Shown here: one piece after another, positions 1-64,000 of the stretch
How positions within the stretch are numbered: position 1 is the stretch's first letter
How the letters are laid out: every line of letters starts with the position of its first letter
Assembly (NCBI RefSeq): GCF_900108095.1
Contig: NZ_FNWL01000002.1
Coordinates: forward strand, 1,144,691-1,208,690
Direction of reading: 5' to 3'
Origin: Natronorubrum sediminis
GTDB lineage: Archaea > Halobacteriota > Halobacteria > Halobacteriales > Natrialbaceae
Length of the DNA: 64,000 bases
Made by a program: the position numbers and the translations under genes
The notes under the pieces: generated by a model
What the model saw: only the letters and a program-made list of their open reading frames with translations
Databases searched by the model: none
Told to the model about the DNA's origin: nothing

Positions 1-1240
1 ACTGCTTGACGCTCGAGAAAGAGGGGCGACGTTGGCTCTCGGGGCCGCCGTGGATGTCGACGATAACCGGCGTGGTCCCCTCCTCTCGGTCGTCGGGGAG
101 TGTCAGAAAGCCAGGTACCTCCAATCCGTCGAAACTCTCGACGTGGACGAGATCGGACGCGTCGAACGTCTCTCGAGGAATTCCGGCCGTCGGGGCGTCG
201 GTCCAGCGCTCTGTCTCGCCGGTTTCGATATCGACGACGAAGACGTTCGTGTTGACCGTGTCGCCGCTGGTCGAGAGCGCGAAGCGTTCCGCGTCGGGGT
301 CGAAGCTGACGCCGCCCGCGATCCCGCCCAGCAGGTCGGGTTCCGGGAACGTCTCGAACGCGGTCGGATCGTTCGCGTCGAACTCGCCGACCGTCAGTTC
401 GGTGTAGCCCTCGACGTTTCGCGAGTAAACGAACCGGCCCGTCTCGTCGTCGAGCGCGATGCCGTCGACGTTCCACTCTCCTCCCTCGACGACCGTCTCG
501 AGGCCGCCCGTCTTCGAGTCGCTTCCCGACTCGCGCTCGAGGTCGAGATACGCCAGATACAGCGTGTCCGCGTCGCCCTCGTCGGTGACGAGGTAGAGTC
601 CAGTTCCGTCGGGTGCCCAACTGGCGCTCTGGTATCGGACGTTACCCTCGTGGGGTGTCAGGTGCTCGAGTTCGGGTTCCTCAGCTTCGAGGTCGAGCAC
701 GTAGAGGTCCTGATCGAAGTTCGAGTACGCCTGCGAGACGAGCAGCCGCGAATCGTCGGGGCTCCACCCCGAAAGCGAGAGCCAGCCGTCGCCTTCGTAG
801 ACGAGCGTCGCCTCGTCACCCGTCTCCGTCCGATCCTGAACGTAGATGTCGAAAACCGACTCGTCGCGTCGGTTCGAGGCGAACGCGAATCGCTCGCCGT
901 CGTGGCTCCAGCCACCCCAGCGGTGTTTCGCGTCCGGCTTGGCCGTGAGGTTCGTGATCTCGCCGGTGTCGGCGTCCAATTTGAATAGCTGCGCACGTTC
1001 GTTGCCGCCTTCGTCCATCCCAAAGACTACTTCCGGACGCTCCGGCGACCACGACGCGAACGTTACGCGTTCGTCGTAGAACGTCCGTTGCTCGGGCCAG
1101 GCCCGGGGCTCCTCGAGCGTCCAGAGCTGGCCGGTTCCGGTCGTGTTCATCAGAAACGAGAGGCACTCGCCGTCGGGGCTAAAGGACGCGCCGTACGCGC
1201 TGCGGATGTTGAGGTAGCGTTCGATCTCGTAGCTGCCCAT
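1..1240 (-). CDS. S9-family peptidase (prolyl oligopeptidase type), N-terminal part, cut by window edge
   Basis: About 413 residues from the start codon at 1240 are visible; the gene runs off the left edge. The protein begins MGSYEIERYLNIRSAYGAS and contains repeated beta-propeller blades of the WD40-like/TolB type (SFSPDGE, ASWSPE, GGWSHDGERFAFAS, SGWSPDDSRL, ASWAPDGTGLYLV). Near the edge comes the start of the alpha/beta-hydrolase domain (TPVIVDIHGGPESQ). This order, propeller then hydrolase, is that of S9 peptidases (acylaminoacyl-peptidase or DPP-like). The Ser-Asp-His catalytic residues would lie outside the window. No signal peptide is seen, so it is probably cytoplasmic. Substrate is unknown. 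The stand-alone position says nothing about the pathway. Confidence 0.9.
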   Translation of the reverse strand, partial: MGSYEIERYLNIRSAYGASFSPDGECLSFLMNTTGTGQLWTLEEPRAWPEQRTFYDERVTFASWSPERPEVVFGMDEGGNERAQLFKLDADTGEITNLTAKPDAKHRWGGWSHDGERFAFASNRRDESVFDIYVQDRTETGDEATLVYEGDGWLSLSGWSPDDSRLLVSQAYSNFDQDLYVLDLEAEEPELEHLTPHEGNVRYQSASWAPDGTGLYLVTDEGDADTLYLAYLDLERESGSDSKTGGLETVVEGGEWNVDGIALDDETGRFVYSRNVEGYTELTVGEFDANDPTAFETFPEPDLLGGIAGGVSFDPDAERFALSTSGDTVNTNVFVVDIETGETERWTDAPTAGIPRETFDASDLVHVESFDGLEVPGFLTLPDDREEGTTPVIVDIHGGPESQRRPSFSSVKQ

Positions 1241-1450
1241 ACACCCCACACTTCCTTCGACGCGGTAGTGGTTTTGGTTGCCACCCCGCTGCGAGGGCGA
1301 GTGCGAAGCGTTCGCTGGCTCCTACTGGTCGACCAGTAATACCGGCTTCAGTCGGAACTGCACAGTGTACGTGAACGATACTCGAGCGAACCGATCCGTC
1401 CGAGTGGTTTCGGAACGGGTAACAAAGCGTCTCGAGTCACCCAGAGAAGA

Positions 1451-2101
1451 GTGATGGACGATACGGGCGAGAGACGGGACGAAAGCGACAGCGATCGATC
1501 GACGGCAGCCGTCCTGATCACCGTGGTGGTCGTCCTCGTCGCGTTCGGGTTGACGATGGCGATCGTGGGGGCCGGATTTTCACCCGGCGACGGCTCTCCG
1601 GAGACGAACAGCAGCGACGAAAATCCGATAGACGGCGGTGAGGACGACTCCGAGGACGAACCGGTCGACCTCGAGGAGGAACTCGAGAACGTTACGGACG
1701 ACGAGAACGGCACCGACGGGCTGGATAGCGTCGGTATCGACGACGACGCGGACAACGAGACTGACGACAACGCGGACACGGACGGGAACGAGACCGACGA
1801 CGATGACGCAGACGATGCACTCGAGGAGGAGAGCGATGACGATGCCGAGGATGACGCAGACGACGCGGACGAGGAAGATGCTGACGACGTGGACGGAGAT
1901 GAGACGGACGACGGCGACACCGATGCATCGGACGATGACGCGGACGATGATGCCGACGCAGACGATGGTGACGACGCGGACGACGACCAGGCCGACAGCG
2001 TCGACGTGGAAGACGACGATGACGCTGACGAGGACCAGAGCATTCTCGATCGTGTGACGGAGTTCTTCACCGATACGTTCTCATTCGGTGACACGGAGTA
2101 A
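1451..2101 (+). CDS. Asp/Glu-rich membrane-anchored protein of unknown function
   Basis: 216 residues, starting at GTG 1451 or the ATG directly after it at 1454. A short charged N-terminus is followed by one hydrophobic segment (about residues 20-44, TAAVLITVVVVLVAFGLTM...). The remaining ~170 residues are almost entirely Asp, Glu, Ala, Asn and Thr, with DDADDAD-type repeats, ending in a short non-acidic tail (ILDRVTEFFTDTFSFGDTE). It looks like a type II membrane anchor with a long, highly negative, probably disordered extracellular or lumenal tail. No enzymatic domain is visible. The opposite strand has an equally long open Ser-rich frame, but the acidic reading is the expected haloarchaeal one. 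Function unknown. Confidence 0.7.
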   Translation: MMDDTGERRDESDSDRSTAAVLITVVVVLVAFGLTMAIVGAGFSPGDGSPETNSSDENPIDGGEDDSEDEPVDLEEELENVTDDENGTDGLDSVGIDDDADNETDDNADTDGNETDDDDADDALEEESDDDAEDDADDADEEDADDVDGDETDDGDTDASDDDADDDADADDGDDADDDQADSVDVEDDDDADEDQSILDRVTEFFTDTFSFGDTE

Positions 2102-2222
2102 CCGATCGTCGGACGCGTCGCGTTGGCTGTAAGACCCGTCGTGGGTGGAACGAAGCACCGTCGTCGTGAGCGAACAGTCCAAAAGAAGTGACTTTTTATC
2201 CCACCGCTGCGTCCCGCGACAC

Positions 2223-3284
2223 ATGCAGATTGCGTTCGTCTCGATCGAGACGGTTCACCACCACGACACCGAGACGAACCAGCGGTGCCAGACCGTTCTT
2301 GAGGTGCTTCGCGATCACGGACACGACGTTCACTGCTTTTGTGCGAGGTTTTGGGACGACGAATCTCCCTCGCTCGAGCGAGACGACGTCACGTATCACG
2401 CCGTCACAGACGACGTAGAGTCGCGGCGGTCGTTTTGCCTTCGGTTGCCGTTCGATCTGGCGGCTGCAAGTCCGGACGTCGTCCACGCGAGCGCTCGGCC
2501 GCCTACGACCGTGCTCGCCGCCGCGGGTGGGGCGACGCTCGCACGGACACCCCTGCTCGTCGAGTGGTACGGCGACGACGGCGTCGACGACGAGCAGTGG
2601 ACCCGACGGGCGACCAAGCGCGGCGACCGACTGATCACCCCATCCGAACTCGTCGCGACGTGGGTCCGGGAGCGAGGAGGCGACGGCGACTGCGTCGAGA
2701 CGATTCCGAACCCAATCGACATCGACCGAATTCAGGAGGTCTCGCCCGGTGAGGAAGTCGACGTCGTCTACGCCCGCCGACTCGACGAGGGAGCGAACCT
2801 CGAGAGCCTCCTGCTCGGTTTGGCGGAGCTACGCGACCGAGACTGGTCGACGACCGTCATCGGCGACGGGCCGGAGCGGGAGGCCTACGAACGCCTCGCG
2901 AGCGATCTCCGGATCGATGACCGGATCACCTTCGCCGGCGAGTGCTCACTCGAGGATCGACTCGCGGCCTATCGCGGTGCTCACGTCTTCGCGCAGACGG
3001 CAGAACACTGCGTGTTCCCGACGGAGATGTGTTGGGCGCTGGCTTCGGGGTGTGTCGGCATCGTCGAGTACCACGCGAACTCGAGCGCCCACGAACTCGT
3101 CGAGGGCTGGGACCGCGGCTTTCGGACTACGAGCGAGGAGGAACTGGCCGACGCGATTCTCGAAGCCGGCGACCTCGAGTACCGCGACTTCGACGACCGA
3201 TTTGGAGAGTACGACGAGTCGGTGATCGCAGGTCGCTACCTCGAGCAGTACCGGACGCTGCGGGACGAACAGGGTCTATTGTAG
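2223..3284 (+). CDS. Glycosyltransferase, GT4-like (GT-B fold)
   Basis: 353 residues from ATG 2223 (MQIAFVSIETVHHHD). The open frame extends 26 codons further upstream, but homologous proteins start at this MxIAFVS strand. The N-terminal Rossmann domain has the acceptor-side pattern of GT-B enzymes (HHHDTETNQRCQTVLEVL). The C-terminal domain has VVYARRLDEGANLESLLLGL (nucleotide-sugar domain start), IGDGPER and the region EHCVFPTEMCWALASGC, the place of the E-x7-E motif that contacts donor sugar and phosphate in GT4 enzymes. It probably transfers a sugar from a nucleotide or dolichol-linked donor to a lipid, glycan or S-layer precursor. Acceptor and donor are not predictable. It stands alone rather than in a glycan cluster. 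Confidence 0.85.
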   Translation: MQIAFVSIETVHHHDTETNQRCQTVLEVLRDHGHDVHCFCARFWDDESPSLERDDVTYHAVTDDVESRRSFCLRLPFDLAAASPDVVHASARPPTTVLAAAGGATLARTPLLVEWYGDDGVDDEQWTRRATKRGDRLITPSELVATWVRERGGDGDCVETIPNPIDIDRIQEVSPGEEVDVVYARRLDEGANLESLLLGLAELRDRDWSTTVIGDGPEREAYERLASDLRIDDRITFAGECSLEDRLAAYRGAHVFAQTAEHCVFPTEMCWALASGCVGIVEYHANSSAHELVEGWDRGFRTTSEEELADAILEAGDLEYRDFDDRFGEYDESVIAGRYLEQYRTLRDEQGLL

Positions 3285-3479
3285 GTAGGTTCCGCTCTGT
3301 TGAACCCTGACAGAAGAGACGTGTTGACTGCTGAATAGAGCGGTGTCGTGCAGCGCAGCAATAGAGTTTGCTCGGCAGCCAGTCGACTGAATTAGTCGTT
3401 CAGAAGCGGTGCGTATTAACCGCTATTCTGTCAGTTGCCCCACATAATACACTATATAAAATAATACATTCAATATATT

Positions 3480-3487
3480 TTATAAAA
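3480..3487 (+). promoter_or_regulatory. AT-rich TATA-like promoter region
   Basis: The stretch 3447-3500 is almost pure A/T, in sharp contrast to its surroundings. It includes a TATA-like ttataaaa at 3480-3487, about 32-39 bases before the GTG start at 3519. That spacing fits an archaeal promoter with a very short leader for the downstream lipoprotein gene. Confidence 0.5.
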
Positions 3488-3518
3488 TTGTAATAGCATT
3501 GGGTGGCTTCTTGAACGT

Positions 3519-4067
3519 GTGAACAGGAGGCAATATCTCACTACAACTGCAGTGGTTGCTAGTGTTTCTTTTAGCGGGTGTTCGACACTCGAAGAGGAGG
3601 TTTCTCTCGAAAGTCCAATCGAAGAGCGTGACTCTGCGTGGATCCATTTCGAGCATAAATACAATGATGAGGGAATCGCACGGGTTTCTTTCATTGAGCG
3701 GTCAGATACGCCGTCGGCTTACCGACTTCAAACGACGATCTCACAACCGACTGAAACCAGTATTGATCGCACTCGATTTCGGTTTAGATCGGAATCTGAA
3801 GACGAAAACACTCACGATCTGTTCATTCAACCAATTCATGATAGCCTTTACGACGAGTTCGATACCTATCGAGAAGACGGCTGGATAGTCGTCGAAGTTC
3901 ACAACCATGGCGAAGGGACGGTAAGCTACGAGGTACTGGTTCATCAGACAACAGAGAACAGTGAAATCGGTTTACTTACAGTCAATTACGAAATTGAACT
4001 CTCCGAACAAGAGTTTCTTGACACCATCTTCACTGCTCGGAATCGAACGACACTAGCGTTCGAATAG
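3519..4067 (+). CDS. Tat-type lipoprotein of unknown function, AT-rich gene
   Basis: 182 residues from GTG 3519 (MNRRQYLTTTAVVASVSFSGCS). The twin-arginine pair, the short hydrophobic stretch and the lipobox SFSGC at about residues 17-21 indicate Tat export and lipid anchoring at Cys21, a common haloarchaeal arrangement. The mature part (about 160 residues) looks like one beta-rich domain (RVSFIERSDTPSAYRLQ, DGWIVVEVHNHGEGTVSYEVLV). No known family was recognised. Codon use and base composition are visibly more AT-rich than in the neighbours, and the gene follows a very AT-rich spacer, which suggests acquisition by transfer. Confidence 0.7.
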   Translation: MNRRQYLTTTAVVASVSFSGCSTLEEEVSLESPIEERDSAWIHFEHKYNDEGIARVSFIERSDTPSAYRLQTTISQPTETSIDRTRFRFRSESEDENTHDLFIQPIHDSLYDEFDTYREDGWIVVEVHNHGEGTVSYEVLVHQTTENSEIGLLTVNYEIELSEQEFLDTIFTARNRTTLAFE

Positions 4068-4261
4068 CAGTGGATAGTAGCGTAATCTCTTTATTCGGTA
4101 TTATGTCTGAAAGTGAGACAGTCATTTCGGTAACTACACCCGCGAACCTAATGCGCGTACTTCAATCGGCTAAGAGAGATGTCGAGAGAGCCGTTGCTGA
4201 ATAGACAGTGTGAATACAACACCGGAGGCATCATCGATACTTACACCTTCGACACTGAGGG

Positions 4262-4486
4262 CTATTCCACTGAGCAGGATGCATCCGAAGATGTATCGAT
4301 ACCGAGCACTGCGTTTCCGCCGCAGTGACCCGTCACGGAATTCGACAGTAGACCGAGTCCCGCGATACCCGTGATAGCCCCAATCACGTACCGTCGATCA
4401 AGTACTGCACCAACCGACATTGACAGCAACCAGATTCCACTCACACCGCGAATAACCCGGTCAGCCTGCGACATGTTTTGTTCCAT
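4262..4486 (-). CDS. YgaP-like small membrane protein (DUF2892)
   Basis: 74 residues. The sequence has the DUF2892/YgaP transmembrane pattern: a short polar N-terminus (MEQNMSQADRVIRGVSG) and two hydrophobic helices separated by a short loop with DRRYVIG, ending NSVTGHCGGNAVLGIDT. The family is known as an inner-membrane domain sometimes fused to rhodanese; here it stands alone. The gene starts only 6 bases after the stop codon of the SDR gene on the same strand, so the two are almost certainly co-transcribed. Function unknown; a membrane partner in sulfur or stress responses is a family-based guess. Confidence 0.8.
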   Translation of the reverse strand: MEQNMSQADRVIRGVSGIWLLSMSVGAVLDRRYVIGAITGIAGLGLLSNSVTGHCGGNAVLGIDTSSDASCSVE

Positions 4487-4492
4487 TGGCGA

Positions 4493-5308
4493 TCACGTTG
4501 GTGATTTCGCATGAGCTGGGGTATCATTCGCTCCACTCGCGTATCGCTCCGCGAGCCGCTCCTCCCACGTGACTGTCCCAATCTTTTGCTCGGGGCACGT
4601 CGCACGGCCAGTCCGAAACGCCGCCATCGTTTTGCCGGGAATGGGAACTCTGATGATCGGACGTCGTAGGCCACGCGTATTACGGTAGACCTGTGCAAGC
4701 TCGCCAATTGAAAGGATGTTGGGTCCACCAATTGGGTCAGTTCGACCACTCGCTGTCAGCATCGCATAATCCACTATAACATCCGCGACCTCGCCGACAT
4801 CGATAGGCTGAATCTGCACGTTCGTCGGAAGGGGCCACAGCGGAAGCTTCGCCACCGAATCCAACAGTTCCGCAATGAACGTGTGGAACTGCGTCGCACG
4901 GACGATAGTCGTCGGTATATCGCTTTCCTCGACTTCTATCTCACCAGAGACTTTTTGTTCATAATAGGGGAAGGGAATCTCGTCGATACCGACGATGGAC
5001 GGATAGAGGAAGTTCTCTACGCCTGCCGTCTCAGCCACCTCGAGAAGTCGTTTCGTTCCCTCTACATCAACCGCCGCTGTGTCGCCCTGCGGGGCCGTCG
5101 CCGTGTGGATGACAACGTCGGTGTTTTCAAGTGCCGACTCGAGGCCCGTGCCATCGGTCAAATCGAGCTCCACCCAGTTGAGGTTCCCTTCAGGTTCTTG
5201 AGGGGGCGAACGGCTCGCCGCTCGGACAGTGTGACCCGCCGCCGTGAGCCGCGGTCGAAGGGCTGTCCCAAGCGTACCTGTCGCGCCTGTCACCAGCGTT
5301 CGGATCAT
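4493..5308 (-). CDS. NmrA-like atypical SDR, NAD(P)-binding
   Basis: 271 residues from ATG 5308 (MIRTLVTGATGTLGTALRP). The TGATGTLG dinucleotide-binding loop at residues 7-14, the later ...YPSIVGID... and YYEQKVSGE (the YxxxK pair) and the ATQFH region match atypical SDRs of the NmrA/NAD(P)H-azoreductase type. These are usually redox or NAD(P)H-sensor proteins or act on quinones and aromatic compounds. A longer upstream frame exists, but this start puts the Rossmann strand at the N-terminus as in homologues. It is followed after 6 bases by the YgaP-like gene and faces a Bat-type regulator across an 84-bp spacer, which suggests regulation by that neighbour. Confidence 0.85.
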   Translation of the reverse strand: MIRTLVTGATGTLGTALRPRLTAAGHTVRAASRSPPQEPEGNLNWVELDLTDGTGLESALENTDVVIHTATAPQGDTAAVDVEGTKRLLEVAETAGVENFLYPSIVGIDEIPFPYYEQKVSGEIEVEESDIPTTIVRATQFHTFIAELLDSVAKLPLWPLPTNVQIQPIDVGEVADVIVDYAMLTASGRTDPIGGPNILSIGELAQVYRNTRGLRRPIIRVPIPGKTMAAFRTGRATCPEQKIGTVTWEERLAERYASGANDTPAHAKSPT

Positions 5309-5362
5309 AGATGACGATTGGCTATACCGATCTGAGTAACTATTGCCGAGTGTACTCGGGTA

Positions 5363-5370
5363 GTTTAATT
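5363..5370 (+). promoter_or_regulatory. TATA-like box of the Bat-type regulator gene
   Basis: gtttaatt at 5363-5370 lies 23-30 bases before the ATG at 5393, the spacing expected for a haloarchaeal TATA box of a leaderless or near-leaderless transcript. It supports 5393 rather than the upstream in-frame ATG at 5369 as the start. Confidence 0.5.
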
Positions 5371-5392
5371 GATCGATCACGTATCATCACCC

Positions 5393-6049
5393 ATGAAACA
5401 CGTCCGGGTGCGCATTACGGCCCATGGACAAGCAGGTGATATCCACCCGATGTACGGTGTACTGACTGAGACATCGTTCGTTGAGCGAGCGACGGCAGTA
5501 CAGTGGAATTATACCGGAGACGCACTCGGCATCCTCCATTACGTTATTGGCGACGCCGAGGCACTCGAAAAAGCGATGCAAAAGGTTCCGGAGGTCGTCG
5601 GCTACGACATGGAACGTATCGACGGGCGATCATGCTACGTGTACGTCCGAGACGCGACGACTGATTCGCTCCGAGAGATGTTCGATCCTCTGACCTCCGG
5701 TGGCCTTATTGCCGTCCCCCCTATCGAATACGAATCTGATGGAACGGTGGTTTTCTCACTGTTCGGTCCTGACGACGAGATACAAGATGCAATCGAAGGC
5801 TTCTCTGTTCCGGTTGACGTGACTATCGAAGAGGTGGGCAATCTCACTAGCACGGCTGCTACTATTGAGGCCACCTTCACCGACCGACAGCGTGAAGTTG
5901 CCAAAACGGCAGTACAACTGGGTTACTACGACATCCCTCGGAGCGCCGGTCAGGAAGACATTGCCGCGGAATTGGACTGTGCGCCAAGTACCATTGCTGA
6001 ACACCTGCGGAAAGTTGAAGCCCGGATACTCCGAGCGCAGTTCGCCTAA
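5393..6049 (+). CDS. Bat-type helix-turn-helix transcriptional regulator (HTH_10)
   Basis: 218 residues from ATG 5393 (MKHVRVRITAHGQ). The first ~150 residues form the sensor part seen in short bacterio-opsin-activator-like proteins. The last ~55 (FTDRQREVAKTAVQLGYYDIP...ELDCAPSTIAEHLRKVEARIL) are a classic HTH_10 domain: the T-x-RQ-x-E start, GYY(D/E)xPR turn and ST(I/V)xEHLR recognition helix are all present. Its targets are unknown. It is divergent from the SDR/YgaP operon, whose start lies 84 bp away, so it may control that pair. No receiver, PAS or GAF domain is present, so its signal is probably a ligand bound by the N-terminal part. Confidence 0.88.
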   Translation: MKHVRVRITAHGQAGDIHPMYGVLTETSFVERATAVQWNYTGDALGILHYVIGDAEALEKAMQKVPEVVGYDMERIDGRSCYVYVRDATTDSLREMFDPLTSGGLIAVPPIEYESDGTVVFSLFGPDDEIQDAIEGFSVPVDVTIEEVGNLTSTAATIEATFTDRQREVAKTAVQLGYYDIPRSAGQEDIAAELDCAPSTIAEHLRKVEARILRAQFA

Positions 6050-6608
6050 GGCAGAATATTTTCCAGATGCGATGTCCCTCGTTATACTGCCGAGTGAGAA
6101 GGGCGTGTGGCTGCACCGTGCTTGTTTCGGTATTACCCGCGTGAGGGCAATCTGGCGTACAAGATATAACCGCTGTATTCACCAGAACCACTGAAACATG
6201 TCTTCTGATGGGAGTTTCAACGAGGAAGTATGTTTCTCAGTCTGGATCGACACACAGGCCAGTAGAGCACGAAAAGCGACACAACCGGAAAACACAGGAG
6301 TACTGCTCATTCTGCTGTCGCGGCGAGTCCCGCTCGTCCTAACATCGCATCACCCACTCCTTACACTGGCAACAGGAATTTCCACGTCCTCCCCAACCGA
6401 TTGCGGTCCTCGCTCCTGTCGTCGCTGCGGTCCGCATCCCTCGCACGGCTTCGTGGTGCGGTTCGCGTCTGCTCACCACACCACAGCGTGCGCCACCGCG
6501 CGTGGTTCGGTCGACGGGAGAATCGAGAACCTGGAAAACGAGAACGGAGAGCCATGAGAACGTCGAGAAATGAGAAGGAAAATTCGAGTTGCGCCGAGGT
6601 GACTCGAG
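6050..6608. other. 559-bp spacer without a supported gene
   Basis: Open frames on both strands here have low-complexity, Arg/Ser-rich translations and no recognisable domain, so I do not call them genes. The part around 6390-6500 is dominated by repetitive haloarchaeal-type sequence (gcggtcctcgctcctgtcgt). A decayed insertion element is possible but no terminal repeat or transposase motif was found. Confidence 0.4.
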
Positions 6609-7760
6609 TTACAGGTCGAACTTCGAGGCGGCGGTTTCCATATCCTTGTCGCCGCGTCCGGAGAGATTGACGAGGATGGTGTCGTGCTCGCCGGCTTCGG
6701 CGAGGTGGATCGCGCGGGCGATGGCGTGACTGGACTCGAGAGCGGGGACGATTCCTTCCGTGGCGCTCAGTTCGCGAAAGGCCGCGAGGGCTTCTTCGTC
6801 GGTGATTCCGGTGTACTCACAGCGGCCGACGGCCCGGTACATGGCGTGTTCCGGGCCGACGCCGGGGTAGTCGAGACCGGCCGAAACGGAGTGGACGTCG
6901 ACGTCCTCGCCGATGACTCGAGTCTTCATGCCGTGGATGACGTCGTCGGATCCCGACGCCAGCGGCGCTGCGTGGCGACTCGAGTCCGCGCCCTCGCCGC
7001 CGCCTTCGGCACCGTAGAAGTCGACGTCGTCGTCTCGAAAGGCGTGGAAGAGGCCGATGGCGTTCGAGCCGCCGCCGACGCAGGCGACTGCGGCGTCGGG
7101 CAGGTCGCCCGTCCGCTCGCGAATCTGCTCGCGGGCTTCACGGCCGATGACGGACTGGAAGTCCCGGACCATCCGCGGGAACGGGTCGGGACCGACGACG
7201 CTGCCCACGAGGTAGTGTGTGTCGTCGACGTTTTCGGCGAAATCCTCGAGTGCGGCGTCGACGGCGTCTGCGAGGCCCTCCTCGCCGCGCGTGACCTCGT
7301 TGACCTCGGCACCCATGAGCCGCATTCGGAAGACGTTCATCTCCTGGCGGGCGATGTCTTTCGCGCCCATGTAGATCTCCGTCTCGAGGTCGAGTAGCGC
7401 GCCGACCATGGCCGTCGCGGTGCCGTGTTGGCCGGCTCCCGTCTCGGCGATCAGTCGCTCGCGTCCGGCGCGTTTGGCCAACAGTGCCTGGCCGAGCACG
7501 TTGTTGATCTTGTGCGCGCCGCCGTGGAGCAGGTCCTCTCGTTTGAGGTAGATCTCGGCACCGTAGCGGTCGCTCAGGTTACGGGCGTAGTAAAGCGGCG
7601 TCGGCCGGCCGGCGAACTCCTCGAGGAGGTCGCGCAGTTCGGTCTGGAACGCCTCGCTCTCGGCGACGTCGTCGTAGGCCGTCGCGAGTTGCTCGAGTGG
7701 CTCGAGAAGCGGGTCGGGGACGTGACGGCCGCCGTAGCCGTCGAAGACACCATCGGACAT
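6609..7760 (-). CDS. trpB: Tryptophan synthase beta chain
   Basis: 383 residues. TrpB joins indole and serine to make tryptophan using pyridoxal phosphate. The PLP lysine is in GGAHKINNVLGQALLAK; the indole/serine-site signature is ETGAGQHGTATA; and the phosphate-binding glycine loop is CVGGGSNAIG. The length and the MGAKDIARQEMNVFRMRLMGAEV segment place it with the TrpB1 type that normally pairs with TrpA. No trpA or other trp gene is adjacent: the next gene is the pst operon on the same strand after a 170-bp gap. The TrpA partner must be elsewhere, or the enzyme acts alone as an indole-salvaging TrpB. Confidence 0.93.
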   Translation of the reverse strand: MSDGVFDGYGGRHVPDPLLEPLEQLATAYDDVAESEAFQTELRDLLEEFAGRPTPLYYARNLSDRYGAEIYLKREDLLHGGAHKINNVLGQALLAKRAGRERLIAETGAGQHGTATAMVGALLDLETEIYMGAKDIARQEMNVFRMRLMGAEVNEVTRGEEGLADAVDAALEDFAENVDDTHYLVGSVVGPDPFPRMVRDFQSVIGREAREQIRERTGDLPDAAVACVGGGSNAIGLFHAFRDDDVDFYGAEGGGEGADSSRHAAPLASGSDDVIHGMKTRVIGEDVDVHSVSAGLDYPGVGPEHAMYRAVGRCEYTGITDEEALAAFRELSATEGIVPALESSHAIARAIHLAEAGEHDTILVNLSGRGDKDMETAASKFDL

Positions 7761-7930
7761 ACTGGTGGAGTAAAGCCGTGGCCGGAACTATATTCTGTCG
7801 ATGCCACGCCGATTCGGGCTACCGCGCCTATTCGATCGGTAGAGAGCGGGCTTCTGGGAGGTAAAGACCGTCGAATCGGAAAGGAAATGAACTGAGTCAG
7901 GAAGGATAGCGAGAGCGGTCGACTGCGGGA

Positions 7931-8770
7931 CTACTCGGCCGTTGGAGTGTCTACTTTCGTGTTCGAGTTGGTCTCGTCTTCGGAATCGTCGTACTCGACT
8001 GCCGTGTGACCCTTGACGAACTCCTTGGTCCGCTCGTTCTGTGGGTTCTCGAAGAACGATCGCGTGTCGTTCGCCTCGATGAGGTCGCCGAGGTAGAGGA
8101 AGACGACGTCATCGGCGAGGCGTTTCGCCTGATCCATACTGTGGGTGACCATGATGATCGTGTACTCCTCTTTGAGGTCGGCGAGCGTCTCCTCGACGGT
8201 TTCGGCCGAGACGGGATCGAGTGCCGACGTGACCTCGTCACAGAGCAACACCTCCGGCTCGACGGCCAGCGAACGGGCGAGACAGAGTCGCTGAATCTGG
8301 CCAGTCGATAGCTCCGCGCCGGGAGTGCTCAGCCGGTCTTTTACCTCGTCCCAGAGGTTCACTTTCCGCAGGTAGCTCTCGACGATGTCGTCGAGTTCGT
8401 CTTTGTCCTCGTAATTGCTGTGGATCTTCACACCGTAGGCGACGTTCTCGTAGATCGAAAGCGGAAGCGCGGTCGGCGTCTGCGGAACGTAGCCGATCCG
8501 CCGGCGAATCTCCGGTGCCGGTTCGTCGGTGTCGTAGATCGGTTCCTCGCCGAGGTAGACGTCGCCGTCGATGTCGACGTTGGGTTGGATCTCGTGGAGT
8601 CGGTTGAGCGACTTCAACAGCGTCGACTTGCCACAGCCCGAGGGACCGATAATGGCCGTCAACTGGTTCGAGGGGAACTCGAGCGAGACGCTCTTTAACG
8701 CCTCGACGTCTTCGTTCCCGGTGTACGTTACGCTGAGTTCGTCCGTGGTAAGTGCTGGTTGCGATGTCAT
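7931..8770 (-). CDS. pstB: Phosphate ABC transporter ATP-binding protein
   Basis: 279 residues. The ATPase subunit powers phosphate import at the inner face of the membrane. Walker A is GPSGCGKST (about residues 42-50); Q-loop in YVPQTPTALP; Walker B with LLCDEVTSALDP; H-switch in VTHSMDQA. The ABC signature reads LSTGQIQRL rather than the usual LSGGQQQRL, and the Walker B follow-on is DEVTS rather than DEPTS, small departures from standard PstB that deserve a tree. It is the last gene of pstSCAB and overlaps pstA by 4 bases. A ~25-residue acidic tail extends the C-terminus. An alternative would be another anion importer, but PstS/C/A context favours phosphate. Confidence 0.88.
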   Translation of the reverse strand: MTSQPALTTDELSVTYTGNEDVEALKSVSLEFPSNQLTAIIGPSGCGKSTLLKSLNRLHEIQPNVDIDGDVYLGEEPIYDTDEPAPEIRRRIGYVPQTPTALPLSIYENVAYGVKIHSNYEDKDELDDIVESYLRKVNLWDEVKDRLSTPGAELSTGQIQRLCLARSLAVEPEVLLCDEVTSALDPVSAETVEETLADLKEEYTIIMVTHSMDQAKRLADDVVFLYLGDLIEANDTRSFFENPQNERTKEFVKGHTAVEYDDSEDETNSNTKVDTPTAE

Positions 8771-9627
8771 GAGTGTCTCCCTCCTGGGGTATATCGAGCG
8801 AACCGTCCCGCCAGTACCTTCGAGATGGCGATCAGTGCGAGGACGACGATGATGAGCAGGAACGACGCCGCGTACGCCTGCGCCACGAGTTCGTCGTTCG
8901 GCGACGTCGCGTTCTCGTAGATGAGAATGGGGAGCGTCGTCGCGCCGTCCATCGGACCGGCCGGCATGTTCGTGCTTCGCCCAGCCGTAAACAAGACGGT
9001 TGCAGCGTCACCGATGCCACGAGCAAAGCCCATGATGACGCCAGCGATGACACCCGGGAGTGCCGAGCGAACTGTCATCCGCGCGGTTTCGAACCTCGTC
9101 GATCCGAGCCCGTAAGAGGCCTCTTTCACCGTATCCGGGGCAGATCGCAACGCCTCGTCAGTGTAGCGAGTCATGATCGGATACTGGAAGATCGCGATCG
9201 CGATGATCCCGAACAGCAGGCTCTGTCGAGCGCCGACCGTGAAGATGATGGTCAAGACGAACACCCCGTAGACGATCGGTGGGGTCCCCCAGAGCACGTT
9301 GAGGAACATATTCGCCAGGTCGGAGAACCGTTCGCTCGAGTAGTCGCTCTGGAGGTAAATCGCGGTCGAGATCGCCAGTATCGTCGAGACGATCGTCGCT
9401 GGGATCACGATGAAGATACTTCCCACGACCGCGTGGAGGAAGCCACCCTCCGCTTGGAGCGTGTACTGTGATCCCGGCGGCGTGACGACAATCGACGGGT
9501 CAGTGATGAGGATACGCGCACCTCTGTAGATCGTCACGCCGACGACGAACACCATGACGCTCACGACGAGCGCGGTCGCGGCTCGTGCCAGGAGGCCGAT
9601 GAGCCGCTGTTTGGCGTAGCGATCCAT
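8767..9627 (-). CDS. pstA: Phosphate ABC transporter permease
   Basis: 286 residues from ATG 9627, which overlaps the TGA stop of pstC (ATGA), a translational-coupling arrangement; an ATG 12 bases upstream is less likely. About six hydrophobic segments are visible. The cytoplasmic EAA-like loop (RSAPDTVKEASYGLGSTRFETARMTVRSALPGV) is the one that contacts the ATPase, and the pattern GIIxAIAIFQYPIMTRYTDEAL is typical of PstA. With PstC it forms the channel of the phosphate importer. It is co-transcribed with its neighbours in the order S, C, A, B. Confidence 0.9.
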   Translation of the reverse strand: MDRYAKQRLIGLLARAATALVVSVMVFVVGVTIYRGARILITDPSIVVTPPGSQYTLQAEGGFLHAVVGSIFIVIPATIVSTILAISTAIYLQSDYSSERFSDLANMFLNVLWGTPPIVYGVFVLTIIFTVGARQSLLFGIIAIAIFQYPIMTRYTDEALRSAPDTVKEASYGLGSTRFETARMTVRSALPGVIAGVIMGFARGIGDAATVLFTAGRSTNMPAGPMDGATTLPILIYENATSPNDELVAQAYAASFLLIIVVLALIAISKVLAGRFARYTPGGRHS

Positions 9628-10568
9628 CAGTACTGCCACCTCCGTTTGAGCCGCCGTCGGATAAGCATAGCACTGAAGTTGAACAGCCAGACGACGACGA
9701 GCAACATAACGCCGACGAAGATCAGCGCCGACTGAGTCAGTGGCAGGCTCATCAGTTCACCGAAGTCGTTGACGATCAGCGTTGGCAGGGTCTGACCGGT
9801 TGCAAACGGCGAGTCGGGAATGTGCGTCTGTCCACCGATGAGCATCGCAGGCACGATTGTCGCACCGAAGACGCGCCCAAATCCGAGCAAGACAGCCGAG
9901 AAGATACCCGGTCCGGCGGCCCGAAGCAGTACCGTTCTGATCGTCTCCCACTTGGTCGCGCCAACACCGAGTGAGGTCTCGCGCAGTTCGTCCGGCAGCG
10001 CCTCCAGTGACTCCACCGACAGCGAGATCATAAACGGCGTCACGATGATCGACATGACCAGACTGACGGTGAAAATTCCCTGACCGGTGGCGCTCGAGCC
10101 GAATGCCGGAGCCAGGTAGTTACCGACGAACGGAACGACGGCGAACAGGGCGACCAGCCCGAAGATAACGCTCGGGATGGCCGCGAGCACGTCGATAAAC
10201 GAGCCGACGAGCGTCTTCATCCGCCCCTCGGCGTACTCGGCGAGGTAGATCGCGGTGAGAATCGCGATCGGCGTTCCCATGACCATTGTCAGAATGCTCA
10301 CATACACCGTACCGACGATCGCGGGCAGGAATCCGAACTCGTTCTGGTCAGGGTTCCAGTTCGAGGACGACACCATCTGGGCGATCGAAAACTCCTCTAA
10401 CAGTGGCAGCGACTGGTAAATCATCGTCACCACGATCACCGCGAATATACCGATCGCGAAGTAGCCAGCGACGGTGAACCAGGCGCTGCTCAGTCGTTCG
10501 CGTCGTAGTCGCTTAGAGAAGCGACCCCCCGTCTGGCTCGACTCGGCCGATTCCGTTGATTCCGCCAT
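9627..10568 (-). CDS. pstC: Phosphate ABC transporter permease
   Basis: 313 residues. A soluble ~28-residue N-terminus precedes six hydrophobic segments. The EAA-like loop ESLEALPDELRETSLGVGATKWETIRTVLLRAA is characteristic of PstC, as is the periplasm-side segment after the first helix (SLPLLEEFSIAQMVSSSNWNP). It starts 8 bases after the pstS stop codon and its stop codon overlaps the pstA start. It forms the transmembrane channel together with PstA. Confidence 0.9.
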   Translation of the reverse strand: MAESTESAESSQTGGRFSKRLRRERLSSAWFTVAGYFAIGIFAVIVVTMIYQSLPLLEEFSIAQMVSSSNWNPDQNEFGFLPAIVGTVYVSILTMVMGTPIAILTAIYLAEYAEGRMKTLVGSFIDVLAAIPSVIFGLVALFAVVPFVGNYLAPAFGSSATGQGIFTVSLVMSIIVTPFMISLSVESLEALPDELRETSLGVGATKWETIRTVLLRAAGPGIFSAVLLGFGRVFGATIVPAMLIGGQTHIPDSPFATGQTLPTLIVNDFGELMSLPLTQSALIFVGVMLLVVVWLFNFSAMLIRRRLKRRWQY

Positions 10569-10576
10569 CGTTCAGA

Positions 10577-11551
10577 TCAGGGACCCTCTTCGAGCGTCTG
10601 TTGTGCCTCCTCGAGGCGGTCCTCTTCGAGCGGGACGTACCCGCTGTCGCGGACGTACTCTTGACCATCAGACAGGACCCACTCGACGAAGTCGTACGCC
10701 TCGTCCTCGAATTGGCCGTCCGAAGCCAGGAACATCTCTCGCGCCGGCGGCATCGGATACTCGCCCTCCTCGACGGCGTCGAGGAACTCCTCGCGGTTGT
10801 CGTAGAAGTCCTCCTCGTCGGAGAGTCCGTCGCCGTCCTGGTCGAGAGGGGTAGGCCGGATGGCACCCTCGAGTTCGCCGCTGTCGAGGTCGTAGACGTA
10901 GTTGATGTTGTTCAGCGAAACGGCGTTCTCGTTGTTGGCGATCGCCTCCTGAACTGCTGAGTCTCCATCGTGGTTCCCATCCGAGAGGCTCTCGAGTTCG
11001 TTCTCGGTGTAATAGTCGTCTTCGCCGCCGAGGAAATCGCCCCACTTTTGATACGCCGCAGAGGCGTCCGACCGACCGTAGACGATGATATCTTCGTCGG
11101 CGTCGACGTCGTCGTAGACGTCGCCCCAACTCTCGGTCTCTTTCGTGAAGATCGCCTCCATGTCTTCGCGAGTGAGTCCTCGCTCTTGGATCTCGTCGAT
11201 GATCGGGTTATCCTCGTGAACCGTTCCGACGACGGTGTCGATGAGCATTGGGACGGCGAACAGACCCCGATCGATCTCCTCCTCTTCAGGTGTTCGGCCC
11301 ATCATCGCGATATCGACTTGATTCTCGAGGACCTCGGAGACGCCCACACCAGTCCCACCGCCGCCGACGTCGAACGTCACGTCATGCTCGTCGTTGTAGA
11401 GGTCCGCCCACGTTTCGACCGCCATTCGCGGTCCGACGCCGCCAGAGATATCGACATCAGTGCTAGAGCCAGAGAGACAGCCGGCCATCGCAGCAACCGA
11501 TCCGCTCCCAAGAATGCTTAATACAGATCTTCGCGAGTAGTCTCGTTCCAT
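10577..11551 (-). CDS. pstS: Phosphate-binding lipoprotein, Tat-exported
   Basis: 324 residues from ATG 11551 (MERDYSRRSVLSILGSGSVAAMAGCLS). The twin arginine, the hydrophobic core and the lipobox MAGC mark a Tat-exported, lipid-anchored substrate-binding protein. The PBP fold is seen in VDISGGVGPRMAVETW, VGGGGTGVGVSEVLENQVDIAMMGR and IIVYGRSDASAAYQKWGDFL, which supply the phosphate-contacting Gly/Ser/Thr and Arg positions. An insertion reading DQDGDGLSDEED (about residue 232) looks like a calcium-binding EF-hand/thrombospondin-type loop, unusual for PstS. It is first gene of the operon; the promoter must lie in the ~490-bp spacer upstream. Confidence 0.88.
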   Translation of the reverse strand: MERDYSRRSVLSILGSGSVAAMAGCLSGSSTDVDISGGVGPRMAVETWADLYNDEHDVTFDVGGGGTGVGVSEVLENQVDIAMMGRTPEEEEIDRGLFAVPMLIDTVVGTVHEDNPIIDEIQERGLTREDMEAIFTKETESWGDVYDDVDADEDIIVYGRSDASAAYQKWGDFLGGEDDYYTENELESLSDGNHDGDSAVQEAIANNENAVSLNNINYVYDLDSGELEGAIRPTPLDQDGDGLSDEEDFYDNREEFLDAVEEGEYPMPPAREMFLASDGQFEDEAYDFVEWVLSDGQEYVRDSGYVPLEEDRLEEAQQTLEEGP

Positions 11552-12038
11552 GCGTACCCCACCGTACTGGCTAGTCCCTTGTAGGACCTCTCTACCCAGC
11601 AATTCTGCGGTGTACAACACGATACCAGCAACATTTACGCCCTCGTGCGTGCTGATCACTATCATAATTCGCTCGAGAAACTACTCACGCAAATACGCTC
11701 GAGAGAGACCCGGTCGGCTCCAGTTAGAGTCGACTCAGATCAGCGCCACCACGAACGGTCGAGCGGAGACCGATAGTTCGACAGAACAGGTCCTGAATTG
11801 TCGTTTCAGCCCGTCACGAGACCGATCTCGATCTCACGATAGACGACGGTTTTACCGGTACCTAGAACGATCTCGTCGAGGAGTCGAACGACGACTCCGA
11901 CGGTGAACTCGATACGCTCTCGAAATCGACGAACCGGGCGGGTTCGGCCATAGCGACTCGAGTGACAACGATCGGACATCGAGGTCCAACGGCCAGTGCG
12001 TTGAATCGAACGGCTACAGGAGTTTCGCTCGTCGCCGA
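11552..12038. other. 487-bp spacer upstream of the pst operon
   Basis: No supported gene on either strand. It must carry the minus-strand pstS promoter, most likely in the AT-richer part 11630-11690, but I cannot fix a single TATA box. The remainder shows nothing recognisable. Confidence 0.4.
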
Positions 12039-13022
12039 CTAAAACAGAGCTAACAACACTGCGAGCGACGCGAGACTGCTGAGGAAGAACGCAACGAGGA
12101 CGACGAGTGCGGGTGTCACGCCGGTATTGCGAAGATCACCGAGTTTGATCTCCGTCCCGAGACCGACGAACGCGAGGACGAACAACCAGTTGTAGGCGTT
12201 CTCGATCGAGTCCAATTGGCCAGCGGAAAGCACGCCCGCGCTCGCGAGGAGTGCGAGCGCAAGAAAGCCGAGGACGAACTTCGGAAACTCGTCCCAGAGG
12301 GTCCGGACGGACGGACGACCCCCGCCGACGTGGCGTGCGTAGTAACTCGCGTACGCGAGGACGACCACACCGATCAGCGCGTTTCGTGACAGTTTCGTCA
12401 TCGTTGCCCACTGGCCAGCAACGTCGGAATGCGCGAATCCCACGGCGACGACCGGACCCGTCGAGAACATCGTGACTCCAGCCCACGTCCCAAAGACGAC
12501 ACTCGAGAGGTCGAGCAGGTCGCCGATGATCGGATAGACGACGATCGTGATCGCGTCGAACAGCAGGACCGTCGCAGCCGCGTACGCGATCTGTTCTTCG
12601 CGAGCACGAACGGCACCGGCGACCGCGACGACCGCCGAGACACCACAGATGCTGGCACCGGCCGCGAGCAGCGATCCCATTCGATCGGTCAACCCGAACA
12701 CGTTGCGCGCGAGAAGTTCGACGACGAGCAACGTCCCAGCGGTCACTCCGACGACGACCACCAGAATAGGGCCACCAACTTCGAGAACGGTCTCGAGCGA
12801 GATCGACACGCCCATGAGGACGATTCCGGCACCCAGCCACAACTTGTGCGTCGCGATTCCAGGCTCGAGTCGATCGGGAATTCCGACGACGTTCGTCGCA
12901 ACGAATCCGAGTGCGATCGCGAGCAAGAGGTGATTTACCCCGAACGAAACGGCGAGCACTCGAGCGACGATCGCACCGAGACAGAGAGCCACCAATCCCG
13001 GGGCCAGCCGACTGACGTTCAT
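12039..13022 (-). CDS. UPF0324/YeiH-type membrane transporter
   Basis: 327 residues from ATG 13022 (MNVSRLAPGLVALCLGAIVAR). About ten hydrophobic segments are visible, with the family signatures LWLGAGIVLMGVSIS, LLAAGASICGVSAVVAVAGAV (the conserved GASICG motif), MFSTGPVVAVGFAHS and FVLAFVGLGTEIKLGDL. The family is annotated as putative sulfate or sulfonate exporters; the substrate is unproven. The start lies 4 bases after the stop of a 46-residue membrane ORF on the same strand. That small ORF resembles the first helix of longer family members, so the transporter may be made as two chains. Confidence 0.88.
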   Translation of the reverse strand: MNVSRLAPGLVALCLGAIVARVLAVSFGVNHLLLAIALGFVATNVVGIPDRLEPGIATHKLWLGAGIVLMGVSISLETVLEVGGPILVVVVGVTAGTLLVVELLARNVFGLTDRMGSLLAAGASICGVSAVVAVAGAVRAREEQIAYAAATVLLFDAITIVVYPIIGDLLDLSSVVFGTWAGVTMFSTGPVVAVGFAHSDVAGQWATMTKLSRNALIGVVVLAYASYYARHVGGGRPSVRTLWDEFPKFVLGFLALALLASAGVLSAGQLDSIENAYNWLFVLAFVGLGTEIKLGDLRNTGVTPALVVLVAFFLSSLASLAVLLALF

Positions 13023-13026
13023 CGCG

Positions 13027-13167
13027 TCACCACGGAATCGGGAGTTCGAACGCACCGACCAACACGACGATAGCAACCCCGATGAAAACGCTCTGCCAAT
13101 CACGCTCGAGCGCGCTCCAGCGATCCGTCACGTTGTCGACGGGCGACCACAGGCTATCGATCGACAT
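13027..13167 (-). CDS. Small single-helix membrane protein, possible detached N-terminus of the YeiH-type transporter
   Basis: 46 residues from ATG 13167 (MSIDSLWSPVDNVTDRWSA). A soluble N-terminus is followed by LERDWQSVFIGVAIVVLVG and AFELPIPW, one hydrophobic helix. From memory of the family, long UPF0324 proteins begin with a helix of the type KKEDWWAVWIGL, which this resembles. The stop codon is 4 bases upstream of the transporter ATG but in a different frame, so either a frameshift split one gene, or the helix is a separately translated, coupled subunit. The frame is too short to be certain it is translated. Confidence 0.6.
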   Translation of the reverse strand: MSIDSLWSPVDNVTDRWSALERDWQSVFIGVAIVVLVGAFELPIPW

Positions 13168-13232
13168 ATCTCTGTTCGCGCGACGGTTGCAGTTAACTGT
13201 TATCGATTCCGTCGCAGATATAGGAAACATTC

Positions 13233-13318
13233 TCTGCTATCTACGACAGAGTTGCGGCAACGTATCGGACCTATCTATGATAACAACCGACATATTTCTG
13301 CTACCTACGACAGAATGA
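13233..13318. repeat. Imperfect direct repeats upstream of the YeiH-type operon
   Basis: Two copies of ctgctaYctacgacagaRt lie at about 13233-13251 and 13299-13317, preceded by acat-type sequence in both. A weaker third match (cgacatatctctgtt) sits at 13163-13177 at the small ORF's start. All are upstream of or at the minus-strand start at 13167, where a regulator could bind. They might equally be leftovers of a duplication. Confidence 0.45.
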
Positions 13319-13504
13319 CACTGGAATTTACAGGTATTGCCGCGCACGATAACGCGAGTCGGTAGACTTCAGATCGAGAAGGAGAACACGTCGCTTCCAC
13401 TCGTTCACGACTCGCAGACCGGAACGAATTCCAGAACACGTCTCCAGAGTCGTGGTCCGAATCGCTGCTTTCGAACCAGTGAGCCAATCGGCGGACGGTG
13501 GGCA

Positions 13505-14040
13505 GCGGTCGACGCTGCCGAGCACGGTATCCAGACTGCCGAGCGAGACGATGAGATCCGCGATGGACTCGCCTTCTGCCATCCCGGGCAACGCAGAGAG
13601 GTTGTGGAGACAGGGGCTTCGAATCTCGAACCGTGCCGGCGAGTTCGAACCGTCGGCGCTGATGTAGATGCCGAGTTCGCCCTCGAGAATCTCGACCGCG
13701 CGATAGGTATCCGTCCCAGCGTTGGGTTTGAGCGGTCGAGGGACGGTACTCTGGATCTCCCGCTCGTCTTCGGTGACCACGTCCCACTCGAGGTGGTCGT
13801 AGTAGCCGTAGGGGTTGTCGCGCCGGAGGTCGTAGTCGATCCGGAGCCGCGGGCGATAGGGCCGGGACAGCCGTAGGATTTGGCGAGATCAGGCTCGAGA
13901 ATGCCGGTGTCGATTGTCCGAAGCCGGAAGGTTTCGTTTCCGGGAACAGGTCGTGGTACTCGGCGACTTTCGCGGGCAGTTCGTCGAGGAAGTCCCGTGC
14001 GTTCTCGAAAAACGCGTCGCGGGGCTGCACGCAACGGGTT
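13505..14040 (-). pseudogene. Decayed nuoD (NADH:quinone oxidoreductase 49-kDa-type subunit), C-terminal half
   Basis: Conserved NuoD/NuoCD segments appear in order on the minus strand but in different frames. FFENARDFLDELPAKVAEYHDLF is in frame one (about 14010-13945). RTIDTGILEPDLAKSYGCPG and IARGSG follow in another frame (about 13925-13845). Then IDYDLRRDNPYGYYDHLEWD and, in the same third frame, EREIQSTVPRPLKP, RAVEILEGELGIYISADGSN, PARFEIRSPC and SLDTVLGSVDR. A frameshift lies near 13940 and another near 13843. Near 13765 about 35 codons that normally follow VVTED are missing. The N-terminal half is absent. The reading is a non-functional remnant; no other nuo gene is next to it. The functional copy is presumably elsewhere. 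Confidence 0.8.
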
Positions 14041-14155
14041 ACGAAGACGAATCGCTCAGAAAGCCGGCAAAAACGGGGCTTATACAGATGGTAAGGATCG
14101 GCAAGGCGAGCGCACAACCGAACCACTATCAATACCGCGGCCAATACCACGGCAT

Positions 14156-15055
14156 ATGACAAAGCGGTACGTCTCGCTCCCCGACGAGGCGGAGGCGGGA
14201 ATGCGCGAGTTCATCAGCGAGGTCGACCAGCGTCTGGCAGGCGAGGAAGACACCTGCTCGGTCGTCGAAGACGTCTTGATCGATCTCTCGGGCGATCGCG
14301 AGGCCTACGAACGCTGGCAAGCCGGCGAGTCCGTCTCGACGGCCGAACGCATCCGGCTCCAGAGTTACGATCCCTGTAACACGACCCTCGAGAGCGAGTA
14401 CTACGCCGAAAAAGACGAGACGAAGTTTCGTCGCTCGAAACATCTCCAGTGGCTCTGGCGCCAGTTCGACAGCCTACCGATCGCGGACAACGTCGAGTTC
14501 GCCCTCCGGTTCCGACGAATGCTCGCCGACCACCTCTTCGAGGAGTGTGGCGACGGCTGCCGGTTCTTCAAGGGTATCTCGTTCACCTACGGCCACAACA
14601 TCACCATCGGTGACAACACGGTCGTCCACGACGACGTTCACCTGGACGACCGCGGAAAGTTGACTATCGGCGACCGCGTCTCGATTTCCGACGGCGTGCA
14701 CATCTACAGCCACGATCACGACGTCGTTGACCAGACCGAGGTGCGAAACTACCACACGACCGTCGAAGACGACGTTCGACTCACCTACGACTCGATGGTT
14801 CGGGCGGGTTGTACGGTCGGCGAAAACGCCATCGTCGGCGCTCGAGGCATCGTCCAACACGACATCCCCGCCCACCACATCGCCATCGGTGCGCCCGCCA
14901 AGAGCGCCAAAATCAAACCCGGCTGGGAAGAAGCCGCGACACCAATCGAGGAAGCCGGCGTCAACCGCCAGGAAGAGCGACGACTCGAGTACGACCTTCC
15001 CGAAGAGCTAACCGTTTTCGACGAGTTCGGCCGCGACCTCTCGACGCCGGAGTAA
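14156..15055 (+). CDS. Hexapeptide-repeat acyltransferase (maltose/galactoside O-acetyltransferase-like)
   Basis: 299 residues from ATG 14156 (MTKRYVSLPDEAEAGMREF); the open frame continues 92 codons upstream over the nuoD pseudogene, but that extension is Arg-rich and not protein-like. Residues about 140-255 form a left-handed beta-helix: ITIGDNTVVHDDVHLDDRG, LTIGDRVSISDGVHIYSH (with the catalytic-type His in HIYSHDHD), VRAGCTVGENAIVGARGIV, IAIGAPAKSAKIKPGW. This is the NodL/LacA/WbbJ class of acetyl-CoA-dependent O-acetyltransferases. An unusual ~130-residue helical N-terminal domain precedes it. Acceptor unknown; a sugar or lipid is likely. Confidence 0.88.
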   Translation: MTKRYVSLPDEAEAGMREFISEVDQRLAGEEDTCSVVEDVLIDLSGDREAYERWQAGESVSTAERIRLQSYDPCNTTLESEYYAEKDETKFRRSKHLQWLWRQFDSLPIADNVEFALRFRRMLADHLFEECGDGCRFFKGISFTYGHNITIGDNTVVHDDVHLDDRGKLTIGDRVSISDGVHIYSHDHDVVDQTEVRNYHTTVEDDVRLTYDSMVRAGCTVGENAIVGARGIVQHDIPAHHIAIGAPAKSAKIKPGWEEAATPIEEAGVNRQEERRLEYDLPEELTVFDEFGRDLSTPE

Positions 15056-15180
15056 GCTCCCTCGAGCGTCGACGTGGCCATCGCTCAGTAGATAGTTGCA
15101 GTCTCGTTTCGACCGTTTGGACACTCTCTGTCTCGTGATTCAGGGAATATCCAAGTGGCTTGAGACCATATCACATAGTG

Positions 15181-15510
15181 ATGGAGCTCTGGGGCTGGCT
15201 CATCGGATACGTCGTGCTGTTCACCCTCTTGCACCTGCTACTGTACTACGTCTACGTCAAGGGTGACAGCGACGAGCGCGCCGGGTCGCCGTCGTTCGCC
15301 GACCCGAATCGAACGAGTCCCCACAGGTCGTCCGGCCCAGATCGCTACCCCAGGAGGGCCGACGACCTCGACGACCCGGACGATCTCGAGGAAGAGTGCG
15401 ACCTCGAATTCGACGGCGAAACGATGCGCTGTCCACATTGTGGCGCGCGAAACGAAGCAGACCAGACGTTTACCTTCTGTTGGAACTGTATCTCGATGCT
15501 TCGGCGCTGA
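15181..15510 (+). CDS. Small membrane protein with C-terminal zinc ribbon
   Basis: 109 residues from ATG 15181 (MELWGWLIGYVVLFTLLHL). One N-terminal hydrophobic helix (residues 4-24) is followed by an acidic, probably flexible linker (DDLDDPDDLEEECDLEFDG). The end is a zinc ribbon with paired cysteines CPHCGARNEADQTFTFCWNC. Such anchored zinc ribbons are common, uncharacterised haloarchaeal proteins and are presumed to sit on the cytoplasmic face of the membrane. No partner is evident: the gene downstream is convergent. Confidence 0.8.
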   Translation: MELWGWLIGYVVLFTLLHLLLYYVYVKGDSDERAGSPSFADPNRTSPHRSSGPDRYPRRADDLDDPDDLEEECDLEFDGETMRCPHCGARNEADQTFTFCWNCISMLRR

Positions 15511-15542
15511 GACTGAATCGGGAGCAAAACTCGGTAGCGCTC

Positions 15543-16292
15543 TCAGGATTCGAGTGCGTCCGCGAGGCGCTCGAGGTGATCGACGCCGACGACGGCGACG
15601 AGGTCGCCGTCTTCGCTCGCGCGCAGTTCCTCGAGTCGGTCGACCATACAACGCTCGCGAGTCTCGTCGCGATAAGAGAGGGCGCTTCCCTCGGTGGAAA
15701 CACTTCTGAGGAGCGCCTGCACGCCGCTGACGTGTGAACGCTCGTGGGACGCCTGTCGCTCCGGCGTGTCCTCGTGCGTGCACTCGTACTCGATGGGGTC
15801 GTCACAGGCGACGGTGATCGAGGTCGCGTTGGTCAGCGTCGCAGCGACTCGACAGGTCAATACGTCCCGCGTCGCGCCACCGAGACTCGAGATGACGCGT
15901 CGGGCCGTCGCGGCCGAGACGCGGTCGGCGACTAACCGCGTCACGAGCCGGCGCAGGAACGACCAGTTCGGCGCGTCGATGCCGACGACCGAGTTCGCCG
16001 GCGCGGCCCGAATCGCCGCGCTCATCTCGCCGCCGAACTGCGGCGGGGCGTCGTCGGAGCCGTCTCGAGCGTACGCGCGATACAGGGGCACCGCGGCGGC
16101 GGGTAACTCGAGTGCGACCGTCTCCGGTTCGACGGACTCGAGGATAGTCGTGATGCGGGCGACGCTCGCGGGGTGGTCGTGGACGACACCGAGAAGGAGA
16201 TAGTCGCCCGACGATCCGGTGACACGCCGACAAAATTGGGGCGTGATCCGCGGGTCGTCGAACGATTCGGTGAGGGAGGGCGCTTCGTCCAT
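15543..16292 (-). CDS. TraB/PrgY-like protein
   Basis: 249 residues. The N-terminal DYLLLGVVHDHPASVARITT, then VEPETVALELPAAAVPLYRAYA, match the TraB/PrgY (also ChaN/TiKi) family signature: a GxxH near the start and an ELD/ELP-type motif about 30 residues later. The C-terminus SEDGDLVAVVGVDHLERLADAL carries the paired GxxHxxG-like motif. These proteins are proposed metal-dependent peptidases; bacterial PrgY inhibits a peptide pheromone. Full-length archaeal TraB proteins have additional C-terminal membrane helices, absent here, so this is the soluble short form. The convergent gene is a zinc-ribbon protein, giving no functional hint. Confidence 0.7.
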   Translation of the reverse strand: MDEAPSLTESFDDPRITPQFCRRVTGSSGDYLLLGVVHDHPASVARITTILESVEPETVALELPAAAVPLYRAYARDGSDDAPPQFGGEMSAAIRAAPANSVVGIDAPNWSFLRRLVTRLVADRVSAATARRVISSLGGATRDVLTCRVAATLTNATSITVACDDPIEYECTHEDTPERQASHERSHVSGVQALLRSVSTEGSALSYRDETRERCMVDRLEELRASEDGDLVAVVGVDHLERLADALES

Positions 16293-16555
16293 TGATCGAG
16301 TGGTAATACGTGACTACCGCCATAACCCTTCTGTTGTGCTCGAGTGATATCGAGCGACCGGTCGGCCGATTCGGAGTAAGGTTGGCCTACTCGGGAGCCG
16401 TCGGCGGAAAGAACCGTAACTATCGTCTGGAAGGGGGGAACGATTTTATCGGTTTATTAGCCACGCTTCCATGCGACCGATATCGGGTGTCGTTCACCAC
16501 GCCGAGAGGCTGTCCCGGGGGACGTTCGGCTGAGTGCACGATCCGGTCTCAGAGA

Positions 16556-16801
16556 ATGACCGACGAGACGCTGACGAAAGCCGACGAAGGAAAACGGGTG
16601 GTCAACGCCGACGGGACGACCATTGGCCGACTCGTCGACGTTCGAGACGGATACGGCTACGTCGAGCCGAACCCGGGCATCGTGGACACGCTCAAAGCAA
16701 AACTCGGCTGGGGAACCCGAAGTGACGAGGCCCACCCACTCGACGAGGGGAGTATCGACGAAATTACCGACACCGAGGTTATTCTGCGGGGAACCCTCTG
16801 A
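16556..16801 (+). CDS. PRC-barrel-like small protein
   Basis: 81 residues from ATG 16556 (MTDETLTKADEGKRVVNADG). The pattern GKRVVNADGTTIGRLVDVRDGYGYVEPNPG followed by DEITDTEVILRG is that of PRC-barrel domains, small beta-barrels found in ribosome maturation and photosystem proteins and abundant as stand-alone proteins in haloarchaea. Role unknown. A TATA-like cggtttatta at 16449-16458 suggests a leader of roughly 80 bases. Confidence 0.75.
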   Translation: MTDETLTKADEGKRVVNADGTTIGRLVDVRDGYGYVEPNPGIVDTLKAKLGWGTRSDEAHPLDEGSIDEITDTEVILRGTL

Positions 16802-16901
16802 GCGGCGGCCTCGAGAGGTAATACGACATTACTGCGGGCTTCGCGAGGGTTGAGCCATCCTCGAGCGGACGTAAACGGTCGAGAGCGGAGCGAGCAAGTG
16901 A

Positions 16902-18161
16902 TTAGACGCCGGTGCTGTAGCGAAGCAAGCCGGCGAAGCCGCCGAAGGCGTTGTAGAGTTGTTCTCCCTTCTCGAAGTCAGTCGAGATGAACTTCGTCTC
17001 CGTGCCCCGTTGTTCGGCGATTTCGATGAGGTGATCGATGGCGTCCTCTCGGTTCTCGTCGGTCGCCTCCACCTCACTTCCACAGTCGCTGCAGGTGTGC
17101 TCGGGCGTCGACTTACGGCGGTCGACTACCTCGTAGTCGGTGTTGCCACACTCCCCGCAGTCGTAGGTGATGGCGTCTTTCCTGAGGTCCTCGCTGATGA
17201 GGAGTCGGTCGACGGCACCCATCATCAGGTTGCGTCGCGTCTGCGCGAAGCCGTAGGTCGCGCGGTCGCCCGCGTTGAGCTCCTCGAAGAACTCCTCCAT
17301 CTGCTTTTTGTCCTTCATCACCTCGGCGTCGGCCAAGGCGTCCTCGGCGTTATCGACGAGGTCCTTCAGGCCGGACTCGTCCGTGTAGGCGACGTCGAAC
17401 TTGCCGATCACGTTGTCCTGAATCTCGTGGTGGAGGTAGTCGCCGTCGAGGAACTCGTCCTTCGTGGGGGAGGGGCCGCCGACGAGGATGCCGTCGAGTT
17501 CGTGTCGGCGTGGGACGAACAGGTCGTTAGCCATCCCTGCAACCTCCTGATAGAAGTTGTCGATGGCCTCGAGGCGCAGTCGGGCGAACCGCTGGGCGGA
17601 CTGGCCACCCTTTCGCTGCTTACCGGGGACGAGCGAGGAGGCGGATTTGACGGGTTCGATACGTTTTCCCTTCAGCCAGCCGACGTTGGCTTCGCGTCGG
17701 TCGAGGACGACGAGGCCGTAGAGGCCCTTGTCGGCGAGCATCTCCTCGAGTGGCTCGGTGAGGAAGTCCGAGTCACAGTGATAGCGGAAGGACTCGACGG
17801 GCTGTGGCGGGCTCTCTAAGACGTTCGTCACCATCTCGGTGCGGCCGCCACCGGAGTCGACGGCACCGGAGAACAACACCAGCCCGTTCTCCGGCGGGTA
17901 GGTGTCGTAGTACCGGAGCCGGTCTTTGATACTCGTCAGCGCGTCCTGGACGGCCGTCCGGGTCTGTTTGGACTTAATATTGGCCGCCTCGCTGTGTTCC
18001 TGGGTGACGTGTTGGACGACGTCACTGATCTGTCTATCGTCGGGCACGTAGATCGTTACGAGCTGTGTCCCGGAGCCGTCGAAGTCCTTGAGATCCTCGA
18101 TGACCTTCCGGAACTCGTATTTTTTCCGGTCGGATTGCTCCTGCTCGCCCTCCTGGCTCAT
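16902..18161 (-). CDS. prf1: Peptide chain release factor aRF1
   Basis: 419 residues from ATG 18161 (MSQEGEQEQSDRKKYEFRK). It recognises all three stop codons and triggers peptide release at the ribosome. The stop-codon-recognition NIKS motif is in AANIKSKQTRTAV, and the GGQ motif that reaches the peptidyl-transferase centre is in PGKQRKGGQSAQRFARLR. A zinc-binding mini-domain is visible near the C-terminus (DCGECG...HTCSDCGSEVE), as in archaeal aRF1. Length and domain order (N, M, C) are normal. The gene is divergent from a MinD-like gene across ~230 bases. Confidence 0.96.
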   Translation of the reverse strand: MSQEGEQEQSDRKKYEFRKVIEDLKDFDGSGTQLVTIYVPDDRQISDVVQHVTQEHSEAANIKSKQTRTAVQDALTSIKDRLRYYDTYPPENGLVLFSGAVDSGGGRTEMVTNVLESPPQPVESFRYHCDSDFLTEPLEEMLADKGLYGLVVLDRREANVGWLKGKRIEPVKSASSLVPGKQRKGGQSAQRFARLRLEAIDNFYQEVAGMANDLFVPRRHELDGILVGGPSPTKDEFLDGDYLHHEIQDNVIGKFDVAYTDESGLKDLVDNAEDALADAEVMKDKKQMEEFFEELNAGDRATYGFAQTRRNLMMGAVDRLLISEDLRKDAITYDCGECGNTDYEVVDRRKSTPEHTCSDCGSEVEATDENREDAIDHLIEIAEQRGTETKFISTDFEKGEQLYNAFGGFAGLLRYSTGV

Positions 18162-18388
18162 TATCCGTACAAAACGGTGCTGTGGGTAAGAATCCTTTGA
18201 CACAGGCGCTATCGTGGTACTGACTGTCGAGACGGAACGTTCGACGTGGACCGTTTAAGAGGATCACGGCGGCAGTAGCCATCGAAGTAGTACAGGTACT
18301 GTCGGTGAATAGTCTGTCGACTGAGATAGTCAGCGTGATGGGGTAAGATTCACGGTGCTCCCGTGTGACTGTCCGCACAGTATTCAGT

Positions 18389-19360
18389 ATGTCTCAGGAG
18401 ACGGTTTATGCGATCGCGAGTGGCAAGGGAGGCGTCGGAAAAACGACAACAACGGTGAATCTCGGCACGGCGCTCGCCCAGGCAGGCGAACGCGTCGCCA
18501 TCGTCGACGCCGACCTCGGGATGGCGAACCTCGCCGGCTTCGTCAGTCTCTCCGCCGACTCGACGACGCTACACGACGTTCTCGCGGACGACGCGCCACT
18601 CGAGGACGCGACGTACGAGATTACGGACAACATCCTCGCCGTGCCGAGTGGAACCGGACTCTCCGAATACGCAGATATCTCGCCCGAAGGGCTTCGCGAC
18701 GTCGTCTCGGAGCTTCGCGAGGAGTTCGACTACGTCTTCCTCGACGTTGGTGCCGGTATTAGCCACGAAACCGTCCTCCCCCTGGGGCTCGCCGATACCG
18801 TCATCCTGCTTTCGACGCCCGAACCCGCCGCCGTCCACGACGCGAAGAAAACCCTCGAGTTGACCGAGCGATCCGGTGGCGACGTCGCCGGACTCGTTCT
18901 CACTCGCACGCACCCGGATAGCGACGTCTCCCACGACGAAATCGCCGCCCGTCTCGAAACGCCGTTGCTCGCGACCGTTCCCGAAGACCCGGCTGCTCGA
19001 GAGAGCGTGTACGCGGGAACGCCACTGGTCGTCTACAGTTCCGAGGGGCCCGCTGCGACCGCCTACCGTCGACTCGCCGCGCAACTGGTCGGAATCAAGG
19101 TTCCCGAACCCGCGACACAGACGGCGACCGAAGGCGACACAACCGGCTCTGAGGACGATACCGACGAAGCGGACGATACCGACGAGACGGACGCACCCGC
19201 CGACTCGAGTGAAGCGGATGATGCCGCGGGCGGCGACTCGAGCGACGATGACGAGGACGAACCGGCGACGGCCGAACCGGCGACCGGCGAGTCGGGCAGT
19301 CGCGAGGCTGCACACGACGACGTCTCGAGTGCGATCACGGAAGCTGAATCCGACACGTAA
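18389..19360 (+). CDS. MinD/ParA-like P-loop ATPase with long acidic tail
   Basis: 323 residues from ATG 18389 (MSQETVYAIASGKGGVGKT). The deviant Walker A GKGGVGKTT, the IVDADLGMANL switch I and FDYVFLDVGAGI Walker B place it in the MinD group. Bacterial MinD places the division site; haloarchaeal MinD homologues have instead been linked to positioning of chemotaxis arrays and archaella. Residues ~245-323 are a low-complexity tail of Asp, Glu, Ala, Thr and Ser (DEADDTDETDAPADSS), so the amphipathic membrane helix typical of the MinD C-terminus is not obvious. It may act as a soluble paralogue. Confidence 0.88.
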   Translation: MSQETVYAIASGKGGVGKTTTTVNLGTALAQAGERVAIVDADLGMANLAGFVSLSADSTTLHDVLADDAPLEDATYEITDNILAVPSGTGLSEYADISPEGLRDVVSELREEFDYVFLDVGAGISHETVLPLGLADTVILLSTPEPAAVHDAKKTLELTERSGGDVAGLVLTRTHPDSDVSHDEIAARLETPLLATVPEDPAARESVYAGTPLVVYSSEGPAATAYRRLAAQLVGIKVPEPATQTATEGDTTGSEDDTDEADDTDETDAPADSSEADDAAGGDSSDDDEDEPATAEPATGESGSREAAHDDVSSAITEAESDT

Positions 19361-19704
19361 CGCCCGTACTCGGCCGAAGGCCGCCTCGTTGGTTACTCTC
19401 GCGACAGTGTCCCTACGGTCGAGTGATCGTCGAATCACAACCGTAGGCTGTTCCTTCGTCCCTCATTCGCTCGAGAAACCCGGAAACTCGTGGCTCAGTG
19501 AGAATCTAAAAGACGAGAAAGTCGTGACAGACGATCGTTTCACCGTCGTTACTTGCGCTCATCTCGTTCAGGGCCGTCCGAATAGTGGCCGCTGTGGGTT
19601 CAGATCGATCGTTCACGCTCGAGTGTCTGTCCTGCAATGATTCACTTTCTTGCAAGACAGTAACGAACTGATTACTAATCATACCCGATACCGATTCCTC
19701 GAAC
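19361..19704. other. 344-bp spacer
   Basis: The spacer contains one doubtful minus-strand small frame (19506-19682, listed separately) and the promoter of the lipoprotein gene, probably in the AT-richer 19668-19690. Otherwise I see nothing. Confidence 0.4.
19506..19682 (-). CDS. Doubtful small acidic protein
   Basis: 58 residues (MISNQFVTVLQESESLQDRH...ETIVCHDFLVF). Its composition is acidic (about nine Asp/Glu against three Arg), as real haloarchaeal proteins are. However, it is divergent from the lipoprotein gene by only 22 bases and would overlap that gene's promoter. No family was recognised. Confidence 0.25.
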   Translation of the reverse strand: MISNQFVTVLQESESLQDRHSSVNDRSEPTAATIRTALNEMSASNDGETIVCHDFLVF

Positions 19705-20214
19705 ATGGAGCGACGTAAAATCCTCCTCGGCAGTGGCGCAGCATTGGCAACCGCACTCGCTGGCTGTTCGGAAACCAGTGGCGGGTCAGACGACGACTCA
19801 AGCGACGATGGCGGCAGCGACGACGGGGGTAGTGACAACGGCGACGACAACGGGTCGAACGGGACGGACGACGTTCCTGGATTCGACGGGTCGAAACTGG
19901 ATATCGACAGCGACGCGCTGTCGATTTCGTCTATCGAGAAGAAAGACGACACGGTGCAGGTTCTCGTCGAAACGGACCTCACCGACTACCAGGAGTTGAT
20001 CGACGAACTCAAACCGCTCGCGGGCAAGCACGACGACGCGATCGACGACATCGAGGCCTTCATCGCAGAGGTCGATACGATCGAGTGGATCGCCGAACAC
20101 GACGGGGCGAAAGTCGTCTCGCTGTTCGTCGACGTCGAGTGGGTCGTGAGCTTCCTCGAGGACGAACTGTCCGAAGAGGAGTTTGGCGAGAAAGTCAAAG
20201 AGACGGCCGAGTAA
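19705..20214 (+). CDS. Tat-type lipoprotein with acidic linker, unknown function
   Basis: 169 residues (MERRKILLGSGAALATALAGCSE). The twin arginine, hydrophobic stretch and lipobox ALAGC (Cys21) indicate export and lipid anchoring. Residues ~23-55 are a Gly/Ser/Asp/Asn-rich linker (GGSDDDSSDDGGSDDG). The folded part (about residues 60-169) begins LDIDSDALSISSIEKKDDTVQVLVETDLTDYQEL and is Asp/Glu-rich without a recognised family. The pattern is that of a cell-surface binding or structural lipoprotein. Confidence 0.8.
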   Translation: MERRKILLGSGAALATALAGCSETSGGSDDDSSDDGGSDDGGSDNGDDNGSNGTDDVPGFDGSKLDIDSDALSISSIEKKDDTVQVLVETDLTDYQELIDELKPLAGKHDDAIDDIEAFIAEVDTIEWIAEHDGAKVVSLFVDVEWVVSFLEDELSEEEFGEKVKETAE

Positions 20215-20304
20215 CAGCGCCGTCGCAGGTAATCGACCGCTGTTCGACACCGGATTTTTGTGGGCGACCGTTACCAGTAGAGAGTCAGACGGGTCAACCG
20301 ACAG

Positions 20305-22092
20305 TCACATCGAGCGCGGAGCCTCGACGCCGAGAATCGTCAACGCGTTCGCGACGGTGTGTTTCGACGCCGCCACGAGCGCGAGTCGAGCCTCGCGAGT
20401 CTCGGGGTCGACGTCGTCGGCGAGCACGGGACACTCCCGATAGAAGCCGTTGAACCGGTCTGCGAACTCCCGCGTGTACGTCGCGATCTGGTGGGGTTCG
20501 AGGTCGTCGGCCGCCTCGTCGACGACGGCGGGGAATCGAGCGATCGTCTCGAGCAAGTCGCGTTCGGCGTCGGTCTCGAGGACGTCGGCGTCGAGAGCCT
20601 CGAGTTCGACGTCCTGAGTCGCGAGCGCACGCTCGGGATCCAGCCCCGCTTCCTCGAGAATACCGCAGGTTCGGGCGTGAACGTACTGGACGTAGGGGGC
20701 GGACTGGGCTTCGAAGTCGAGTGCCTGCTCCCACTCGAAGGTGATCGCTTTCGTCGGCTGTTTCGAGACGATGTCGTAGCGAACGGCACCGATACCGACC
20801 TGGTGGGCGATTCGCTCGATGTCGTCCTCGGAGAGGTCGTCGTCGCGGATGCGCTCGTCGAGTCGGTCCTCGACTTCCTGGCGTGCGCGGTCGATGGCCT
20901 CGTCGAGGAGGTCGTCTAAGTCGACGCCGGTTCCACGGCGGGTGCTCATCTTCCCCTCTGGCAGGTTGACGTAGGAGTAGAGCACCTGCTGGAGGTCGTC
21001 GGTGTCGTTACCGAGTAACTCGAGGGTGGTGCGAAGCTGTTTGGCCTGGAGTTTGTGGTCCTCACCGAGGACGGTCACGGCCTCGTCGTAGTTGTCGAAC
21101 TTCCACTCGTGGTGGGCGAGGTCGCGCGTTGCGTACAGCGAGGTGCCATCCGAGCGAAGGAAGACGAGGTTCTTGTCGATGCCGTGATCCTCGAGTTCGA
21201 GTTGCCAGGCGTCTTCCTCGTAGACCGCTTCGTCGAGATTCTCGAGGCGCTCGACAAGGTCGTCGGTGTCTCCGTTTCGCATGAATCTCGTCTCCTTGAC
21301 GAACTCGTCGAACTCGGCGGGGAGACGCGCGAGGCAGGCTTTCATCCCCGAGAGAACCTGATCGACGACCTCGCTGACGCGCTCGTAGGCTTCCTCGTCG
21401 CCGTTCTCGAGGCCCTGCATGATCGAGCCGATTTCGGCTTCCGCCTCGGCGACTTCGTCCTCGGGTGCGTTCTCGAGGAAGGCGTTGCCCGTTCGGTAGT
21501 AGCGCACGAGGTCGTACTCGATGCGCTCGCGTTCTGGCTCGCCCTCGAGGTCGTCCTCGTCGAAGGTCTCGTAGGCCCAGGTGAAGACGGCCATCTGGCG
21601 GCCCGCGTCGTTGACGTAGTAGTGTCGGTCGACGTCGTAGCCCGCGAAATCGAGCAGGTTTGCGACGGCGTCGCCGACGATCGGGTTCCGCGCGCGACCG
21701 ACGTGGACGGGGCCGGTCGGGTTCGCGCTCGTGTGTTCGACAACGACAGACGTCTCTCGGTCCTCGAGTCGCCCGTAGGACTCTTCGGTCGCCGTCTCGA
21801 GCGTCGTCGCGAAGTAGGCGTCACTCGGCAGGAAGTTGAGATAGGGGCCCTGCGTCTGGATCGCAGAGACGTAGGTCAACTCGTCGGCGTCGATTTCCTC
21901 GGCGAGTTCGCCGGCGACCTGTGGCGGCGGTGCACCGGCTTCGCTGGCGAGTCGGAAGGCGACGCTCGAGGCGAGGACGCTCTCGACGTCGTCCGGCGGT
22001 TCTTCGATCCCGAGGTCGTCGGTCGGGTACTCGAGTGACGACAGGGCGTCCTCGAGTGCGGCTTCGACCTCCGCGCGCAGAGAGAGGAACAT
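20305..22092 (-). CDS. argS: Arginyl-tRNA synthetase
   Basis: 595 residues, normal length for the enzyme, which charges tRNA-Arg with arginine using ATP. It has the class I HIGH signature in the form VHVGRARNP following SANPTGP, the N-terminal ArgRS additional domain, the lysine signature region [15 protein letters not shown], and a C-terminal DALR anticodon-binding domain ([21 protein letters not shown]...[21 protein letters not shown]). It stands alone, convergent with a lipoprotein gene and followed upstream by udk on the same strand. Confidence 0.96.
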
Positions 22093-22211
22093 ACCCGCCC
22101 GTATTCAGGGCTGGAGTAAAGGAATGTCGGGTTCGTCCGTTCGGGCGGCGAACGAGCAATCACAAGCCAGCGTCTGGAATCAGTCACTCGACGAACTAGC
22201 GAGTCGGTGAA

Positions 22212-22892
22212 TTACTCCGTCGTCGGGCTGTTGAACGACAACTCGGGATCGACGCCGGCCTCGCGCTCGACGCCGTCATCGGTCAGTTCGGCCTGGACCT
22301 TTTCGGTCAGTAAGTCGACGGCCATTCGGTTCGCACCTTCGGGAATAATCACGTCGGCGTTCTTCTTCGTCGGTTCGACGAACTGTTCGTGCATCGGTTT
22401 GACCGTTCCGAGATACTGTTTGATGACGCCCTCGAGGTTGCGGCCGCGGTCGATGACGTCGCGTTCGATTCGGCGGAGGATTCGAACGTCGGCGTCGGTC
22501 ATCACGTAGACGCGCAAATCGAGCATATCGAGGATCTCCTCGTCGTACAGCGTGAGGATTCCCTCGAGGACGATCACGTCCGTTGGCTCGACGGTGACGC
22601 GTTCGTCCTTTCGGTTGTGAATCTCGAAATCGTACTGTGGCATCTCGACCGATTGCCCCATGAGAAGATCGTTCAGTTGCTCGCGGAGCAGTTCCCACTC
22701 GAAGGCCGAGGGATGGTCGTAGTTGACGTCCGCTCGCTCCTCGAAGGGCATGTGCGAGAGATCCTGATAGTAGTTGTCGAGCGGAATGCGGGTGACGGCT
22801 TCGCCGACCGTCTCCGCAACGGTTCGCGAGACGGTCGTCTTCCCCGCCCCCGTCCCGCCGGCGATTCCGATGGCGAACGACGGTATACTCAT
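22212..22892 (-). CDS. udk: Uridine kinase
   Basis: 226 residues. It phosphorylates uridine and cytidine to UMP and CMP in pyrimidine salvage. The P-loop GGTGAGKTTVSRT, the substrate-binding segment IPLDNYYQDLSHMPFEERADVNYDHPSAFEWELL (the conserved DxYY..L and NYDHP motifs) and VIVLEGILTLYDEEI are all typical of uridine kinases. The protein is slightly longer at the C-terminus than bacterial Udk. Confidence 0.92.
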   Translation of the reverse strand: MSIPSFAIGIAGGTGAGKTTVSRTVAETVGEAVTRIPLDNYYQDLSHMPFEERADVNYDHPSAFEWELLREQLNDLLMGQSVEMPQYDFEIHNRKDERVTVEPTDVIVLEGILTLYDEEILDMLDLRVYVMTDADVRILRRIERDVIDRGRNLEGVIKQYLGTVKPMHEQFVEPTKKNADVIIPEGANRMAVDLLTEKVQAELTDDGVEREAGVDPELSFNSPTTE

Positions 22893-22987
22893 CGTCCGAT
22901 TCTCGGACGGCCCGATAATGAATCCCCTGATACCGAGTCGATACGCGACGGTCCGTCTCGGAGTTCTCCGCTACTCGAGTGCACACC

Positions 22988-23539
22988 TCACCGGGAACTC
23001 GAGAACTCGTCGCCGGCGACGGCCTCGCGAAACCGCTGTTCGTGGATCGGCCGAAACGTTTCGGCCGTGTCGTCGAACGCCGCGGGCGACCAAAATCGAG
23101 CCGAGCGCGCATCGCTGCCGGCCGTCGGCTCGCCGCGTGCTTCGGACGCGTCGGCCACGTAGTGGATCGTCACGACGTGTTTGTCGTTTCGAGGGGGAAA
23201 CGCCGTCGCCTCGAGCAGCGAGAGCGCGTCGGGATCGAGCCTGACGCCGGTTTCTTCCTCGAGTTCGCGGACGGCGGCCACGGCGGGATCCTCGCCGATT
23301 TCCATGTGGCCGCCGGGGAGCGTCCACTCGCCGACGCCCGGCGGCACGTCGCGTTCGACGCACAGTACCGCGGGGTCGGGTCTCGATCGATCGACGACGG
23401 CGACGCTCGCACAGGGGACCGGATTGTGCCAGATAATCTCCTCACACGTCGAACAGCGCGCGCGTTCGCGGCCGTCGAACGTGGTCGTCTCGAGGGACCC
23501 ACCACAACGCGGACAAAAGCGAGCAGGGCGGCTGACCAT
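22988..23539 (-). CDS. NUDIX hydrolase with N-terminal zinc ribbon
   Basis: 183 residues. A zinc ribbon (CPRCGGSLE...RARCSTCEEIIWHNP) precedes a NUDIX domain whose box reads GGHMEIGEDPAVAAVRELEEETGVRL, matching the consensus Gx5Ex7REUxEExGU with both catalytic glutamates. This two-part form resembles NADH-pyrophosphatase-like (NudC-type) or ADP-ribose-type hydrolases, but the substrate-defining SQPWPFPxS motif of NudC is absent, so the substrate is unresolved. It probably removes or recycles nucleotide diphosphate derivatives. Confidence 0.88.
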   Translation of the reverse strand: MVSRPARFCPRCGGSLETTTFDGRERARCSTCEEIIWHNPVPCASVAVVDRSRPDPAVLCVERDVPPGVGEWTLPGGHMEIGEDPAVAAVRELEEETGVRLDPDALSLLEATAFPPRNDKHVVTIHYVADASEARGEPTAGSDARSARFWSPAAFDDTAETFRPIHEQRFREAVAGDEFSSSR

Positions 23540-23565
23540 CTATTCGCCTGTCGGGGACGAGGGTA

Positions 23566-24720
23566 TCAAAGCGTTTTCAATCCGCTTCCCGTCAGCGGGA
23601 CGACAACGTCCGCGTCAGAATCGACCAGCCCGAGTTCTCGATACTCCTCGAGCGCTGCAGGGGCGACCGCACAGGTCGGTTCGACGTAGAAGCCGTTACG
23701 GTGGAGTCGATCGAGGGCGCTCTCGATCGGATCCGCACCGAGGGCGATCGCGTCGCCGTCGGTCGCCTCGATGGCCTCGAGGATTTCGTCTTTACGGGCG
23801 GGTTCTGCGATCTGGATGCCGTCGGCGATGTCGGTTTCGACGTCGTCCTCGTCGGCCGGTTCCCAGCCGAGTTCGTCGACGATCGGCGCGTGTCCGGCAG
23901 CCTGTGCGCCGAACAACTGGGGTATTCGGTCGACGATCCCCGCTTCGGCGAGCAACGAGAAGCCGCGATACGCGCCCAGAAAGAGCGTGCCGTGGCCGAT
24001 CGGGAGGACGACGGCGTCCGGCACGCTCCAGCCTCGTTGGGCGGCGATTTCGAACGCGAACGTCATCGTCCCCGCGTAGAATGCCGGGTTCCAGGCGTGG
24101 CTGGCGTACCAGCCCGCATCGGTCTGTCGGGGGGCGTCCCCGCTCTCAGTTCTCGAGGCGCTTTGGGCCTCGCTCTCGACGGCGTCGAGACAGGCCTCGG
24201 TCACGTCCTGTCGGCTCCCCTCGATCCGAACCGGCCGAGCGTCGGCGCGCTGAATCGTCATCAGCTTCGACTGCTTGACGTCCGCCGGCACGTAGATGTC
24301 GGCGTCGATACCCGCACGAGCCGCGTACGTCGCGATCGCAGCGCCGGCGTTCCCCGACGAGTCTTCGACGACCTTCTCGACGCCGAGTTCGACGGCTCGA
24401 GAGAGCGTCGTCGTGGCTCCGCGATCCTTGAACGAACCCGTCGGAAAGACGTACTCGAGTTTGAACTTCGCGTCCCACTCGGGGGCGTCGACGAGGGGCG
24501 TAAAGCCCTCGTGAAAGGTGACGTGCTTTTCGATGGGCAGGAACTCGTGGAACGTCCAAAGTCCATCGCTGGTGTCGAGGTTGTGCAACGGAAGCGGGTC
24601 GCCCTCCGGATGGGGTCGGTCGGTGAACTCGAGTGCGTGGCCACACCCACAGCGCCACGGTTCGGCTGGTCCCGCGTCGTAGACGCGCTCACAGGCCGGG
24701 CAGATGAGATCAGCCGGCAT
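23566..24720 (-). CDS. thrC: Threonine synthase
   Basis: 384 residues. It converts O-phosphohomoserine to threonine, PLP-dependently. The N-terminus has the zinc ribbon of the long haloarchaeal ThrC (CPACERVYDAGPAEPWRCGCG). The PLP-lysine region is PTGSFKDRGATTTLSRA, with SSGNAGAAIATYAARAG as the phosphate-binding loop. It is 1 base from the downstream AstE-like gene (24722) on the same strand, so the two are likely co-transcribed. Confidence 0.92.
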   Translation of the reverse strand: MPADLICPACERVYDAGPAEPWRCGCGHALEFTDRPHPEGDPLPLHNLDTSDGLWTFHEFLPIEKHVTFHEGFTPLVDAPEWDAKFKLEYVFPTGSFKDRGATTTLSRAVELGVEKVVEDSSGNAGAAIATYAARAGIDADIYVPADVKQSKLMTIQRADARPVRIEGSRQDVTEACLDAVESEAQSASRTESGDAPRQTDAGWYASHAWNPAFYAGTMTFAFEIAAQRGWSVPDAVVLPIGHGTLFLGAYRGFSLLAEAGIVDRIPQLFGAQAAGHAPIVDELGWEPADEDDVETDIADGIQIAEPARKDEILEAIEATDGDAIALGADPIESALDRLHRNGFYVEPTCAVAPAALEEYRELGLVDSDADVVVPLTGSGLKTL

Positions 24721-24721
24721 G

Positions 24722-25681
24722 TTAGTGCTCGTCGATGTCGGTGGCGACCGAGCAGACGTACTCTCCCGTCGCGACCTGTGGCAGTCGGCGCGTTCGCCAG
24801 AGGATGCCGTCGCTGTCTGCGCTCACCGTCGTCTTTGGTTCGCCGAAGGGCGTCGTCACTTCGAAGAGCGTCTCGCCACGCTGGACGCGCTCGCCCAGTT
24901 CCACCTGAAAGGAGATGAGGCCGCCACACGAGGCACCGTACTGTTCGAATCCGCGAGCACGCGTCTGCGGGGACGGGTCCACACTTCCCTCGAGGAAGTC
25001 GTAGTAGGTGAGCACGTTGAAGATACCCTCGACGCCCTTCTGGATGCTCGTCTCGTCCCAGCCGACGGCCCCGCCGAGTTCGGGGTCGACGGTCGGCACG
25101 CCTTCGTCGGGCGCGGCGCGGGCGAGTTGTCCTTCCGGCCCCTTCTGGTCGAGAATGTAGCCACAGCCGAACACCTTGGCCAACTCGAGACACGCCGAGT
25201 GGAGTCGGTGGCGTTTGCCACAGCGGACGCGAACCTCGTCGATCATCCGACTCGTCGAGCCCTGGTGGAGGTCCAGAACGAGATCCGCTCGCATCGCCGC
25301 CTCGAAGGTCGCCGCAGCAATTCGTTCGCTCGAGGTCCCGGTTTCGTTGCCCGGGTAGGCGCGATTCATCTTCGTGTCGTCGATCGGATTGCGGTGTTGG
25401 GCGACCTGAAACGCGTGGTAGTTGACGATCCCGACGATCAGGATCGTCCCCGCGAGTGCTGTCGGATCGAGTTGCGGGACGAGTCGCTGGACAACGCCGA
25501 CACCGTTGAGTTCGTCGCCGTCGCTCGCCGCCTGTATGTAGAGCGTCTTCCCCGACCGTTCGCCGTTGATCACGGCGACTGGAAGACCGAACGGGCTGCC
25601 GTCTCTGGTCTCCCCGACCTCGAGACGGCCCGTATCGATCTCACCGGGATCCGCGCTCGCCGTTCCGAGCGTCGTCGTCAT
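24722..25681 (-). CDS. Succinylglutamate desuccinylase/aspartoacylase-family zinc deacylase
   Basis: 319 residues from ATG 25681 (MTTTLGTASADPGEID). Zinc-carboxypeptidase fold: QAASDGDELNGVGVV has the HG/DGxE type metal ligands altered (DGDE), followed by DDTKMNRAYPGN (the N-R-x-FPG motif) and DLVLDLHQGST, which supplies the LDLH metal-ligand motif. The C-terminal ~75 residues (GGLISFQVELGERVQRGETLFEVTT) are a biotinyl/lipoyl-like beta domain seen in AstE relatives. It lies 1 base from thrC. The usual HxGE first motif reads SDGDE here, so activity or metal use may differ from the classical enzymes. Confidence 0.75.
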   Translation of the reverse strand: MTTTLGTASADPGEIDTGRLEVGETRDGSPFGLPVAVINGERSGKTLYIQAASDGDELNGVGVVQRLVPQLDPTALAGTILIVGIVNYHAFQVAQHRNPIDDTKMNRAYPGNETGTSSERIAAATFEAAMRADLVLDLHQGSTSRMIDEVRVRCGKRHRLHSACLELAKVFGCGYILDQKGPEGQLARAAPDEGVPTVDPELGGAVGWDETSIQKGVEGIFNVLTYYDFLEGSVDPSPQTRARGFEQYGASCGGLISFQVELGERVQRGETLFEVTTPFGEPKTTVSADSDGILWRTRRLPQVATGEYVCSVATDIDEH

Positions 25682-25870
25682 GTGCCAGCAGACGGAACCG
25701 CTCACCTTTATTGGTTCGGTGTTCACCAGCCTGCGCCACCCTCAGCGCATCGTTCGCCCCGAAACTGCAGGCTTTCTGTGAAGAGTTACCACTGAGGAGA
25801 AGGTGTGAACGCGAGACGCAGTTAGTCGAGAAAACACCTGTCGAGATCGAAGACTCGACTCGAAGGGCCG

Positions 25871-27031
25871 TCAGGAGGACAGCAAGTCGTCGGCGATGAT
25901 ACGCTTTTGAATCTCGCTGGTGCCCTCGAAGATTCGGGTAAGCCGGGCGTCTCGCCAGTAGCGTTCCACGTCGAACTCGGTCGTGTAGCCGTAGCCGCCG
26001 TGGATCTGGATCCCTTCGCTCGTCACCTCTTCGGCGATTTCGCTCGCGAAGAGTTTCGCCATCGCTGCCTCCGCGTCTGCTCGTTCGCCGCTGTCGACGG
26101 CCTCCGCGACGAGCAAGGAGAGGGCTCGAGCGGCCTCGACTTTCGTCGCCATCTCCGCGAGGTTGAATCGGATCGCCTGGAAGTCACTGATCGGGCCGTC
26201 GAACTGCTCGCGTTCCTGTGCGTACTGCAGGGAATCCTCGAGGGACGCGCGAGCGAGGCCGACGGCTCGAGCGGCCGTGTGGACGCGGCCTTCCTCGAAG
26301 AACTCCATGATCTGGTAGAAGCCCTGGCCCTCCTCGCCACCGACGAGTTTGTCCGCGCTCACGCGAACGTCGTCGAAGTTGACCTCCCAGGTCTTCCAGC
26401 CGTGATACCCGATCTTGTCGATGGGCTGGCCGCTCAGCCCCTCACGGTCGAACGTGCCGGCTGGTTTTTCGACGATGAAGCCCGATATCCCCTTGTAGGC
26501 GGGTTCTGCGTCCGGGTCCGTGACGGCGTACGTGAGGATAAAGTCGGAGCCCTTCGCAAACGTACACCACATCTTCTGGCCGTTGAGGACGTACTCGTCG
26601 CCGTCTTTCTCCGCTCGCAGGCGCATGTTCGAGACGTCGCTGCCCGCGTCGGGTTCGCTGATGGCGATACTCTTTAACATCTCGCCGCTGGCCATCTTCG
26701 GCAAGTACTCCGCTTTTTGTTCCTCGGTCGCGCCGGCCAGGCTCTGGCCGCGGGCGATGATGCTGCCGACGCTGAGCCAGCCTCGAGAGAGTTCCTCGGC
26801 GATGACGGCGTAGGCCTTCAGATCGAGACCGAGTCCGCCGTATTCCTCGTCGATGAGAATGCCGAAAAAGCCCATCTCTCCGAGTTGGTCGATGAGGTCC
26901 CCAGACATCTCCTCGCCTTCTACGTCGCGTTCGCGCGCTTCGGGTGTGACTTCGTTGTCGACGAAGCGTTTCGTTTCGTCACGAAAGAGTTGGTGTTCGT
27001 CCGAGAGGATTACGTCACTAAGATTCTGCAT
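25871..27031 (-). CDS. Acyl-CoA dehydrogenase
   Basis: 386 residues, the standard length of FAD acyl-CoA dehydrogenases. Family signatures: AISEPDAGSDVSNMRLRAEK (signature 1), NGQKMWCTFAKGSDFIL, and QIHGGYGYTTEFDVERYWRDARLTRIFEGTSEIQK (signature 2 near the C-terminus). The catalytic base, normally the Glu in the FEG segment, is present in IFEGTSE. It performs alpha-beta desaturation of acyl-CoA. The chain length or branched-chain specificity cannot be read. It lies alone. Confidence 0.93.
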   Translation of the reverse strand: MQNLSDVILSDEHQLFRDETKRFVDNEVTPEARERDVEGEEMSGDLIDQLGEMGFFGILIDEEYGGLGLDLKAYAVIAEELSRGWLSVGSIIARGQSLAGATEEQKAEYLPKMASGEMLKSIAISEPDAGSDVSNMRLRAEKDGDEYVLNGQKMWCTFAKGSDFILTYAVTDPDAEPAYKGISGFIVEKPAGTFDREGLSGQPIDKIGYHGWKTWEVNFDDVRVSADKLVGGEEGQGFYQIMEFFEEGRVHTAARAVGLARASLEDSLQYAQEREQFDGPISDFQAIRFNLAEMATKVEAARALSLLVAEAVDSGERADAEAAMAKLFASEIAEEVTSEGIQIHGGYGYTTEFDVERYWRDARLTRIFEGTSEIQKRIIADDLLSS

Positions 27032-27176
27032 ACCGTAGGTCTCACCGTGTGCCTATTAGTACCACCCGAAATCGTTCCTGGCAATTTTTCTGAGTGTTCA
27101 CCGTGAATAGAGAACACTCATGCGATTTTCCAGCTTTGAATGCTGATAAAAACCGGACGAGGGGTGACTGACGGAC

Positions 27177-28709
27177 TCAGACGAACGGCTGGAAGTAGTA
27201 GGGACTCAGAAAGCCCTCGATGGCCGCCGCGATCGCGAGCAAGATGCCCACGCCAACGAGCACCCAGAACGTTCGCTCGAGCGCGTCCGCGAACTCGACG
27301 CGACTCGCCCGGCCACGAAGCGCCCGCCACCAGATCCGGCCGAGCCAGACACCGACTGCGGTCGCGATGAAGATGGCCGGAATTTCGAAGATGCCGTGTG
27401 GAATCACGAACGCGAGCAACTCGAGGGGTTCGACCTCGGTTCGCCCGTGGAAACCAAGAAACAGGCCGTTGAACACCAGCGACGCGATTGCAGGGGCGAC
27501 GAGGGCGACCCCGGAAAACGCCGTCGTGAGTGCGACCATCCAGTTGTTGCCGAAGAACTCGAGCGTCGCCGCGAGCGGGTTGTGGTCCTCGAGACGGGCG
27601 GAGATCGAGGTCTCGAGGCCGGCGTTGGCGATGGGTTCGGCGGCTTCCCAGCCGACCCAGAAACTGAGGAGGCCGAGTACGACGACGAGTGCGTGCGTGG
27701 CGAGGCTCTGACGGATGAACGTCGTCATTTCGCGCCAGCCACGGCCCATTCCGGCCCTGAACTGTCGGCGGAGGGTGCGATCGGGTATCGTCGGCGGGGC
27801 CAATCGGTTTCGATAGTCGTTGTAGAGGGCCACCTTCAACAGGTCGAGAAACGGGAAGAGGACGAGTATCGTGAGGAGCGAGGAGAAGGCGACGACGTCG
27901 AAGAACACGAGCACGCCCGAAACCGTCGATACGGCGATCATCGATACGATCGTGATGAGGTAGTAGAACCCGGCGGCGACCGGACTCGACCAGATGAACG
28001 ACGCGGCGTTCGAGACAGAGGCGAACGTCGTCGTGTCGTCGACGACGACGGCGACCGGAGCGAACGCGAACACCGCCCGGATAGCTGTGAGGATGGCGAT
28101 GAAACCAAACAGCGCGACGATCGCGAACACGCCCGCGAGGAGACCCTCACCCGTCACGGCAGTGACGACCGTCGCGGTGAACGCCACTCCCATTCCGACT
28201 GCAATGAGGGCACCGACCCAGAGCAGAAACTCGAGGATGTACAGCCCGAGAAAGCGCAGCCAGTACCGGCGTGCACCGGCGATTCCGGCGGTCAAGCCGC
28301 GTTTGTCGATGAGTCTGGCACTACAGGCGGTGAGTTGGCCGGCGCTGACGAACGGGAACAACACGAGGATTAGCCCGACCGAGACGACGATCGTCGCGAG
28401 GACGATGAGCGCCAGCGTCGGCGTGAACAGTTGCTCGAAGACGGGTTCGAATCCGCCCGCCCACTCGTCGAACGCCTCCTGGTCTGCGTGTTGATCCGGC
28501 GGCGAACCGTCGATTCCGCCGAGGTGCTCTTCCATCACCGCGAGTCGGCCCGACAACTCGAGGTAGACGTACCCGACGACGACGGCGAGAAACGGCACGA
28601 GCCGGACGATCGCGGGGATCGCCGCGCCGAGGAGATACCAGGGGAGGAAATCCGACGGGCGACGCCGAAACACCGCCACGGCAGCAGTGATAGAATCGGA
28701 GAGCGACAT
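27177..28709 (-). CDS. Large polytopic membrane protein with C-terminal SpoIIM-like domain
   Basis: 510 residues with about 12 hydrophobic segments. Residues 1-320 form a six-helix N-terminal part (FRRRPSDFLPWYLLGAAIPAI..., later FLDLLKVALYNDYRNR) like the DUF7847/glycerophosphodiesterase-membrane type. Residues ~340-510 match the Stage II sporulation protein M family: a helical block with NGLFLGFHG..., AFVIPHGIFEIPAIFIATAVGVWLGR and a C-terminal FLSPYYFQP. In bacteria SpoIIM works in engulfment; archaea lack sporulation, so the domain here has another membrane role. The next gene on the strand (28787) is a small membrane protein that may belong to the same unit. Confidence 0.8.
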   Translation of the reverse strand: MSLSDSITAAVAVFRRRPSDFLPWYLLGAAIPAIVRLVPFLAVVVGYVYLELSGRLAVMEEHLGGIDGSPPDQHADQEAFDEWAGGFEPVFEQLFTPTLALIVLATIVVSVGLILVLFPFVSAGQLTACSARLIDKRGLTAGIAGARRYWLRFLGLYILEFLLWVGALIAVGMGVAFTATVVTAVTGEGLLAGVFAIVALFGFIAILTAIRAVFAFAPVAVVVDDTTTFASVSNAASFIWSSPVAAGFYYLITIVSMIAVSTVSGVLVFFDVVAFSSLLTILVLFPFLDLLKVALYNDYRNRLAPPTIPDRTLRRQFRAGMGRGWREMTTFIRQSLATHALVVVLGLLSFWVGWEAAEPIANAGLETSISARLEDHNPLAATLEFFGNNWMVALTTAFSGVALVAPAIASLVFNGLFLGFHGRTEVEPLELLAFVIPHGIFEIPAIFIATAVGVWLGRIWWRALRGRASRVEFADALERTFWVLVGVGILLAIAAAIEGFLSPYYFQPFV

Positions 28710-28786
28710 AGCCCTTCATTGGAGGGACTATCAGATAAGTTACCCACTCTGTGCTGTGCGATTCCCGTTGGTCGAAACAGCCTCGA

Positions 28787-29065
28787 TCAGTTGAACGTGC
28801 GATCTTCGAACGTCTCGTCGCCGTCGTCGCTCGAGCCAGACCCGGACAGGCGAGGCGTAAACCCGCCGGTGAGGATTACGGAGACGACGACTAACGCTGC
28901 GGAGAGGACGACGAAGTCCGCGCTTGGATCGTAGCCGGCGAGGCCAGCTCCGGTCGAGATGACGAAGATCGCCACCGCGAAGACGATCGTTGCGAGCAGG
29001 CCGATGACGAGGATTCCGATGACGCTGGCGAGGAGTCCACTGAGAATACCACGGATTGCGGTCAT
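28787..29065 (-). CDS. Small membrane protein, two hydrophobic segments
   Basis: 92 residues. Two long hydrophobic helices (residues ~7-38 and ~50-66, VVLSAALVVVSVILTGG) and a polar, acidic C-terminal tail (SGSGSSDDGDETFEDRTFN). No known family was recognised. It lies 77 bases upstream of the SpoIIM-like gene on the same strand and so may be part of the same operon. Confidence 0.65.
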   Translation of the reverse strand: MTAIRGILSGLLASVIGILVIGLLATIVFAVAIFVISTGAGLAGYDPSADFVVLSAALVVVSVILTGGFTPRLSGSGSSDDGDETFEDRTFN

Positions 29066-29280
29066 TCGTTGAACCTGAATTTCGAGCGAACGAACGTAAC
29101 CATTGTGACATCGACGAGGAACTCGAGAGCAGTCGGTGAGCCGGCCGACGCACCGATACGAGGGCGGATGGCGACGAATCAGTCATCATCTGACAGCAGG
29201 ACAACTGGTCTGTGCCTGCCTTCCAACCCCCAAAGATCACCGCATACGTGCGCCGCCGGGCGTGGATACGCCGTGGCGAC

Positions 29281-29286
29281 GTTTAC
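29281..29286 (+). promoter_or_regulatory. TATA-like box of the rhodanese-MBL gene
   Basis: gtttac at 29281-29286 is placed 26 bases before the ATG at 29312, which argues for a near-leaderless transcript and for 29312 rather than the in-frame ATG at 29288 as start. A ggag run also lies ~9 bases before 29312. Confidence 0.5.
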
Positions 29287-29311
29287 AATGCCTGCGAACG
29301 TAGGAGCACAC

Positions 29312-30505
29312 ATGGCTACGACCCTCTCTGCCGACCGACTCGCTACGCTGCTCGACGAGGACGAGGAGTTCACGCTCGTCGATACGCGCCCCGAGGAGAG
29401 CTACGAATCCTGGCACATACCGGGTGCGCTCCACTTTCCGTTCGGCCCCGAAGAGGAGCTAAACGGGCGACTCGAGGAGTTCGAGGAGACCGTCGGCGAC
29501 GCAGAACGCGTCATCACGACCTGTGCGAAGGGAATCTCCTCGGGGAACCTGGCGACGCAACTCGAGTCGGCGACGGACCAGTACGACGTGCAGACGGTCG
29601 ACAGCGGGATGGAAGGCTGGAGCGGCGTCTACAGTCACGTCGAAATCGAGACCGATGGGGCGGACGACGGCCTGACGATCGTCCAGCTTCAGCGGCGAGC
29701 GAAGGGCTGTCTGGGCTACGTCGTCGGCTGTAGCCGAACCGGCGAGGCCGTCGTCGTCGATCCCACGGCCGACATCGACGAGTATCAACTCGCTGCGGAA
29801 GAAGCCGGGCTGACGATCACTGGCGTGATCGACACGCACGTCCACGCCGACCACATCTCCGGCGGCCGGGACCTCGCCGACCGACTCGAGGTCCCCTACT
29901 ACCTCGGCGAGCGGGCGACCGGACGCGACGTCGAGTTCGAGTTCACGCCACTCGAGCGAAACGAGGTGGTGTCGGTCGGCGAGCGAGAGGTAAAAGCCGT
30001 CCTCGTGCCGGGACACACGAGCGAGATGATCAACCTACTCGTCGACGACGTCGCGCTGTTGAGCGCCGACACGTTACACGTCGACTCGACGGGACGGACG
30101 GAACTCGAGTTCGACGAGAGCGACTCTGAAAGTGACTCGGAATCGAGCGACGAACCCGCGAAAACGGGCGAGACGGGTGCGCGGCTGCTCTACGAATCGT
30201 TGCACAGAACGCTCCTCGCCGAACCCGAGAGCATTCTCGTCCTGCCGGGACACGTCACCGTCACTGCAGACGGCGAGTTCGAACACGGCTCGCCGGGCGA
30301 ACCCGTCGAAACGACCGTCCGCGCGGCGCGAACCGAGATCGATCTGCTCGACCTCGAGGAGGAGGAATTCGTCGATCGGATGGCCGACGCGGGCGAAAAG
30401 CCGGCGAACTACGAGGAGATCATCGACCTCAACCGCGGGGCGAAAGCGGCACCGCCCGAAGAACGGACGGAACTCGAGCTCGGGCCGAACAACTGCTCGG
30501 CGTGA
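29312..30505 (+). CDS. Rhodanese-metallo-beta-lactamase fusion (persulfide-dioxygenase-like)
   Basis: 397 residues from ATG 29312 (MATTLSADRLATLLDEDEEF). Residues ~1-115 are a rhodanese domain: FTLVDTRPEESYESWHIPGALHFP, active-site loop VITTCAKGISSGN with the catalytic Cys, and VDSGMEGWSGV. Residues ~130-397 are a metallo-beta-lactamase fold with THVHADHISGG (HxHxDH metal motif) and VLVPGHTSEM, the ETHE1-like glyoxalase II branch. ETHE1-type enzymes oxidise glutathione persulfide; haloarchaea use other thiols. The domain order (rhodanese first) is the reverse of most known fusions. The TGA stop codon is the start of an inverted repeat. Confidence 0.87.
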   Translation: MATTLSADRLATLLDEDEEFTLVDTRPEESYESWHIPGALHFPFGPEEELNGRLEEFEETVGDAERVITTCAKGISSGNLATQLESATDQYDVQTVDSGMEGWSGVYSHVEIETDGADDGLTIVQLQRRAKGCLGYVVGCSRTGEAVVVDPTADIDEYQLAAEEAGLTITGVIDTHVHADHISGGRDLADRLEVPYYLGERATGRDVEFEFTPLERNEVVSVGEREVKAVLVPGHTSEMINLLVDDVALLSADTLHVDSTGRTELEFDESDSESDSESSDEPAKTGETGARLLYESLHRTLLAEPESILVLPGHVTVTADGEFEHGSPGEPVETTVRAARTEIDLLDLEEEEFVDRMADAGEKPANYEEIIDLNRGAKAAPPEERTELELGPNNCSA

Positions 30506-30590
30506 TACGGATTGCTGTAACGAGTTCCCGGCGCAACCGCCGCCCAGGTCGCGGTTGCGCCGGAACTGACTTACAGTAAACCGTATGAGA
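30503..30590. repeat. Long imperfect palindrome, copy 1
   Basis: A palindrome of about 88 bp with arms TGATACGGATTGCTGTAACG (left, at 30503) and its partner ending TTACAGTAAACCGTATGAGA at 30590. The inner arms share GGCGCAACCGC and GCGGTTGCGCC around a ~10-base loop (cgcccaggtc). It begins at the TGA stop codon of the rhodanese-MBL gene. It has close copies at 33213 and 44532; it may be a REP-like or MITE-like element that could also terminate transcription. Confidence 0.7.
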
Positions 30591-30671
30591 GACTCGAGGC
30601 CGTGTCACGGGTCGGGCGAACAGTCGGTCAACGGGCCAGTTTCGAAGTGTCTCCAGCGCGCCTGAAAATTT

Positions 30672-30679
30672 GTTATATA
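30672..30679 (+). promoter_or_regulatory. TATA-like box of the small zinc-binding protein gene
   Basis: gttatata at 30672-30679, 34-41 bases before the ATG at 30713; an archaeal promoter with a leader of about 10 bases would fit. Confidence 0.45.
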
Positions 30680-30712
30680 CTGCCGAGTCAAAGTTTAGCA
30701 CGGTGGACACGA

Positions 30713-30886
30713 ATGCAACTCACAGCGACACGTCAGGTCGAGTGCTACCATTGTGACGTACTGACCAGTATCGACGTTCCCGACGAGGACGTCGACCTCG
30801 AGACCAGCCACTCGGTCGCAGCGTTCGGCGAGCAACGGAAGGTGACCTGCGCGAACGGGCACACGTACTGGGTCCACTTCTGCTAA
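30713..30886 (+). CDS. Small zinc-finger-like protein
   Basis: 57 residues from ATG 30713 (MQLTATRQVECYHCDVL). A CxxC pair (CYHC), a middle segment rich in Asp/Glu, then KVTCANGHTYWVHFC ending at the C-terminus. The spaced Cys/His pattern suggests a single zinc site. Such small haloarchaeal zinc proteins of ~50-60 residues are numerous and mostly uncharacterised. Direct neighbours give no functional hint. Confidence 0.7.
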   Translation: MQLTATRQVECYHCDVLTSIDVPDEDVDLETSHSVAAFGEQRKVTCANGHTYWVHFC

Positions 30887-30908
30887 CGGCTGTTCGAGGC
30901 ACTCACTG

Positions 30909-31232
30909 TCATCGCGAGTACGTCTCGAGCCGCGTGATTTGCCCGTTTCCGAGGGCGAACACGTCCGCGAACTCGAGCAAGACCGCACCATCGTCGAGAA
31001 CGCGACCGTTGACTGCGACGTGGTCGCCGTCGGCGACGACGGTCTCGAGGTCGTGGCTGGTGTCGGGGTTCGGTCGGTCCTCGCGCATGAACCGAACGAA
31101 TTGCTCCCGGTCTTCGAACGTTCTGTCGGGGCGTCGCTGGACGAACTCGGGGGAGAGCACGTCCTCGAGCGTCTCGTACTCGTGATGATCGAGCGCGTCG
31201 TAGTAGCGCCGGACGAGGGCGGCCGGGTCCAT
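30909..31232 (-). CDS. SnoaL-like/NTF2-fold protein
   Basis: 107 residues. The pattern LVRRYYDALDHHEYETLEDVLSPEFVQRRPDRTFEDREQFVRFM, then a beta-rich C-terminal half (HVAVNGRVLDDGAVLLEFADVFALGNGQITRLETY) matches the SnoaL_2/NTF2-like fold: one or two helices then a cone-like sheet forming a pocket. The fold includes ketosteroid isomerases and other small enzymes; here the function is unknown. Convergent with the preceding zinc-finger gene and divergent from the Rieske gene. Confidence 0.82.
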   Translation of the reverse strand: MDPAALVRRYYDALDHHEYETLEDVLSPEFVQRRPDRTFEDREQFVRFMREDRPNPDTSHDLETVVADGDHVAVNGRVLDDGAVLLEFADVFALGNGQITRLETYSR

Positions 31233-31391
31233 CGTCGAAACGGTTCGAGCGCGAGCGCCAAAAGCGTGGCACTTCGAGCGACCGTCTCTTCGTCCTGACG
31301 TACTCGGAAAACCCGACTCCCCGGTGATCGACCTGCGTCCGATAACTGATTACAGCGAACACTTACGCCGGTTCGTGTCAACAGGTAACGT

Positions 31392-33215
31392 ATGTCGTCC
31401 GAAGACGGGTTTCACGCGGCAGTCTCGTTGGCCGACCTCGAGGAGGCGGGGCGCGAACTGGTGAGTATCGACGGAACCCCACTCGCCGTATTTTCCCACG
31501 AAGGCGAGGTGCGGGCAGTGAACAATCGCTGTCCACATATGGGGTTCCCGCTGGTCGAGGGCACCGTCGACGACGGTATTCTCACCTGCCACTGGCACCA
31601 CGCGCGGTTCGAACTCTCCTGTGGCGATACGTTCGATCCGTGGGCCGACGACGTTCAAACGTATCCGGTCGAGATTCGAGACGGCACCGTCTACGTAAAT
31701 CCGAATCCCTCACGCGAGTTACCGCCTGAAAAACACTGGACGACGCGCCTCGAGACCGGCCTCGAGGAGAACCTCCGACTCGTCACCGCGAAGTCGGCGA
31801 TCGGACTGCTCGATGCTGACGTCGACTACCGGGAGCCCATGGCGACGACCCTCCAGTTCGGGACGCGATATCGGGAGTCAGGCTGGGGGCCCGGGCTTAC
31901 CATCCTCGGGTGTATGGCGAACGTGATCGACGACCTCGAGCCGATCGATCGAAAACGCGCCCTGTACATGGGCGTTCGCCACGTCGCGAGCGACTGTGCG
32001 GGTGAACCGCCGCGCTTCGGACAACCCTCCTTTTCGACCGAGGACGTCGACTTCGACCGATTGAAATCGTGGTTCCGCGACTGCGTCGAAGTTCGCGACC
32101 GCGACGGTGCCGAACGGTGTCTCCGCACCGCCGTGGCGTCGGGCCGTACCGAATCCGAGGTCACAGAAGTACTCGTCGCCGCCGCGACCGACCACCCGTA
32201 TCTTTCGACCGGACACGTCCTCGACTTCATCAACAAGGCCTTCGAGAGCCTCGAGCACGTCGGCTGGGAGAACGCCGACGAGATCCTACCGAGTCTGATC
32301 GAGCCGCTCGTGAGTGGCGACCGCAGCGACGAGCGCTCGTCGTGGCGCCACCCCGTCGATCTCGTCGCGGCGCTCGAGGACGTCTACGGCGGCGACGTGA
32401 CGGAAACGAGCGGCCTCGAGGAGTTGGCCGCGGCGGAGGCGCCCGCGGGGGAAACCTGGTCGCCGCCCGCTGCATTTCAGGAGACGCTGCGCAGTGACGA
32501 TCCCGACGCCATCGTCGACGCGCTCGCCGACGCCGTCAGCGCGGGAGCGACGACCGAAGACCTGGCCAGCGAAGTCGCCTACGCCGCCGCGACGCGTGTC
32601 GCCCAGTTCGGCACTGCGAACGAGTTCACCGACTGGAACACCGTCCACCACACGTTTACGTACGCGAACGCGCTCCAGCAATCGGCACGACGAACGGACG
32701 CGATCGAGTGCTACCGCGGAATCTTCGACGCAGCCATCTCGATCTACCTCGATCGATTCCTCAACACGCCGCCCGCGCCGATTCCCGAACCCGGTGACAA
32801 CGACAGCGGCCGCGACACCGAGGCGATCCTCGTCGACCTCCTCGAGACCTTCGACACCGAAGGCGACGTGAACGAAGCCGGGCGGCTCGTCGCCGAATTC
32901 TACGATTGCGACGGTGAGACAGACGCGCTCCGACGCACACTGGGTCACGGACTGCTGCGCGAGGACGCTGGATTCCACACGCTCCAAAACCTCGAGGCGG
33001 CGTTCCGACAGGCCGAACTCGTCGAGGAACGGGCGAACGACGGCGAGGACGCTCGAGACGACGCGTCGACGATCGACCTCGAGCAGAGACGCCGGGTTCC
33101 GCTGATCGCGAGCGCTCGCTACATGGCTGCGCACTTTCCGACACGGCGCGAGGCGGATCAAACGTTCTCCATCGCGGCGCGTCTGAATCGCGGCGAGACG
33201 ATTCACGAAGCCTGA
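31392..33215 (+). CDS. Rieske [2Fe-2S] protein with large C-terminal helical region of unknown function
   Basis: 607 residues. Residues ~10-105 are a Rieske domain of the ferredoxin type with the two ligand pairs Cys47-x-His49 (CPHMG) and Cys66-xx-His69 (CHWH), so it should bind a [2Fe-2S] cluster. Residues ~125-607 are mostly helical, with no catalytic mononuclear-iron motif of ring-hydroxylating oxygenases. A string of histidines (AATDHPYLSTGHVLDF, SWRHPVDLV, WNTVHHTFTYAN) may be functional. The C-terminus is SARYMAAHFPTRREADQT. No partner reductase is adjacent, and the gene stands alone. The stop codon overlaps a palindromic element. Confidence 0.85.
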   Translation: MSSEDGFHAAVSLADLEEAGRELVSIDGTPLAVFSHEGEVRAVNNRCPHMGFPLVEGTVDDGILTCHWHHARFELSCGDTFDPWADDVQTYPVEIRDGTVYVNPNPSRELPPEKHWTTRLETGLEENLRLVTAKSAIGLLDADVDYREPMATTLQFGTRYRESGWGPGLTILGCMANVIDDLEPIDRKRALYMGVRHVASDCAGEPPRFGQPSFSTEDVDFDRLKSWFRDCVEVRDRDGAERCLRTAVASGRTESEVTEVLVAAATDHPYLSTGHVLDFINKAFESLEHVGWENADEILPSLIEPLVSGDRSDERSSWRHPVDLVAALEDVYGGDVTETSGLEELAAAEAPAGETWSPPAAFQETLRSDDPDAIVDALADAVSAGATTEDLASEVAYAAATRVAQFGTANEFTDWNTVHHTFTYANALQQSARRTDAIECYRGIFDAAISIYLDRFLNTPPAPIPEPGDNDSGRDTEAILVDLLETFDTEGDVNEAGRLVAEFYDCDGETDALRRTLGHGLLREDAGFHTLQNLEAAFRQAELVEERANDGEDARDDASTIDLEQRRRVPLIASARYMAAHFPTRREADQTFSIAARLNRGETIHEA

Positions 33216-33300
33216 TACGGCCGACTGTACGTCAGTTCTGGCGCAACCGCAGGATGGTCGCGGTTTCGCCGGTAAATCGTTACAGCAGGCCGTGTGAGTC
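33213..33300. repeat. Long imperfect palindrome, copy 2
   Basis: Second copy of the 88-bp element at 30503. Left arm TGATACGGCCGACTGTACGT, inner arms GGCGCAACCGC and GCGGTTTCGCC, right arm GTTACAGCAGGCCGTGTGAG. As in copy 1 the element starts at the TGA stop codon, here that of the Rieske gene. Confidence 0.65.
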
Positions 33301-33425
33301 GTGACTCGGGGACTCGGATCGATGGGGTGCGGGGTTTCACTCGATGGTAGATACCAACGCCGCTCCCTGAACCGGTGGGTACGGCTATCGACTGGCTTTT
33401 CCCGGGTCCGATCGTATCCGAGAGC

Positions 33426-33962
33426 GTGGAGTGTCACGTCTACTACGAGGGCGACGACGACCCGAAGAAGTGTACCGCCCGTCGACTCGAGAAGTTCGAC
33501 GAGGCGACGCTCTACCGGCGGATGGAGCAAGTACCCTACGGCGTCGTGTTGAATCCCCACGCCGAGCAGGCGCTCTCGCCGGCCGATCTCGAGGACGGAC
33601 TCGGGACGCTCGTGGCACTCGATTGTTCCTGGGAGTCCGCCGAGGCGGCCTCGTTTCGGATGAACGGCGTCCATCGGGCGCTCCCCTTCCTCGTCGCGGC
33701 GAATCCGATCAACTACGGTCGCCCGTTTCAGCTGACGACCGTCGAAGCCCTCGCCGGGGCGTGTTGTATCTTCGATCGCTACGAGCGGGCCGAAGCCCTC
33801 CTCGAGCCGTTTCGCTGGGGCGAGACGTTTTTGACGCTCAACGAAGAGCCCCTCCGACGCTACAGCGAGTGTCGCGACTCGAGTGACGTCGTCGCCGTCC
33901 AAGACGAGTATCTGGCAGACGAGGAGCCTGCCGACGAGTCGAACGCCACGGACGAACCCTGA
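33426..33962 (+). CDS. tsr3: Tsr3-like rRNA aminocarboxypropyltransferase (DUF367)
   Basis: 178 residues if read from GTG 33426; an in-frame GTG at 33375 gives 17 more. I prefer 33426 because the family starts near the [20 protein letters not shown] segment. Core motifs: [40 protein letters not shown] and [11 protein letters not shown]. Archaeal Tsr3 transfers the aminocarboxypropyl group of SAM to a small-subunit rRNA uridine, a late ribosome-maturation step. The ~35-residue Asp/Glu-rich tail is an addition. It is followed by the L40e gene, a fitting ribosomal context. Confidence 0.86.
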
Positions 33963-34017
33963 GTCGCGTTCGGCCGTCCTCGCGAGTTCCCCCGTCGGGG
34001 GAGTGTCGGACCACAGC

Positions 34018-34025
34018 GGTTATAT
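34018..34025 (+). promoter_or_regulatory. TATA-like box of the L40e gene
   Basis: ggttatat at 34018-34025 is about 27 bases before the ATG at 34049, the spacing expected for a leaderless haloarchaeal transcript. Confidence 0.5.
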
Positions 34026-34048
34026 GGTCGACAGGCAAACGAAGCGGT

Positions 34049-34198
34049 ATGGCCAGTTTCGACGCCGCAGAAAAACGAACGCTCGAGAAAATGATCTGCA
34101 TGCGCTGTAACGCCCGCAACTCCCAGAGTGCGGACAGTTGCCGCAAGTGTGGTTACAAGAACCTCCGACCGAAGGCGAAAGAAGCCCGCGCAGCATAA
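34049..34198 (+). CDS. rpl40e: Large-subunit ribosomal protein L40e
   Basis: 49 residues ([20 protein letters not shown]). The zinc finger of archaeal L40e is present: the CMRCNARN pair and the [19 protein letters not shown] pair, four cysteines in total. Length is as expected for the archaeal protein. It is a small zinc-binding component of the large ribosomal subunit. Its short length means it is easily missed by gene finders. Confidence 0.92.
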
Positions 34199-34322
34199 TC
34201 CGGCAGCAGCGATCTTTTCGACTTCTCACAACAGCTACGACCGACAGGACTCCGTTCGGTTCGCGTCGTGCACCAGCCGACGCGGAGTGGTCATACGGCG
34301 GGAAATCGTCCGCCAGCACGTC

Positions 34323-34742
34323 TCATTCGACGGAGACAGAAACGCCCTCGAGTGTCGCACACGCCGCGAGAAGCGACGGCAACTCGGTGTAACAGCGTCG
34401 GTAACGGACCATCTGGCTTCGAGTGTCGTACTCGACGATACCCGCGCCCGCCAGTTTTGGCAGAGTACCGTGTACGAGCGCGGTGTGGACGGCGTCGAAG
34501 TCGCCACCCCCGTGCTCGAGCGACGGTCGTTCCTGATACTCTCTCACGAGATTTTGGGTTACTTCTTCGACCGTCGCGACCTCGTGTTCGAGCAAATAAT
34601 ACAGGGCAAACCGACGGTGGCAGTTCGACAGAACGTCCAGGAGAAGTCCCAACCGACGATACGTCTCCGTGTCCCCACCCATGGATGACAGTAACTCACA
34701 TCCGCCGTCAGTGTTGGACCCGTCGCTCTTGTCTTGAGCCAT
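34323..34742 (-). CDS. DUF7344-type winged-helix regulator
   Basis: 139 residues from ATG 34742 (MAQDKSDGSNTDGGCELLSS). After a flexible N-terminus comes RLGLLLDVLSNCHRRFALYYLLEHEVATVEEVTQNLV, then HGTLPKLAGAGIVEYDTRSQMVRY. This is the haloarchaeal winged-helix pattern called DUF7344 (the N..RR..xLyyL motif). These proteins are presumed transcription regulators. Target unknown. A related double-domain protein lies at 58179. The upstream 34750-34860 is rather AT-rich and contains no further gene. Confidence 0.78.
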   Translation of the reverse strand: MAQDKSDGSNTDGGCELLSSMGGDTETYRRLGLLLDVLSNCHRRFALYYLLEHEVATVEEVTQNLVREYQERPSLEHGGGDFDAVHTALVHGTLPKLAGAGIVEYDTRSQMVRYRRCYTELPSLLAACATLEGVSVSVE

Positions 34743-34960
34743 GCACACTAAAAATTGCCGCAATACCGTATTCTTTTCGGTAGTTGAACAGGTTCCAAAC
34801 GGTACAGGACGGTGAAAACCGATTGAAAACTGTTGCACCGATCGAATTGGCCTCGAAATCGGAATTTCGCGTGAGTGGTTCGCTCGAGGGCCCTCTCTGA
34901 GGGCAGATGAGTGTCAACGATGTGTGAATGTCTCCGTCGAGATGACACCCACCCCGACGC

Positions 34961-35572
34961 TTACTCGTCAGGATACTTCGGGTCGCGTTCGCTCGCGCGC
35001 TCGAGAGCGGTTTCGACGACGTCCCGGACGTCGCCGTGAAAGAGGCCGCCGTGACCGGCGTACATGTGTTCGATTCCGTCGGGCAGCCGTTCGAGGAGCG
35101 TCTCGATGCTCTCGATCAGTCGCTCGCGGGATTGCCCTGCCATATCCGTCCGACCGAAACTGCCGTAGTCGAACGCGCCGTCGTCGTGAACCACGACGTC
35201 GCCCGAGAAGAGCGACGACTCGGAGACGAACGAGACGTGGTCGTCCGCGTGGCCGGGCGTGTAGACCACGTCGAACTCGTCGTCACCGATCGCCACCGTG
35301 TCGCCGTCGCTAATCTCGTGCGTTCGCGTCGGATGGTCGTCGTAGGCGTACACGTCGGGATCGAAGGCGTCGACGACGGCCTCGAGTTGGGCGACGTGAT
35401 CGCCGTGTTGGTGGGTGAGAACGACGCTATCGACCTCGTCCGTGTACAACTGGATCTCGTCGACGACGCCGTCCCACGCGCCGGCGTCGACGAGCGTCGT
35501 CTCCTCGCCGAGGACGAGAAAGGCGTTGCAGGTGAACGTCTCCGCATCTGCCGTGACGTGATGAACGTCCAT
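34961..35572 (-). CDS. Metallo-beta-lactamase-fold hydrolase
   Basis: 203 residues from ATG 35572 (MDVHHVTADAETFTCNAFLVL). The metal motif HxHxDH is altered to THQHGDH (residues ~53-59), typical of glyoxalase-II-like hydrolases, with later metal ligands in YTPGHADDHVSFV and YAGHGG. It belongs to the general MBL family; glyoxalase II, thioesterase or similar functions are possible and not resolvable. It stands alone. Confidence 0.85.
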   Translation of the reverse strand: MDVHHVTADAETFTCNAFLVLGEETTLVDAGAWDGVVDEIQLYTDEVDSVVLTHQHGDHVAQLEAVVDAFDPDVYAYDDHPTRTHEISDGDTVAIGDDEFDVVYTPGHADDHVSFVSESSLFSGDVVVHDDGAFDYGSFGRTDMAGQSRERLIESIETLLERLPDGIEHMYAGHGGLFHGDVRDVVETALERASERDPKYPDE

Positions 35573-35723
35573 ACGTGGCGACTCGAGGGCCGGCCTCAAA
35601 ATGGTGCCGTCCGGGAGAGGCTGCGGACGGTCCAACCCGCTGGCTCCGACCGCGACGACCCGGCCGGCGTGTGAACGAACTGACCACGAGATTTTTCACC
35701 CGGAAAGACGTAGTGATACCCGT

Positions 35724-35897
35724 ATGGGTTTTGGGAGTTACGACGAATCTGAGCAACAGGAAGTAGACGCCGACTTTGACGACGAGGAAGCGGTACAATC
35801 CAGTGAAAACAACCACGACGGGACGATCGAGTTCGAAAACGGTGCCTCGAGCGACGAGTTACTCGATCGACTCGAGGACATCAAAGACGAGGAGTGA
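35724..35897 (+). CDS. Small acidic haloarchaeal protein (DUF5786-like)
   Basis: 57 residues from ATG 35724 (MGFGSYDESEQQEVDADFDD). Nearly half the residues are Asp or Glu. It ends NGASSDELLDRLEDIKDEE, an amphipathic helix. I recognise it from memory as the DUF5786 group of very short, conserved haloarchaeal proteins; function unknown. Its TGA overlaps the ATG of the DUF99 gene (ATGA), so the two are translationally coupled. Confidence 0.75.
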   Translation: MGFGSYDESEQQEVDADFDDEEAVQSSENNHDGTIEFENGASSDELLDRLEDIKDEE

Positions 35898-36475
35898 TGA
35901 AGCCCGGGGTGCGGGCGCTGGGAATCGCCGAATCGGTCGGGCCGAGCGACGAGCGAAGCACCCTCGCCGGCGTCGTCGTCCGTCGTGATCGAGTCGTCGA
36001 AGACGCCGCCTTTCGGTCGTGTGCTGTCGGTGGAACCGACGCGACGGACGCCGTCTGCTCGCTGCTCGAGGAGTGTGTCCGGCCGGACGTCCAGTACGTG
36101 CTCGTCGGCAGCGTCGCCCCCGCGTGGTACAACCTTCTCGACCTCGCACACATCCATCAGCGAGCCGACCGGCCAGTGATCGCCGTTACGTTCGAAGAGA
36201 GCGACGGCCTCGAGGCAGGACTCCGCGATGCCTTCAGCGGTGCGTCTCTCGAGGACAGACTCGAGCGTTACCGCGCGCTGCCGCCGCGACGGTCCGTGTC
36301 AGTTACCGACGAAACCGTCTACGTCCGTCACCTCGGCTGTGATGCGAGCGACGCCGCGACGGTCGTGCGGGCGTTCACTCCTGAGGGCGGGCGACCAGAA
36401 CCGATTCGGGTCGCGAGCGCACTCGCTCGAGCGGGGAATCAGTACGCGGGCCGGCGCTCTCGTCTCGAGGAGTGA
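35897..36475 (+). CDS. DUF99 family protein (endonuclease V-like fold)
   Basis: 192 residues from ATG 35897 (an adjacent GTG at 35894 also possible). Family signature near the N-terminus: RALGIAESVGPSDERSTLAGVVVRRDRVVEDAAF, then DVQYVLVGSVAPAWYNLLDLAHIHQRADRPVIAVTFEES, with the conserved HQ/NPV region. The family has an endonuclease-V-like fold but its activity is not established. The start overlaps the DUF5786-like gene. Confidence 0.85.
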   Translation: MKPGVRALGIAESVGPSDERSTLAGVVVRRDRVVEDAAFRSCAVGGTDATDAVCSLLEECVRPDVQYVLVGSVAPAWYNLLDLAHIHQRADRPVIAVTFEESDGLEAGLRDAFSGASLEDRLERYRALPPRRSVSVTDETVYVRHLGCDASDAATVVRAFTPEGGRPEPIRVASALARAGNQYAGRRSRLEE

Positions 36476-36495
36476 CGGCAATTGGTCGCGAAGAA

Positions 36496-36702
36496 TTAGT
36501 CGTCGCTTGGCTCTGCGTCGGGCGTGGCCGCGGCGGCGGCTCCGCTCGTCTGACCGCCCCACGAGGAGAAGACGGGAGCGAGTGCGAAGGCGACCATCCC
36601 GAGGACGAAGACGGCAAGCATGACGCTTGCAACGACGGTGATACCGTACGTTGGGTCGAACGGAACGATACTCGCGACGGTTCCACTTGCAGCGAGGGTC
36701 AT
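36496..36702 (-). CDS. Small single-span membrane protein
   Basis: 68 residues from ATG 36702 (MTLAASGTVASIVPFDPTYG). One hydrophobic helix (ITVVASVMLAVFVLGMVAFALA) and an acidic, Ala-rich tail. It ends about 20 bases from the stop of the convergent DUF99 gene. No family recognised. Confidence 0.6.
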   Translation of the reverse strand: MTLAASGTVASIVPFDPTYGITVVASVMLAVFVLGMVAFALAPVFSSWGGQTSGAAAAATPDAEPSDD

Positions 36703-36778
36703 TGGTGCTCGAATGGTAGTTTTTCGCCGGAGCAAATGAGTATTACTTTTCGCGGCGACGAAGTAGATATATTGTGCT

Positions 36779-37003
36779 GTGATAGCAAATACCTATGAGA
36801 ACGTAGAGGGCTCAATGGCGTCAGACAACGATACTATTAATTGCTCTTTGCTTCACATCCACCGTGTATTTATAATAGGTAATATCGAATGGGACGATAA
36901 TCAGCTTGTGTTAGGAACGGTTGGAACTGCTGCCGGAATGACTTCGCTTGAAAGGCTTTCGCGACAGATAACGCAAATCATCGCACAATATGACAGTAAA
37001 TAG
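36779..37003 (+). CDS. Small hypothetical protein, AT-rich
   Basis: 74 residues from GTG 36779, or 62 from ATG 36815 (MASDNDTINCSLLHIHRVF). It ends TSLERLSRQITQIIAQYDSK. No family recognised. The DNA is visibly more AT-rich than the surrounding genes, as is the spacer upstream of it (36720-36790). It overlaps the start of the next gene by 14 bases and would be co-transcribed with it. Confidence 0.5.
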   Translation: MIANTYENVEGSMASDNDTINCSLLHIHRVFIIGNIEWDDNQLVLGTVGTAAGMTSLERLSRQITQIIAQYDSK

Positions 37004-37427
37004 TACTACAACAGAACACACGGTAGATCCGGCCAAATCAACGCAACGGCGTCTCGGTATCCTTCTCGTTCTCGTCGTCTGTTACGGTGGGTTTCTCTAT
37101 TCATTGGGCTACGGACCAGTTGGAAGCCCCCTCACTGTCGCTCTCGGTGGATGGGTTATCGGCCTCTCGTTCGGAATCGGACTCGGGTTTGTCGACCGAT
37201 ATGGGACCTCGAGGCCCGCGCGTTTCGTTCGACGGTACAGACTCGTCGGAGTAATTGTTTTACTCGCACTCAGTGCGCTCGTTCCGATCAGGGGTGGAAT
37301 TGCTGCCGCCGTCGAAACGATGCCCGTCGCTGGGACAGCCCCATCACTGTTCGTCGGTGCAATCGCATTTTCGCTCCTGGTGGGATACGTCGGACTCGAA
37401 TGCTGGGTGTATTACACACGGGAGTGA
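36990..37427 (+). CDS. Four-helix membrane protein of unknown function
   Basis: 145 residues. Four hydrophobic segments (~22-40, ~48-66, ~83-100 and ~118-138). The first 20 residues (TTTEHTVDPAKSTQRR) are polar. No family recognised. It overlaps the previous small ORF by 14 bases, suggesting translational coupling, and converges with purC. It could be a recent acquisition together with the AT-rich ORF before it. Confidence 0.65.
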   Translation: MTVNSTTTEHTVDPAKSTQRRLGILLVLVVCYGGFLYSLGYGPVGSPLTVALGGWVIGLSFGIGLGFVDRYGTSRPARFVRRYRLVGVIVLLALSALVPIRGGIAAAVETMPVAGTAPSLFVGAIAFSLLVGYVGLECWVYYTRE

Positions 37428-37450
37428 ATAGCCGACGGTCGGGCCCTAAA

Positions 37451-38470
37451 TTACAACCGCTGAACCGCACCGATCGCACTCGAGAGCGGCGGCGCGTCGA
37501 ACAGTTCGTGGCCGGTGTAGGCGTTCGCGCCGGCACAGTAGAGGTTGCGAGCCAGTTCGATGACGTCATCCTCGAGTGGGTCTGGGTCCGCCTCACAGAG
37601 CGATTTCCAGTCCGCTACGTCGGTCTCTTTGGCTTCGGCTTTCGCGTCTTTGACGGCCTGCACCCACTCTGGCTGGGTTCGCTTGTGATACTGCCGGAGA
37701 ACCTCCTTGGAGAGTTGAGTCCCCTCGTAGCTGAATCGGTTCTCGTCGAAGGTGCCCACGACGTCGGCGACGCGAATCTCGCCTTGGTAGTACAGACACT
37801 CGATCTTGCCATCCTCGTGAACCAGGTCGGCCGATTCGGCTTGCTCGGTGATGATCCGATTGACCTCTCGAGCGAGCGACTCGAGGTCCGAAATCGAGGC
37901 GCGACCGGCGATGGCGTCGGCTTCCTCGCGCTCGAGGTAGCGGTCGCCCTCCTCGTACTTCGTCGAGAATTCGACGATCGGATCGTCGAGTTCGACGACC
38001 CCCTCGGGCCACTCGTCGAAGGCGAGGCCGTGATCCGCCGGATCGGTTCGTCGGCGGAGGCTCGAGCCGATAGGGACCCGATTTCGGAAAACGATCTCGA
38101 GGGGGATCAGGTAGTTCTCGCCGGCGGCCTCGTGGTAGTGATCGTAGTCGTACTCGCGGCCGTCATTCGGCAGGTCGGGCACCTGCGTGAGGTCGATCGC
38201 CATCTCCCAGGGCGGACGCGACGCTTCCTCGAGGGGGACGACTTCGCCCTGCTCGAGGACGCCGCGGTAGTGGGTCGCCACGCCCTCGGACTCGAGCAGT
38301 TCGAAGTTGTACGCCCCCATTGCACAGAGGCTCGCTCCCTTCTCGGGGATCTGATCGGGCATCTTCCCCCAGTCGAAGACCGAGTACGCGTCGGTGAAGA
38401 CGAACGTCCCCCGGCCGAGTTCGTCGGCCGTCGCCGCCTCGTCGATTCGGAACTCCTTGACGCTCGTCAC
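37451..38470 (-). CDS. purC: Phosphoribosylaminoimidazole-succinocarboxamide synthase (SAICAR synthase)
   Basis: 339 residues. It joins aspartate to CAIR in purine synthesis using ATP. The start GTG 38470 gives [19 protein letters not shown], matching haloarchaeal homologues; a GTG 9 bases upstream is possible, but the gagg run lies at SD distance from 38470. The SAICAR signatures [27 protein letters not shown] and the [21 protein letters not shown] block are present. The C-terminal part is larger than in bacterial PurC (~240 residues), as in other haloarchaea. Confidence 0.9.
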
Positions 38471-38621
38471 GTGTGACACCTCTGATCGTGGCCGCCGCCG
38501 CAGTTCATACCTCAGTTGCCGTGTCCGGACCGTAAGAAGGTTTCAGTATCTGTCGCGGACTCGAGTGATCGCCGGGAAAACACCGCCCCGACACGCCGCC
38601 ATTACCGAAACACGACTGCGG

Positions 38622-39992
38622 TTACCGAGGGGACGCGTCGTTCTGGTCGTTAGAGGGACCCTCGAGCAAGCCGAGCACGGAAACGACGACGATCACCGAG
38701 GCGGCGACGAGCAGGATACCGGCGACGACGAGGAAGGCGACGAGCACGGACGTCACGTCGATGAGCGCCCCGAGAACCGCCGGGCTCAAAACGGCACCGA
38801 GTGAGAGTCCGGTGAAGAAGAAGCCGAAGCTCTTGCCGGTCGAACCGGCCTCGGCCATGGTCGTCGCGAACGTATCCCTCGAGGGTAACGCGATACCGAT
38901 CGCTGCACCGACGAACGCGAAGAGGACGGCGGCGACGACGAAGGTCATGTTCGGCGCGACGGCGACCGCAGCGACGGTGCCGACGGCGGCGACGGCGAAC
39001 GCACCCACGAGGACGGGCTGGAACGGCACGCGATCGGCCAGCGGCCCGCCCGCGATGACGCCGACTGCGGTGCCGACGAGGTACGCGGTCAGTACGTTGT
39101 TCGCGCTCGCGTCGTCGAAACCGAGCGAGTCGACGGCGAACACCGTCGTGAACGACTGCAACGCGACGATCGCCATCATCGAGAGCAGGTAGAACACGAA
39201 GACGACGAGCAGGCGGGGCTGAAGAAGTTGGGCCGCGGTCTGGCGGAGCGTCGATCCGGGGGTGGTCGATTCAGTGGTACTCGGCTCGCTCGAATCTGAC
39301 TCGGTCGTCCGCTCGTCGATCGGATTGTCGGTCTCGAGTTCACTCGCGATGCCACCGTCGTCGCGTCCGCCGTTCGTCTCGCGAGTGTGGATCTGCCGGC
39401 GGTACACTGGTGCGGCAGTGACTGCGAGGACCGCAGCGTAGAGGAATCCGAGCGAGCCGGCGACGAACAGCGCCAGTTGCCAGTCGTACCTGATCCCGAT
39501 TCCGCCGAGCAACACCGGCGCGGCGGCGAACCCAGCGAAGCCCCCGAACGTGTGCAAACTGAACGCCTTCCCCTGGTTCGACTCGGTCGTCACGCTCTCG
39601 AGAAACGCGTAGTCGGCGGGGTGAAAGACCGACTGACCGACGCCCGAGAGGAGCGCGAACGCGAGCAACATCCAGTAGGAGGTCGCCGCGCCGGCGAGCG
39701 TGATCCCGAGTGAGGTCACGACGAGGCCGCCAACGAGGATGCGTTTCGCCCCGATTCGGTCGACGAGTTCGCCGAGGGGAATCTGGAGGACGAGCGTCGG
39801 GATGTAAATCGCCGTCACGAGCAGTCCGAGTTCGCCGGTCGTCAGATCGAACTCGGCTCCTAACAACGGAAACAGCGGCGGGAACGCGAGCAAGTAGATG
39901 TGCGAGAGAAAGTGCGCACCCGAAATCGCTCCCACGATGTACGCCGTTTCGTCCCGTCGAAATCGTCCCCTACCAGTCGGCGAGCGTTCCAT
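38622..39992 (-). CDS. MFS transporter
   Basis: 456 residues from ATG 39992; the upstream extension to 40121 is not needed. Twelve hydrophobic segments and the MFS loop 2-3 motif (LGELVDRIGAKRILVGGLVV) are visible. A long acidic cytoplasmic loop of about 55 residues (TRETNGGRDDGGIASELETD) separates the two halves. Drug efflux or solute transport is possible; the substrate is not predictable. It is divergent from cofH. Confidence 0.87.
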   Translation of the reverse strand: MERSPTGRGRFRRDETAYIVGAISGAHFLSHIYLLAFPPLFPLLGAEFDLTTGELGLLVTAIYIPTLVLQIPLGELVDRIGAKRILVGGLVVTSLGITLAGAATSYWMLLAFALLSGVGQSVFHPADYAFLESVTTESNQGKAFSLHTFGGFAGFAAAPVLLGGIGIRYDWQLALFVAGSLGFLYAAVLAVTAAPVYRRQIHTRETNGGRDDGGIASELETDNPIDERTTESDSSEPSTTESTTPGSTLRQTAAQLLQPRLLVVFVFYLLSMMAIVALQSFTTVFAVDSLGFDDASANNVLTAYLVGTAVGVIAGGPLADRVPFQPVLVGAFAVAAVGTVAAVAVAPNMTFVVAAVLFAFVGAAIGIALPSRDTFATTMAEAGSTGKSFGFFFTGLSLGAVLSPAVLGALIDVTSVLVAFLVVAGILLVAASVIVVVSVLGLLEGPSNDQNDASPR

Positions 39993-40161
39993 TCCTATCA
40001 CGTGCTGAGCCTCACACGGGTTCATTGTTTCGGAAGGTCCGACGCGATTCGACCACTCGTCGGCATAATTCTCCGCTATTCGGGAGAGACAGTCCCGACT
40101 TTCCGGTGAGGGACACGACAATCCATCACCCTTTTCTCACTGTGCGGGTATTGCTTCCTCG

Positions 40162-41535
40162 ATGGAGCGCCCGGTGACCGAGGCAGATCTGACGTTCGAG
40201 CACGTCCCCGAGACCGACCAGTCCTTCGAGAACGCACTGGCGAACGCACGCGCCGGCGACCGACTCACGGTCGACGACGCGATTGCACTACTGACGACGG
40301 GAACGGACGACGAGGGAATCAACCGAACCCGCAAAGAACAGGTGCTCGAGGCTGCCGACCGGCGACGCGCAGACGTCGTCGGCGAGGAGGTCACTTTCGT
40401 CGCGAACCTGAACAACAACGTTACGACGGCCTGTAACGTCGGCTGTCTGTTCTGTAACTTCAAGGACGCCGCACACACCTTCGAACGCGACGCCGAGGTG
40501 GAGACGGCCGGGTTCACCAAGACGCCAGCGGAGTCCCGCGAGATCGTCTCCGACGCCGTCGATCGCGGCATCTACGAGGTTACCTCGGTTTCCGGGCTAC
40601 ACCCCGCGTTCGCACTCGACGAAGAACACCGAGAGATTCTCGAGGCCCACCCCGATCCTAAGGCGGTCAATTACAAGCCCCCAGAGCGGTACGCGACCGA
40701 TCCGGGCACCTACGTCGAGCAGATGGACGCGATGAGCGTCGACGGCGTCCACGTCCACTCGATGACGCCCGAGGAGGGCTACCACGCTCGACGAGGCACG
40801 GAGTGGTCCTACGAGGAGGTTTACAGTCGCCTCCACGACGCCGGTCTCGATACGGTTCCTGGGACGGCGGCCGAAATCCTCGTCGACGAGGTCAGAGACG
40901 TCATCTGCCCGGGAAAGATCGATACCGGCGGCTGGCTCGAGGCCATGGAGGCGGCCGCGAACGTCGGCATGGGGCTGACGGCGACGATGATGTACGGACA
41001 CGTGGAGAACGAGGCCCACCGCGCACTACACCTGAAGCGGGTGCGTGACCTTCAAGAGCGCGTCGACGGCGCGATCACGGAGTTCGTCCCGCTCTCGTTC
41101 GTCCACCAGAACACCCCTCTCTTCGAACACGACGTCGTCTCCGGCGGCGCGAGCACCGACGAGGACGAACTGCTGATCGCCGTCTCACGGCTCTTTCTCG
41201 ACAACGTCGATCATATCCAATCCTCGTGGGTCAAGTACGGCGACGAGCAGGGGTTGAAGATGCTCTCCTGTGGCGCGGACGACTTCATGGGGACGATTCT
41301 CTCCGAGGAGATTACCAAGCGCGCGGGCGGCGAGTACGGCGAGTATCGATCGTTCGCGGACTACGCCGACCTGATCACTTCGGTCGGGCGAGTCCCGGTC
41401 GAACGATCGACAGATTACGAGACCCGCCGAATCGTCGACCCCGACGAGTCGCCGATCGGCCCACGACTCGGGCCGAAGGCCGACGGCACCCCGCTACTTT
41501 CGACCGAGGAACAAGTCACGCCAGCGGACGACTGA
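40162..41535 (+). CDS. cofH: FO synthase subunit CofH (radical SAM)
   Basis: 457 residues. It makes, together with CofG, the deazaflavin FO, the chromophore of coenzyme F420. The radical-SAM cluster motif CNVGCLFCNF (CxxxCxxC) is at residues ~92-101. Further signatures: VTSVSGLHPAF, DAMSVDGVHVHSMTPEEGYHARR, MGLTATMMYGHVE. The GGTEY-like ending region LSCGADDFMGTILSEEITKRAGGEYGEY is typical of CofH/MqnC. Separated from cofG by an SDR gene and read in the opposite direction to it. Confidence 0.93.
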   Translation: MERPVTEADLTFEHVPETDQSFENALANARAGDRLTVDDAIALLTTGTDDEGINRTRKEQVLEAADRRRADVVGEEVTFVANLNNNVTTACNVGCLFCNFKDAAHTFERDAEVETAGFTKTPAESREIVSDAVDRGIYEVTSVSGLHPAFALDEEHREILEAHPDPKAVNYKPPERYATDPGTYVEQMDAMSVDGVHVHSMTPEEGYHARRGTEWSYEEVYSRLHDAGLDTVPGTAAEILVDEVRDVICPGKIDTGGWLEAMEAAANVGMGLTATMMYGHVENEAHRALHLKRVRDLQERVDGAITEFVPLSFVHQNTPLFEHDVVSGGASTDEDELLIAVSRLFLDNVDHIQSSWVKYGDEQGLKMLSCGADDFMGTILSEEITKRAGGEYGEYRSFADYADLITSVGRVPVERSTDYETRRIVDPDESPIGPRLGPKADGTPLLSTEEQVTPADD

Positions 41536-41643
41536 CGCCCTCGAGCGGTCCGCGTCTCGACTCTCACCGCCCAGTTCCGAACCATTCGCAGGGTCGTTCT
41601 CGCGTCGATCATATCTGTGGGAAATATTGGCACACGCCGGCAC

Positions 41644-41649
41644 TTTATT
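41644..41649 (+). promoter_or_regulatory. TATA-like box of the SDR gene
   Basis: tttatt at 41644-41649 lies 26 bases before the ATG at 41675, consistent with a leaderless transcript separate from cofH. Confidence 0.4.
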
Positions 41650-41674
41650 GTAGGATGTTCTCGGAGCAGAGAGT

Positions 41675-42433
41675 ATGCGACTCGAAGACAAGACAGCATT
41701 TATCACGGGAGCCGGCTCCGGACTCGGACGAGAAGCAGCCATGCGCTTTGCCGAAGAAGGCGCCACGATCGTCGCGGCAGATATCGACGGCGAATCGGCC
41801 GAGGAGACTCTCGCGCAACTCGAGCAAGAGGGGCACGAGGGGGCGGCACTCGAGGTCGACGTCTGTGACGCGGCGGGGGTGCAGGCGGCGGTCGACGAGA
41901 CAATCGCGGAGTACGGACTCGACATCATGGTGAACAACGCGGGGGTGAGCCACCAGCGCGCGTCGATCGAGGAAATCGAGGAGAGCGAACGAGATCACGT
42001 GATCGACGTGAACGTAAAGGGCGTCTGGAACGGCTGTCAGGCAGTTATTCCGCAGTTCAAAGACCAGGGCTCCGGAGCGATCGTCAACACCGCGTCGCTG
42101 GCCGGCGTCATCGGCGCGCCACAACTCGGGGCGTACTCGCTGTCGAAAGGAGCCATCGTCAACTTCACGCGGACGGTCGCGTCGGAGGTCGGTCCACACG
42201 GCGTGCGCGCCAACGCGGTTTGCCCGGGCGTCACCGATACAGCGATGCCCCGAAGTAACCGAACCGAAGAGGAGTGGGAGGCGACCAAAGAGGAGATGTC
42301 CCGGTACTACCCCCTGAAACGTCTCGGCGAACCCGAAGATATCGCCAATGCGATGTTGTTCCTGGCGAGCGACGAGGCCGACTGGATCACCGGCCACGCA
42401 CTCGTCGTCGACGGCGGTTTCTCCTGTTCGTAA
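41675..42433 (+). CDS. Classical SDR oxidoreductase (FabG-like)
   Basis: 252 residues. TGAGSGLG at residues 11-18 (cofactor loop TGxxxGxG), NNAG (VNNAGVS), catalytic Ser-Tyr-Lys: S in VNTASLAGV, YSLSK (YxxxK) at about 153-157. Downstream VCPGVTDTAMP is normal for classical SDRs. FabG-like ketoreductases and sugar/polyol dehydrogenases share this pattern, so the substrate is open. It sits between cofH and cofG and could use F420-related or unrelated substrates; nothing in the sequence links it to the cofactor. Confidence 0.88.
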   Translation: MRLEDKTAFITGAGSGLGREAAMRFAEEGATIVAADIDGESAEETLAQLEQEGHEGAALEVDVCDAAGVQAAVDETIAEYGLDIMVNNAGVSHQRASIEEIEESERDHVIDVNVKGVWNGCQAVIPQFKDQGSGAIVNTASLAGVIGAPQLGAYSLSKGAIVNFTRTVASEVGPHGVRANAVCPGVTDTAMPRSNRTEEEWEATKEEMSRYYPLKRLGEPEDIANAMLFLASDEADWITGHALVVDGGFSCS

Positions 42434-42491
42434 CGCCGTCCGTCGGTATCAGAAACGAACACCTGCCAGCTACCATCGGCCGCGTTACTCC

Positions 42492-43676
42492 TCAGAGGGG
42501 CAAAGCCGACTGCTCGAGTACCGACCGATAGCGCTCACCAGCCTCGTCGTCGGCCGCGAGTGCGTCACGAATCGTCGGTGAAATCCACTCGCGATCTGCG
42601 TTCGGGTTCCGATTCCCGCTCGCGCCGACGGTTCCGTCAGCAGCCACGCCGTCGAACGCGTCGGTTCGCAGGTCGTCTGGAAGGAATCGTTCGTACACTG
42701 GCAGCCGTTCGCCGAGTGGTAGGGCCGCGGAGGCAGCGATCTCCTCGAGTTCGCGCAGCGCGGGCCACTTGTAGTCGGGGTTGATGTGGTCGTCCGTGAC
42801 GGGCGAGACCCCGCCGAGGTCGTCGACGCCGCAGTCAATTAGCTCTCGAGCGGGCGCGAGGTTCGGCGGCACTTGGACCGAAATCTCCTCGGGGAGGGCG
42901 ACGCGGGCCATCGCCGTCACCCGTCGCATCGCCTCGAGGGCAGGCGAGCCGTCCGACCAGCGCTCGTTGTCGACGACGGGCTGGACGATCACCTCCTGAA
43001 CGTGATCGTAGCGCTCGTGCATCTCGCGGATGGCGAGGAGACTCTCCGCGCGGTCGCGCCACGTCTCGCCGATGCCGACGAGAATGCCCGTCGTGAACGC
43101 GACGTCGAGTTCACCCGCGGTCTGGATCGTCCGGAGTCGCTGTCCCGGCTCTTTCTGTCGGGGGCCAGCGTGAGCGTCGACCTCGGCCGTCGTCTCGAGC
43201 ATGACACCCATGCTGGCGTTGACGTCGGCGACCGTCTCCATCTGCTCGCGGGTCTGGTCGCCCGGATTGGCGTGAGGCAAGAGCCCCTCCTCGAGGGCGA
43301 CCTCGCAGGCCGCGCGCAGGTAGGTGTGAATCGAGTCGTAGCCCCACTCGGAGAGTTGCTCGTGAATCTCGGTGTAGCGCTCGTCCGGGTCGTCGCCGAA
43401 CGTAAAGAGCGCCTCCGTACAACCTGCGTCAGCACCGCGCTTGCAGATGTCTCGGACCTCCTCGAGGCTGAGCAGCGAAGCCTGTCCCGGTGCGTCGAAG
43501 TACGTACAGTACGTGCAGGTGTAGCGACAGGCCGTCGTCAGCGGGATGAAGACGTTCCGTGCGAAGGTCAATTCCGGCGGTGCGTCGACGTCGTCGGGAG
43601 TCACCGCACAGAGGTCGTCGACCGCCGTCTCCTCGACCGTCAGATCGACACCGTACTCGCTCGCCCCGGGAAACAT
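42492..43676 (-). CDS. cofG: FO synthase subunit CofG (radical SAM)
   Basis: 394 residues from ATG 43676, preceded by gaggtaatg at ribosome-binding distance. The radical-SAM motif is CRYTCTYCTYF (CxxxCxxC). Other CofG features: LSLEEVRDICKRGADAGCTEALFTFGDDP, LLPHANPG, QVPPNLAPARELIDCGVDDLGGVSPVTDDHINPD. With CofH it forms FO from tyrosine and a pyrimidine precursor. It reads convergent to the SDR gene. Its start is 66 bases from the cofC stop on the same strand. Confidence 0.93.
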   Translation of the reverse strand: MFPGASEYGVDLTVEETAVDDLCAVTPDDVDAPPELTFARNVFIPLTTACRYTCTYCTYFDAPGQASLLSLEEVRDICKRGADAGCTEALFTFGDDPDERYTEIHEQLSEWGYDSIHTYLRAACEVALEEGLLPHANPGDQTREQMETVADVNASMGVMLETTAEVDAHAGPRQKEPGQRLRTIQTAGELDVAFTTGILVGIGETWRDRAESLLAIREMHERYDHVQEVIVQPVVDNERWSDGSPALEAMRRVTAMARVALPEEISVQVPPNLAPARELIDCGVDDLGGVSPVTDDHINPDYKWPALRELEEIAASAALPLGERLPVYERFLPDDLRTDAFDGVAADGTVGASGNRNPNADREWISPTIRDALAADDEAGERYRSVLEQSALPL

Positions 43677-43742
43677 TACCTCGAATTCCCGTGGCTCGAC
43701 ACATAAGCGCTTCACATCGTACGACGGCCAGTGGAGGTGGTC

Positions 43743-44450
43743 CTATTCAGTCGAGGAAGGCGTTGCTCGAGCGATTCCGACGCGACCACTCGAGCGCTCG
43801 AGTTCGAATCCGAGTCGGCGAAGACAAGAGCGGGTGCGATTCGACGCCGATCCGTGGACGAGCACCTCCACGAGGTCCTCGGGTTCGTCGATGTCCGTGC
43901 CGAGACGAAACGAATCGACCGTCTCGAGTGTCGCCCCACCGTTGGACGCTTCCTCGCAGTGGTCCAGATAGGACGCCCCGTGGTAGTCGACTCGAAACGC
44001 TGGGTGACGGACGACGAGTGCGTTCGTTCCGCCACCACGACCCGGAGCGACGACCACGTCGCCGTCCGCGCCGAACAGTCGCTCGAGCGCGTCGGTCGTC
44101 GCGAGTGCGAGATCGGCCATGACGACCGCAACCCCATCAATTTCGCCGTTCTGAGCGGCGGCGTCTTGCTCTCGCTCGTCTCCACCCGGAAGGCGAGCGT
44201 TGACCGCGTCGGAGAGCGCTCGCTCGTCGACATCGACGGAAACCGACTCGAGGACGTGTCCCTCGAGATCCAGCGTGGTCGTTTCGAGGGGCGTCGTCGA
44301 CACGATCACCACCTCGTGGCCCGTCTCGACGACCGTCTCCACCACATCCGCGAGCATCGCTCGAGCCAGTCGCGAGCGCTCCGCTGGGGACAACAGCGAC
44401 TCGAGTCGGGTCTTCGGGTCGGCGGCGGCGAACGGCACGACGACGTGCAT
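43743..44450 (-). CDS. cofC: 2-phospho-L-lactate guanylyltransferase
   Basis: 235 residues from ATG 44450 (MHVVVPFAAADPKTRLESLL). CofC activates phospholactate (or a related phospho-acid) with GTP in F420 synthesis. The N-terminal PFAAADPKTRL is the nucleotidyltransferase loop (the P-x-K-T-RL of CofC). VVMADLALATTDALERLF, VVVAPGRGGGTNALVVRHP and FRLGTDIDEPEDL are family signatures. It precedes cofG by 66 bases on the same strand, giving a cofC-cofG transcription unit. Confidence 0.92.
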   Translation of the reverse strand: MHVVVPFAAADPKTRLESLLSPAERSRLARAMLADVVETVVETGHEVVIVSTTPLETTTLDLEGHVLESVSVDVDERALSDAVNARLPGGDEREQDAAAQNGEIDGVAVVMADLALATTDALERLFGADGDVVVAPGRGGGTNALVVRHPAFRVDYHGASYLDHCEEASNGGATLETVDSFRLGTDIDEPEDLVEVLVHGSASNRTRSCLRRLGFELERSSGRVGIARATPSSTE

Positions 44451-44531
44451 TGATCGATCGATTGGGACGACGCGGGCAAAAACACGTCGGAGACGAATTG
44501 TCGCGTCGCTCTCGAGTACCAAAAACAAGTG

Positions 44532-44612
44532 ATAGGGTCGGTTGTAAGTCATTTCCAGTCAGTCACCACCCGCTCTGGCGACTGACCGGTAACCAGTTAC
44601 GACCGACCCTAT
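44532..44612. repeat. Long imperfect palindrome, copy 3 (sub-type)
   Basis: Arms of 33 bases at 44532-44564 and 44580-44612 pair at 27 positions across a 15-base loop. The left arm starts ATAGGGTCGGTTGTAAGTCA and continues TTTCC; the outer sequence ATAxGG...TGTAAGTCAxTTCC is shared with the element at 30503. It lies 85 bases downstream of the cetZ stop codon and upstream of cofC. Confidence 0.6.
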
Positions 44613-44697
44613 GACGCCACAACCCACCGTTCGACCACGATCGTGCCCCCCGACACGAATGCGGCCGCTGGCGTCATCGCACCGGACGAATTCGAGC

Positions 44698-45879
44698 CTA
44701 AAACAGCGGCTCGAGTTCGTCCTCGTCGTCTTCGACGAGTTCTTCTAAGTTCTCTTCGCTCTCTTTCTGGATGTCATCCATGTTGTCTTGGGCCTCGATC
44801 GCAACCTGCTGCAGGCGTTTGATCCGTGGCACGTTCGTGACACCCGAAAGCAGTATCGCCGCAGCCACTTCCGGCTCCTCGCGCGGGAAGTCTCCACCAC
44901 GGACTTCCATGCTGCCGGTTTCCTCCTCGAGCCACTTCCGCCCGCGCTCGATGCCTTTTCGGTTGAGGTACTCCGATGGCCCGGAGACGACGAGCAACGC
45001 ACGCTCTGCGCCTTCGATCTCACAGGGTAGCGTCAGCCGGCCGAGTGCGGCCTTACGAACGAGGCTCGTGATTCGGTTCGTCGTGTTCGCAGCGTCCAAA
45101 TTGTCGGTGTTCCCACCGCTGTCGCCGGTAAAGCGCGAGAGGAGGCCGCCGCCCGTATTGACCTCGACGTCCTCGCTCGCGAAGCCGACGGTCGAGACAC
45201 CACCACCCGAGAGGGTGTTGATGATCTCCGAGGAGTCGACGACGCTCTCGGCGACTTCCTGATCGCCGCTGACTTCGCCCGCACCGAAGAGAATGCCGAA
45301 CCGACGGACGATCTCTTCGTTGATCTGGTCGTAGCCACCCTCGACGGACTCGCCGGTCTGTCGCCAGGAATCGTTGTCGAAGACGAGTAGATTGTCGACT
45401 TCGCGAACGAACGTCTGGAACGAGCGAGCCGCGTTGAGCGTGTAGATCCCGCCTTCGTCGGTTCCCGGCAGCACGCCGAGTCCGTAGACTGGGATCGTGT
45501 AGATCCGTTTGAGGTGTTTCGCGAGGACCGGCGCGCCGCCGGATCCGGTGCCGCCACCCATTCCGGAAACGACCAAGAATGCGTCGACCTCGTGGGTCGG
45601 AATCTGGTCGATTGCGTTCTGGACCTCGTCGATGTCCTCCTCGGCGATTTCCGCGCCGAGTTCGTTGTCTGCACCCACGCCATGGCCCTTCACGCGGGCC
45701 TGGCCGATGAGTACGCGATTCTCCTGTGGTATATTCTCGAGACCGATGAGATCCGCTTTCGCGGAGTTAACGGCAAGCGCCGCACGGACGATTCCGCTGT
45801 TCGTCCGATCGTCGTAATCGAGGAATCGATCGACGATCTTGCCACCGGCCTGTCCGAATCCGATCATCGCCAACTTCAT
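44698..45879 (-). CDS. cetZ: Tubulin-superfamily protein CetZ
   Basis: 393 residues. The GTP-binding signature is GMGGGTGSGGAPVL, with the family start MKLAMIGFGQAGGKIVDRFL. The T7/loop region has KLxx and ARSFQTFVREVDNLLVFDN. CetZ proteins are an archaeal tubulin-like group that control cell shape and motility in haloarchaea rather than forming the division ring. Residues 250-275 carry a Gly/Ser/Asp-rich loop, and the C-terminal tail is highly acidic (ENLEELVEDDEDELEPLF), like eukaryotic tubulin tails. Which CetZ subgroup it belongs to needs a tree. Confidence 0.92.
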   Translation of the reverse strand: MKLAMIGFGQAGGKIVDRFLDYDDRTNSGIVRAALAVNSAKADLIGLENIPQENRVLIGQARVKGHGVGADNELGAEIAEEDIDEVQNAIDQIPTHEVDAFLVVSGMGGGTGSGGAPVLAKHLKRIYTIPVYGLGVLPGTDEGGIYTLNAARSFQTFVREVDNLLVFDNDSWRQTGESVEGGYDQINEEIVRRFGILFGAGEVSGDQEVAESVVDSSEIINTLSGGGVSTVGFASEDVEVNTGGGLLSRFTGDSGGNTDNLDAANTTNRITSLVRKAALGRLTLPCEIEGAERALLVVSGPSEYLNRKGIERGRKWLEEETGSMEVRGGDFPREEPEVAAAILLSGVTNVPRIKRLQQVAIEAQDNMDDIQKESEENLEELVEDDEDELEPLF

Positions 45880-46129
45880 TATTTGTCAGGGGGCTCCGTT
45901 GAATTGGAACCAGAGTGATTAAGGACATAAATCTTTTGTTGGCGTGAATGTCTGCTCTCGTTTTGTGTTCGAAGAAACTGGGGGCAAGCGCGCCGTTGAA
46001 CGCTCGAAATGGGCTCGAGAAACGCCCTCATAGCGACACTGGTCCGTTGCTTTATACTGTCCCATTGCACACATGGCCGGGAACTCGAGGCGATCGCAGG
46101 TTATGTTGGGGATCTTTTATATTCGCGGT

Positions 46130-47050
46130 TCAGGCGGACAGTCGCTGTGGGTCCCACTGTCCGTGACCGTTCAATCCAAGGTACGCACCGAGCGTCTGCA
46201 GGTCGTCTTCTGTCACGTCAAACGCCGTCACGTCGTTGCTGACGACCGTGTTGTCCAACTCGAGCGAACGCGCCTGATCCGGACCGAACGGAACGAACGG
46301 GACGGGGCCGACCGCTTTGAGTCCGACTTTCGCGAGCGCACTCGGAATCGGGAGGATCGTGACCGACTGGTCCTCGGCTTCGTAGAGCAGTTCCGTGGCA
46401 TCCGCGAGCGTCACGATCTGTGGCCCGGCGAGTTCGTAGCGCTGGCCGACGTGACGCGCGTCCTCGAGGGCACTCGCGAGCAAGGGAACGAGATCACCGA
46501 CCCAGATCGGCTGAAACCGCGTCTCGCCACCACCCGGCAACCCGGTGACGTACGGGGTCGTGACCAGTTTCGTAAACTCGAGGAACTCCGCGCCGTCGCC
46601 GAAAACGACCGAGGGACGAACGATCGTCCACTCGAGGCGAGAGTCTGTGACGAGTGTTTCGGCACGGCCTTTCGCGCGGATGAAGTCGGTGGGACCGTTC
46701 GGGTCAGCATCGAGTGCACTCATCTGAAGGAATCGTTCGACGTCGTGTTCCTCGGCGGCGCGGACGAGGTTCGCCGTCCCGCCCGCGTGAACGGTCTCGT
46801 GATCGAGGCCATCCGGTGGCTGGAACAACGGCGAGAGCGAGACGAGGTTGACGATTGCGTCGGAGTCCGCGACGGTGTCGACGATCGAATCGTAGTCGGT
46901 GACGTCGCCACTCACGCGCGAGACGTCGACAGGAAGGTCGCCCTCATCCGGGTTGCGCGAGAGCGCCGTCACGTCGTGGCCGCGTTCGTCGAGTTCCGCA
47001 CAGAGTTCCGTTCCGATAAAGCCGGTTCCGCCGGCGACGAGGACCTGCAT
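46130..47050 (-). CDS. NAD-dependent epimerase-like protein (NDUFA9-type extended SDR)
   Basis: 306 residues (MQVLVAGGTGFIGTELCAEL). TGFIGTEL-type glycine loop at residues 9-14 (GGTGFIG), then VDVSRVSGDVTDYDSI, NLVSLSPLF, TIVRPSVVFGDG; the family resembles the NDUFA9/complex I-associated or NAD(P)H-binding NmrA group, with no classical catalytic YxxxK. Binding without redox catalysis is plausible. It is divergent from tmk. Confidence 0.83.
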   Translation of the reverse strand: MQVLVAGGTGFIGTELCAELDERGHDVTALSRNPDEGDLPVDVSRVSGDVTDYDSIVDTVADSDAIVNLVSLSPLFQPPDGLDHETVHAGGTANLVRAAEEHDVERFLQMSALDADPNGPTDFIRAKGRAETLVTDSRLEWTIVRPSVVFGDGAEFLEFTKLVTTPYVTGLPGGGETRFQPIWVGDLVPLLASALEDARHVGQRYELAGPQIVTLADATELLYEAEDQSVTILPIPSALAKVGLKAVGPVPFVPFGPDQARSLELDNTVVSNDVTAFDVTEDDLQTLGAYLGLNGHGQWDPQRLSA

Positions 47051-47174
47051 ACGGGGACGCTATCCCGTGCAACGGTAAATAGCTGGTTGACGCTTTACAC
47101 TCACAGGTGACTCGAGGACCCAACCCAGCAACTCGATGGATTGGAATAAGTAGCTCTCTCCCAGAGGTGCGAGC

Positions 47175-47777
47175 ATGCTGGTCACGCTCGAGGGGCTAGA
47201 CGGCAGCGGCAAGACGACCGTCTGGGAGGCGCTTCAGGAGACCTATCCCGACGCGACGTTCACCCGCGAACCGACGAACGACTCCTGGTACGGCGACGCC
47301 GTCTACCGATCGATCGGAGACGACGACGCGGACTCGCTCGCGGAACTGTTTCTCTACACCGCAGACCACGCCGACCACCTCTCCCGGAAGATCGAACCCG
47401 CCCTCGAGCGCGGCGACCTCGTGATCTCCGATCGCTACTCCGACTCCCGCTTCGCCTATCAGGGCGCGACCCTCGACGCGTCCGACCGACTCGCGGTCGA
47501 CGACCCCCTCGAGTACGTCGTCGACGTCCACGAACCGTTCTCCAGACCGCCAGACCTGACGCTCTACCTCGACGTCGACCCGAAGACGGCCGCCGAACGT
47601 GCGGGCGCGACGAACAAGTTCGAACGCGTCGAGTACCTCGAGTCGGTCCACGCGAACTACGAACGATTGCTCGAGCGCGAGCCCGAGCGATTCGTTCGCG
47701 TCGACGCGAGCCAGGAGCCGGACGCGGTGCTCGAGGAAGTGCGAGAGGTGCTGGCAGAAGCGATTGGTGGCGAGTAA
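47175..47777 (+). CDS. tmk: Thymidylate kinase
   Basis: 200 residues. Phosphorylates dTMP to dTDP. P-loop [12 protein letters not shown] (residues ~8-19), DR(Y/H) motif in [15 protein letters not shown], and [17 protein letters not shown] with the LID region. A gaggtg Shine-Dalgarno-like run is 9 bases before the ATG at 47175. Length is normal for archaeal Tmk. Confidence 0.94.
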
Positions 47778-47798
47778 CGTCCCAACCGACCGGAATGC

Positions 47799-47833
47799 GC
47801 TGGCCGGGAACGCGACTCGCGCACCGCGAGCGG
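47799..47833 (-). repeat. Intergenic repeat, inverted partner of 49448-49482
   Basis: On the minus strand the 35 bases begin CCGCTCGCGGTGCGCGAG and end TCCCGGCCAGC, matching the plus-strand copy at 49448-49482 at 32 of 35 positions. Both copies lie downstream of an AsnC-domain gene and point the same way relative to it. Confidence 0.55.
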
Positions 47834-47977
47834 GCCGACGACCGATGTGAGCGAACGACTGAACGGAGTGAGAGAACGGAGGGAGGAGTGCGTTTGGTCC
47901 AGGTTTCATCGAGGGACACCGCGCTGACGGCCGCCTTGCTGCCCTCAGCGCGGCAGACCGCAGGGTGAAAGCTGGGT

Positions 47978-48208
47978 TTAGTCCATCGCGATGTACGTCT
48001 TCGTCTCCGTGACGCCCTCGAGACTCTGTAATTCCGAGGAGACGCTCTGAAGGATATCGTAGACTTCCGCGGCGTCGATCTCGACGATAATGTCGTAATC
48101 GCCAGCGACGATGTGCGCGTCGGACACTGGCTCGAGGTCCCGAATCGACTCGAGGAGCCCCTCTGATTTCCCGGCTGCCGTCTTCACCATAATAAATGCG
48201 TGAACCAT
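47978..48208 (-). CDS. Stand-alone Lrp/AsnC ligand-binding (RAM) domain, copy 1
   Basis: 76 residues (MVHAFIMVKTAAGKSEGLLE). This is only the AsnC C-terminal ligand-binding domain, without the N-terminal DNA-binding helix-turn-helix. AHIVAGDYDIIVEIDA and GVTETKTYIAMD are the typical strand/turn motifs of the RAM fold. Such SARD-like proteins oligomerise and bind amino acids or other small ligands. It is divergent from trkA; its paralogue follows trkA (49049). Confidence 0.87.
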   Translation of the reverse strand: MVHAFIMVKTAAGKSEGLLESIRDLEPVSDAHIVAGDYDIIVEIDAAEVYDILQSVSSELQSLEGVTETKTYIAMD

Positions 48209-48329
48209 CGCTCGAGGGTGTGGTACACTATCACACGACTAAAAGCTTTGCCCGTTCTCGAGCGGAAACTGAACGGCTAGCATGGTAATTGGGGGCAAGC
48301 TTATTGGTGGGGCGAGCGTACTCCGGGCC

Positions 48330-49049
48330 ATGCGGTTCGTGATTATCGGGGCAGGACGAGTCGGCTTGCGCACGGCGCGTGTCCTCCGAGACGAAGGCCA
48401 CGAGGTGACGTTGATCGAACGCGACGAGGGGATGATTCGCCGGGCCCGTTCCCAAGAGTTCACCGTCGTCGACGGCGACGGCTCGAAAGAAGACGTGCTC
48501 GAGACGGCCGGAATAGCCGACGCTGACGCGTTGGGGGCCCTGACGGGCGACCTGAACGTCAACTTCACGGCCTGTATGATCGCCAACCACCACGGCTGCC
48601 GGACGACCATGCGGATCGACGAGGCCTACCGCGAGAACATCTATCGGACGTACGCCGACGAAGTCGACGAGGTGATCTACCCCGAACGGCTGGGTGCCAT
48701 CAGCGCGAAAAACGCGCTTCTCGGGGGCACGATTCGGGCGATTGCGGATATCGCGCCCCACTTGCAGGTCGTCGAACACACGATCACGGACGAGGCCCCG
48801 ACCAACGGCTACACGGTCAACGAACTGCAACTGCCCGCACATGCGACCGTGCTCGCCTTCGGCAAGTCCGGTCAGGAACTCGAGTTGCCCGGCGACGACC
48901 TCTCGCTCGAGGTCGGCGACCGACTCGTAGTGCTCGCAGATTACGACGTGTTGAGCACGGTTCGACAACTACTGATCGGCGAGTCGGAACGGGAGGCGAG
49001 TGCTAACGCGGGCTCGGACGCGACCTCGAGCACAGGAGGTGTGAACTGA
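48330..49049 (+). CDS. trkA: TrkA-type potassium-uptake regulator (RCK domain)
   Basis: 239 residues from ATG 48330 (MRFVIIGAGRVGLRTARVL). GAGRVG (GxGxxG) NAD-binding loop at 7-12, IERDEG, VVDGDGSKEDVLETAGI: a TrkA-N (RCK_N) domain of about 135 residues. Residues ~140-220 form a TrkA-C domain (HTITDEAPTNGYTVNELQLPA ... DLSLEVGDRLVVLADY). The C-terminus ends in an Ala/Ser tail. It gates a K+ uptake channel in response to nucleotides; the partner TrkH/Ktr gene is not in the window. It overlaps the following AsnC-domain gene by one base (TGATG). Confidence 0.9.
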   Translation: MRFVIIGAGRVGLRTARVLRDEGHEVTLIERDEGMIRRARSQEFTVVDGDGSKEDVLETAGIADADALGALTGDLNVNFTACMIANHHGCRTTMRIDEAYRENIYRTYADEVDEVIYPERLGAISAKNALLGGTIRAIADIAPHLQVVEHTITDEAPTNGYTVNELQLPAHATVLAFGKSGQELELPGDDLSLEVGDRLVVLADYDVLSTVRQLLIGESEREASANAGSDATSSTGGVN

Positions 49050-49279
49050 TGGTGACAGCATTTATCATGATCAAGGCGAACACGGGCGAGGCGGATCGAC
49101 TGCGAGAGAGCATTCAGGACCTCGACGGCGTCCAATCGGCCCACATCGTCGCTGGCGATGTCGACATCATCGCGAAAGCGCAAGTCGACACGCCGGCGGC
49201 GGTCAAAGAGATCGCCGCAACCCAGATACAGGGAATCTCGGGCATTGAGAACACGCAGACGTACATCGCGATGGACTAA
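49049..49279 (+). CDS. Stand-alone Lrp/AsnC ligand-binding (RAM) domain, copy 2
   Basis: 76 residues (MVTAFIMIKANTGEADRLRE). Same length and fold as the copy at 47978; it shares AFIM-K, AHIVAGD.DII and TYIAMD at the C-terminus. The start codon overlaps the trkA stop codon by one base, so it should be translated with trkA. The pairing with an RCK protein suggests that a ligand sensed by the RAM domain feeds into K+ uptake control. Confidence 0.87.
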   Translation: MVTAFIMIKANTGEADRLRESIQDLDGVQSAHIVAGDVDIIAKAQVDTPAAVKEIAATQIQGISGIENTQTYIAMD

Positions 49280-49300
49280 AGCACCGACCTTTTGCGCTGC

Positions 49301-49319
49301 GGGTCGGCGAAGCCGACCC
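49301..49319. terminator. Hairpin downstream of the AsnC-domain gene
   Basis: gggtcggc-gaa-gccgaccc forms a perfect 8-bp stem with a 3-base loop 21 bases after the stop at 49279. It could act as a transcription or RNA-processing end. Two more hairpins follow in the same spacer: ggaagacac-tctat-gtgtcttcc at 49412-49434 and cgcaccgc-tc-gcggtgcg at 49444-49461. Confidence 0.4.
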
Positions 49320-49447
49320 TCGGCAAAATCTTCAACAGAGCGCTCGCAGTCGTTGAACGGGCGAATGCCTGCCCTCCCCCATTGAGTGGCGGCCACGTCG
49401 CCGCGATACTCGGAAGACACTCTATGTGTCTTCCGTTGGGTCACGCA

Positions 49448-49482
49448 CCGCTCGCGGTGCGCGAGGCCCGCTCCCGGCCAGC
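49448..49482 (+). repeat. Intergenic repeat, partner of 47799-47833
   Basis: 35 bases starting CCGCTCGCGGTGCGCGAG on the plus strand, matching the minus-strand copy at 47799-47833 at 32 of 35 positions. The two copies bracket the AsnC-trkA-AsnC block. Confidence 0.55.
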
Positions 49483-49542
49483 TGAACGATTTGATATCCG
49501 ATCCCAATAGAGAGCAAGCGGATGGTGACCGGTGACTCGTTT

Positions 49543-50067
49543 TTACATCGGCATACCGCCGCTCTCGCCCTCGCTTGCCTGCTGACCGCGGTTCTGGGCG
49601 TTCTCGAGTAACGTCGCGGCGGGGCCCCGGTACTCGTAGCCGGGGATGATTCCCTGTGCGTACGTGCCTTCGACGTACTCGACGAGTGTCTTGGCGTCTT
49701 CGACTCCCTTATCGGCGTCCCAGGCAGTGTACTCGAGGGAGACCGTCACGTCGCTCGCCTCGCGCTCGACGACCGGGTCGTCGTGGGTGTCGGTGTGGGC
49801 GACGGTGTAGACGTCCTCGAGTCGTCGCTCGAGCGTCTCGAACCAGCCGTCTTCGACGACTGACGCGACGGTCTCGCCGGCGACGGCGGCGTCGAGCGTA
49901 GGGAGCGTGACGGTGACGTGAAAGCGGCCGTCTCGCCCGTCTGGGGCGGGTTCGGCGTCGATGTGCGTCTCGAAGACGGTTGTTTCGAGTTCGAAGGCGT
50001 CGTCTGCGCGCGCGAACGAGTCATGAGACTCGAGTTCGGCCGCGATTTCGTCTGGAAGGGTGCTCAT
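49543..50067 (-). CDS. Uncharacterised haloarchaeal protein (DUF5813-like)
   Basis: 174 residues (MSTLPDEIAAELESHDSFAR). The sequence is a soluble alpha/beta domain: FELETTVFETHIDAEP, RFHVTVTLPTLDAAVAG, VVEREASDVTVSLEYTAWD, and TLVEYVEGTYAQGIIPGYEYRGPAATLLENA. From memory this is the haloarchaea-specific DUF5813 group; function unknown. The C-terminal tail is low-complexity (RGQQASEGESGGMPM). Confidence 0.78.
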   Translation of the reverse strand: MSTLPDEIAAELESHDSFARADDAFELETTVFETHIDAEPAPDGRDGRFHVTVTLPTLDAAVAGETVASVVEDGWFETLERRLEDVYTVAHTDTHDDPVVEREASDVTVSLEYTAWDADKGVEDAKTLVEYVEGTYAQGIIPGYEYRGPAATLLENAQNRGQQASEGESGGMPM

Positions 50068-50101
50068 TATGGGTTCGAAGGGTCGTGAGCGAAAAGGGTG
50101 T

Positions 50102-50163
50102 TACGCTGTCAGCCGACTGTATCGTGGAACTACTATCACGAAGGTAACCGTTACAGCGGGTAA
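50102..50163. repeat. Possible degenerate palindrome of the same family
   Basis: Arms around the core tcgtg-gaactactat-cacga (50132-50151) extend outwards, with TTAC.GCTGT on the left and ACCGTTACAGCGG on the right. The reverse complement of the right arm, CCGCTGTAACGGTTACC, matches the core GCTGTAACGAGTTCC of copy 1. The left arm is weak, so this may be a decayed copy. Confidence 0.3.
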
Positions 50164-50262
50164 ATCGCCAGACTGCGGCGAGATCGTTTCACGATCGTAG
50201 TCACGGCTTTCGGCGACAAATGGGCTGCATTACTACAATGGATATTGCCGTTTTCCGTCGGC

Positions 50263-50442
50263 ATGAGTCTCGATAAACACGCCGCCGAACGCCGCCGATT
50301 CGCTCGTCTGCTCGGAACCGACGGTGAACTCGGCTGTGGCTTGCCGATCGGCACCCACTCGAGTCGCCACGCCGGCGACGATGCCGACCGCGACCATCCT
50401 CCGAAACGAACGGCTCCCTCGAGCGACTCGAGCGGTGAGTAG
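50263..50442 (+). CDS. Doubtful small hypothetical protein
   Basis: 59 residues from ATG 50263 (MSLDKHAAERRRFARLLGTD). The N-terminal half has an amphipathic-helix look and the C-terminal half is low-complexity (DDADRDHPPKRTAPSSDSS). No family. It is convergent with the following gene. Confidence 0.35.
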   Translation: MSLDKHAAERRRFARLLGTDGELGCGLPIGTHSSRHAGDDADRDHPPKRTAPSSDSSGE

Positions 50443-50473
50443 GTGCAGAAAGGGAGTGCGTCGACGCGGGTAA

Positions 50474-50863
50474 TTACTCGATTTCGCGGGAGTCGAGGAA
50501 CGAATTGAGCGCCGTCGCGACCTCCTCGAAGTCCTTGACGGTGAGTCCGTCGGTCGTGACGAAGACGCCTTCGCTGTCGTTCGTGACGCGGATGAGGAAG
50601 CCGTTGTCGAAGACGCGGATCGTGTAGTTGTAGTCGCCGAGTTCCGACCCGTCGTAGGCCGTTTGGGCGGTCTTGAAGCCGCGCCACTCGTGGCCGATGA
50701 ACGTCGAGAGGTCGGCGTCGCGCTCGAGGTCGTCGCGGAGGTACAGTTGTTGGTAGTCGTCGCGCGCGAAGTACGTCGCCGACCGAAGGCTGTCGCCGAT
50801 GGCCGTTCGGCAGGTCGTGACGATCTGGTCCGCTGCGTCCTCGGTGAGTAGCCCGGTTGCCAT
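50474..50863 (-). CDS. Uncharacterised haloarchaeal protein (DUF7522-like)
   Basis: 129 residues from ATG 50863 (MATGLLTEDAADQIVTTCRT). A helix-rich N-terminus is followed by a beta sheet part: SATYFARDDYQQLYLRDDL, YTIRVFDNGFLIRVTNDSEGVFVTT. It resembles a roadblock-like or PAS-like small sensor. I recall the family as DUF7522, abundant in haloarchaea and uncharacterised. Confidence 0.75.
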   Translation of the reverse strand: MATGLLTEDAADQIVTTCRTAIGDSLRSATYFARDDYQQLYLRDDLERDADLSTFIGHEWRGFKTAQTAYDGSELGDYNYTIRVFDNGFLIRVTNDSEGVFVTTDGLTVKDFEEVATALNSFLDSREIE

Positions 50864-50958
50864 AGCGACCACTCGAACGTCCGACACCTTAATGACGATG
50901 GATATTACTGTCCACCTGATAACACGTCGGCGACGGAGTCGACCTACGCGAAGTCGAC

Positions 50959-52245
50959 CTACGCGAGTTCGATCGCTCGCTCGAGGTCCGCGATCACGTC
51001 GGCGACGTCTTCGATACCCACGGAGAGGCGGACGAGGTCGTCGGTGGTGCCACTCGCCAGTTTCTCCTCCTCGGTGAGTTGCTGGTGGGTCGTGCTTGCC
51101 GGGTGGATGATCAGCGTCTTCGCGTCGCCAACGTTCGCCAGCAGACTCGCGAGGTCGACCTCGTTGCAGACGGTCTCGGCCGCGTCGTAGCCATCCTCGA
51201 GACCAAACGTGATCATTCCACCGTAGCCGCCTTCGAGATACTCGCTTGCTTCCTCGTGGGTTTCGTGACTCTCGAGGCCGGGGTAGTTGACCCACGAAAT
51301 CTTCTCGTGGCCCTCGAGGAACTCGGCGACGGCCATCGCGTTCTCGCAGTGTTTTTCCATTCGAAGGGGCAGCGACTCGAGTTTCTGGAGGGTCGTCCAG
51401 GCGTCGAAGGGCGACTGCTGGTTTCCGAGGTCGCGCAGGCCGCGGGTTCGAGCGACCATGGCGAACGCCATGTCGCCGAACGTTTCGTAAAAGTTGACGC
51501 CGTGGTAGGCCGGGTTCGGCTCCGAGATTTCGGGGTAGTCGCCCTTTTCCCAGGGGAACGAGCCGCCGTCGACCAAAACCCCGCCGACCGTCGAACCCGC
51601 GCCGTGGAGCCACTTCGTCGTCGAGTTCCAGACGAGGTCCGCGCCGTGCTCGAGCGGGCGACAGAGGTACGGTGTCGCGAACGTGTTGTCAACGAACAAC
51701 GGCACGTCGTGGTCGTGGGCGATGTCGGCGATGCGCTCGATGTCGGGCGTGACGAGGGCGGGGTTGCCGATCGTCTCGAGGTGGACGAACGCCGTGTCGT
51801 CGTCGATTGCTTCCTCGTAGGCGTCGTAATCCAGCGTGTCGACGAATTTCGTCTCGATACCGCGCTTTGCGACGGTGTGGGTGAGGTAGGTGTAGGTGCC
51901 GCCGTACAGCGACGAGGCGGAGACGATGTTGTCGCCGACGTCGGCGAGGATGAACGTCGCGAGGTCGAATGCGGCCATTCCTGAGGCCGTCGCGAGCGCA
52001 CCGACACCGCCCTCGAGCGTCGCGATACGCTCTTCTAACATCGCGTTCGTCGGGTTCATGATCCGCGAGTAGATGTTTCCGGCCTCCTCAAGTCCGAAGA
52101 GGGCTGCCGCGTGATCGGTATCGTCGAACTCGTAGGAGGTGGTCTGATAGATCGGTGGCGCTCGAGCCCCCGTGGCCGGGTCGGCCTCCTGTCCGGCGTG
52201 GACGCTGTTCGTCGCGAATCGGTGGTCGTCGGCGTCGTCGCTCAT
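50959..52245 (-). CDS. metY: O-acetylhomoserine aminocarboxypropyltransferase (PLP, Cys/Met metabolism)
   Basis: 428 residues from ATG 52245 ([21 protein letters not shown]). It makes homocysteine from O-acetylhomoserine and sulfide. Features: [25 protein letters not shown] with the substrate-binding Tyr/Arg, [36 protein letters not shown] with the PLP lysine in the TTKWL segment, and [26 protein letters not shown]. The length fits MetY; cystathionine synthases and lyases are about 30 residues shorter. A partner MetX is not adjacent. A gggag run before the ATG supports the start. Confidence 0.92.
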
Positions 52246-52370
52246 GTGGTTTTCTCCCACACGGTAGAACGCAAAAAGTGTTCGCGAAAATTGCCATCGG
52301 CCGGGAACCGACTCGAGCGGGCGATGGTGGCCTGCACGAAACTTTTCAGCTGTTCGGTCGTACGCTGTTC

Positions 52371-53015
52371 ATGGCCATCGAAGCCTCGTTCGTCGCAACG
52401 GAAGGTGAGTTTCCGCTCGCCGAAGTGTTCGCGAAGTTTCCCGCCGGCCGGATCGAACTCGACAGGGTCGTCCCGACGAACAAGGTACTCGTCCCGTACT
52501 TCTGGCTCGAGAATGCCGACGAATCTGAGATTACGATGAGCGGTATCGAGCATCCCGGCATTGAGGACTTGCGCGTCATCGACGACGTCGACGGTAAGGT
52601 GTTCGTCCGGATCGACTGGAATTTCGAGTACGAGGGTATTTTAACGGCTATTCTCGAGACGAACGTCTCACTCGTTTCGGCCATCGGGAAAGAAGAACGG
52701 TGGACGTTCGAACTTCGGGGGACGAAACAACACGACATCTCCGAGTTTCAAACCTACTGCCGTGAACGAGACATTCCCGTCGAACTCACGCAACTTCACG
52801 CGCTCTCACCGATTCGAAACAAATCCGACCTGACCGATACACAACGTGAAGCGTTGATACTGGCGTACGCTCGAGGCTACTACGATTCACCCCGCGAAGC
52901 ATCACAGGAGGAGATCGCCGAAGAGTTGGGGATTACGAGACAGGCGGTCGCCTCGAGATTACAGCGAGGGACCAGACGGCTGATCGCGGGGTCGATCGTC
53001 GAATCGGCCGAATAA
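52371..53015 (+). CDS. Bat-type HTH_10 regulator
   Basis: 214 residues from ATG 52371 (MAIEASFVATEGEFPLAEVF); the longer frame upstream to 52155 is Arg-rich and not convincing. Residues ~1-150 are the sensor part of the short Bat-like proteins. Residues ~160-214 are HTH_10: LTDTQREALILAYARGYYDSPREASQEEIAEELGITRQAVASRLQRGTRRL. It precedes the HalOD1 gene on the same strand by 62 bases. Confidence 0.9.
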   Translation: MAIEASFVATEGEFPLAEVFAKFPAGRIELDRVVPTNKVLVPYFWLENADESEITMSGIEHPGIEDLRVIDDVDGKVFVRIDWNFEYEGILTAILETNVSLVSAIGKEERWTFELRGTKQHDISEFQTYCRERDIPVELTQLHALSPIRNKSDLTDTQREALILAYARGYYDSPREASQEEIAEELGITRQAVASRLQRGTRRLIAGSIVESAE

Positions 53016-53023
53016 GTATATAA
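53014..53023 (+). promoter_or_regulatory. TATA-like box between the Bat regulator and HalOD1 genes
   Basis: aagtatataa at 53014-53023 overlaps the stop codon of the Bat-type gene and lies ~55 bases before the HalOD1 start at 53078. It indicates that the HalOD1 gene may have its own promoter. Confidence 0.4.
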
Positions 53024-53077
53024 ACGCATTACGCAAGCAACAGTCAGAACTACTCGTCGCAGTCGCATCGATACAGT

Positions 53078-53410
53078 GTGAGCCAACTCGATTCCCTCGA
53101 CGAGGGGGGTACGATTTTGTTGCAGTCAGCGGACGAGGTCGAATTCGACGAGCGACACGAACGCTACCGCGTCTCGTACGATCCATCAGTCGACGATACC
53201 AGTCTCGCCGTCGTCACCGCCGTTGGAGTCGCATCGCAAACAGATCCAACACAGTTGCCGCCACTGTACGACGCAGTCGATCCGACTGGCCTCGATACTA
53301 TCTTCACCGAGACGCAAGCCGACACGCAGGTCACGTTTCGCTACAGCGACTTCGACGTCACCGTCTCGAGCACCGGCGTCGTCACCTGCACACCGATTAC
53401 AGCAGGGTGA
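53078..53410 (+). CDS. HalOD1 output-domain protein
   Basis: 110 residues from GTG 53078 (MSQLDSLDEGGTILLQSADEV). The pattern is that of HalOD1: RYRVSYDPSVDDTSLAVVTAVGVASQTDPTQLPPLYDAVDPTGLDTIF, then VTFRYSDFDVTVSSTGVVTCTPI. HalOD1 is a small haloarchaeal domain found alone or as the output of signalling proteins. The gene sits between a Bat-type regulator and a short zinc-ribbon gene. Confidence 0.86.
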   Translation: MSQLDSLDEGGTILLQSADEVEFDERHERYRVSYDPSVDDTSLAVVTAVGVASQTDPTQLPPLYDAVDPTGLDTIFTETQADTQVTFRYSDFDVTVSSTGVVTCTPITAG

Positions 53411-53417
53411 GAACCGT

Positions 53418-53558
53418 GTGACAAACGGGGAGTACGTCGAGTGCAGCGACTGTGAGTTCGTGTACATTCCCGAAGACGAGACGTCACCCGCCCCTCGGAA
53501 CCACAAATCGTGTCCGAACTGCGACGGAACGACGTTCCAGTTCATCGACCCGAGGTAG
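53418..53558 (+). CDS. Small zinc-ribbon protein, 46 residues
   Basis: Starts at GTG 53418 (MTNGEYVECSDCEFVYIPED), 7 bases after the HalOD1 stop. Two CxxC pairs (CSDC and CPNC) separated by ~26 residues indicate one zinc site. The small size makes it easy to miss. The tight spacing suggests co-translation with HalOD1, possibly as a partner. Confidence 0.75.
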   Translation: MTNGEYVECSDCEFVYIPEDETSPAPRNHKSCPNCDGTTFQFIDPR

Positions 53559-53593
53559 CGGGGGAGTGACCGCTTTCTGCAGAATTGGTATCG

Positions 53594-55138
53594 TCACTCG
53601 AGTAGTGACTCGCCGGTTATCTCGAGGGGCTGGTCGATCCCGAGCGCCTCGAGCAGCGTCGGCGCGACGTCGGCGAGGGTGCCGTTTTCTCGGATCGATC
53701 GCCCGGCGCTCGAGCCATCAGGGGCGACGTATACCACGGGAACACGGTTGTACGTGTGTGCCGTGTGAGGCGCAGCTTCGGTCCCCATATCGTCGGCGTT
53801 GCCGTGATCTGCCGTCACGAAGACGTGTGCGCCGGCTCGCTCGAGCGACTCAGCGAGTCGGCCCAGTTGCGCGTCGACGGCTTCGACGGCCTCGATGGTC
53901 GCTTCGTAGTCGCCCGTGTGCCCGACCATGTCGGGATTGGCGTAGTTGAGGACGAGCACGTCGGGGCTGTCGGCGCGTGTCTCACCACCCTCGCTTTCGA
54001 TACGAGAAACCGCCGCTTCGGTCACTTCGGGGGCGCTCATCTCGGGTTGTACGTCGTAGGTCGCCACGTCGGGACTCTCGACGATTTCGCGAATCTCGCC
54101 GTCGAACTCGACCTCGCGGCCGCCGTTCAGGAAGTAGGTGACGTGGGCGTACTTCTCCGATTCGGCGAGCCGAAGCTGCGTCTTGCCCGCGTCGGCGAGC
54201 ACCTCCCCGAGGACCTGCTCGGGCTGATTGGGTGGGTACGCGATCGGCAGGTCGAACGTCTCGTCGTATTGGGTCAGCATGACGATCTCCGTGTCTGGCG
54301 GGCTGGTCGCGAACTCGTCGGTCCAGTCCTCGGGACGGATGTCGGCGAGCATCCGCGTGAGCTGGCGCGCCCGGTCGGAACGGAAGTTGAACCAGACGAC
54401 CGAATCGCCGTCCTCGAGTGCCGGCTGGCCGTCGATACGGGTTGGCTCGACGAACTCGTCCGTCACGTCCCGCTCGTAGGAGTTCTCGACGGCCTCGAGA
54501 GCCGATTCCGCCTCGTGGTCGGCCTCGCGGTTCACGATGGCGTCGTAGGCGCGCTTCGTTCGCTCCCAGTTCTGGTCGCGGTCCATCGCGTAGTATCGGC
54601 CCGAGACGGTAGCCACGTCGCCCGTCCCGTGTTCGTCGACGACGGCCTCGAGCGTGGAGAGATACTCGCGACCTCCCGTCGGGGACGTATCCCGACCGTC
54701 GGTAACGGCGTGGGTGACGGCCTCCACGTCACGGTCGGCCGCCAGTTCGATCAGCGCGTGGAGGTGGGCCTGATCCGAGTGAACCCCGCCGTCGCTGACG
54801 AGGCCGAGAAAGTGGACTCGTCCGCCGTTTTCCCGCGCCCGCTCGAAGGCCGCGTTGATGGCATTGTTTTCCCGGAAGGAGCCGTCCGCGATGGAGTCCG
54901 AAATGCGCGTGTACTCCTGGTGAACGACCCGACCAGCACCGATGTTGAGGTGGCCGACCTCGCTGTTGCCCATCTGTCCGTCCGGTAGGCCGACTCGTCG
55001 GCCCGCGACCTCGAGCGTCCCGTACGCGCCCTCGGCCGCCAACCGGTCGAAGTTCGGCGTCTCGGCCGCGTCGACGGCGTCTCTGCTCCTCCCGTCGCCG
55101 AGTCCCCATCCGTCGAGGATGATCAGCGCAGCGTCCAT
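53594..55138 (-). CDS. gpmI: 2,3-bisphosphoglycerate-independent phosphoglycerate mutase
   Basis: 514 residues, the bacterial-type iPGM. It interconverts 3- and 2-phosphoglycerate in glycolysis/gluconeogenesis using two Mn2+ ions. Metal motifs: LDGWGLGDGRSRDAV (first Asp), the phosphoserine site in MGNSEVGHLNIGAGRVVHQ, MVGHTGDYEATIEAVEAVD, and VTADHGNADDM. Length and order match the iPGM family. Gene stands alone with a 27-bp tandem repeat just upstream of its start. Confidence 0.95.
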   Translation of the reverse strand: MDAALIILDGWGLGDGRSRDAVDAAETPNFDRLAAEGAYGTLEVAGRRVGLPDGQMGNSEVGHLNIGAGRVVHQEYTRISDSIADGSFRENNAINAAFERARENGGRVHFLGLVSDGGVHSDQAHLHALIELAADRDVEAVTHAVTDGRDTSPTGGREYLSTLEAVVDEHGTGDVATVSGRYYAMDRDQNWERTKRAYDAIVNREADHEAESALEAVENSYERDVTDEFVEPTRIDGQPALEDGDSVVWFNFRSDRARQLTRMLADIRPEDWTDEFATSPPDTEIVMLTQYDETFDLPIAYPPNQPEQVLGEVLADAGKTQLRLAESEKYAHVTYFLNGGREVEFDGEIREIVESPDVATYDVQPEMSAPEVTEAAVSRIESEGGETRADSPDVLVLNYANPDMVGHTGDYEATIEAVEAVDAQLGRLAESLERAGAHVFVTADHGNADDMGTEAAPHTAHTYNRVPVVYVAPDGSSAGRSIRENGTLADVAPTLLEALGIDQPLEITGESLLE

Positions 55139-55188
55139 GTGCGAGGGGTCACGTGCGCGGCGTAACTACCTGTCGTTACCCGCCGGTA

Positions 55189-55269
55189 TCGCGTCCCTAT
55201 TGTCGCTCGTCAGTGTCGCGTCCCTATTGTCGCTCGTCAGTGTCGCGTCCCTATTGTCGTTCCTCGCAG
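55189..55269 (+). repeat. 27-bp tandem repeat, three copies
   Basis: The unit tcgcgtccctattgtcgctc(gtcagtg) occurs at 55189-55215 and 55216-55242 identically and at 55243-55269 with changes (gtcgttcctcgcag). It lies 51 bases upstream of the gpmI start and about 85 bases before the DCC gene start, so it may affect their promoters. Confidence 0.75.
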
Positions 55270-55354
55270 TGTGGCGGTTCGCGGTCGCTCACCACCCGCC
55301 CGGTACCCGGACCGGAACGCTGAATTAACGGACGACCTAACAGTCGTGCAACCG

Positions 55355-55771
55355 ATGGCCACGGAGATTCCGGACGACGATCCGATCGTGCTCTTCGACG
55401 GCGTCTGTAACCTCTGTCACGGCTTCGTGCAGTTTCTGGTTCCTCGAGACACCGACGAGCAGTTCTACTTCGCCTCGCTGCAATCCGACGTCGGCCAGGA
55501 GTTATTGGCCGACCACGGACTCGTGGACCACGACCTCGAGTCGGTCGTCCTGATCGAAGGCGAGCACTGTTACGTCAAATCGGGGGCCGTCATCCGAATC
55601 GCGCAGCTACTCGGGGGCGTCTACCGACTGCTCGGGCCGTCTCGCTTCCTCCCGCGTCGCCTGCGAGATTGGGTGTACGACCTCGTCGCGAAACACCGGT
55701 ATCGACTCTTCGGCCAGAAAGACCAGTGTATGATGCCAACTGGAAACGTTCAGGAACGCATTCTCGAGTAG
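55355..55771 (+). CDS. DCC-family thiol-disulfide oxidoreductase-like protein
   Basis: 138 residues from ATG 55355 (MATEIPDDDPIVLFDGVCNL). The motif DGVCNLC (DxxCxxC) near the N-terminus defines the family. Then FVQFLVPRDTDEQFYFASLQSDVGQELL, VVLIEGEHCYVKSGAVIRIAQLLGGVYRLLG. Family members are thioredoxin-like membrane-associated proteins with an unclear role. It converges with the zinc-ribbon gene 13 bases away. Confidence 0.87.
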   Translation: MATEIPDDDPIVLFDGVCNLCHGFVQFLVPRDTDEQFYFASLQSDVGQELLADHGLVDHDLESVVLIEGEHCYVKSGAVIRIAQLLGGVYRLLGPSRFLPRRLRDWVYDLVAKHRYRLFGQKDQCMMPTGNVQERILE

Positions 55772-55784
55772 CGACATCGCCGGC

Positions 55785-56045
55785 TTAGTCCCGGCGGTGA
55801 TTGAACGTCGCCCCGCAGTCACCACAGACGCTCGAGCGCCCGGGTGTCGTCCGCTGGGCGAAGACGCCGCCGCAGTCGTCACAGATCATGTAGAGGCGGT
55901 GTTCGGGCGGGGTTCCGGCTTCGAACGTCATCCGGATCCAGGCGTCGGTGTCGGTTTCGTCGTAGAGGGTCACGCTGCTGCCGTGTTGACGCCAATTGAT
56001 AGATACACTGTCAGTTTCTGCAACACGTCCGGTTCGCTTGGACAT
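55785..56045 (-). CDS. Small zinc-ribbon haloarchaeal protein
   Basis: 86 residues from ATG 56045 (MSKRTGRVAETDSVSINWRQ). An N-terminal beta-rich part (GSSVTLYDETDTDAWIRMTFE) precedes a zinc ribbon CDDCGGVFAQ...SSVCGDCGATFNHR. No functional assignment. It is convergent with the DCC gene. Confidence 0.78.
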   Translation of the reverse strand: MSKRTGRVAETDSVSINWRQHGSSVTLYDETDTDAWIRMTFEAGTPPEHRLYMICDDCGGVFAQRTTPGRSSVCGDCGATFNHRRD

Positions 56046-56183
56046 CGGTCTATGCGCACGAATTCTGTCCCCTCTCATAATTTTTCTGATGGAATTGTAA
56101 CGCGGTCTCGAGTAAACGTGTCGCCGAGGTCGAACTCCAAGCCGACCGCTGACTTTTTGCAGGTGGACTGAGCGTCACAGCGT

Positions 56184-57461
56184 ATGACACTCGATCCGGT
56201 TCACTACGACGGGATCGCGCGACTCGCGAGGCGGATCGATCACGGTGCCGACGAGCGCGACCGGCGCGCGCTCGCCGAAACGGTCTGGGGCCAGTTTCTC
56301 GACCCGCTCGTCCACGACGGCAGGACCATCGTCGAGCCAGTCGACGAGCAGCGTCGCCGTCACGTCGACTGCGAGGACGTCGCCCTCCAGGAACGGTCGT
56401 TTCCGACCGAACACGGCCTCGACGCGGGGACGATCAACCCGACGACGTTCAAAAACGGCCTCGTCATCGACATCGCACAGGCCGCGATGAGCGCGACGCC
56501 GAGCGACCTCGACCTCCATCGCTCGCGAACGACGGTGATGACTGTTCACTCGAACGACGAGACGATGACCGTCGACGAAAACTGGCAGAAAGACGATGAG
56601 GGGTACCTCCGGAGTCGCGCTGTGAAGATTCCGCCGCTGCCCCGGTTCGCCGAGGGCGTCGTCCACGCGCTCGCACTCTACCTCGCGGAGAGCAAACACG
56701 CCTGTGATCACGCCGAAATGGTGGAAGACCTGCTCGTCCTCGACGGCCCGATCTACCCGCGTGGATTGTTACGCTGGGCCGACCAGCACCCCGATCTGGC
56801 CGACTTCCTGCTCGAGGACCCGCGCCCGACGACGGTCCTCGAGAACTACGTCCGGTTGGTCGAACGCTTCGTCGACCGCGAGGTTCCCCTCGTGGGGTTC
56901 GTGAAGAATCCGGCGACCCGCGTCATCACGCGAACGCTGAAGAACAAACGCGACGCCGACCTGGCGACGCCGTGGAACGACGACTCGGCGCTGTTCACCC
57001 GCCTGCTCGAGCGCGGCGAGTACGTCGACGACGTCGAGGGGGATCGCTGGGAGCGAGACACCTCGGCGCTCACCTACACGAACTGGTTCCGGTCTCGAGG
57101 CGGCGTCGATCGGCCCCTGTCGGTCGACGGCGACGCACTCGGCGTCGATCGAAAGCTCTCACACGAGGCCTACGAGGTGACCTTTTTCGTCGTCTACGAT
57201 CCGCGTGACGACCTCGTCTACCGCGTCGAAGCACCGTACGCGTTCACTCGCCAGTCAGAGTTGCGCGAACGGCTCACGCTGCAGGTGCTACAGAACGTCG
57301 CGATCGCACACGGCCCGCCGACCATCGTCCAGAAGGCCGACGAACTCGCCCGAATCAGCCGGTCGGAAAAAGCCTCGCTCCGGGAGCGACTCGAGAGTCA
57401 GTTCGATACGACCCAAGCGCGGACCTACGACGATCACCGGTGGGCCGAAGAGCCCTACTAA
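56184..57461 (+). CDS. nurA: DNA-end-resection nuclease NurA
   Basis: 425 residues (MTLDPVHYDGIARLARRIDH). NurA is a 5'-3' nuclease with HerA helicase that resects DNA ends. The visible family features are the RNaseH-like core with NGLVIDIAQAAMSA, LDGPIYPRGLLRW (metal-ligand Asp of the D-G-P motif), VGFVKNPATRVITRTLKN, and the C-terminal PYAFTRQSELRERLTLQVLQNVAIAHGPPTIVQKAD. Its 3' end overlaps the convergent gene by 4 bases. The herA gene is 1.6 kb downstream, which supports the assignment. Confidence 0.88.
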   Translation: MTLDPVHYDGIARLARRIDHGADERDRRALAETVWGQFLDPLVHDGRTIVEPVDEQRRRHVDCEDVALQERSFPTEHGLDAGTINPTTFKNGLVIDIAQAAMSATPSDLDLHRSRTTVMTVHSNDETMTVDENWQKDDEGYLRSRAVKIPPLPRFAEGVVHALALYLAESKHACDHAEMVEDLLVLDGPIYPRGLLRWADQHPDLADFLLEDPRPTTVLENYVRLVERFVDREVPLVGFVKNPATRVITRTLKNKRDADLATPWNDDSALFTRLLERGEYVDDVEGDRWERDTSALTYTNWFRSRGGVDRPLSVDGDALGVDRKLSHEAYEVTFFVVYDPRDDLVYRVEAPYAFTRQSELRERLTLQVLQNVAIAHGPPTIVQKADELARISRSEKASLRERLESQFDTTQARTYDDHRWAEEPY

Positions 57462-57805
57462 CTCGAGCGGTTCGACTCGACGTCGGTTTCGACCTCGAGG
57501 TCGACCGTTTCCGGGTCGAGACCGATTCGAGCAAACTGCGTTCGGACGTGTTCTTTCGCGGCCTCGAGGGCCTGATCGCGAGTATCGAAGCCACGAGGCA
57601 TGGGCGATTCGAACGCGAGGTTGACCTCGCGGTCGCCGACGAGTTGCGTCGAGCCGCCGCTGTCGACTTCGTAGAACTCGTCACAGACCCAGACGTACGC
57701 GGCGTCTTCGTCCGGTGCCCCACGAAACGTGGGTGCGCGCTCTCCGCGTTCGTATAAGGTACCGGAGAGTTCGGTTCCGCCAGCCCGTCCGCAGACGATG
57801 AGCAT
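57458..57805 (-). CDS. Uncharacterised haloarchaeal protein (DUF7113-like)
   Basis: 115 residues from ATG 57805 (MLIVCGRAGGTELSGTLYER). Beta-rich: APTFRGAPDEDAAYVWVCDEFYEVDSGGSTQ, ending with an amphipathic helix (DQALEAAKEHVRTQFARIG). From memory a haloarchaea-specific family of this length; function unknown. Convergent with nurA and overlapping its stop by 4 bases. Confidence 0.72.
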   Translation of the reverse strand: MLIVCGRAGGTELSGTLYERGERAPTFRGAPDEDAAYVWVCDEFYEVDSGGSTQLVGDREVNLAFESPMPRGFDTRDQALEAAKEHVRTQFARIGLDPETVDLEVETDVESNRSS

Positions 57806-58178
57806 AGTCGTTCCTACGTGTCGTAACTGCAAAAGGACACTGGCGCGAACAAAACACTACGGCTGGGAGATGACGGCGTTGGTTTTGATGCCGAACTCGT
57901 CGCTCGATTCCGACGACCCGTTACTGTTCGGTGATCGGAGACTGACTAATTTCTCTTCAAACTGACAGTGCTTTCGGCGGAGTAACTCGTCTATCCTGGC
58001 TGATATAGTTTCGAGTTAGCAATGCACACAATCTCGGCGAGTGTCGTAAACAGCCATTACATGGCTTGTTCAAGCATACCACGGGCGAGTAGTGCTTGGT
58101 TAGCCGAGTAATCAGTACTTCTCGAGCCAAATCGTTTTGGAAACGTGCTTATCCCTGATGCAGCAGTTGCTGTGATTG
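57806..58178. other. 373-bp spacer without a supported gene
   Basis: It contains a few short frames on both strands, including one with a CRNC pair near 57830, but none is convincing. The 58020-58180 part is AT-richer than its surroundings. The sequence may be a remnant of an insertion element, but no terminal repeats were found. Confidence 0.35.
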
Positions 58179-58808
58179 ATGAGTTCGGAAGCGTCATCCG
58201 GCAGTGACAGGAAGTGGACTCCGCTCGAAGACATCCCATCGGAGTGGTACGATATCCTTCGAAATCCGCGACGACTTCGACTACTCGAGGAACTTCGCAT
58301 GCATCGAACACGGGTGTCGCTGGCGTCGCTGACCACGGCAATCGTCGAACGGGAATCGCCCGACGTCTCGAACGGGGAGGCACGCTACAACGTCCGGCTC
58401 TCGTTGCTCCACAATCACCTCCCCCGACTGGCCGACTACGGCATCGTCGAGTGGGACACCGAGAGCGGTGTCGAACTCGTCGACGACTCGCCGCTCTATC
58501 CGGCCGACCTCTCGCGACTCCTCGAGTACTGTCGCCAGGAAAACGGTGAGGACCTGCTCGAGGCGATCGTCCACCCAGTCCGTCTCGAAATCGTCTCGTT
58601 GCTCACCGAGCACGAGCAACCGGCCACCCTCGAGTACATCGCGTCGACGCTCGCCGCACACGACGTGGGAAGCACAGATCCCCTCCAAGTAAAACGCATG
58701 CTCCACCACGTTCACCTTCCCACGCTGGAAGCAGTTGGCCTCCTCGAGTTCGATCACGACACCGGTGTCGTGACCCAACAGGACCAACACGTTCAGACGA
58801 TCCGGTAG
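58179..58808 (+). CDS. Tandem winged-helix regulator (DUF7344 twice)
   Basis: 209 residues from ATG 58179 (MSSEASSGSDRKWTPLEDIP). Two winged-helix units are seen: DILRNPRRLRLLEELRMHRTRVSLASLTTAIV...HNHLPRLADYGIVEW, and VHPVRLEIVSLLTEHEQPATLEYIASTLA...HHVHLPTLEAVGLLEF. Both have the (N/H)PxRLxxxxxL and HLPxLxxxGxxE(W/F)D patterns, i.e. an internal duplication of the DUF7344 type. It lies between nurA and herA and could regulate the helicase gene. Confidence 0.82.
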   Translation: MSSEASSGSDRKWTPLEDIPSEWYDILRNPRRLRLLEELRMHRTRVSLASLTTAIVERESPDVSNGEARYNVRLSLLHNHLPRLADYGIVEWDTESGVELVDDSPLYPADLSRLLEYCRQENGEDLLEAIVHPVRLEIVSLLTEHEQPATLEYIASTLAAHDVGSTDPLQVKRMLHHVHLPTLEAVGLLEFDHDTGVVTQQDQHVQTIR

Positions 58809-58849
58809 TCGGATGCGTGACGGATAGACAGACGGTCGACGTATAGTCA

Positions 58850-59029
58850 CTGCCCATTTCGCTTCGGTTTTCTTCGTTCGTGGTACTTCAGGGAGTCCGA
58901 GAGACGTTCGTCCGGAACGAGTACGTCTCGAGGCGTCTCGAGCGTCTCCGGAGGGATATCGAGTCGATTCAGATAGTGGCGACAGCCGGACAGTCGTGCG
59001 AGGAGGGAAACGGGTTTGAGGACGCGCTT
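58850..59029 (-). other. Open 60-codon frame without a start codon, possible gene remnant
   Basis: The minus strand frame reads KRVLKPVSLLARLSGCRHYL and onward to SLKYHERRKPKRNGQ, then TGA (58847). It looks protein-like, with a PRDVLVPDERLSD segment, but no ATG, GTG or TTG exists in frame: a stop directly precedes it. It may be the remains of a decayed small gene or a chance frame. Confidence 0.25.
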
Positions 59030-59042
59030 TCATGAAGGTGAT

Positions 59043-60902
59043 ATGACCGACCTGGGTGACTTCGGTGAGCATTCCGCCGCGTCCAACTCCGAGAGAGCCG
59101 GCGACGCCGTCGAATCCGACTCGAGCGCCTCGAGTGGGGAGTCGACCGGGACGTCCGGCCAACCGATGGACGACTTCGAAGCGACCGGCGTGGAGCCACG
59201 CGGCGAAGACGTCGGTATCGGTGCCGTCTGCGTCTCGCAGGGACTTCGCGTCGCCGAGGACGGCGACGAGACGACCCTCCGTGCGTACGTTACACAGGAG
59301 AATCGATCGGACATTCGACTGGGCAGTTACCTGCTTGCACCGTATCCGGGCGAGTCGGCCGGCCCCGGTGGTGACGGCGAAACGCTGTTCTGTCGCATTA
59401 CCAGTCTCGAGTACGATCAACAGTACCACGCAGACGACGCGACGGAGATCCACGCACGCCGCGCGATGCGCGCCGACGATGTCGACGAAGCCGACTACAA
59501 GTTCGTCGCCGAACTCGAGCCCGTCGCCGTCCTCTACGACGACGATGGCGAACTCAAACGGCGGATGACCGACCGGGTTCCGAAACCCCAGACGGTGATC
59601 GAGCAGGCCGACGACACCGAACAGATCAAGACCGGTCTCAAGATGCCCGAAGACGGCGTCTTTCTCGGACACCTCTCCGTCGGCGGCGAGAAGGTCACTA
59701 CCGCCGCCTCGCCACCCACGATCGATTACCGACTGAAAGACGACTACGAGGCGGGAGATCCGCTCATCTTCCGACACAGTCTCATCGCCGGCGGCACCGG
59801 CTCGGGGAAGACCCACGGCGCGAAGAACGTCCTCCGGCAGTTCCTTGCCGACGAACGGACCTACCCTATGGCCGACGGTCGCGAAGTCAGCCCCGCCGTC
59901 GTCCAGTTCGACCCCCAGGACGAGTACGCCCAGATGCACGACGACAACCCCGACCTCGAGAGCGACTTCGCCCGCCGCCTCGAGCGTGAGGGAATCGCCT
60001 ACGGCGGTCACGACGACACGACGGCGTTCGTTCCGAAAGTCGGGTCGGCCTCCTACGCCGCGGGCCACCACCGCGCTCAGCAACTCGAGTTCACGATTCC
60101 GTTCTCGATGGTTCACGAGAACCCGTGGTTGGTCGCGGGCAGCGGGTTGAACGACAACCAGTACGGCGCGCTCGTGAGCGTTCTTCTACCCCGATTCCGG
60201 GAGCAGTACGGCCCGGACGCGACGTACGACGAATTCACGACGTTCCTCGACGACCCCGCCCTGCGCGAGGAGTTAGACGAATCCGGACGAGTCCACGAGG
60301 CAACGTTCGACGCGGTTCGACGACGCGTCCTCGGCTTCAACCAGATTTTCGATCAGGACGCCCGGCCGATTACGGATATGGTCCACGAGTTCGTCCGCCC
60401 CGGCGGGCTCTCCGTCGTCCCGACCTACCACATCAACGACACGCGGGCGACGGAGACCATCGTGCTCGCCCTCTCCTCGCTGCTGATCGACGAAAAGCTC
60501 TCGAACGACTCGACCTACGAGCGGATCAAGGAGACGCCGCTCGTCCTCGGCATGGACGAAGCGCACAACTTCCTCACCGACGCGGACAGCGTGCAGGCCG
60601 GGAAGGTCATCACAAAGTTCACCGAGGCCGCCAAACAGGGCCGAAAGGAGCGTCTCGGGCTCTTTCTCATCACGCAGGACCCACAGGACATCCACGACGC
60701 CGTCTTCAAGCAGATCAACACGACGGTCGTGCTCAACCTCGGCGACGAGGACGCCATCAAGAGCGTCAACATCCCGAGCAACCTCGAGTCAAAGGTGCCC
60801 TACATGGAGAAGGGCCAGATGGTCGTCTACTCGCCAGACAACTCCGAACCAGTCGAGTTGATCGGACTCTCGAAATGCGTGACGCGTCACGGTCGGGACT
60901 GA
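59043..60902 (+). CDS. herA: HerA-type DNA translocase/helicase
   Basis: 619 residues from ATG 59043 (MTDLGDFGEHSAASNSERAG). The first ~50 residues are Ser/Asp-rich and probably disordered. Then comes the HerA barrel (VGIGAVCVSQGLRVAEDGDE), the P-loop GGTGSGKTHGAKNVLRQF (residues ~250-267), Walker B LVLGMDEAHNFLTD, and a late arginine-finger-containing region (FTEAAKQGRKERLGLFLITQDPQDIH). HerA hexamers drive DNA-end resection with NurA. The C-terminus is SKCVTRHGRD. nurA is nearby on the same strand. Confidence 0.9.
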   Translation: MTDLGDFGEHSAASNSERAGDAVESDSSASSGESTGTSGQPMDDFEATGVEPRGEDVGIGAVCVSQGLRVAEDGDETTLRAYVTQENRSDIRLGSYLLAPYPGESAGPGGDGETLFCRITSLEYDQQYHADDATEIHARRAMRADDVDEADYKFVAELEPVAVLYDDDGELKRRMTDRVPKPQTVIEQADDTEQIKTGLKMPEDGVFLGHLSVGGEKVTTAASPPTIDYRLKDDYEAGDPLIFRHSLIAGGTGSGKTHGAKNVLRQFLADERTYPMADGREVSPAVVQFDPQDEYAQMHDDNPDLESDFARRLEREGIAYGGHDDTTAFVPKVGSASYAAGHHRAQQLEFTIPFSMVHENPWLVAGSGLNDNQYGALVSVLLPRFREQYGPDATYDEFTTFLDDPALREELDESGRVHEATFDAVRRRVLGFNQIFDQDARPITDMVHEFVRPGGLSVVPTYHINDTRATETIVLALSSLLIDEKLSNDSTYERIKETPLVLGMDEAHNFLTDADSVQAGKVITKFTEAAKQGRKERLGLFLITQDPQDIHDAVFKQINTTVVLNLGDEDAIKSVNIPSNLESKVPYMEKGQMVVYSPDNSEPVELIGLSKCVTRHGRD

Positions 60903-60928
60903 AAAAAGCGATCGACGTTCGCGGTGTG

Positions 60929-61897
60929 TCAGCAGAAGTTCTGCGTGGCGTACACCTGTCCGTCGTCGGTGAGGTGGATACCGATGCCCTGATTCTCCCA
61001 CTGGTCAGCGAGGAGGTTCTCCTCGTGAGCCGGTGAGTTCATCCACTGGTCGACGATACCCTCGCCGAGCTCCTGTTCGTCCTCGTAGTGGACGGTCCCG
61101 CGGTCGTCCGTGTCGACCGGCGTGTCGTACCACGTCTGGGCGATGTTCTCGCCGCCGACGTACCCGTTCACGTTACACTCGTACCCGGCTTCTTCGTACC
61201 TGTCTGAGACGTCGTTACCCTCCGGGTCGTCGTGGGCGAAGTAGCCGCGTTCGGCCATGTCCTCGCTGTGTGCATAGGCGATGTCACGGAGTTCGTCGTC
61301 GAACTCGAGTTCGTCGACGCCTGCGGCGGCGCGTTCTTCGTTCACCGCTTCGTGGGCGTACTGTTCGGCTGCGTCCTGATCGAAGGCTTCGTCGTCAGTT
61401 TCGTCATCGGCGTCGTCTGCGTCATCTTCATCAGCATCGTCTGCGTCGTCCTCGTCGGCATCATCTGCGTCGTCAGCGTCGTCCGCGTCGTCCTCGTCGG
61501 CATCATCTTCATCAGCATCGTCTGCGTCGTCCTCATCGGCATCGTCCTCGTCATCAGCGTCGTCGTCGATCGTATCGACCCCGTCGAGCAGTTCCTCGAC
61601 GAGCGATCCGAGGTCACCATCGAGACCGAGACTGTCGAATATCGAATCGACGACGTCATCATCGCCCACGTCCACGCTCACGTCGCTGGCGGGGGCGTCA
61701 CCGCCGTCACCAGCCTCCGACGTCGACGTTATCGTCGTATCGTCTGATTGATCGGTGACAGCTGATTGTGAAACATCGTCACTGTTGGTCGACGCGTCAT
61801 CGACCGTGCTCGAGACGGGCGCTGCGGCCCCCGCACCGATCATGCTCAGGATGAGTATCGTTGCGACTGCTGCGGTCAGTATCGATTTGTGTTTCAT
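60929..61897 (-). CDS. Secreted CAP/SCP-domain protein with Asp-rich linker
   Basis: 322 residues. An N-terminal signal-like hydrophobic segment (ILTAAVATILILSMIGAGAAA) is followed by a spacer, an Asp/Ala/Glu repeat (residues ~110-170, DDADDADEDD-type), and a CAP domain (178-322): AHEAVNEERAAAGVDELEFD, HSEDMAERGYFAHDDP, GGENIAQTWY, HEENLL, with the His/Glu tetrad of CAP proteins. Cys241 and the final Cys322 probably form a disulfide. Function unknown; CAP proteins are often extracellular lipid- or protein-binding factors. A shorter paralogue is next to it. Confidence 0.88.
   Translation of the reverse strand: MKHKSILTAAVATILILSMIGAGAAAPVSSTVDDASTNSDDVSQSAVTDQSDDTTITSTSEAGDGGDAPASDVSVDVGDDDVVDSIFDSLGLDGDLGSLVEELLDGVDTIDDDADDEDDADEDDADDADEDDADEDDADDADDADDADEDDADDADEDDADDADDETDDEAFDQDAAEQYAHEAVNEERAAAGVDELEFDDELRDIAYAHSEDMAERGYFAHDDPEGNDVSDRYEEAGYECNVNGYVGGENIAQTWYDTPVDTDDRGTVHYEDEQELGEGIVDQWMNSPAHEENLLADQWENQGIGIHLTDDGQVYATQNFC
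61398..61570. repeat. Minisatellite in the Asp-rich linker
   Basis: The linker DNA is built of short tcatcgtc/tcgtcggc-type units. A longer ~39-base unit beginning cttcatcagcatcgtctgcg recurs 78 bases apart (about 61428 and 61506). Such codon-scale repeats can expand and contract, so the length of the linker may vary between strains. Confidence 0.6.
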
Positions 61898-62237
61898 CCG
61901 CAGTATATTTCACGAGAGATACGACAATAGTAACAGACCAGCTACCGCTCAGGATGAAAATCGTAGCCGTTGGACAGTCCCTGTTAGCGATGCGCACCGA
62001 TAGTTGAACGACTGAAACGTACTGTACTCTGGCCGTTCTCACCGTTCGTCGAATCGAAATCGCGTGTAGGTTTTCGATGCGATGAATCTCAGCGGGACGA
62101 GAACGTCGTCCGAGGTCGCTGCAAAACCGCCTCGGTATCGACGTCACGTTGTACAACGCGTTCGAGCAGTGATTGCTTCGCCGTTCTAACGGACAGACTC
62201 GAGAGAGGCGTTTCCGATTGCACTAGGAGGTGACGCG
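61898..62237. other. 340-bp spacer between the CAP genes
   Basis: Nothing gene-like is supported here. The promoter of the upstream CAP gene on the minus strand lies just right of 61897 in an AT-richer region (gtatatttcacg at 61911-61922). Confidence 0.4.
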
Positions 62238-62822
62238 TCAACAGAAGTTCTGCGTGGCGTACACCTGTCCGTCGTCGGTGACGTAGACGCCGATGCCCTG
62301 GTTCTCCCAGTGTTCGGCGAGGAGGTTCGCTTCGTGGCCCGACGATCCGAGCCACTGGTCGACGACTCCCTCGCCGAGTTCCTGTTCGTCTTCGTAGTGG
62401 ACGGTGCCGCGGTCGTCAGTGGCCACCGGCGTGTCGAACCACGTCTGGGCGAGGTTCTCGCCGCCGAGGTAGCCGTTGACGCTGCACTCGTATCCCGCGT
62501 CCTCGTACCGGTCGAGGAACCTGTCACCGTCCGGGTCTTCGTGGGCGAAGTAGTTACGCTCGACCATATCCTCGCTGTGAACGTACGCGACGTCTCGGAG
62601 TTCGTCGTCGAACTCGAGTTCGTCGACGCCTGCGGCGGCGCGTTCCTCATTTACGGCGTCGTGGATTGCCTGTTCGACGTCGTCGATGTCGACAGATTCG
62701 ACCGACTCGTCGGTGTCCTCGGTCGCACTCGAGACGGGTGCTGTAGCCCCAACACCGATCAGGCTTACGACGAGAATAGCGACGAGTAGTCCGGTTCCGA
62801 TCGATTTCGATTGTCTCCTCAT
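62238..62822 (-). CDS. Secreted CAP/SCP-domain protein, short paralogue
   Basis: 194 residues from ATG 62822 (MRRQSKSIGTGLLVAILVVS). A signal-like helix (11-30), a short acidic linker, then a CAP domain (54-194) that is clearly a paralogue of the larger neighbour: HDAVNEERAAAGVDELEFDD, HSEDMVERNYFAHEDP, GGENLAQTWF, HEANLL, and Cys113/Cys194. Both proteins end identically in DDGQVYATQNFC. It lacks the long Asp-rich linker. A tandem duplication of one gene is the best explanation. Confidence 0.87.
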   Translation of the reverse strand: MRRQSKSIGTGLLVAILVVSLIGVGATAPVSSATEDTDESVESVDIDDVEQAIHDAVNEERAAAGVDELEFDDELRDVAYVHSEDMVERNYFAHEDPDGDRFLDRYEDAGYECSVNGYLGGENLAQTWFDTPVATDDRGTVHYEDEQELGEGVVDQWLGSSGHEANLLAEHWENQGIGVYVTDDGQVYATQNFC

Positions 62823-62845
62823 CCGAAGTAGGTCTGGAAACAAGT

Positions 62846-62853
62846 AATAAAAA
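62846..62853 (-). promoter_or_regulatory. TATA-like box of the short CAP gene
   Basis: Read on the minus strand, ttttatta at 62853-62846 lies 24-31 bases before the ATG at 62822, the spacing for a leaderless transcript. Confidence 0.45.
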
Positions 62854-63026
62854 TTATTCGAACGTTCATCAAACCCGGAATCTTCCGTGGTGTCGACGGG
62901 TGCTGAGAGTGCCGTGAGAACACGGTTGTCGCTCACGCAATCGGCGGGAAAGCGTGGCAACAGCGCCTCGGTGGCCGACTCAGTCGGTTCGAAGGCGAGA
63001 CTGACTACCCGGGTGGACCACGTCGA

Positions 63027-63075
63027 GAAGCAATCCTTGCTTCCCGACCGAACTGTTTCAAACACTGAAACAGTT
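63027..63075. repeat. Two adjacent perfect hairpins
   Basis: gaagcaa-tcc-ttgcttc at 63027-63043 and aactgtttca-aacac-tgaaacagtt at 63051-63075 are perfect inverted repeats of 7 and 10 bases separated by 7 bases. This could be an insertion-element end, a regulatory RNA or a binding site. Confidence 0.6.
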
Positions 63076-63269
63076 GAACGAGAGTAACTCGAGAGACGAG
63101 TTCGCAGAGGCAATCCATCCGGGAACGGACCAGTGAGGGGGTACCAGCGGTATGTTCGGAAGTCGCTTCGATCACGGGATGATCCGCCGATCTCACCCGC
63201 GTCAACGCCAGAAGTGACGTGGAATTCGAGAACGAGGATGCCCGACAGTCGTGTTCGCCTCCACGTAAT

Positions 63270-63902
63270 TTACTTCGAAAGGAGACCGTTATAGAATCCT
63301 GACACCTCGGCACTGATCGCCGTACGGTTTCCGGAAAAGAAGTGATCCCCAGCCATCGACGAGACGGTGTCACCGCGATCTCGCGCTCGTTCGACCACGG
63401 GTTCCCACTCCACGGTCGAATCGCGTTCACCGTAGAGTATCTGAACGGGACACTCGAGTGACTCGAGGGCGGCAACGACGTCGAGATCAGGTGCGATCCG
63501 TGCTGTCGGTGCGAGTGCGGAGACAGCGTCGGGATCGGTGTCTGGGGCCGCGAGCAGCGCCATACTCGCTCCGAAACTGTATCCAAAGACGCCGACGGGG
63601 AGCGATTCACATTCGTCGCCGCTCGCGCCGTCGAACCGGTCAGTGTCTCTGGCCCAGCGAATCGCGTTTCGTACGTCCTCGCGTTCGCCGTAGCCGTCGT
63701 CCCACTCGCCGTAGTCGAATCGTAAGCAGGCGATTCCCGACTCGCAAAGCGCCTCCGCGACGGCGACGAGTCGTGCGTCTCGACGCGACCCACCGTGTCG
63801 TGGGTGCGGCGGGCAGGCGACGACGACGGCGCGTGGCTCGTCGTCTGGTTCCTCGAGCGTCCCGCGGACGTCGCGGCCGCCGGGGATCAACACGTCGGTC
63901 AT
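63270..63902 (-). CDS. Alpha/beta hydrolase (dienelactone hydrolase-like)
   Basis: 210 residues. The nucleophile elbow reads GVFGYSFGASMAL (GxSxG as GYSFG), preceded by RAVVVACPPHPRHGGSRRDARLVAVAEAL (HG-type oxyanion segment) and LRFDYGEWDDGYGEREDVRNAIRW. The catalytic Asp and His can be expected in YGERDSTVEW and AGDHFFSG. The family is general; esterase or related hydrolase activity is possible. Confidence 0.85.
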   Translation of the reverse strand: MTDVLIPGGRDVRGTLEEPDDEPRAVVVACPPHPRHGGSRRDARLVAVAEALCESGIACLRFDYGEWDDGYGEREDVRNAIRWARDTDRFDGASGDECESLPVGVFGYSFGASMALLAAPDTDPDAVSALAPTARIAPDLDVVAALESLECPVQILYGERDSTVEWEPVVERARDRGDTVSSMAGDHFFSGNRTAISAEVSGFYNGLLSK

Positions 63903-63928
63903 GGCTGGCGATTACGTGCGACGACTAA

Positions 63929-64000
63929 TCAAGACTCGTGTCGTCGCGAGTCAGTATCGGAGACGGCCCCGAGTCCGTCGAACGCCCGCTGTAACCGACG
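63929..64000 (-). CDS. C-terminal end of an unidentified gene, cut by window edge
   Basis: The minus strand carries a frame entering from the right edge and ending at TGA (63929-63931): RRLQRAFDGLGAVSDTDSRR then HES. It is too short to identify. It would be an upstream neighbour of the alpha/beta hydrolase gene. Confidence 0.35.
   Translation of the reverse strand, partial: RRLQRAFDGLGAVSDTDSRRHES

Follow-up and report, generated by a model that had tools for sequence, protein, structure and literature searches.

A TrkA-type regulator paired with stand-alone RAM proteins across the Halobacteria, a possible control module for potassium transport

We analyzed a 64,000-nt window of the Natronorubrum sediminis genome (contig NZ_FNWL01000002.1, positions 1,144,691 to 1,208,690) and found a trio of genes encoding a TrkA-type potassium regulator and two stand-alone AsnC-type sensor proteins, here termed RAM-A and RAM-B. 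Their pairing extends well beyond the window and across the class, and is not a local accident. The parts of the trio are of known kinds; what is new is their stable combination. As its most likely function, at a probability of roughly 0.4, we propose that the trio constitutes a haloarchaeal module in which small sensors and a regulator ring jointly control K+ transport. Haloarchaea keep very high intracellular K+, and a conserved assembly of RAM proteins with an RCK regulator would give stand-alone RAM proteins a concrete, testable role and may link amino-acid status directly to K+ transport.

The central gene, trkA (48330..49049, plus strand), encodes a single-RCK regulator of 239 aa. RAM-A (47978..48208, minus strand, 76 aa) diverges from it across an intergenic spacer of 121 bp, while RAM-B (49049..49279, plus strand, 76 aa) overlaps its end by one base, the trkA TGA occupying positions 49047-49049 and the RAM-B ATG positions 49049-49051. 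The sequence-only reading of this DNA had described two 76-residue RAM paralogues on either side of trkA, one divergent and one with a one-base overlap; the coordinates agree, and the paralogy is borne out by a shared PF01037 domain and 45% identity over 76 aa. A longer trkA frame opens at 48282, which is probably not the true start because an ATG at the position aligned with 48330 was present in all 96 compared loci. The locus is bordered on one side by cofC, cetZ, a nolA-like epimerase gene and a dTMP kinase gene (43743-47777) and on the other by a DUF5813 gene (49543-50067), and stretches of this neighbor-gene order reappear in many relatives.

Pfam assigned PF01037 as the sole domain of RAM-A (44.3 bits) and RAM-B (50.2 bits; cut-off 25), spanning residues 6-75 of 76. 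A helix-turn-helix (HTH) or other DNA-binding domain was matched in neither protein, in line with what had been read from the sequence, and both therefore lack the N-terminal HTH by which Lrp/AsnC transcription factors are recognized. Lengths were nearly constant among relatives, at 76-80 aa for RAM-A (94/94) and 75-78 aa for RAM-B (96/97), the exception being a 183-aa frame in the second trkA-RAM-B copy of genome G114. In phylogenetic analysis, all 97 RAM-B sequences formed one clade (support 0.92); RAM-A, a conserved paralogue subfamily, clustered with six other haloarchaeal stand-alone RAM proteins at a weak support of 0.42. Alignments revealed a conserved pocket region. RAM-B carries near-invariant VAGDVD, P49, K53 and TY..M residues. 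RAM-A retained the motif G-x-Y/F-D in 89 of 94 sequences, as do the PDB matches, whereas RAM-B has GDVD in its place, a difference that suggests differing ligands or roles for the two proteins. PDB matches comprised the short AsnC-type chains 2e1a/2z4p, 2cvi, 2zbc and 2djw as well as 2gqq, a leucine-responsive regulatory protein. The best, 2e1a/2z4p and 2zbc, are chains of 75-83 aa, which we take to be DM1 and STS042. Like such stand-alone feast/famine proteins of the DM type (Pyrococcus horikoshii DM1, Sulfolobus tokodaii STS042), RAM-A and RAM-B consist of a RAM domain alone (~75 aa); unlike them, they occur as two paralogues tied to an RCK regulator. A third stand-alone RAM gene was located elsewhere in N. 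sediminis (C4:28411-28638; L125:3912-4139). Its product is 38% identical to RAM-A, and neither a recognizable transporter gene alongside nor a close copy of the RAM-A promoter palindrome described below was found.

The best Pfam matches of the TrkA protein were TrkA_N (87 bits, cut-off 23.8) and TrkA_C (36.3 bits, cut-off 27). Foldseek retrieved KtrA and TrkA rings, with KtrA described in PDB titles as an octameric ring, and G7, G9 and G12 of the nucleotide-site motif GxGxxG were invariant among 24 sequences. The protein thus resembles KtrA/TrkA RCK regulators in domains, fold matches and nucleotide motif, but its locus contains two RAM genes in place of trkH, for which N. sediminis has loci elsewhere (C2:79 kb and C1:1367 kb). 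As a co-varying partner, TrkH was uninformative, being found in 145/145 genomes.

To assess conservation, we searched 145 Halobacteria genomes with TrkA (presence at E < 1e-75), RAM-B (E <= 1e-13) and RAM-A. TrkA and RAM-B were both present in 114 genomes and both absent from 24, with TrkA lacking RAM-B in three (G014, G044, G073) and RAM-B lacking TrkA in another three (G001, G007, G099); G034, in which trkA is broken by a contig end, was kept out of the 2 x 2 table. Lack of conservation had been named at the outset as an outcome that would speak against a functional pairing, and the trkA-RAM-B pair instead proved to be conserved class-wide. Fisher P values for co-occurrence were 6e-21 per genome and 1.2e-6 per genus, both overstating independence because the genomes are related. 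The 24 double-absent genomes comprise six genera with neither gene in any sampled member, plus one species (G067) in a genus that otherwise has TrkA and RAM-B. Joint absence alone is no proof of joint function since one deletion could remove adjacent genes. In two of the genomes without TrkA, G001 and G007 (loci L121 and L122), RAM-A and RAM-B stand back to back; conversely, G044, G073 and G014 retain TrkA and lack the RAM proteins.

Gene order was read at 96 loci in 95 of the 117 TrkA-positive genomes, with G114 contributing two copies. RAM-B and trkA share a strand at each of the 93 loci that have the two genes, and the distance from the trkA stop to the RAM-B start is -1 to +5 nt throughout. 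Natural TrkA-RAM-B fusions were sought among these loci and none was found, as RAM-B always begins at or past the trkA stop codon. A search with the RAM-B alignment gave a matching picture. TrkA lay upstream on the same strand in 79 of 80 named loci, the remaining one being at a contig edge, and the gap was -19 to +4 nt in 77 of these 79 and 57 and 60 nt in the other two. RAM-A fell inside the fetched stretch at 83 of 96 loci, divergent from trkA in 72 and on the same strand in 11, and outside at 13. Distances of 1.7 kb and 4 kb were seen in G087 and G060, and of tens to hundreds of kilobases in G032, G077, G045, G059 and G114, as well as in G041, whose trkA locus is not among the 96. No RAM-A was detected at E <= 1e-15 in G066, G002, G014, G044 and G073. 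Conserved spacing and RAM protein lengths across loci rule out a chance arrangement.

Expression signals distinguish RAM-B from its neighbors. A Shine-Dalgarno sequence, GGAGGTG (49035..49041, plus strand), is embedded in the 3' end of trkA, 7 nt ahead of the RAM-B ATG, and encodes the conserved C-terminal GGV of TrkA. Matches of at least 5 nt precede RAM-B in 79/97 loci, compared with 4/98 for trkA (including one start cut by a contig end, L130), 3/94 for RAM-A and ~12% at random trkA positions. The start overlap or close spacing, together with this embedded site, makes it likely that RAM-B is translationally coupled to trkA. Upstream of trkA and RAM-A, an A+T peak across 69 intergenic regions (7-mers ending 23-27 nt before the starts) and inspection of the window by eye point to TATA-like stretches at 48297..48305 (plus strand) and 48238..48246 (minus strand), respectively. 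Both promoters would thus be of the type of leaderless archaeal genes. A scan for sigma-70 promoters and terminators returned nothing, as expected for an archaeon.

Between the RAM-A TATA-like stretch and ATG lies a 19-bp palindrome, GTGTGGTACACTATCACAC (48218..48236), with an 8-3-8 layout, 9 nt upstream of the ATG, which we regard as a putative operator. From the 72 divergent RAM-A loci we took 69 regions of 40-260 nt. A palindrome with at most 4 mismatches in 16 positions was present on the RAM-A side in 38 of them, compared to 2.6 in shuffled dinucleotide-model resamples, and on the trkA side in eight. Where RAM-A is co-directional with trkA, the palindrome (<=4 mismatches) was found in 11/11 loci, and among the 80 named loci RAM-A was in reach at 65, 55 of which carry it at the same threshold. 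The palindrome mostly goes along with RAM-A on relocation: of the nine copies that have moved or lie at a distance, five have at most three mismatches and four have 4 to 6, and G032, G077 and G045 keep the promoter palindrome at a RAM-A gene far from trkA. Six other stand-alone RAM genes scored 5 to 8 mismatches. Among the genomes without TrkA, RAM-A scored 8, 8 and 5 mismatches in G001, G007 and G099, such that G001 and G007 (L121 and L122) lack the palindrome along with trkA.

The core of the palindrome, TGRTA-N3-TAYCA, fits the format of archaeal Lrp sites, described as inverted repeats of 13-17 bp (PMC2995911), and because of this match an Lrp is a candidate binder. Three further motifs considered for its identity, the RosR consensus (PMC4287449), the OxsR motif (PMC9426492) and an AT-rich motif (PMC6801745), differ from it in the form given in the consulted parts of these sources. 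The conserved palindrome offers a way to identify the transcription factor behind RAM-A expression. In the N. sediminis genome, the RAM-A site is the only perfect match; at <=3 mismatches, 25 forward sites compare with 20 for a reversed control, and across 37 family genomes at <=2 mismatches, 100 compare with 27. For possible targets we examined 77 sites, four from N. sediminis and 73 among the family matches listed. Within these listed matches, only superoxide dismutase (8), RAM-A (7) and TrkA-type genes (6) were met more than twice; five of the six TrkA-type targets share the RAM-A site, 24 of the 77 sites have no called ORF and most other targets are single. We treat a wider regulon as a lead only. 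At a distance of 39-50 nt, a related palindrome precedes superoxide dismutase genes in at least eight family genomes (L287, L289, L291, L323, L345, L347, L352, L354), where it may be the site of another regulator; the one product checked by domain matched Sod_Fe_N. Two-mismatch copies were also noted in N. sediminis at C1:958271 (L271:1501-3016), 12 nt upstream of the earliest potential start of a gene for an SBP_bac_5 solute-binding protein, and, among the matches listed, in G132 (L304:1501), 36 nt before another TrkA-like gene.

Related arrangements have been reported in part. A 2023 analysis of cetZ1 regions describes arCOG01117 regulators, mostly paired, flanking an arCOG01957 potassium-transport gene present in 12 of 20 regions (PMC9856176). 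This is the same arrangement as ours around a potassium gene; the consulted text calls the pairs transcriptional regulators, and the missing HTH, the spacing, the Shine-Dalgarno sequence, the palindrome and the joint loss are added here. For Haloferax mediterranei, two RAM-only proteins, WP_004059676.1 and WP_004059678.1, are on record (PMC8229911), and we guess that TrkA is the protein with the intervening accession. Haloarchaeal Lrp proteins of the Trh2 type carry a fused TrkA_C domain (PMC4236453, PMC8229911) and likewise join an Lrp-type protein to an RCK C-domain. As described in these excerpts, the Trh2 type is a single fused DNA-binding protein, whereas the present locus encodes three separate proteins without HTH. 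In the portions of the open-licence literature consulted, we recognized no treatment of the trio as a protein-level module, and a 2010 review describes the physiological importance of stand-alone RAM proteins as unclear (PMC2995911).

In the proposed module, TrkA would form a KtrA-type RCK ring that, judging from its family, senses nucleotides and gates a K+ transporter whose gene lies elsewhere. RAM-B would be produced in step with TrkA through its overlapping start and the Shine-Dalgarno sequence in the trkA tail, and RAM-A would be expressed from its own divergent promoter, with the palindrome as putative operator. As homo- or hetero-oligomers, the RAM proteins would each recognize a small ligand, probably an amino acid or a metabolite of that kind, and adjust K+ flux by docking on the TrkA ring, with the amount of RAM-A setting the strength of the response. 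The symmetries of the partners could match because the KtrA ring is octameric and DM1 can form octamers (PMC2995911). Beyond the class-wide TrkA/RAM-B pairing, the 93/93 spacing and the embedded Shine-Dalgarno sequence, we counted in favor of this module that RAM proteins stay at 75-80 aa without HTH, that RAM-A and its palindrome are retained far from trkA, that in another family three of four genomes have a stand-alone RAM gene beside exchanger-family genes and that Lrp proteins with fused TrkA_C have been reported. Counted against it were the RAM pairs without trkA (G001, G007), the replacement of trkA by an MgtE gene in G099, the TrkA genes without RAM genes, the possible origin of joint absence in single deletions, the lack of any trkA-RAM tandem in 30 genomes outside the class and two further analyses. 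An AlphaFold2 model of TrkA and RAM-B as a read-through chain gave a pTM of 0.49, a linker pLDDT of ~33 and no confident interface, with RAM-B covered by 10 of 42 alignment rows and ring contacts beyond the reach of a single chain. Tree-distance correlation over 33 loci yielded a partial r of 0.20 for TrkA and RAM-B, equal to the tmk control (0.20), and 0.36 for TrkA and RAM-A. The sequence-only reading had suggested that ligand sensing modulates K+ uptake by protein contact rather than transcription. Its first part fits the conserved gene pair and the missing HTH, sits less well with the unconfident model and stays plausible; the exclusion of transcription is not borne out, as the conserved palindrome at the RAM-A promoter makes transcription probably a part of the circuit.

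Several of these observations can be read differently. The next most likely explanation, possible although we lean against it, is that RAM-A and RAM-B act on transcription by mixing into full-length Lrp oligomers and altering their ligand response, their position beside trkA reflecting that K+ and amino-acid status are set together. In vitro, a stand-alone RAM protein can assemble with a full-length Lrp regulator, as P. horikoshii DM1 does with full-length FL11 in a hetero-octamer (PMC2995911), and partners could be at hand in N. sediminis, where seven of ten PF01037 places lie within frames of 141-224 aa, possible full-length Lrps. The Lrp-like format of the palindrome core and the survival of the RAM pair in two genomes that lack trkA also favor mixing with Lrps, which leaves the tight linkage of RAM-B to trkA in 93/93 loci unexplained. 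We judge it unlikely that the genes merely share an operon, co-expressed for supply, with RAM proteins that contact neither TrkA nor its transporter. Synteny does extend to other genes over much of the region, discordant genomes occur and the contact model is unconfident, but spacing, Shine-Dalgarno sequence and joint presence are kept class-wide, and RAM-A is retained where synteny is broken.

A role of the RAM pair as a general cation-transport sensor serving several transporter types (RCK or CBS), with TrkA merely its usual neighbor, appears improbable to us by a wide measure. Evidence for it comes from G099 (L123:3461-5324), in which trkA is replaced, between RAM-B and RAM-A, by a gene whose product belongs to the MgtE family of divalent cation transporters (PF01769) and has CBS domains, along with the RAM pairs without trkA in G001 and G007. 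However, in 30 MgtE-like loci retrieved across 20 genomes of the genus that includes G099, RAM genes are adjacent only in G099 itself. Outside the class, a search of 60 phylum genomes (seven Halobacteria and 53 others) with the RAM alignment matched 37 of the 53, and in the 30 of these also searched with the TrkA alignment, TrkA and RAM matches never came within 1 kb of each other. In family f18, stand-alone RAM genes occur less than 400 nt from exchanger-family genes in G168, G195 and G186 but not G177 (L245:3107-9618, L246:493-2869, L257:2834-4753), as assigned by Pfam in G168 and G186 and, in G195, by 67% identity to the protein of G168. In G168 the cluster encodes two exchangers, one with TrkA_N and TrkA_C and the other with TrkA_C, along with a 228-aa TrkA and TrkH. 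These clusters favor a general sensor, against which stands that, of the 25 RAM loci from outside the class, only these three were matched by any of seven cation-transport queries.

Returning to the sensor-and-ring module, we tentatively extend it to a bolder version that we consider doubtful as a whole: RAM-A and RAM-B would make up a new class of accessory subunits for K+ transport, an amino-acid-type sensor octamer on the octameric TrkA ring, through which a metabolite such as glutamate, as K+ counter-ion, directly sets K+ flux, with the palindrome, at RAM-A only, setting the gain and the design, stand-alone RAM proteins with RCK or CBS cation transporters, recurring in other archaea. A further type of RAM neighborhood was observed in family f14, where a gene for a 219-aa protein directly follows a stand-alone RAM gene (L248:2752-3644, L249:3124-4018, L256:4529-5423); the one product tested contains ACT and DUF5612 domains.

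Follow-up and report, generated by a model that had tools for sequence, protein, structure and literature searches.

A tandem pair of secreted-type CAP proteins in the haloarchaeon Natronorubrum sediminis, one with an acidic N-terminal extension of variable length

The CAP family is very widespread yet little understood. Examples of surface CAP proteins that carry stalks or low-complexity regions, PrgA and Pry3, have already been described. Enterococcal PrgA (6z9k, 6z9l) has a CAP-type domain that is held away from the cell, and this protease domain is reported to sit on a ~40-nm stalk (PMC10588982). Yeast Pry3 combines a CAP domain with a long low-complexity region, a Ser/Thr-rich stretch of more than 600 residues, and its effect is reported to depend on the conserved His/Glu cluster (PMC7340583). 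BB0689, an outer-surface CAP lipoprotein of Borrelia burgdorferi (4d53), was reportedly tested for lipid binding and no lipid ligand was found (PMC11784157). DalA, a divisome lipoprotein of Rhodobacter, is described as binding peptidoglycan (PMC10470522). A further relative is the extracellular SCP-domain protein of Bacillus anthracis, which is YkwD-like and has been solved as 4ifa. Haloarchaea are not known to make peptidoglycan. Matches to the CAP profile PF00188 are widespread among them (227 of 391 sampled Halobacteria genomes), yet the papers listed by our literature searches included no study of an archaeal CAP protein, in agreement with an earlier note on this DNA, which had called the function of archaeal CAP proteins unknown. 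In one paper (PMC11641113), "cap domain" denotes the top of an S-layer protein.

The window, by which we mean the whole stretch of DNA analysed (64,000 nucleotides of Natronorubrum sediminis), holds two neighbouring CAP genes, here called A and B, on contig C2 of a 3.78-Mb genome (Table 1). Both match PF00188 (74.3 bits for gene A and 64.1 bits for gene B, against a cut-off of 21.1), their proteins are 77% identical over 153 residues, and both end in DDGQVYATQNFC. The two are thus new members of the known CAP superfamily and, as the earlier note had proposed, tandem paralogues; neither their identity, nor the tree, nor the synteny described below points to divergence beyond paralogy. The nearest NCBIfam models are those of spore YkwD (TIGR02909; 64.8 and 66.5 bits) and of DalA (NF052539; 41.5 and 53.2 bits), and these scores fall far below the curated cut-offs of 171 and 200 bits, so that the likeness to DalA is a weak profile similarity. 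Judged by eye, both N-termini resemble Sec signal peptides and suggest that both proteins are exported.

Table 1. Features of the CAP locus in the N. sediminis window (window coordinates unless residues are given).
Feature	Position	Strand	Basis
HerA/DUF87-like ATP-binding protein, flanks the CAP pair; neighbour conserved in L024, L029 and L030	59016-60902	+	
Gene A, 322-aa secreted-type CAP protein (P0001) with long acidic N-terminal extension	60929-61897	-	ATG start
Gene A CAP domain, residues 174-322	60932-61378	-	Pfam match and AlphaFold2 model
Gene A Asp/Ala/Glu tract, 59 aa	61391-61567	-	composition and TRF
Spacer, 340 bp, gene B stop to gene A start	61898-62237		
Gene B, 194-aa secreted-type CAP protein (P0002) without acidic extension	62238-62822	-	ATG start
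Gene B CAP domain	residues 46-194	-	Pfam match and AlphaFold2 model
Alpha/beta hydrolase (Hydrolase_4), conserved neighbour on the opposite flank of the CAP pair	63270-63902	-	

The AlphaFold2 model of the gene B protein, built from 24 aligned sequences, has a mean pLDDT of 85.7, with most of residues 46-194 above 90, and comparison with solved structures shows it to be the canonical CAP alpha-beta-alpha fold. Its closest structure is 4ifa (VIA-align Z 20.7, rmsd 1.3 over 124 residues), followed among the others by BB0689 (Z 18.3), SAV1118 (Z 16.4) and GAPR-1 (Z 14.7); PrgA lies at Z 9-10. The first 44 rows of this search, mostly CAP proteins, range from Z 8.7 to 20.7, while unrelated rows reach 4.6 at most. 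4ifa is also the best sequence match and has the GEN and S.GH.N.L motifs in common with the window proteins, although its N-terminal region differs from theirs. BB0689 is likewise a stand-alone surface CAP domain, but as a lipoprotein. In the model of the gene A protein, residues 174-322 form the CAP domain, while residues 1-173 are modelled with low confidence and without secondary structure, which suggests that the region ahead of the CAP domain is disordered, low confidence being a hint of this and no proof. The Asp-rich tract described in the earlier note is real, but it is no linker between domains: apart from the signal peptide, it belongs to an N-terminal extension that is predicted to be disordered (residues 1-173). 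Gene A shares with Pry3 the combination of a CAP domain and a long low-complexity region, whereas PrgA, which is linked to conjugation, has a stalk anchored in the cell wall and no acidic, disordered tract.

Six residues of the CAP domain, H82, H94, C113, E122, H163 and C194, are found in all 30 haloarchaeal CAP rows (23/23 secreted-type and 7/7 membrane-type), and each of these 30 family-level domains has exactly two cysteines. At the level of the class, 30 loci were surveyed; two without an ORF and two apparently in the wrong frame (L080, L090) were left out, and in each of the 26 that read cleanly the CAP region contains two cysteines. In 15 bacterial relatives (a set without 4ifa), the C113 position is never a cysteine and no cysteine follows the terminal Phe/Tyr motif; these relatives also lack the haloarchaeal insertion after GEN. 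C113 and C194 probably form a disulfide that is special to haloarchaeal CAP domains. Going by the family motif, H94, E122 and H163 would correspond to the CAP cavity site, equivalent to the H-E-E-H cluster, although no classical second Glu stands out; E146, the nearest candidate, is absent from 6 of the 7 membrane-type rows. An apparent invariance of HSEDM.ER in the bacterial rows was discarded as an artefact of the search pattern.

The tract itself spans residues 111-169 of gene A and consists of 38 Asp, 13 Ala, 7 Glu and 1 Thr. At the DNA level it is covered by a tandem array (about 61401-61564, periods of 81 and 42 nt) with a best TRF score of 255, the strongest in the window, where the next-best array scores 142. 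When the tract was permuted among synonymous codons, keeping protein and codon counts, the score averaged 142 over 150 permutations and peaked at 248, never attaining 255, and 150 permutations of codon order came no higher than 209. Hence, the tract is a repeat of the DNA, beyond a protein of low complexity, and its coding by a minisatellite, as first read from the bare sequence, is borne out; low-complexity coding as the sole source of the array is ruled out by the synonymous permutations. Elsewhere in the window, positions 55189-55259 hold 2.6 tandem copies of a perfectly repeated 27-bp unit (TRF score 142), and a second acidic low-complexity protein is encoded at 1454-2101 (+), with a hydrophobic segment close to its N-terminus, a long D/E-rich repeat region and a short, amphipathic-looking C-terminus (ILDRVTEFFTDTF).

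The length of the region ahead of the CAP domain was followed among relatives in the family. A search with gene B as query matched 26 of 125 genomes at E <= 1e-38, a threshold that sets this count. Six of them (G038, G039, G041, G058, G059 and G111) were dropped from the length counts, since by their sequences and the tree they have only membrane-type CAP genes; the length set comprises 23 secreted-type genes from 20 of the 125 family genomes, with one genome per species in the collections. Pre-CAP length was taken from the end of the hydrophobic run to the start of the CAP domain, a uniform but approximate rule. It amounts to 19-28 residues in 5 genes and 100-256 residues in the other 18, while the CAP domain keeps to 146-151 residues. 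The short forms are gene B, its orthologue in the sister species (G003) and three genes of the genus Halostagnicola, and they are nearly constant in length between close relatives (19/19, 28/28). All 18 long extensions are acidic in composition (28-47% D+E).

Among close relatives, pre-CAP length changes far faster than the CAP sequence. In one genus (g10), lengths of 230 versus 183 and 155 residues occur at 97-98% CAP identity, in another (g16) 230 versus 210 at 98.7%, and gene A and its counterpart in the sister species differ by 153 versus 148 at 92.5%. The tract length thus does vary between species, as the earlier note had expected, and the constancy that would have spoken against it is ruled out by the range of 19 to 256 residues and by these changes between close relatives. 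In 8 of the 18 long forms TRF found arrays scoring at least 100; another 6 gave weaker arrays, and the remaining 4 gave no array. The best arrays of the eight have periods of 81, 54, 24, 66, 66, 66, 66 and 45 nt, each divisible by three. The repeat units differ in sequence by lineage (DDADED-like, DETDDTAG-like, a 22-residue D/T/S unit, DDSSETD-like), and therefore the arrays arose more than once, although the four 66-nt arrays of g16 may stem from one event. These changes in length have the appearance of ordinary slippage in a weakly constrained tract. The CAP gene of N. sulfidifaciens (G006; L007/L031) has no usual start codon before its signal-like segment, possibly owing to a frameshift or an assembly error, and its length is less certain.

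At least one CAP match was found in each of 10 genomes of the genus. The N. sediminis genome has a third CAP gene (C2:175434-175916; L002/L023), which is 44% identical to gene B and carries an N-terminal hydrophobic segment; this third, membrane-type kind was found across the genus. The ORF beside it resembles a YihY-type membrane protein. Other Natronorubrum CAP genes are 52-57% identical to gene B, and no HerA/DUF87 or hydrolase neighbour was seen beside them; the CAP gene of L025, for instance, lies among other genes. Independent tandem CAP pairs occur in two genomes of another genus (g2; L105, 1058-3079, and L106, 1093-2661), with GENIY/GENIF or AENIY motifs and N-terminal regions that differ. 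At L107 (G023:C1:227000-234000), the CAP match lies inside an open frame of 2292 codons, so that either a very large protein with a CAP domain or an unread frame is possible. In viral contigs, a scan returned 15 pattern matches but no relative, and a viral origin was rejected on this basis.

The sister species has the same CAP pair at the same place, and a single CAP gene lies between the same two neighbours in Natronolimnohabitans (L030, long form) and in Halostagnicola (L029, short form). In the CAP tree, the four genes of the two sister species fall into a 100/99 clade with these two single-copy genes and two further Halostagnicola-genus genes (g9). Given that orthologues are 93% identical in nucleotide sequence between N. 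sediminis and its sister species while paralogues are 82-84% identical, the duplication took place before the two species split. The pair is thus a tandem duplication at one syntenic locus that predates the split from the sister species. After its signal peptide, gene A resembles G108_1 and three g10 genes (DVSQS...), so of the two architectures the long one is probably the older, and the short gene B has most likely lost its acidic tail. Gene B also evolves faster than gene A, with a dN to the outgroup G108 of 0.17 against 0.10. If gene B did lose its extension, the short forms of Halostagnicola would represent a second, separate loss, a point that the tree does not settle. Fixed differences between the paralogues, compared with differences between the species, give a borderline, uncorrected Fisher p of 0.044 for a rise of dN/dS after duplication.

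The explanation towards which we lean overall, if only slightly, joins a long-form ancestor, a tail-less copy B, an extracellular CAP pocket and a spacer or solubility extension that drifts in length by slippage. The ancestor at this locus would have consisted of a signal peptide, an acidic disordered extension and a CAP domain; gene A would keep this form, while gene B would have shed the extension and accumulated changes more quickly. The CAP domain, probably held together by the putative C113-C194 disulfide, would act outside the cell through a pocket of conserved His and Glu residues (H82, H94, E122, H163), a candidate divalent-metal site that may bind or cleave a surface polymer or protein. 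The extension would provide a hydrated polyanionic spacer or solubility tail, keeping the CAP domain off whatever the N-terminal part touches, and its length would drift by repeat slippage within limits set mainly by reading frame and acidity. Its exact length most likely matters little. A hydrophobic patch ahead of the acidic tract is visible in all 18 long forms, but it stands out against composition-matched shuffles (<0.05) in only 5 of them, so we make no claim of a conserved amphipathic anchor, and the spacer role is a proposal; no anchor motif was seen by eye in the gene A extension.

Could the repeat number instead be tuned, so that it governs the reach of the CAP domain through or past the S-layer, in the manner of the PrgA stalk or the Ser/Thr-rich region of Pry3, with a stalked A and a compact B acting at different sites? 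The coexistence of long and short forms in both species with the pair would fit, as would the large length changes at 97-98% CAP identity, and long regions outside the CAP domain have been described for the surface proteins PrgA (PMC10588982) and Pry3 (PMC7340583). However, the Ser/Thr-rich region of Pry3 was reportedly not required for the effect assayed (PMC7340583), the AXA-type end of the signal implies cleavage and hence no evident anchor for the far end, and the lengths of 100-256 residues do not converge on a set value. Furthermore, between N. sediminis and its sister species both genes are under purifying selection, and the tract-less gene B is under the stronger (omega 0.067, against 0.21 for gene A) and is kept in both species. 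Hence, the CAP domain does not need the tract, and nothing speaks more strongly against a fine tuning of length than the tighter constraint on the copy without the tail. The suggestion in the earlier note that varying repeat length could tune surface exposure or the binding of ions finds no support here, and we regard a tuning of reach by repeat number as unlikely.

At the other extreme, the extension may be a by-product, in which haloarchaeal acidic bias and slippage inflate a dispensable tail that adds only solubility in high salt. The five short-form genes manage without it, and both unit sequence and copy number vary among lineages. That 18 of the 23 genes nevertheless keep at least 100 residues of acidic composition indicates that loss is not random drift alone; this retention is the strongest evidence against pure neutrality, and makes a mere by-product improbable.

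A third possibility concerns the age of the pair rather than the role of the tail: A and B may predate the genus, with B the orthologue of the Halostagnicola short form, A that of the Natronolimnohabitans long form, and the likeness of their CAP domains due to gene conversion. Sites at which the paralogues of one species agree number 4, against 0 in the control pattern, and include an adjacent two-base change near the 3' end (window 60932-61000 and 62241-62310), where both N. sediminis copies have a Gly codon and both copies of the sister species an Asp codon; this shared change is a weak hint of gene conversion, and four sites are too few for us to claim it. Gene B and L054 both start with MRR..KS, and the support that joins the four genes of the two species is moderate (87/86, not starred). 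Still, the tree does join A with B, 47 informative sites group the orthologues against these 4, and each outgroup locus has one gene, so that an origin before the genus appears decidedly unlikely. Least probable, in our estimation, is the boldest proposal, that haloarchaea use a length-evolvable polyanionic tether on surface CAP proteins, with stalked and unstalked paralogues, derived from a single duplicated gene, at two envelope depths and slippage in the in-frame repeats supplying heritable changes of reach.

Taken together, the points of some interest are that a long and a short form occur naturally side by side, that in-frame arrays have originated repeatedly in the same region, and that haloarchaeal CAP domains share a cysteine pair. 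The pair amounts to a natural experiment, in which each cell has two similar CAP domains, one with and one without an acidic extension, in two sister species, and with it the part that acidic low-complexity extensions play in the secreted proteins of halophiles becomes testable. Haloarchaeal CAP proteins can be sorted within the frame given by their two-cysteine signature and by the duplication at one syntenic locus. Should the tract prove to be without function, the pair would still show cleanly how repeats drive length drift next to a conserved domain.
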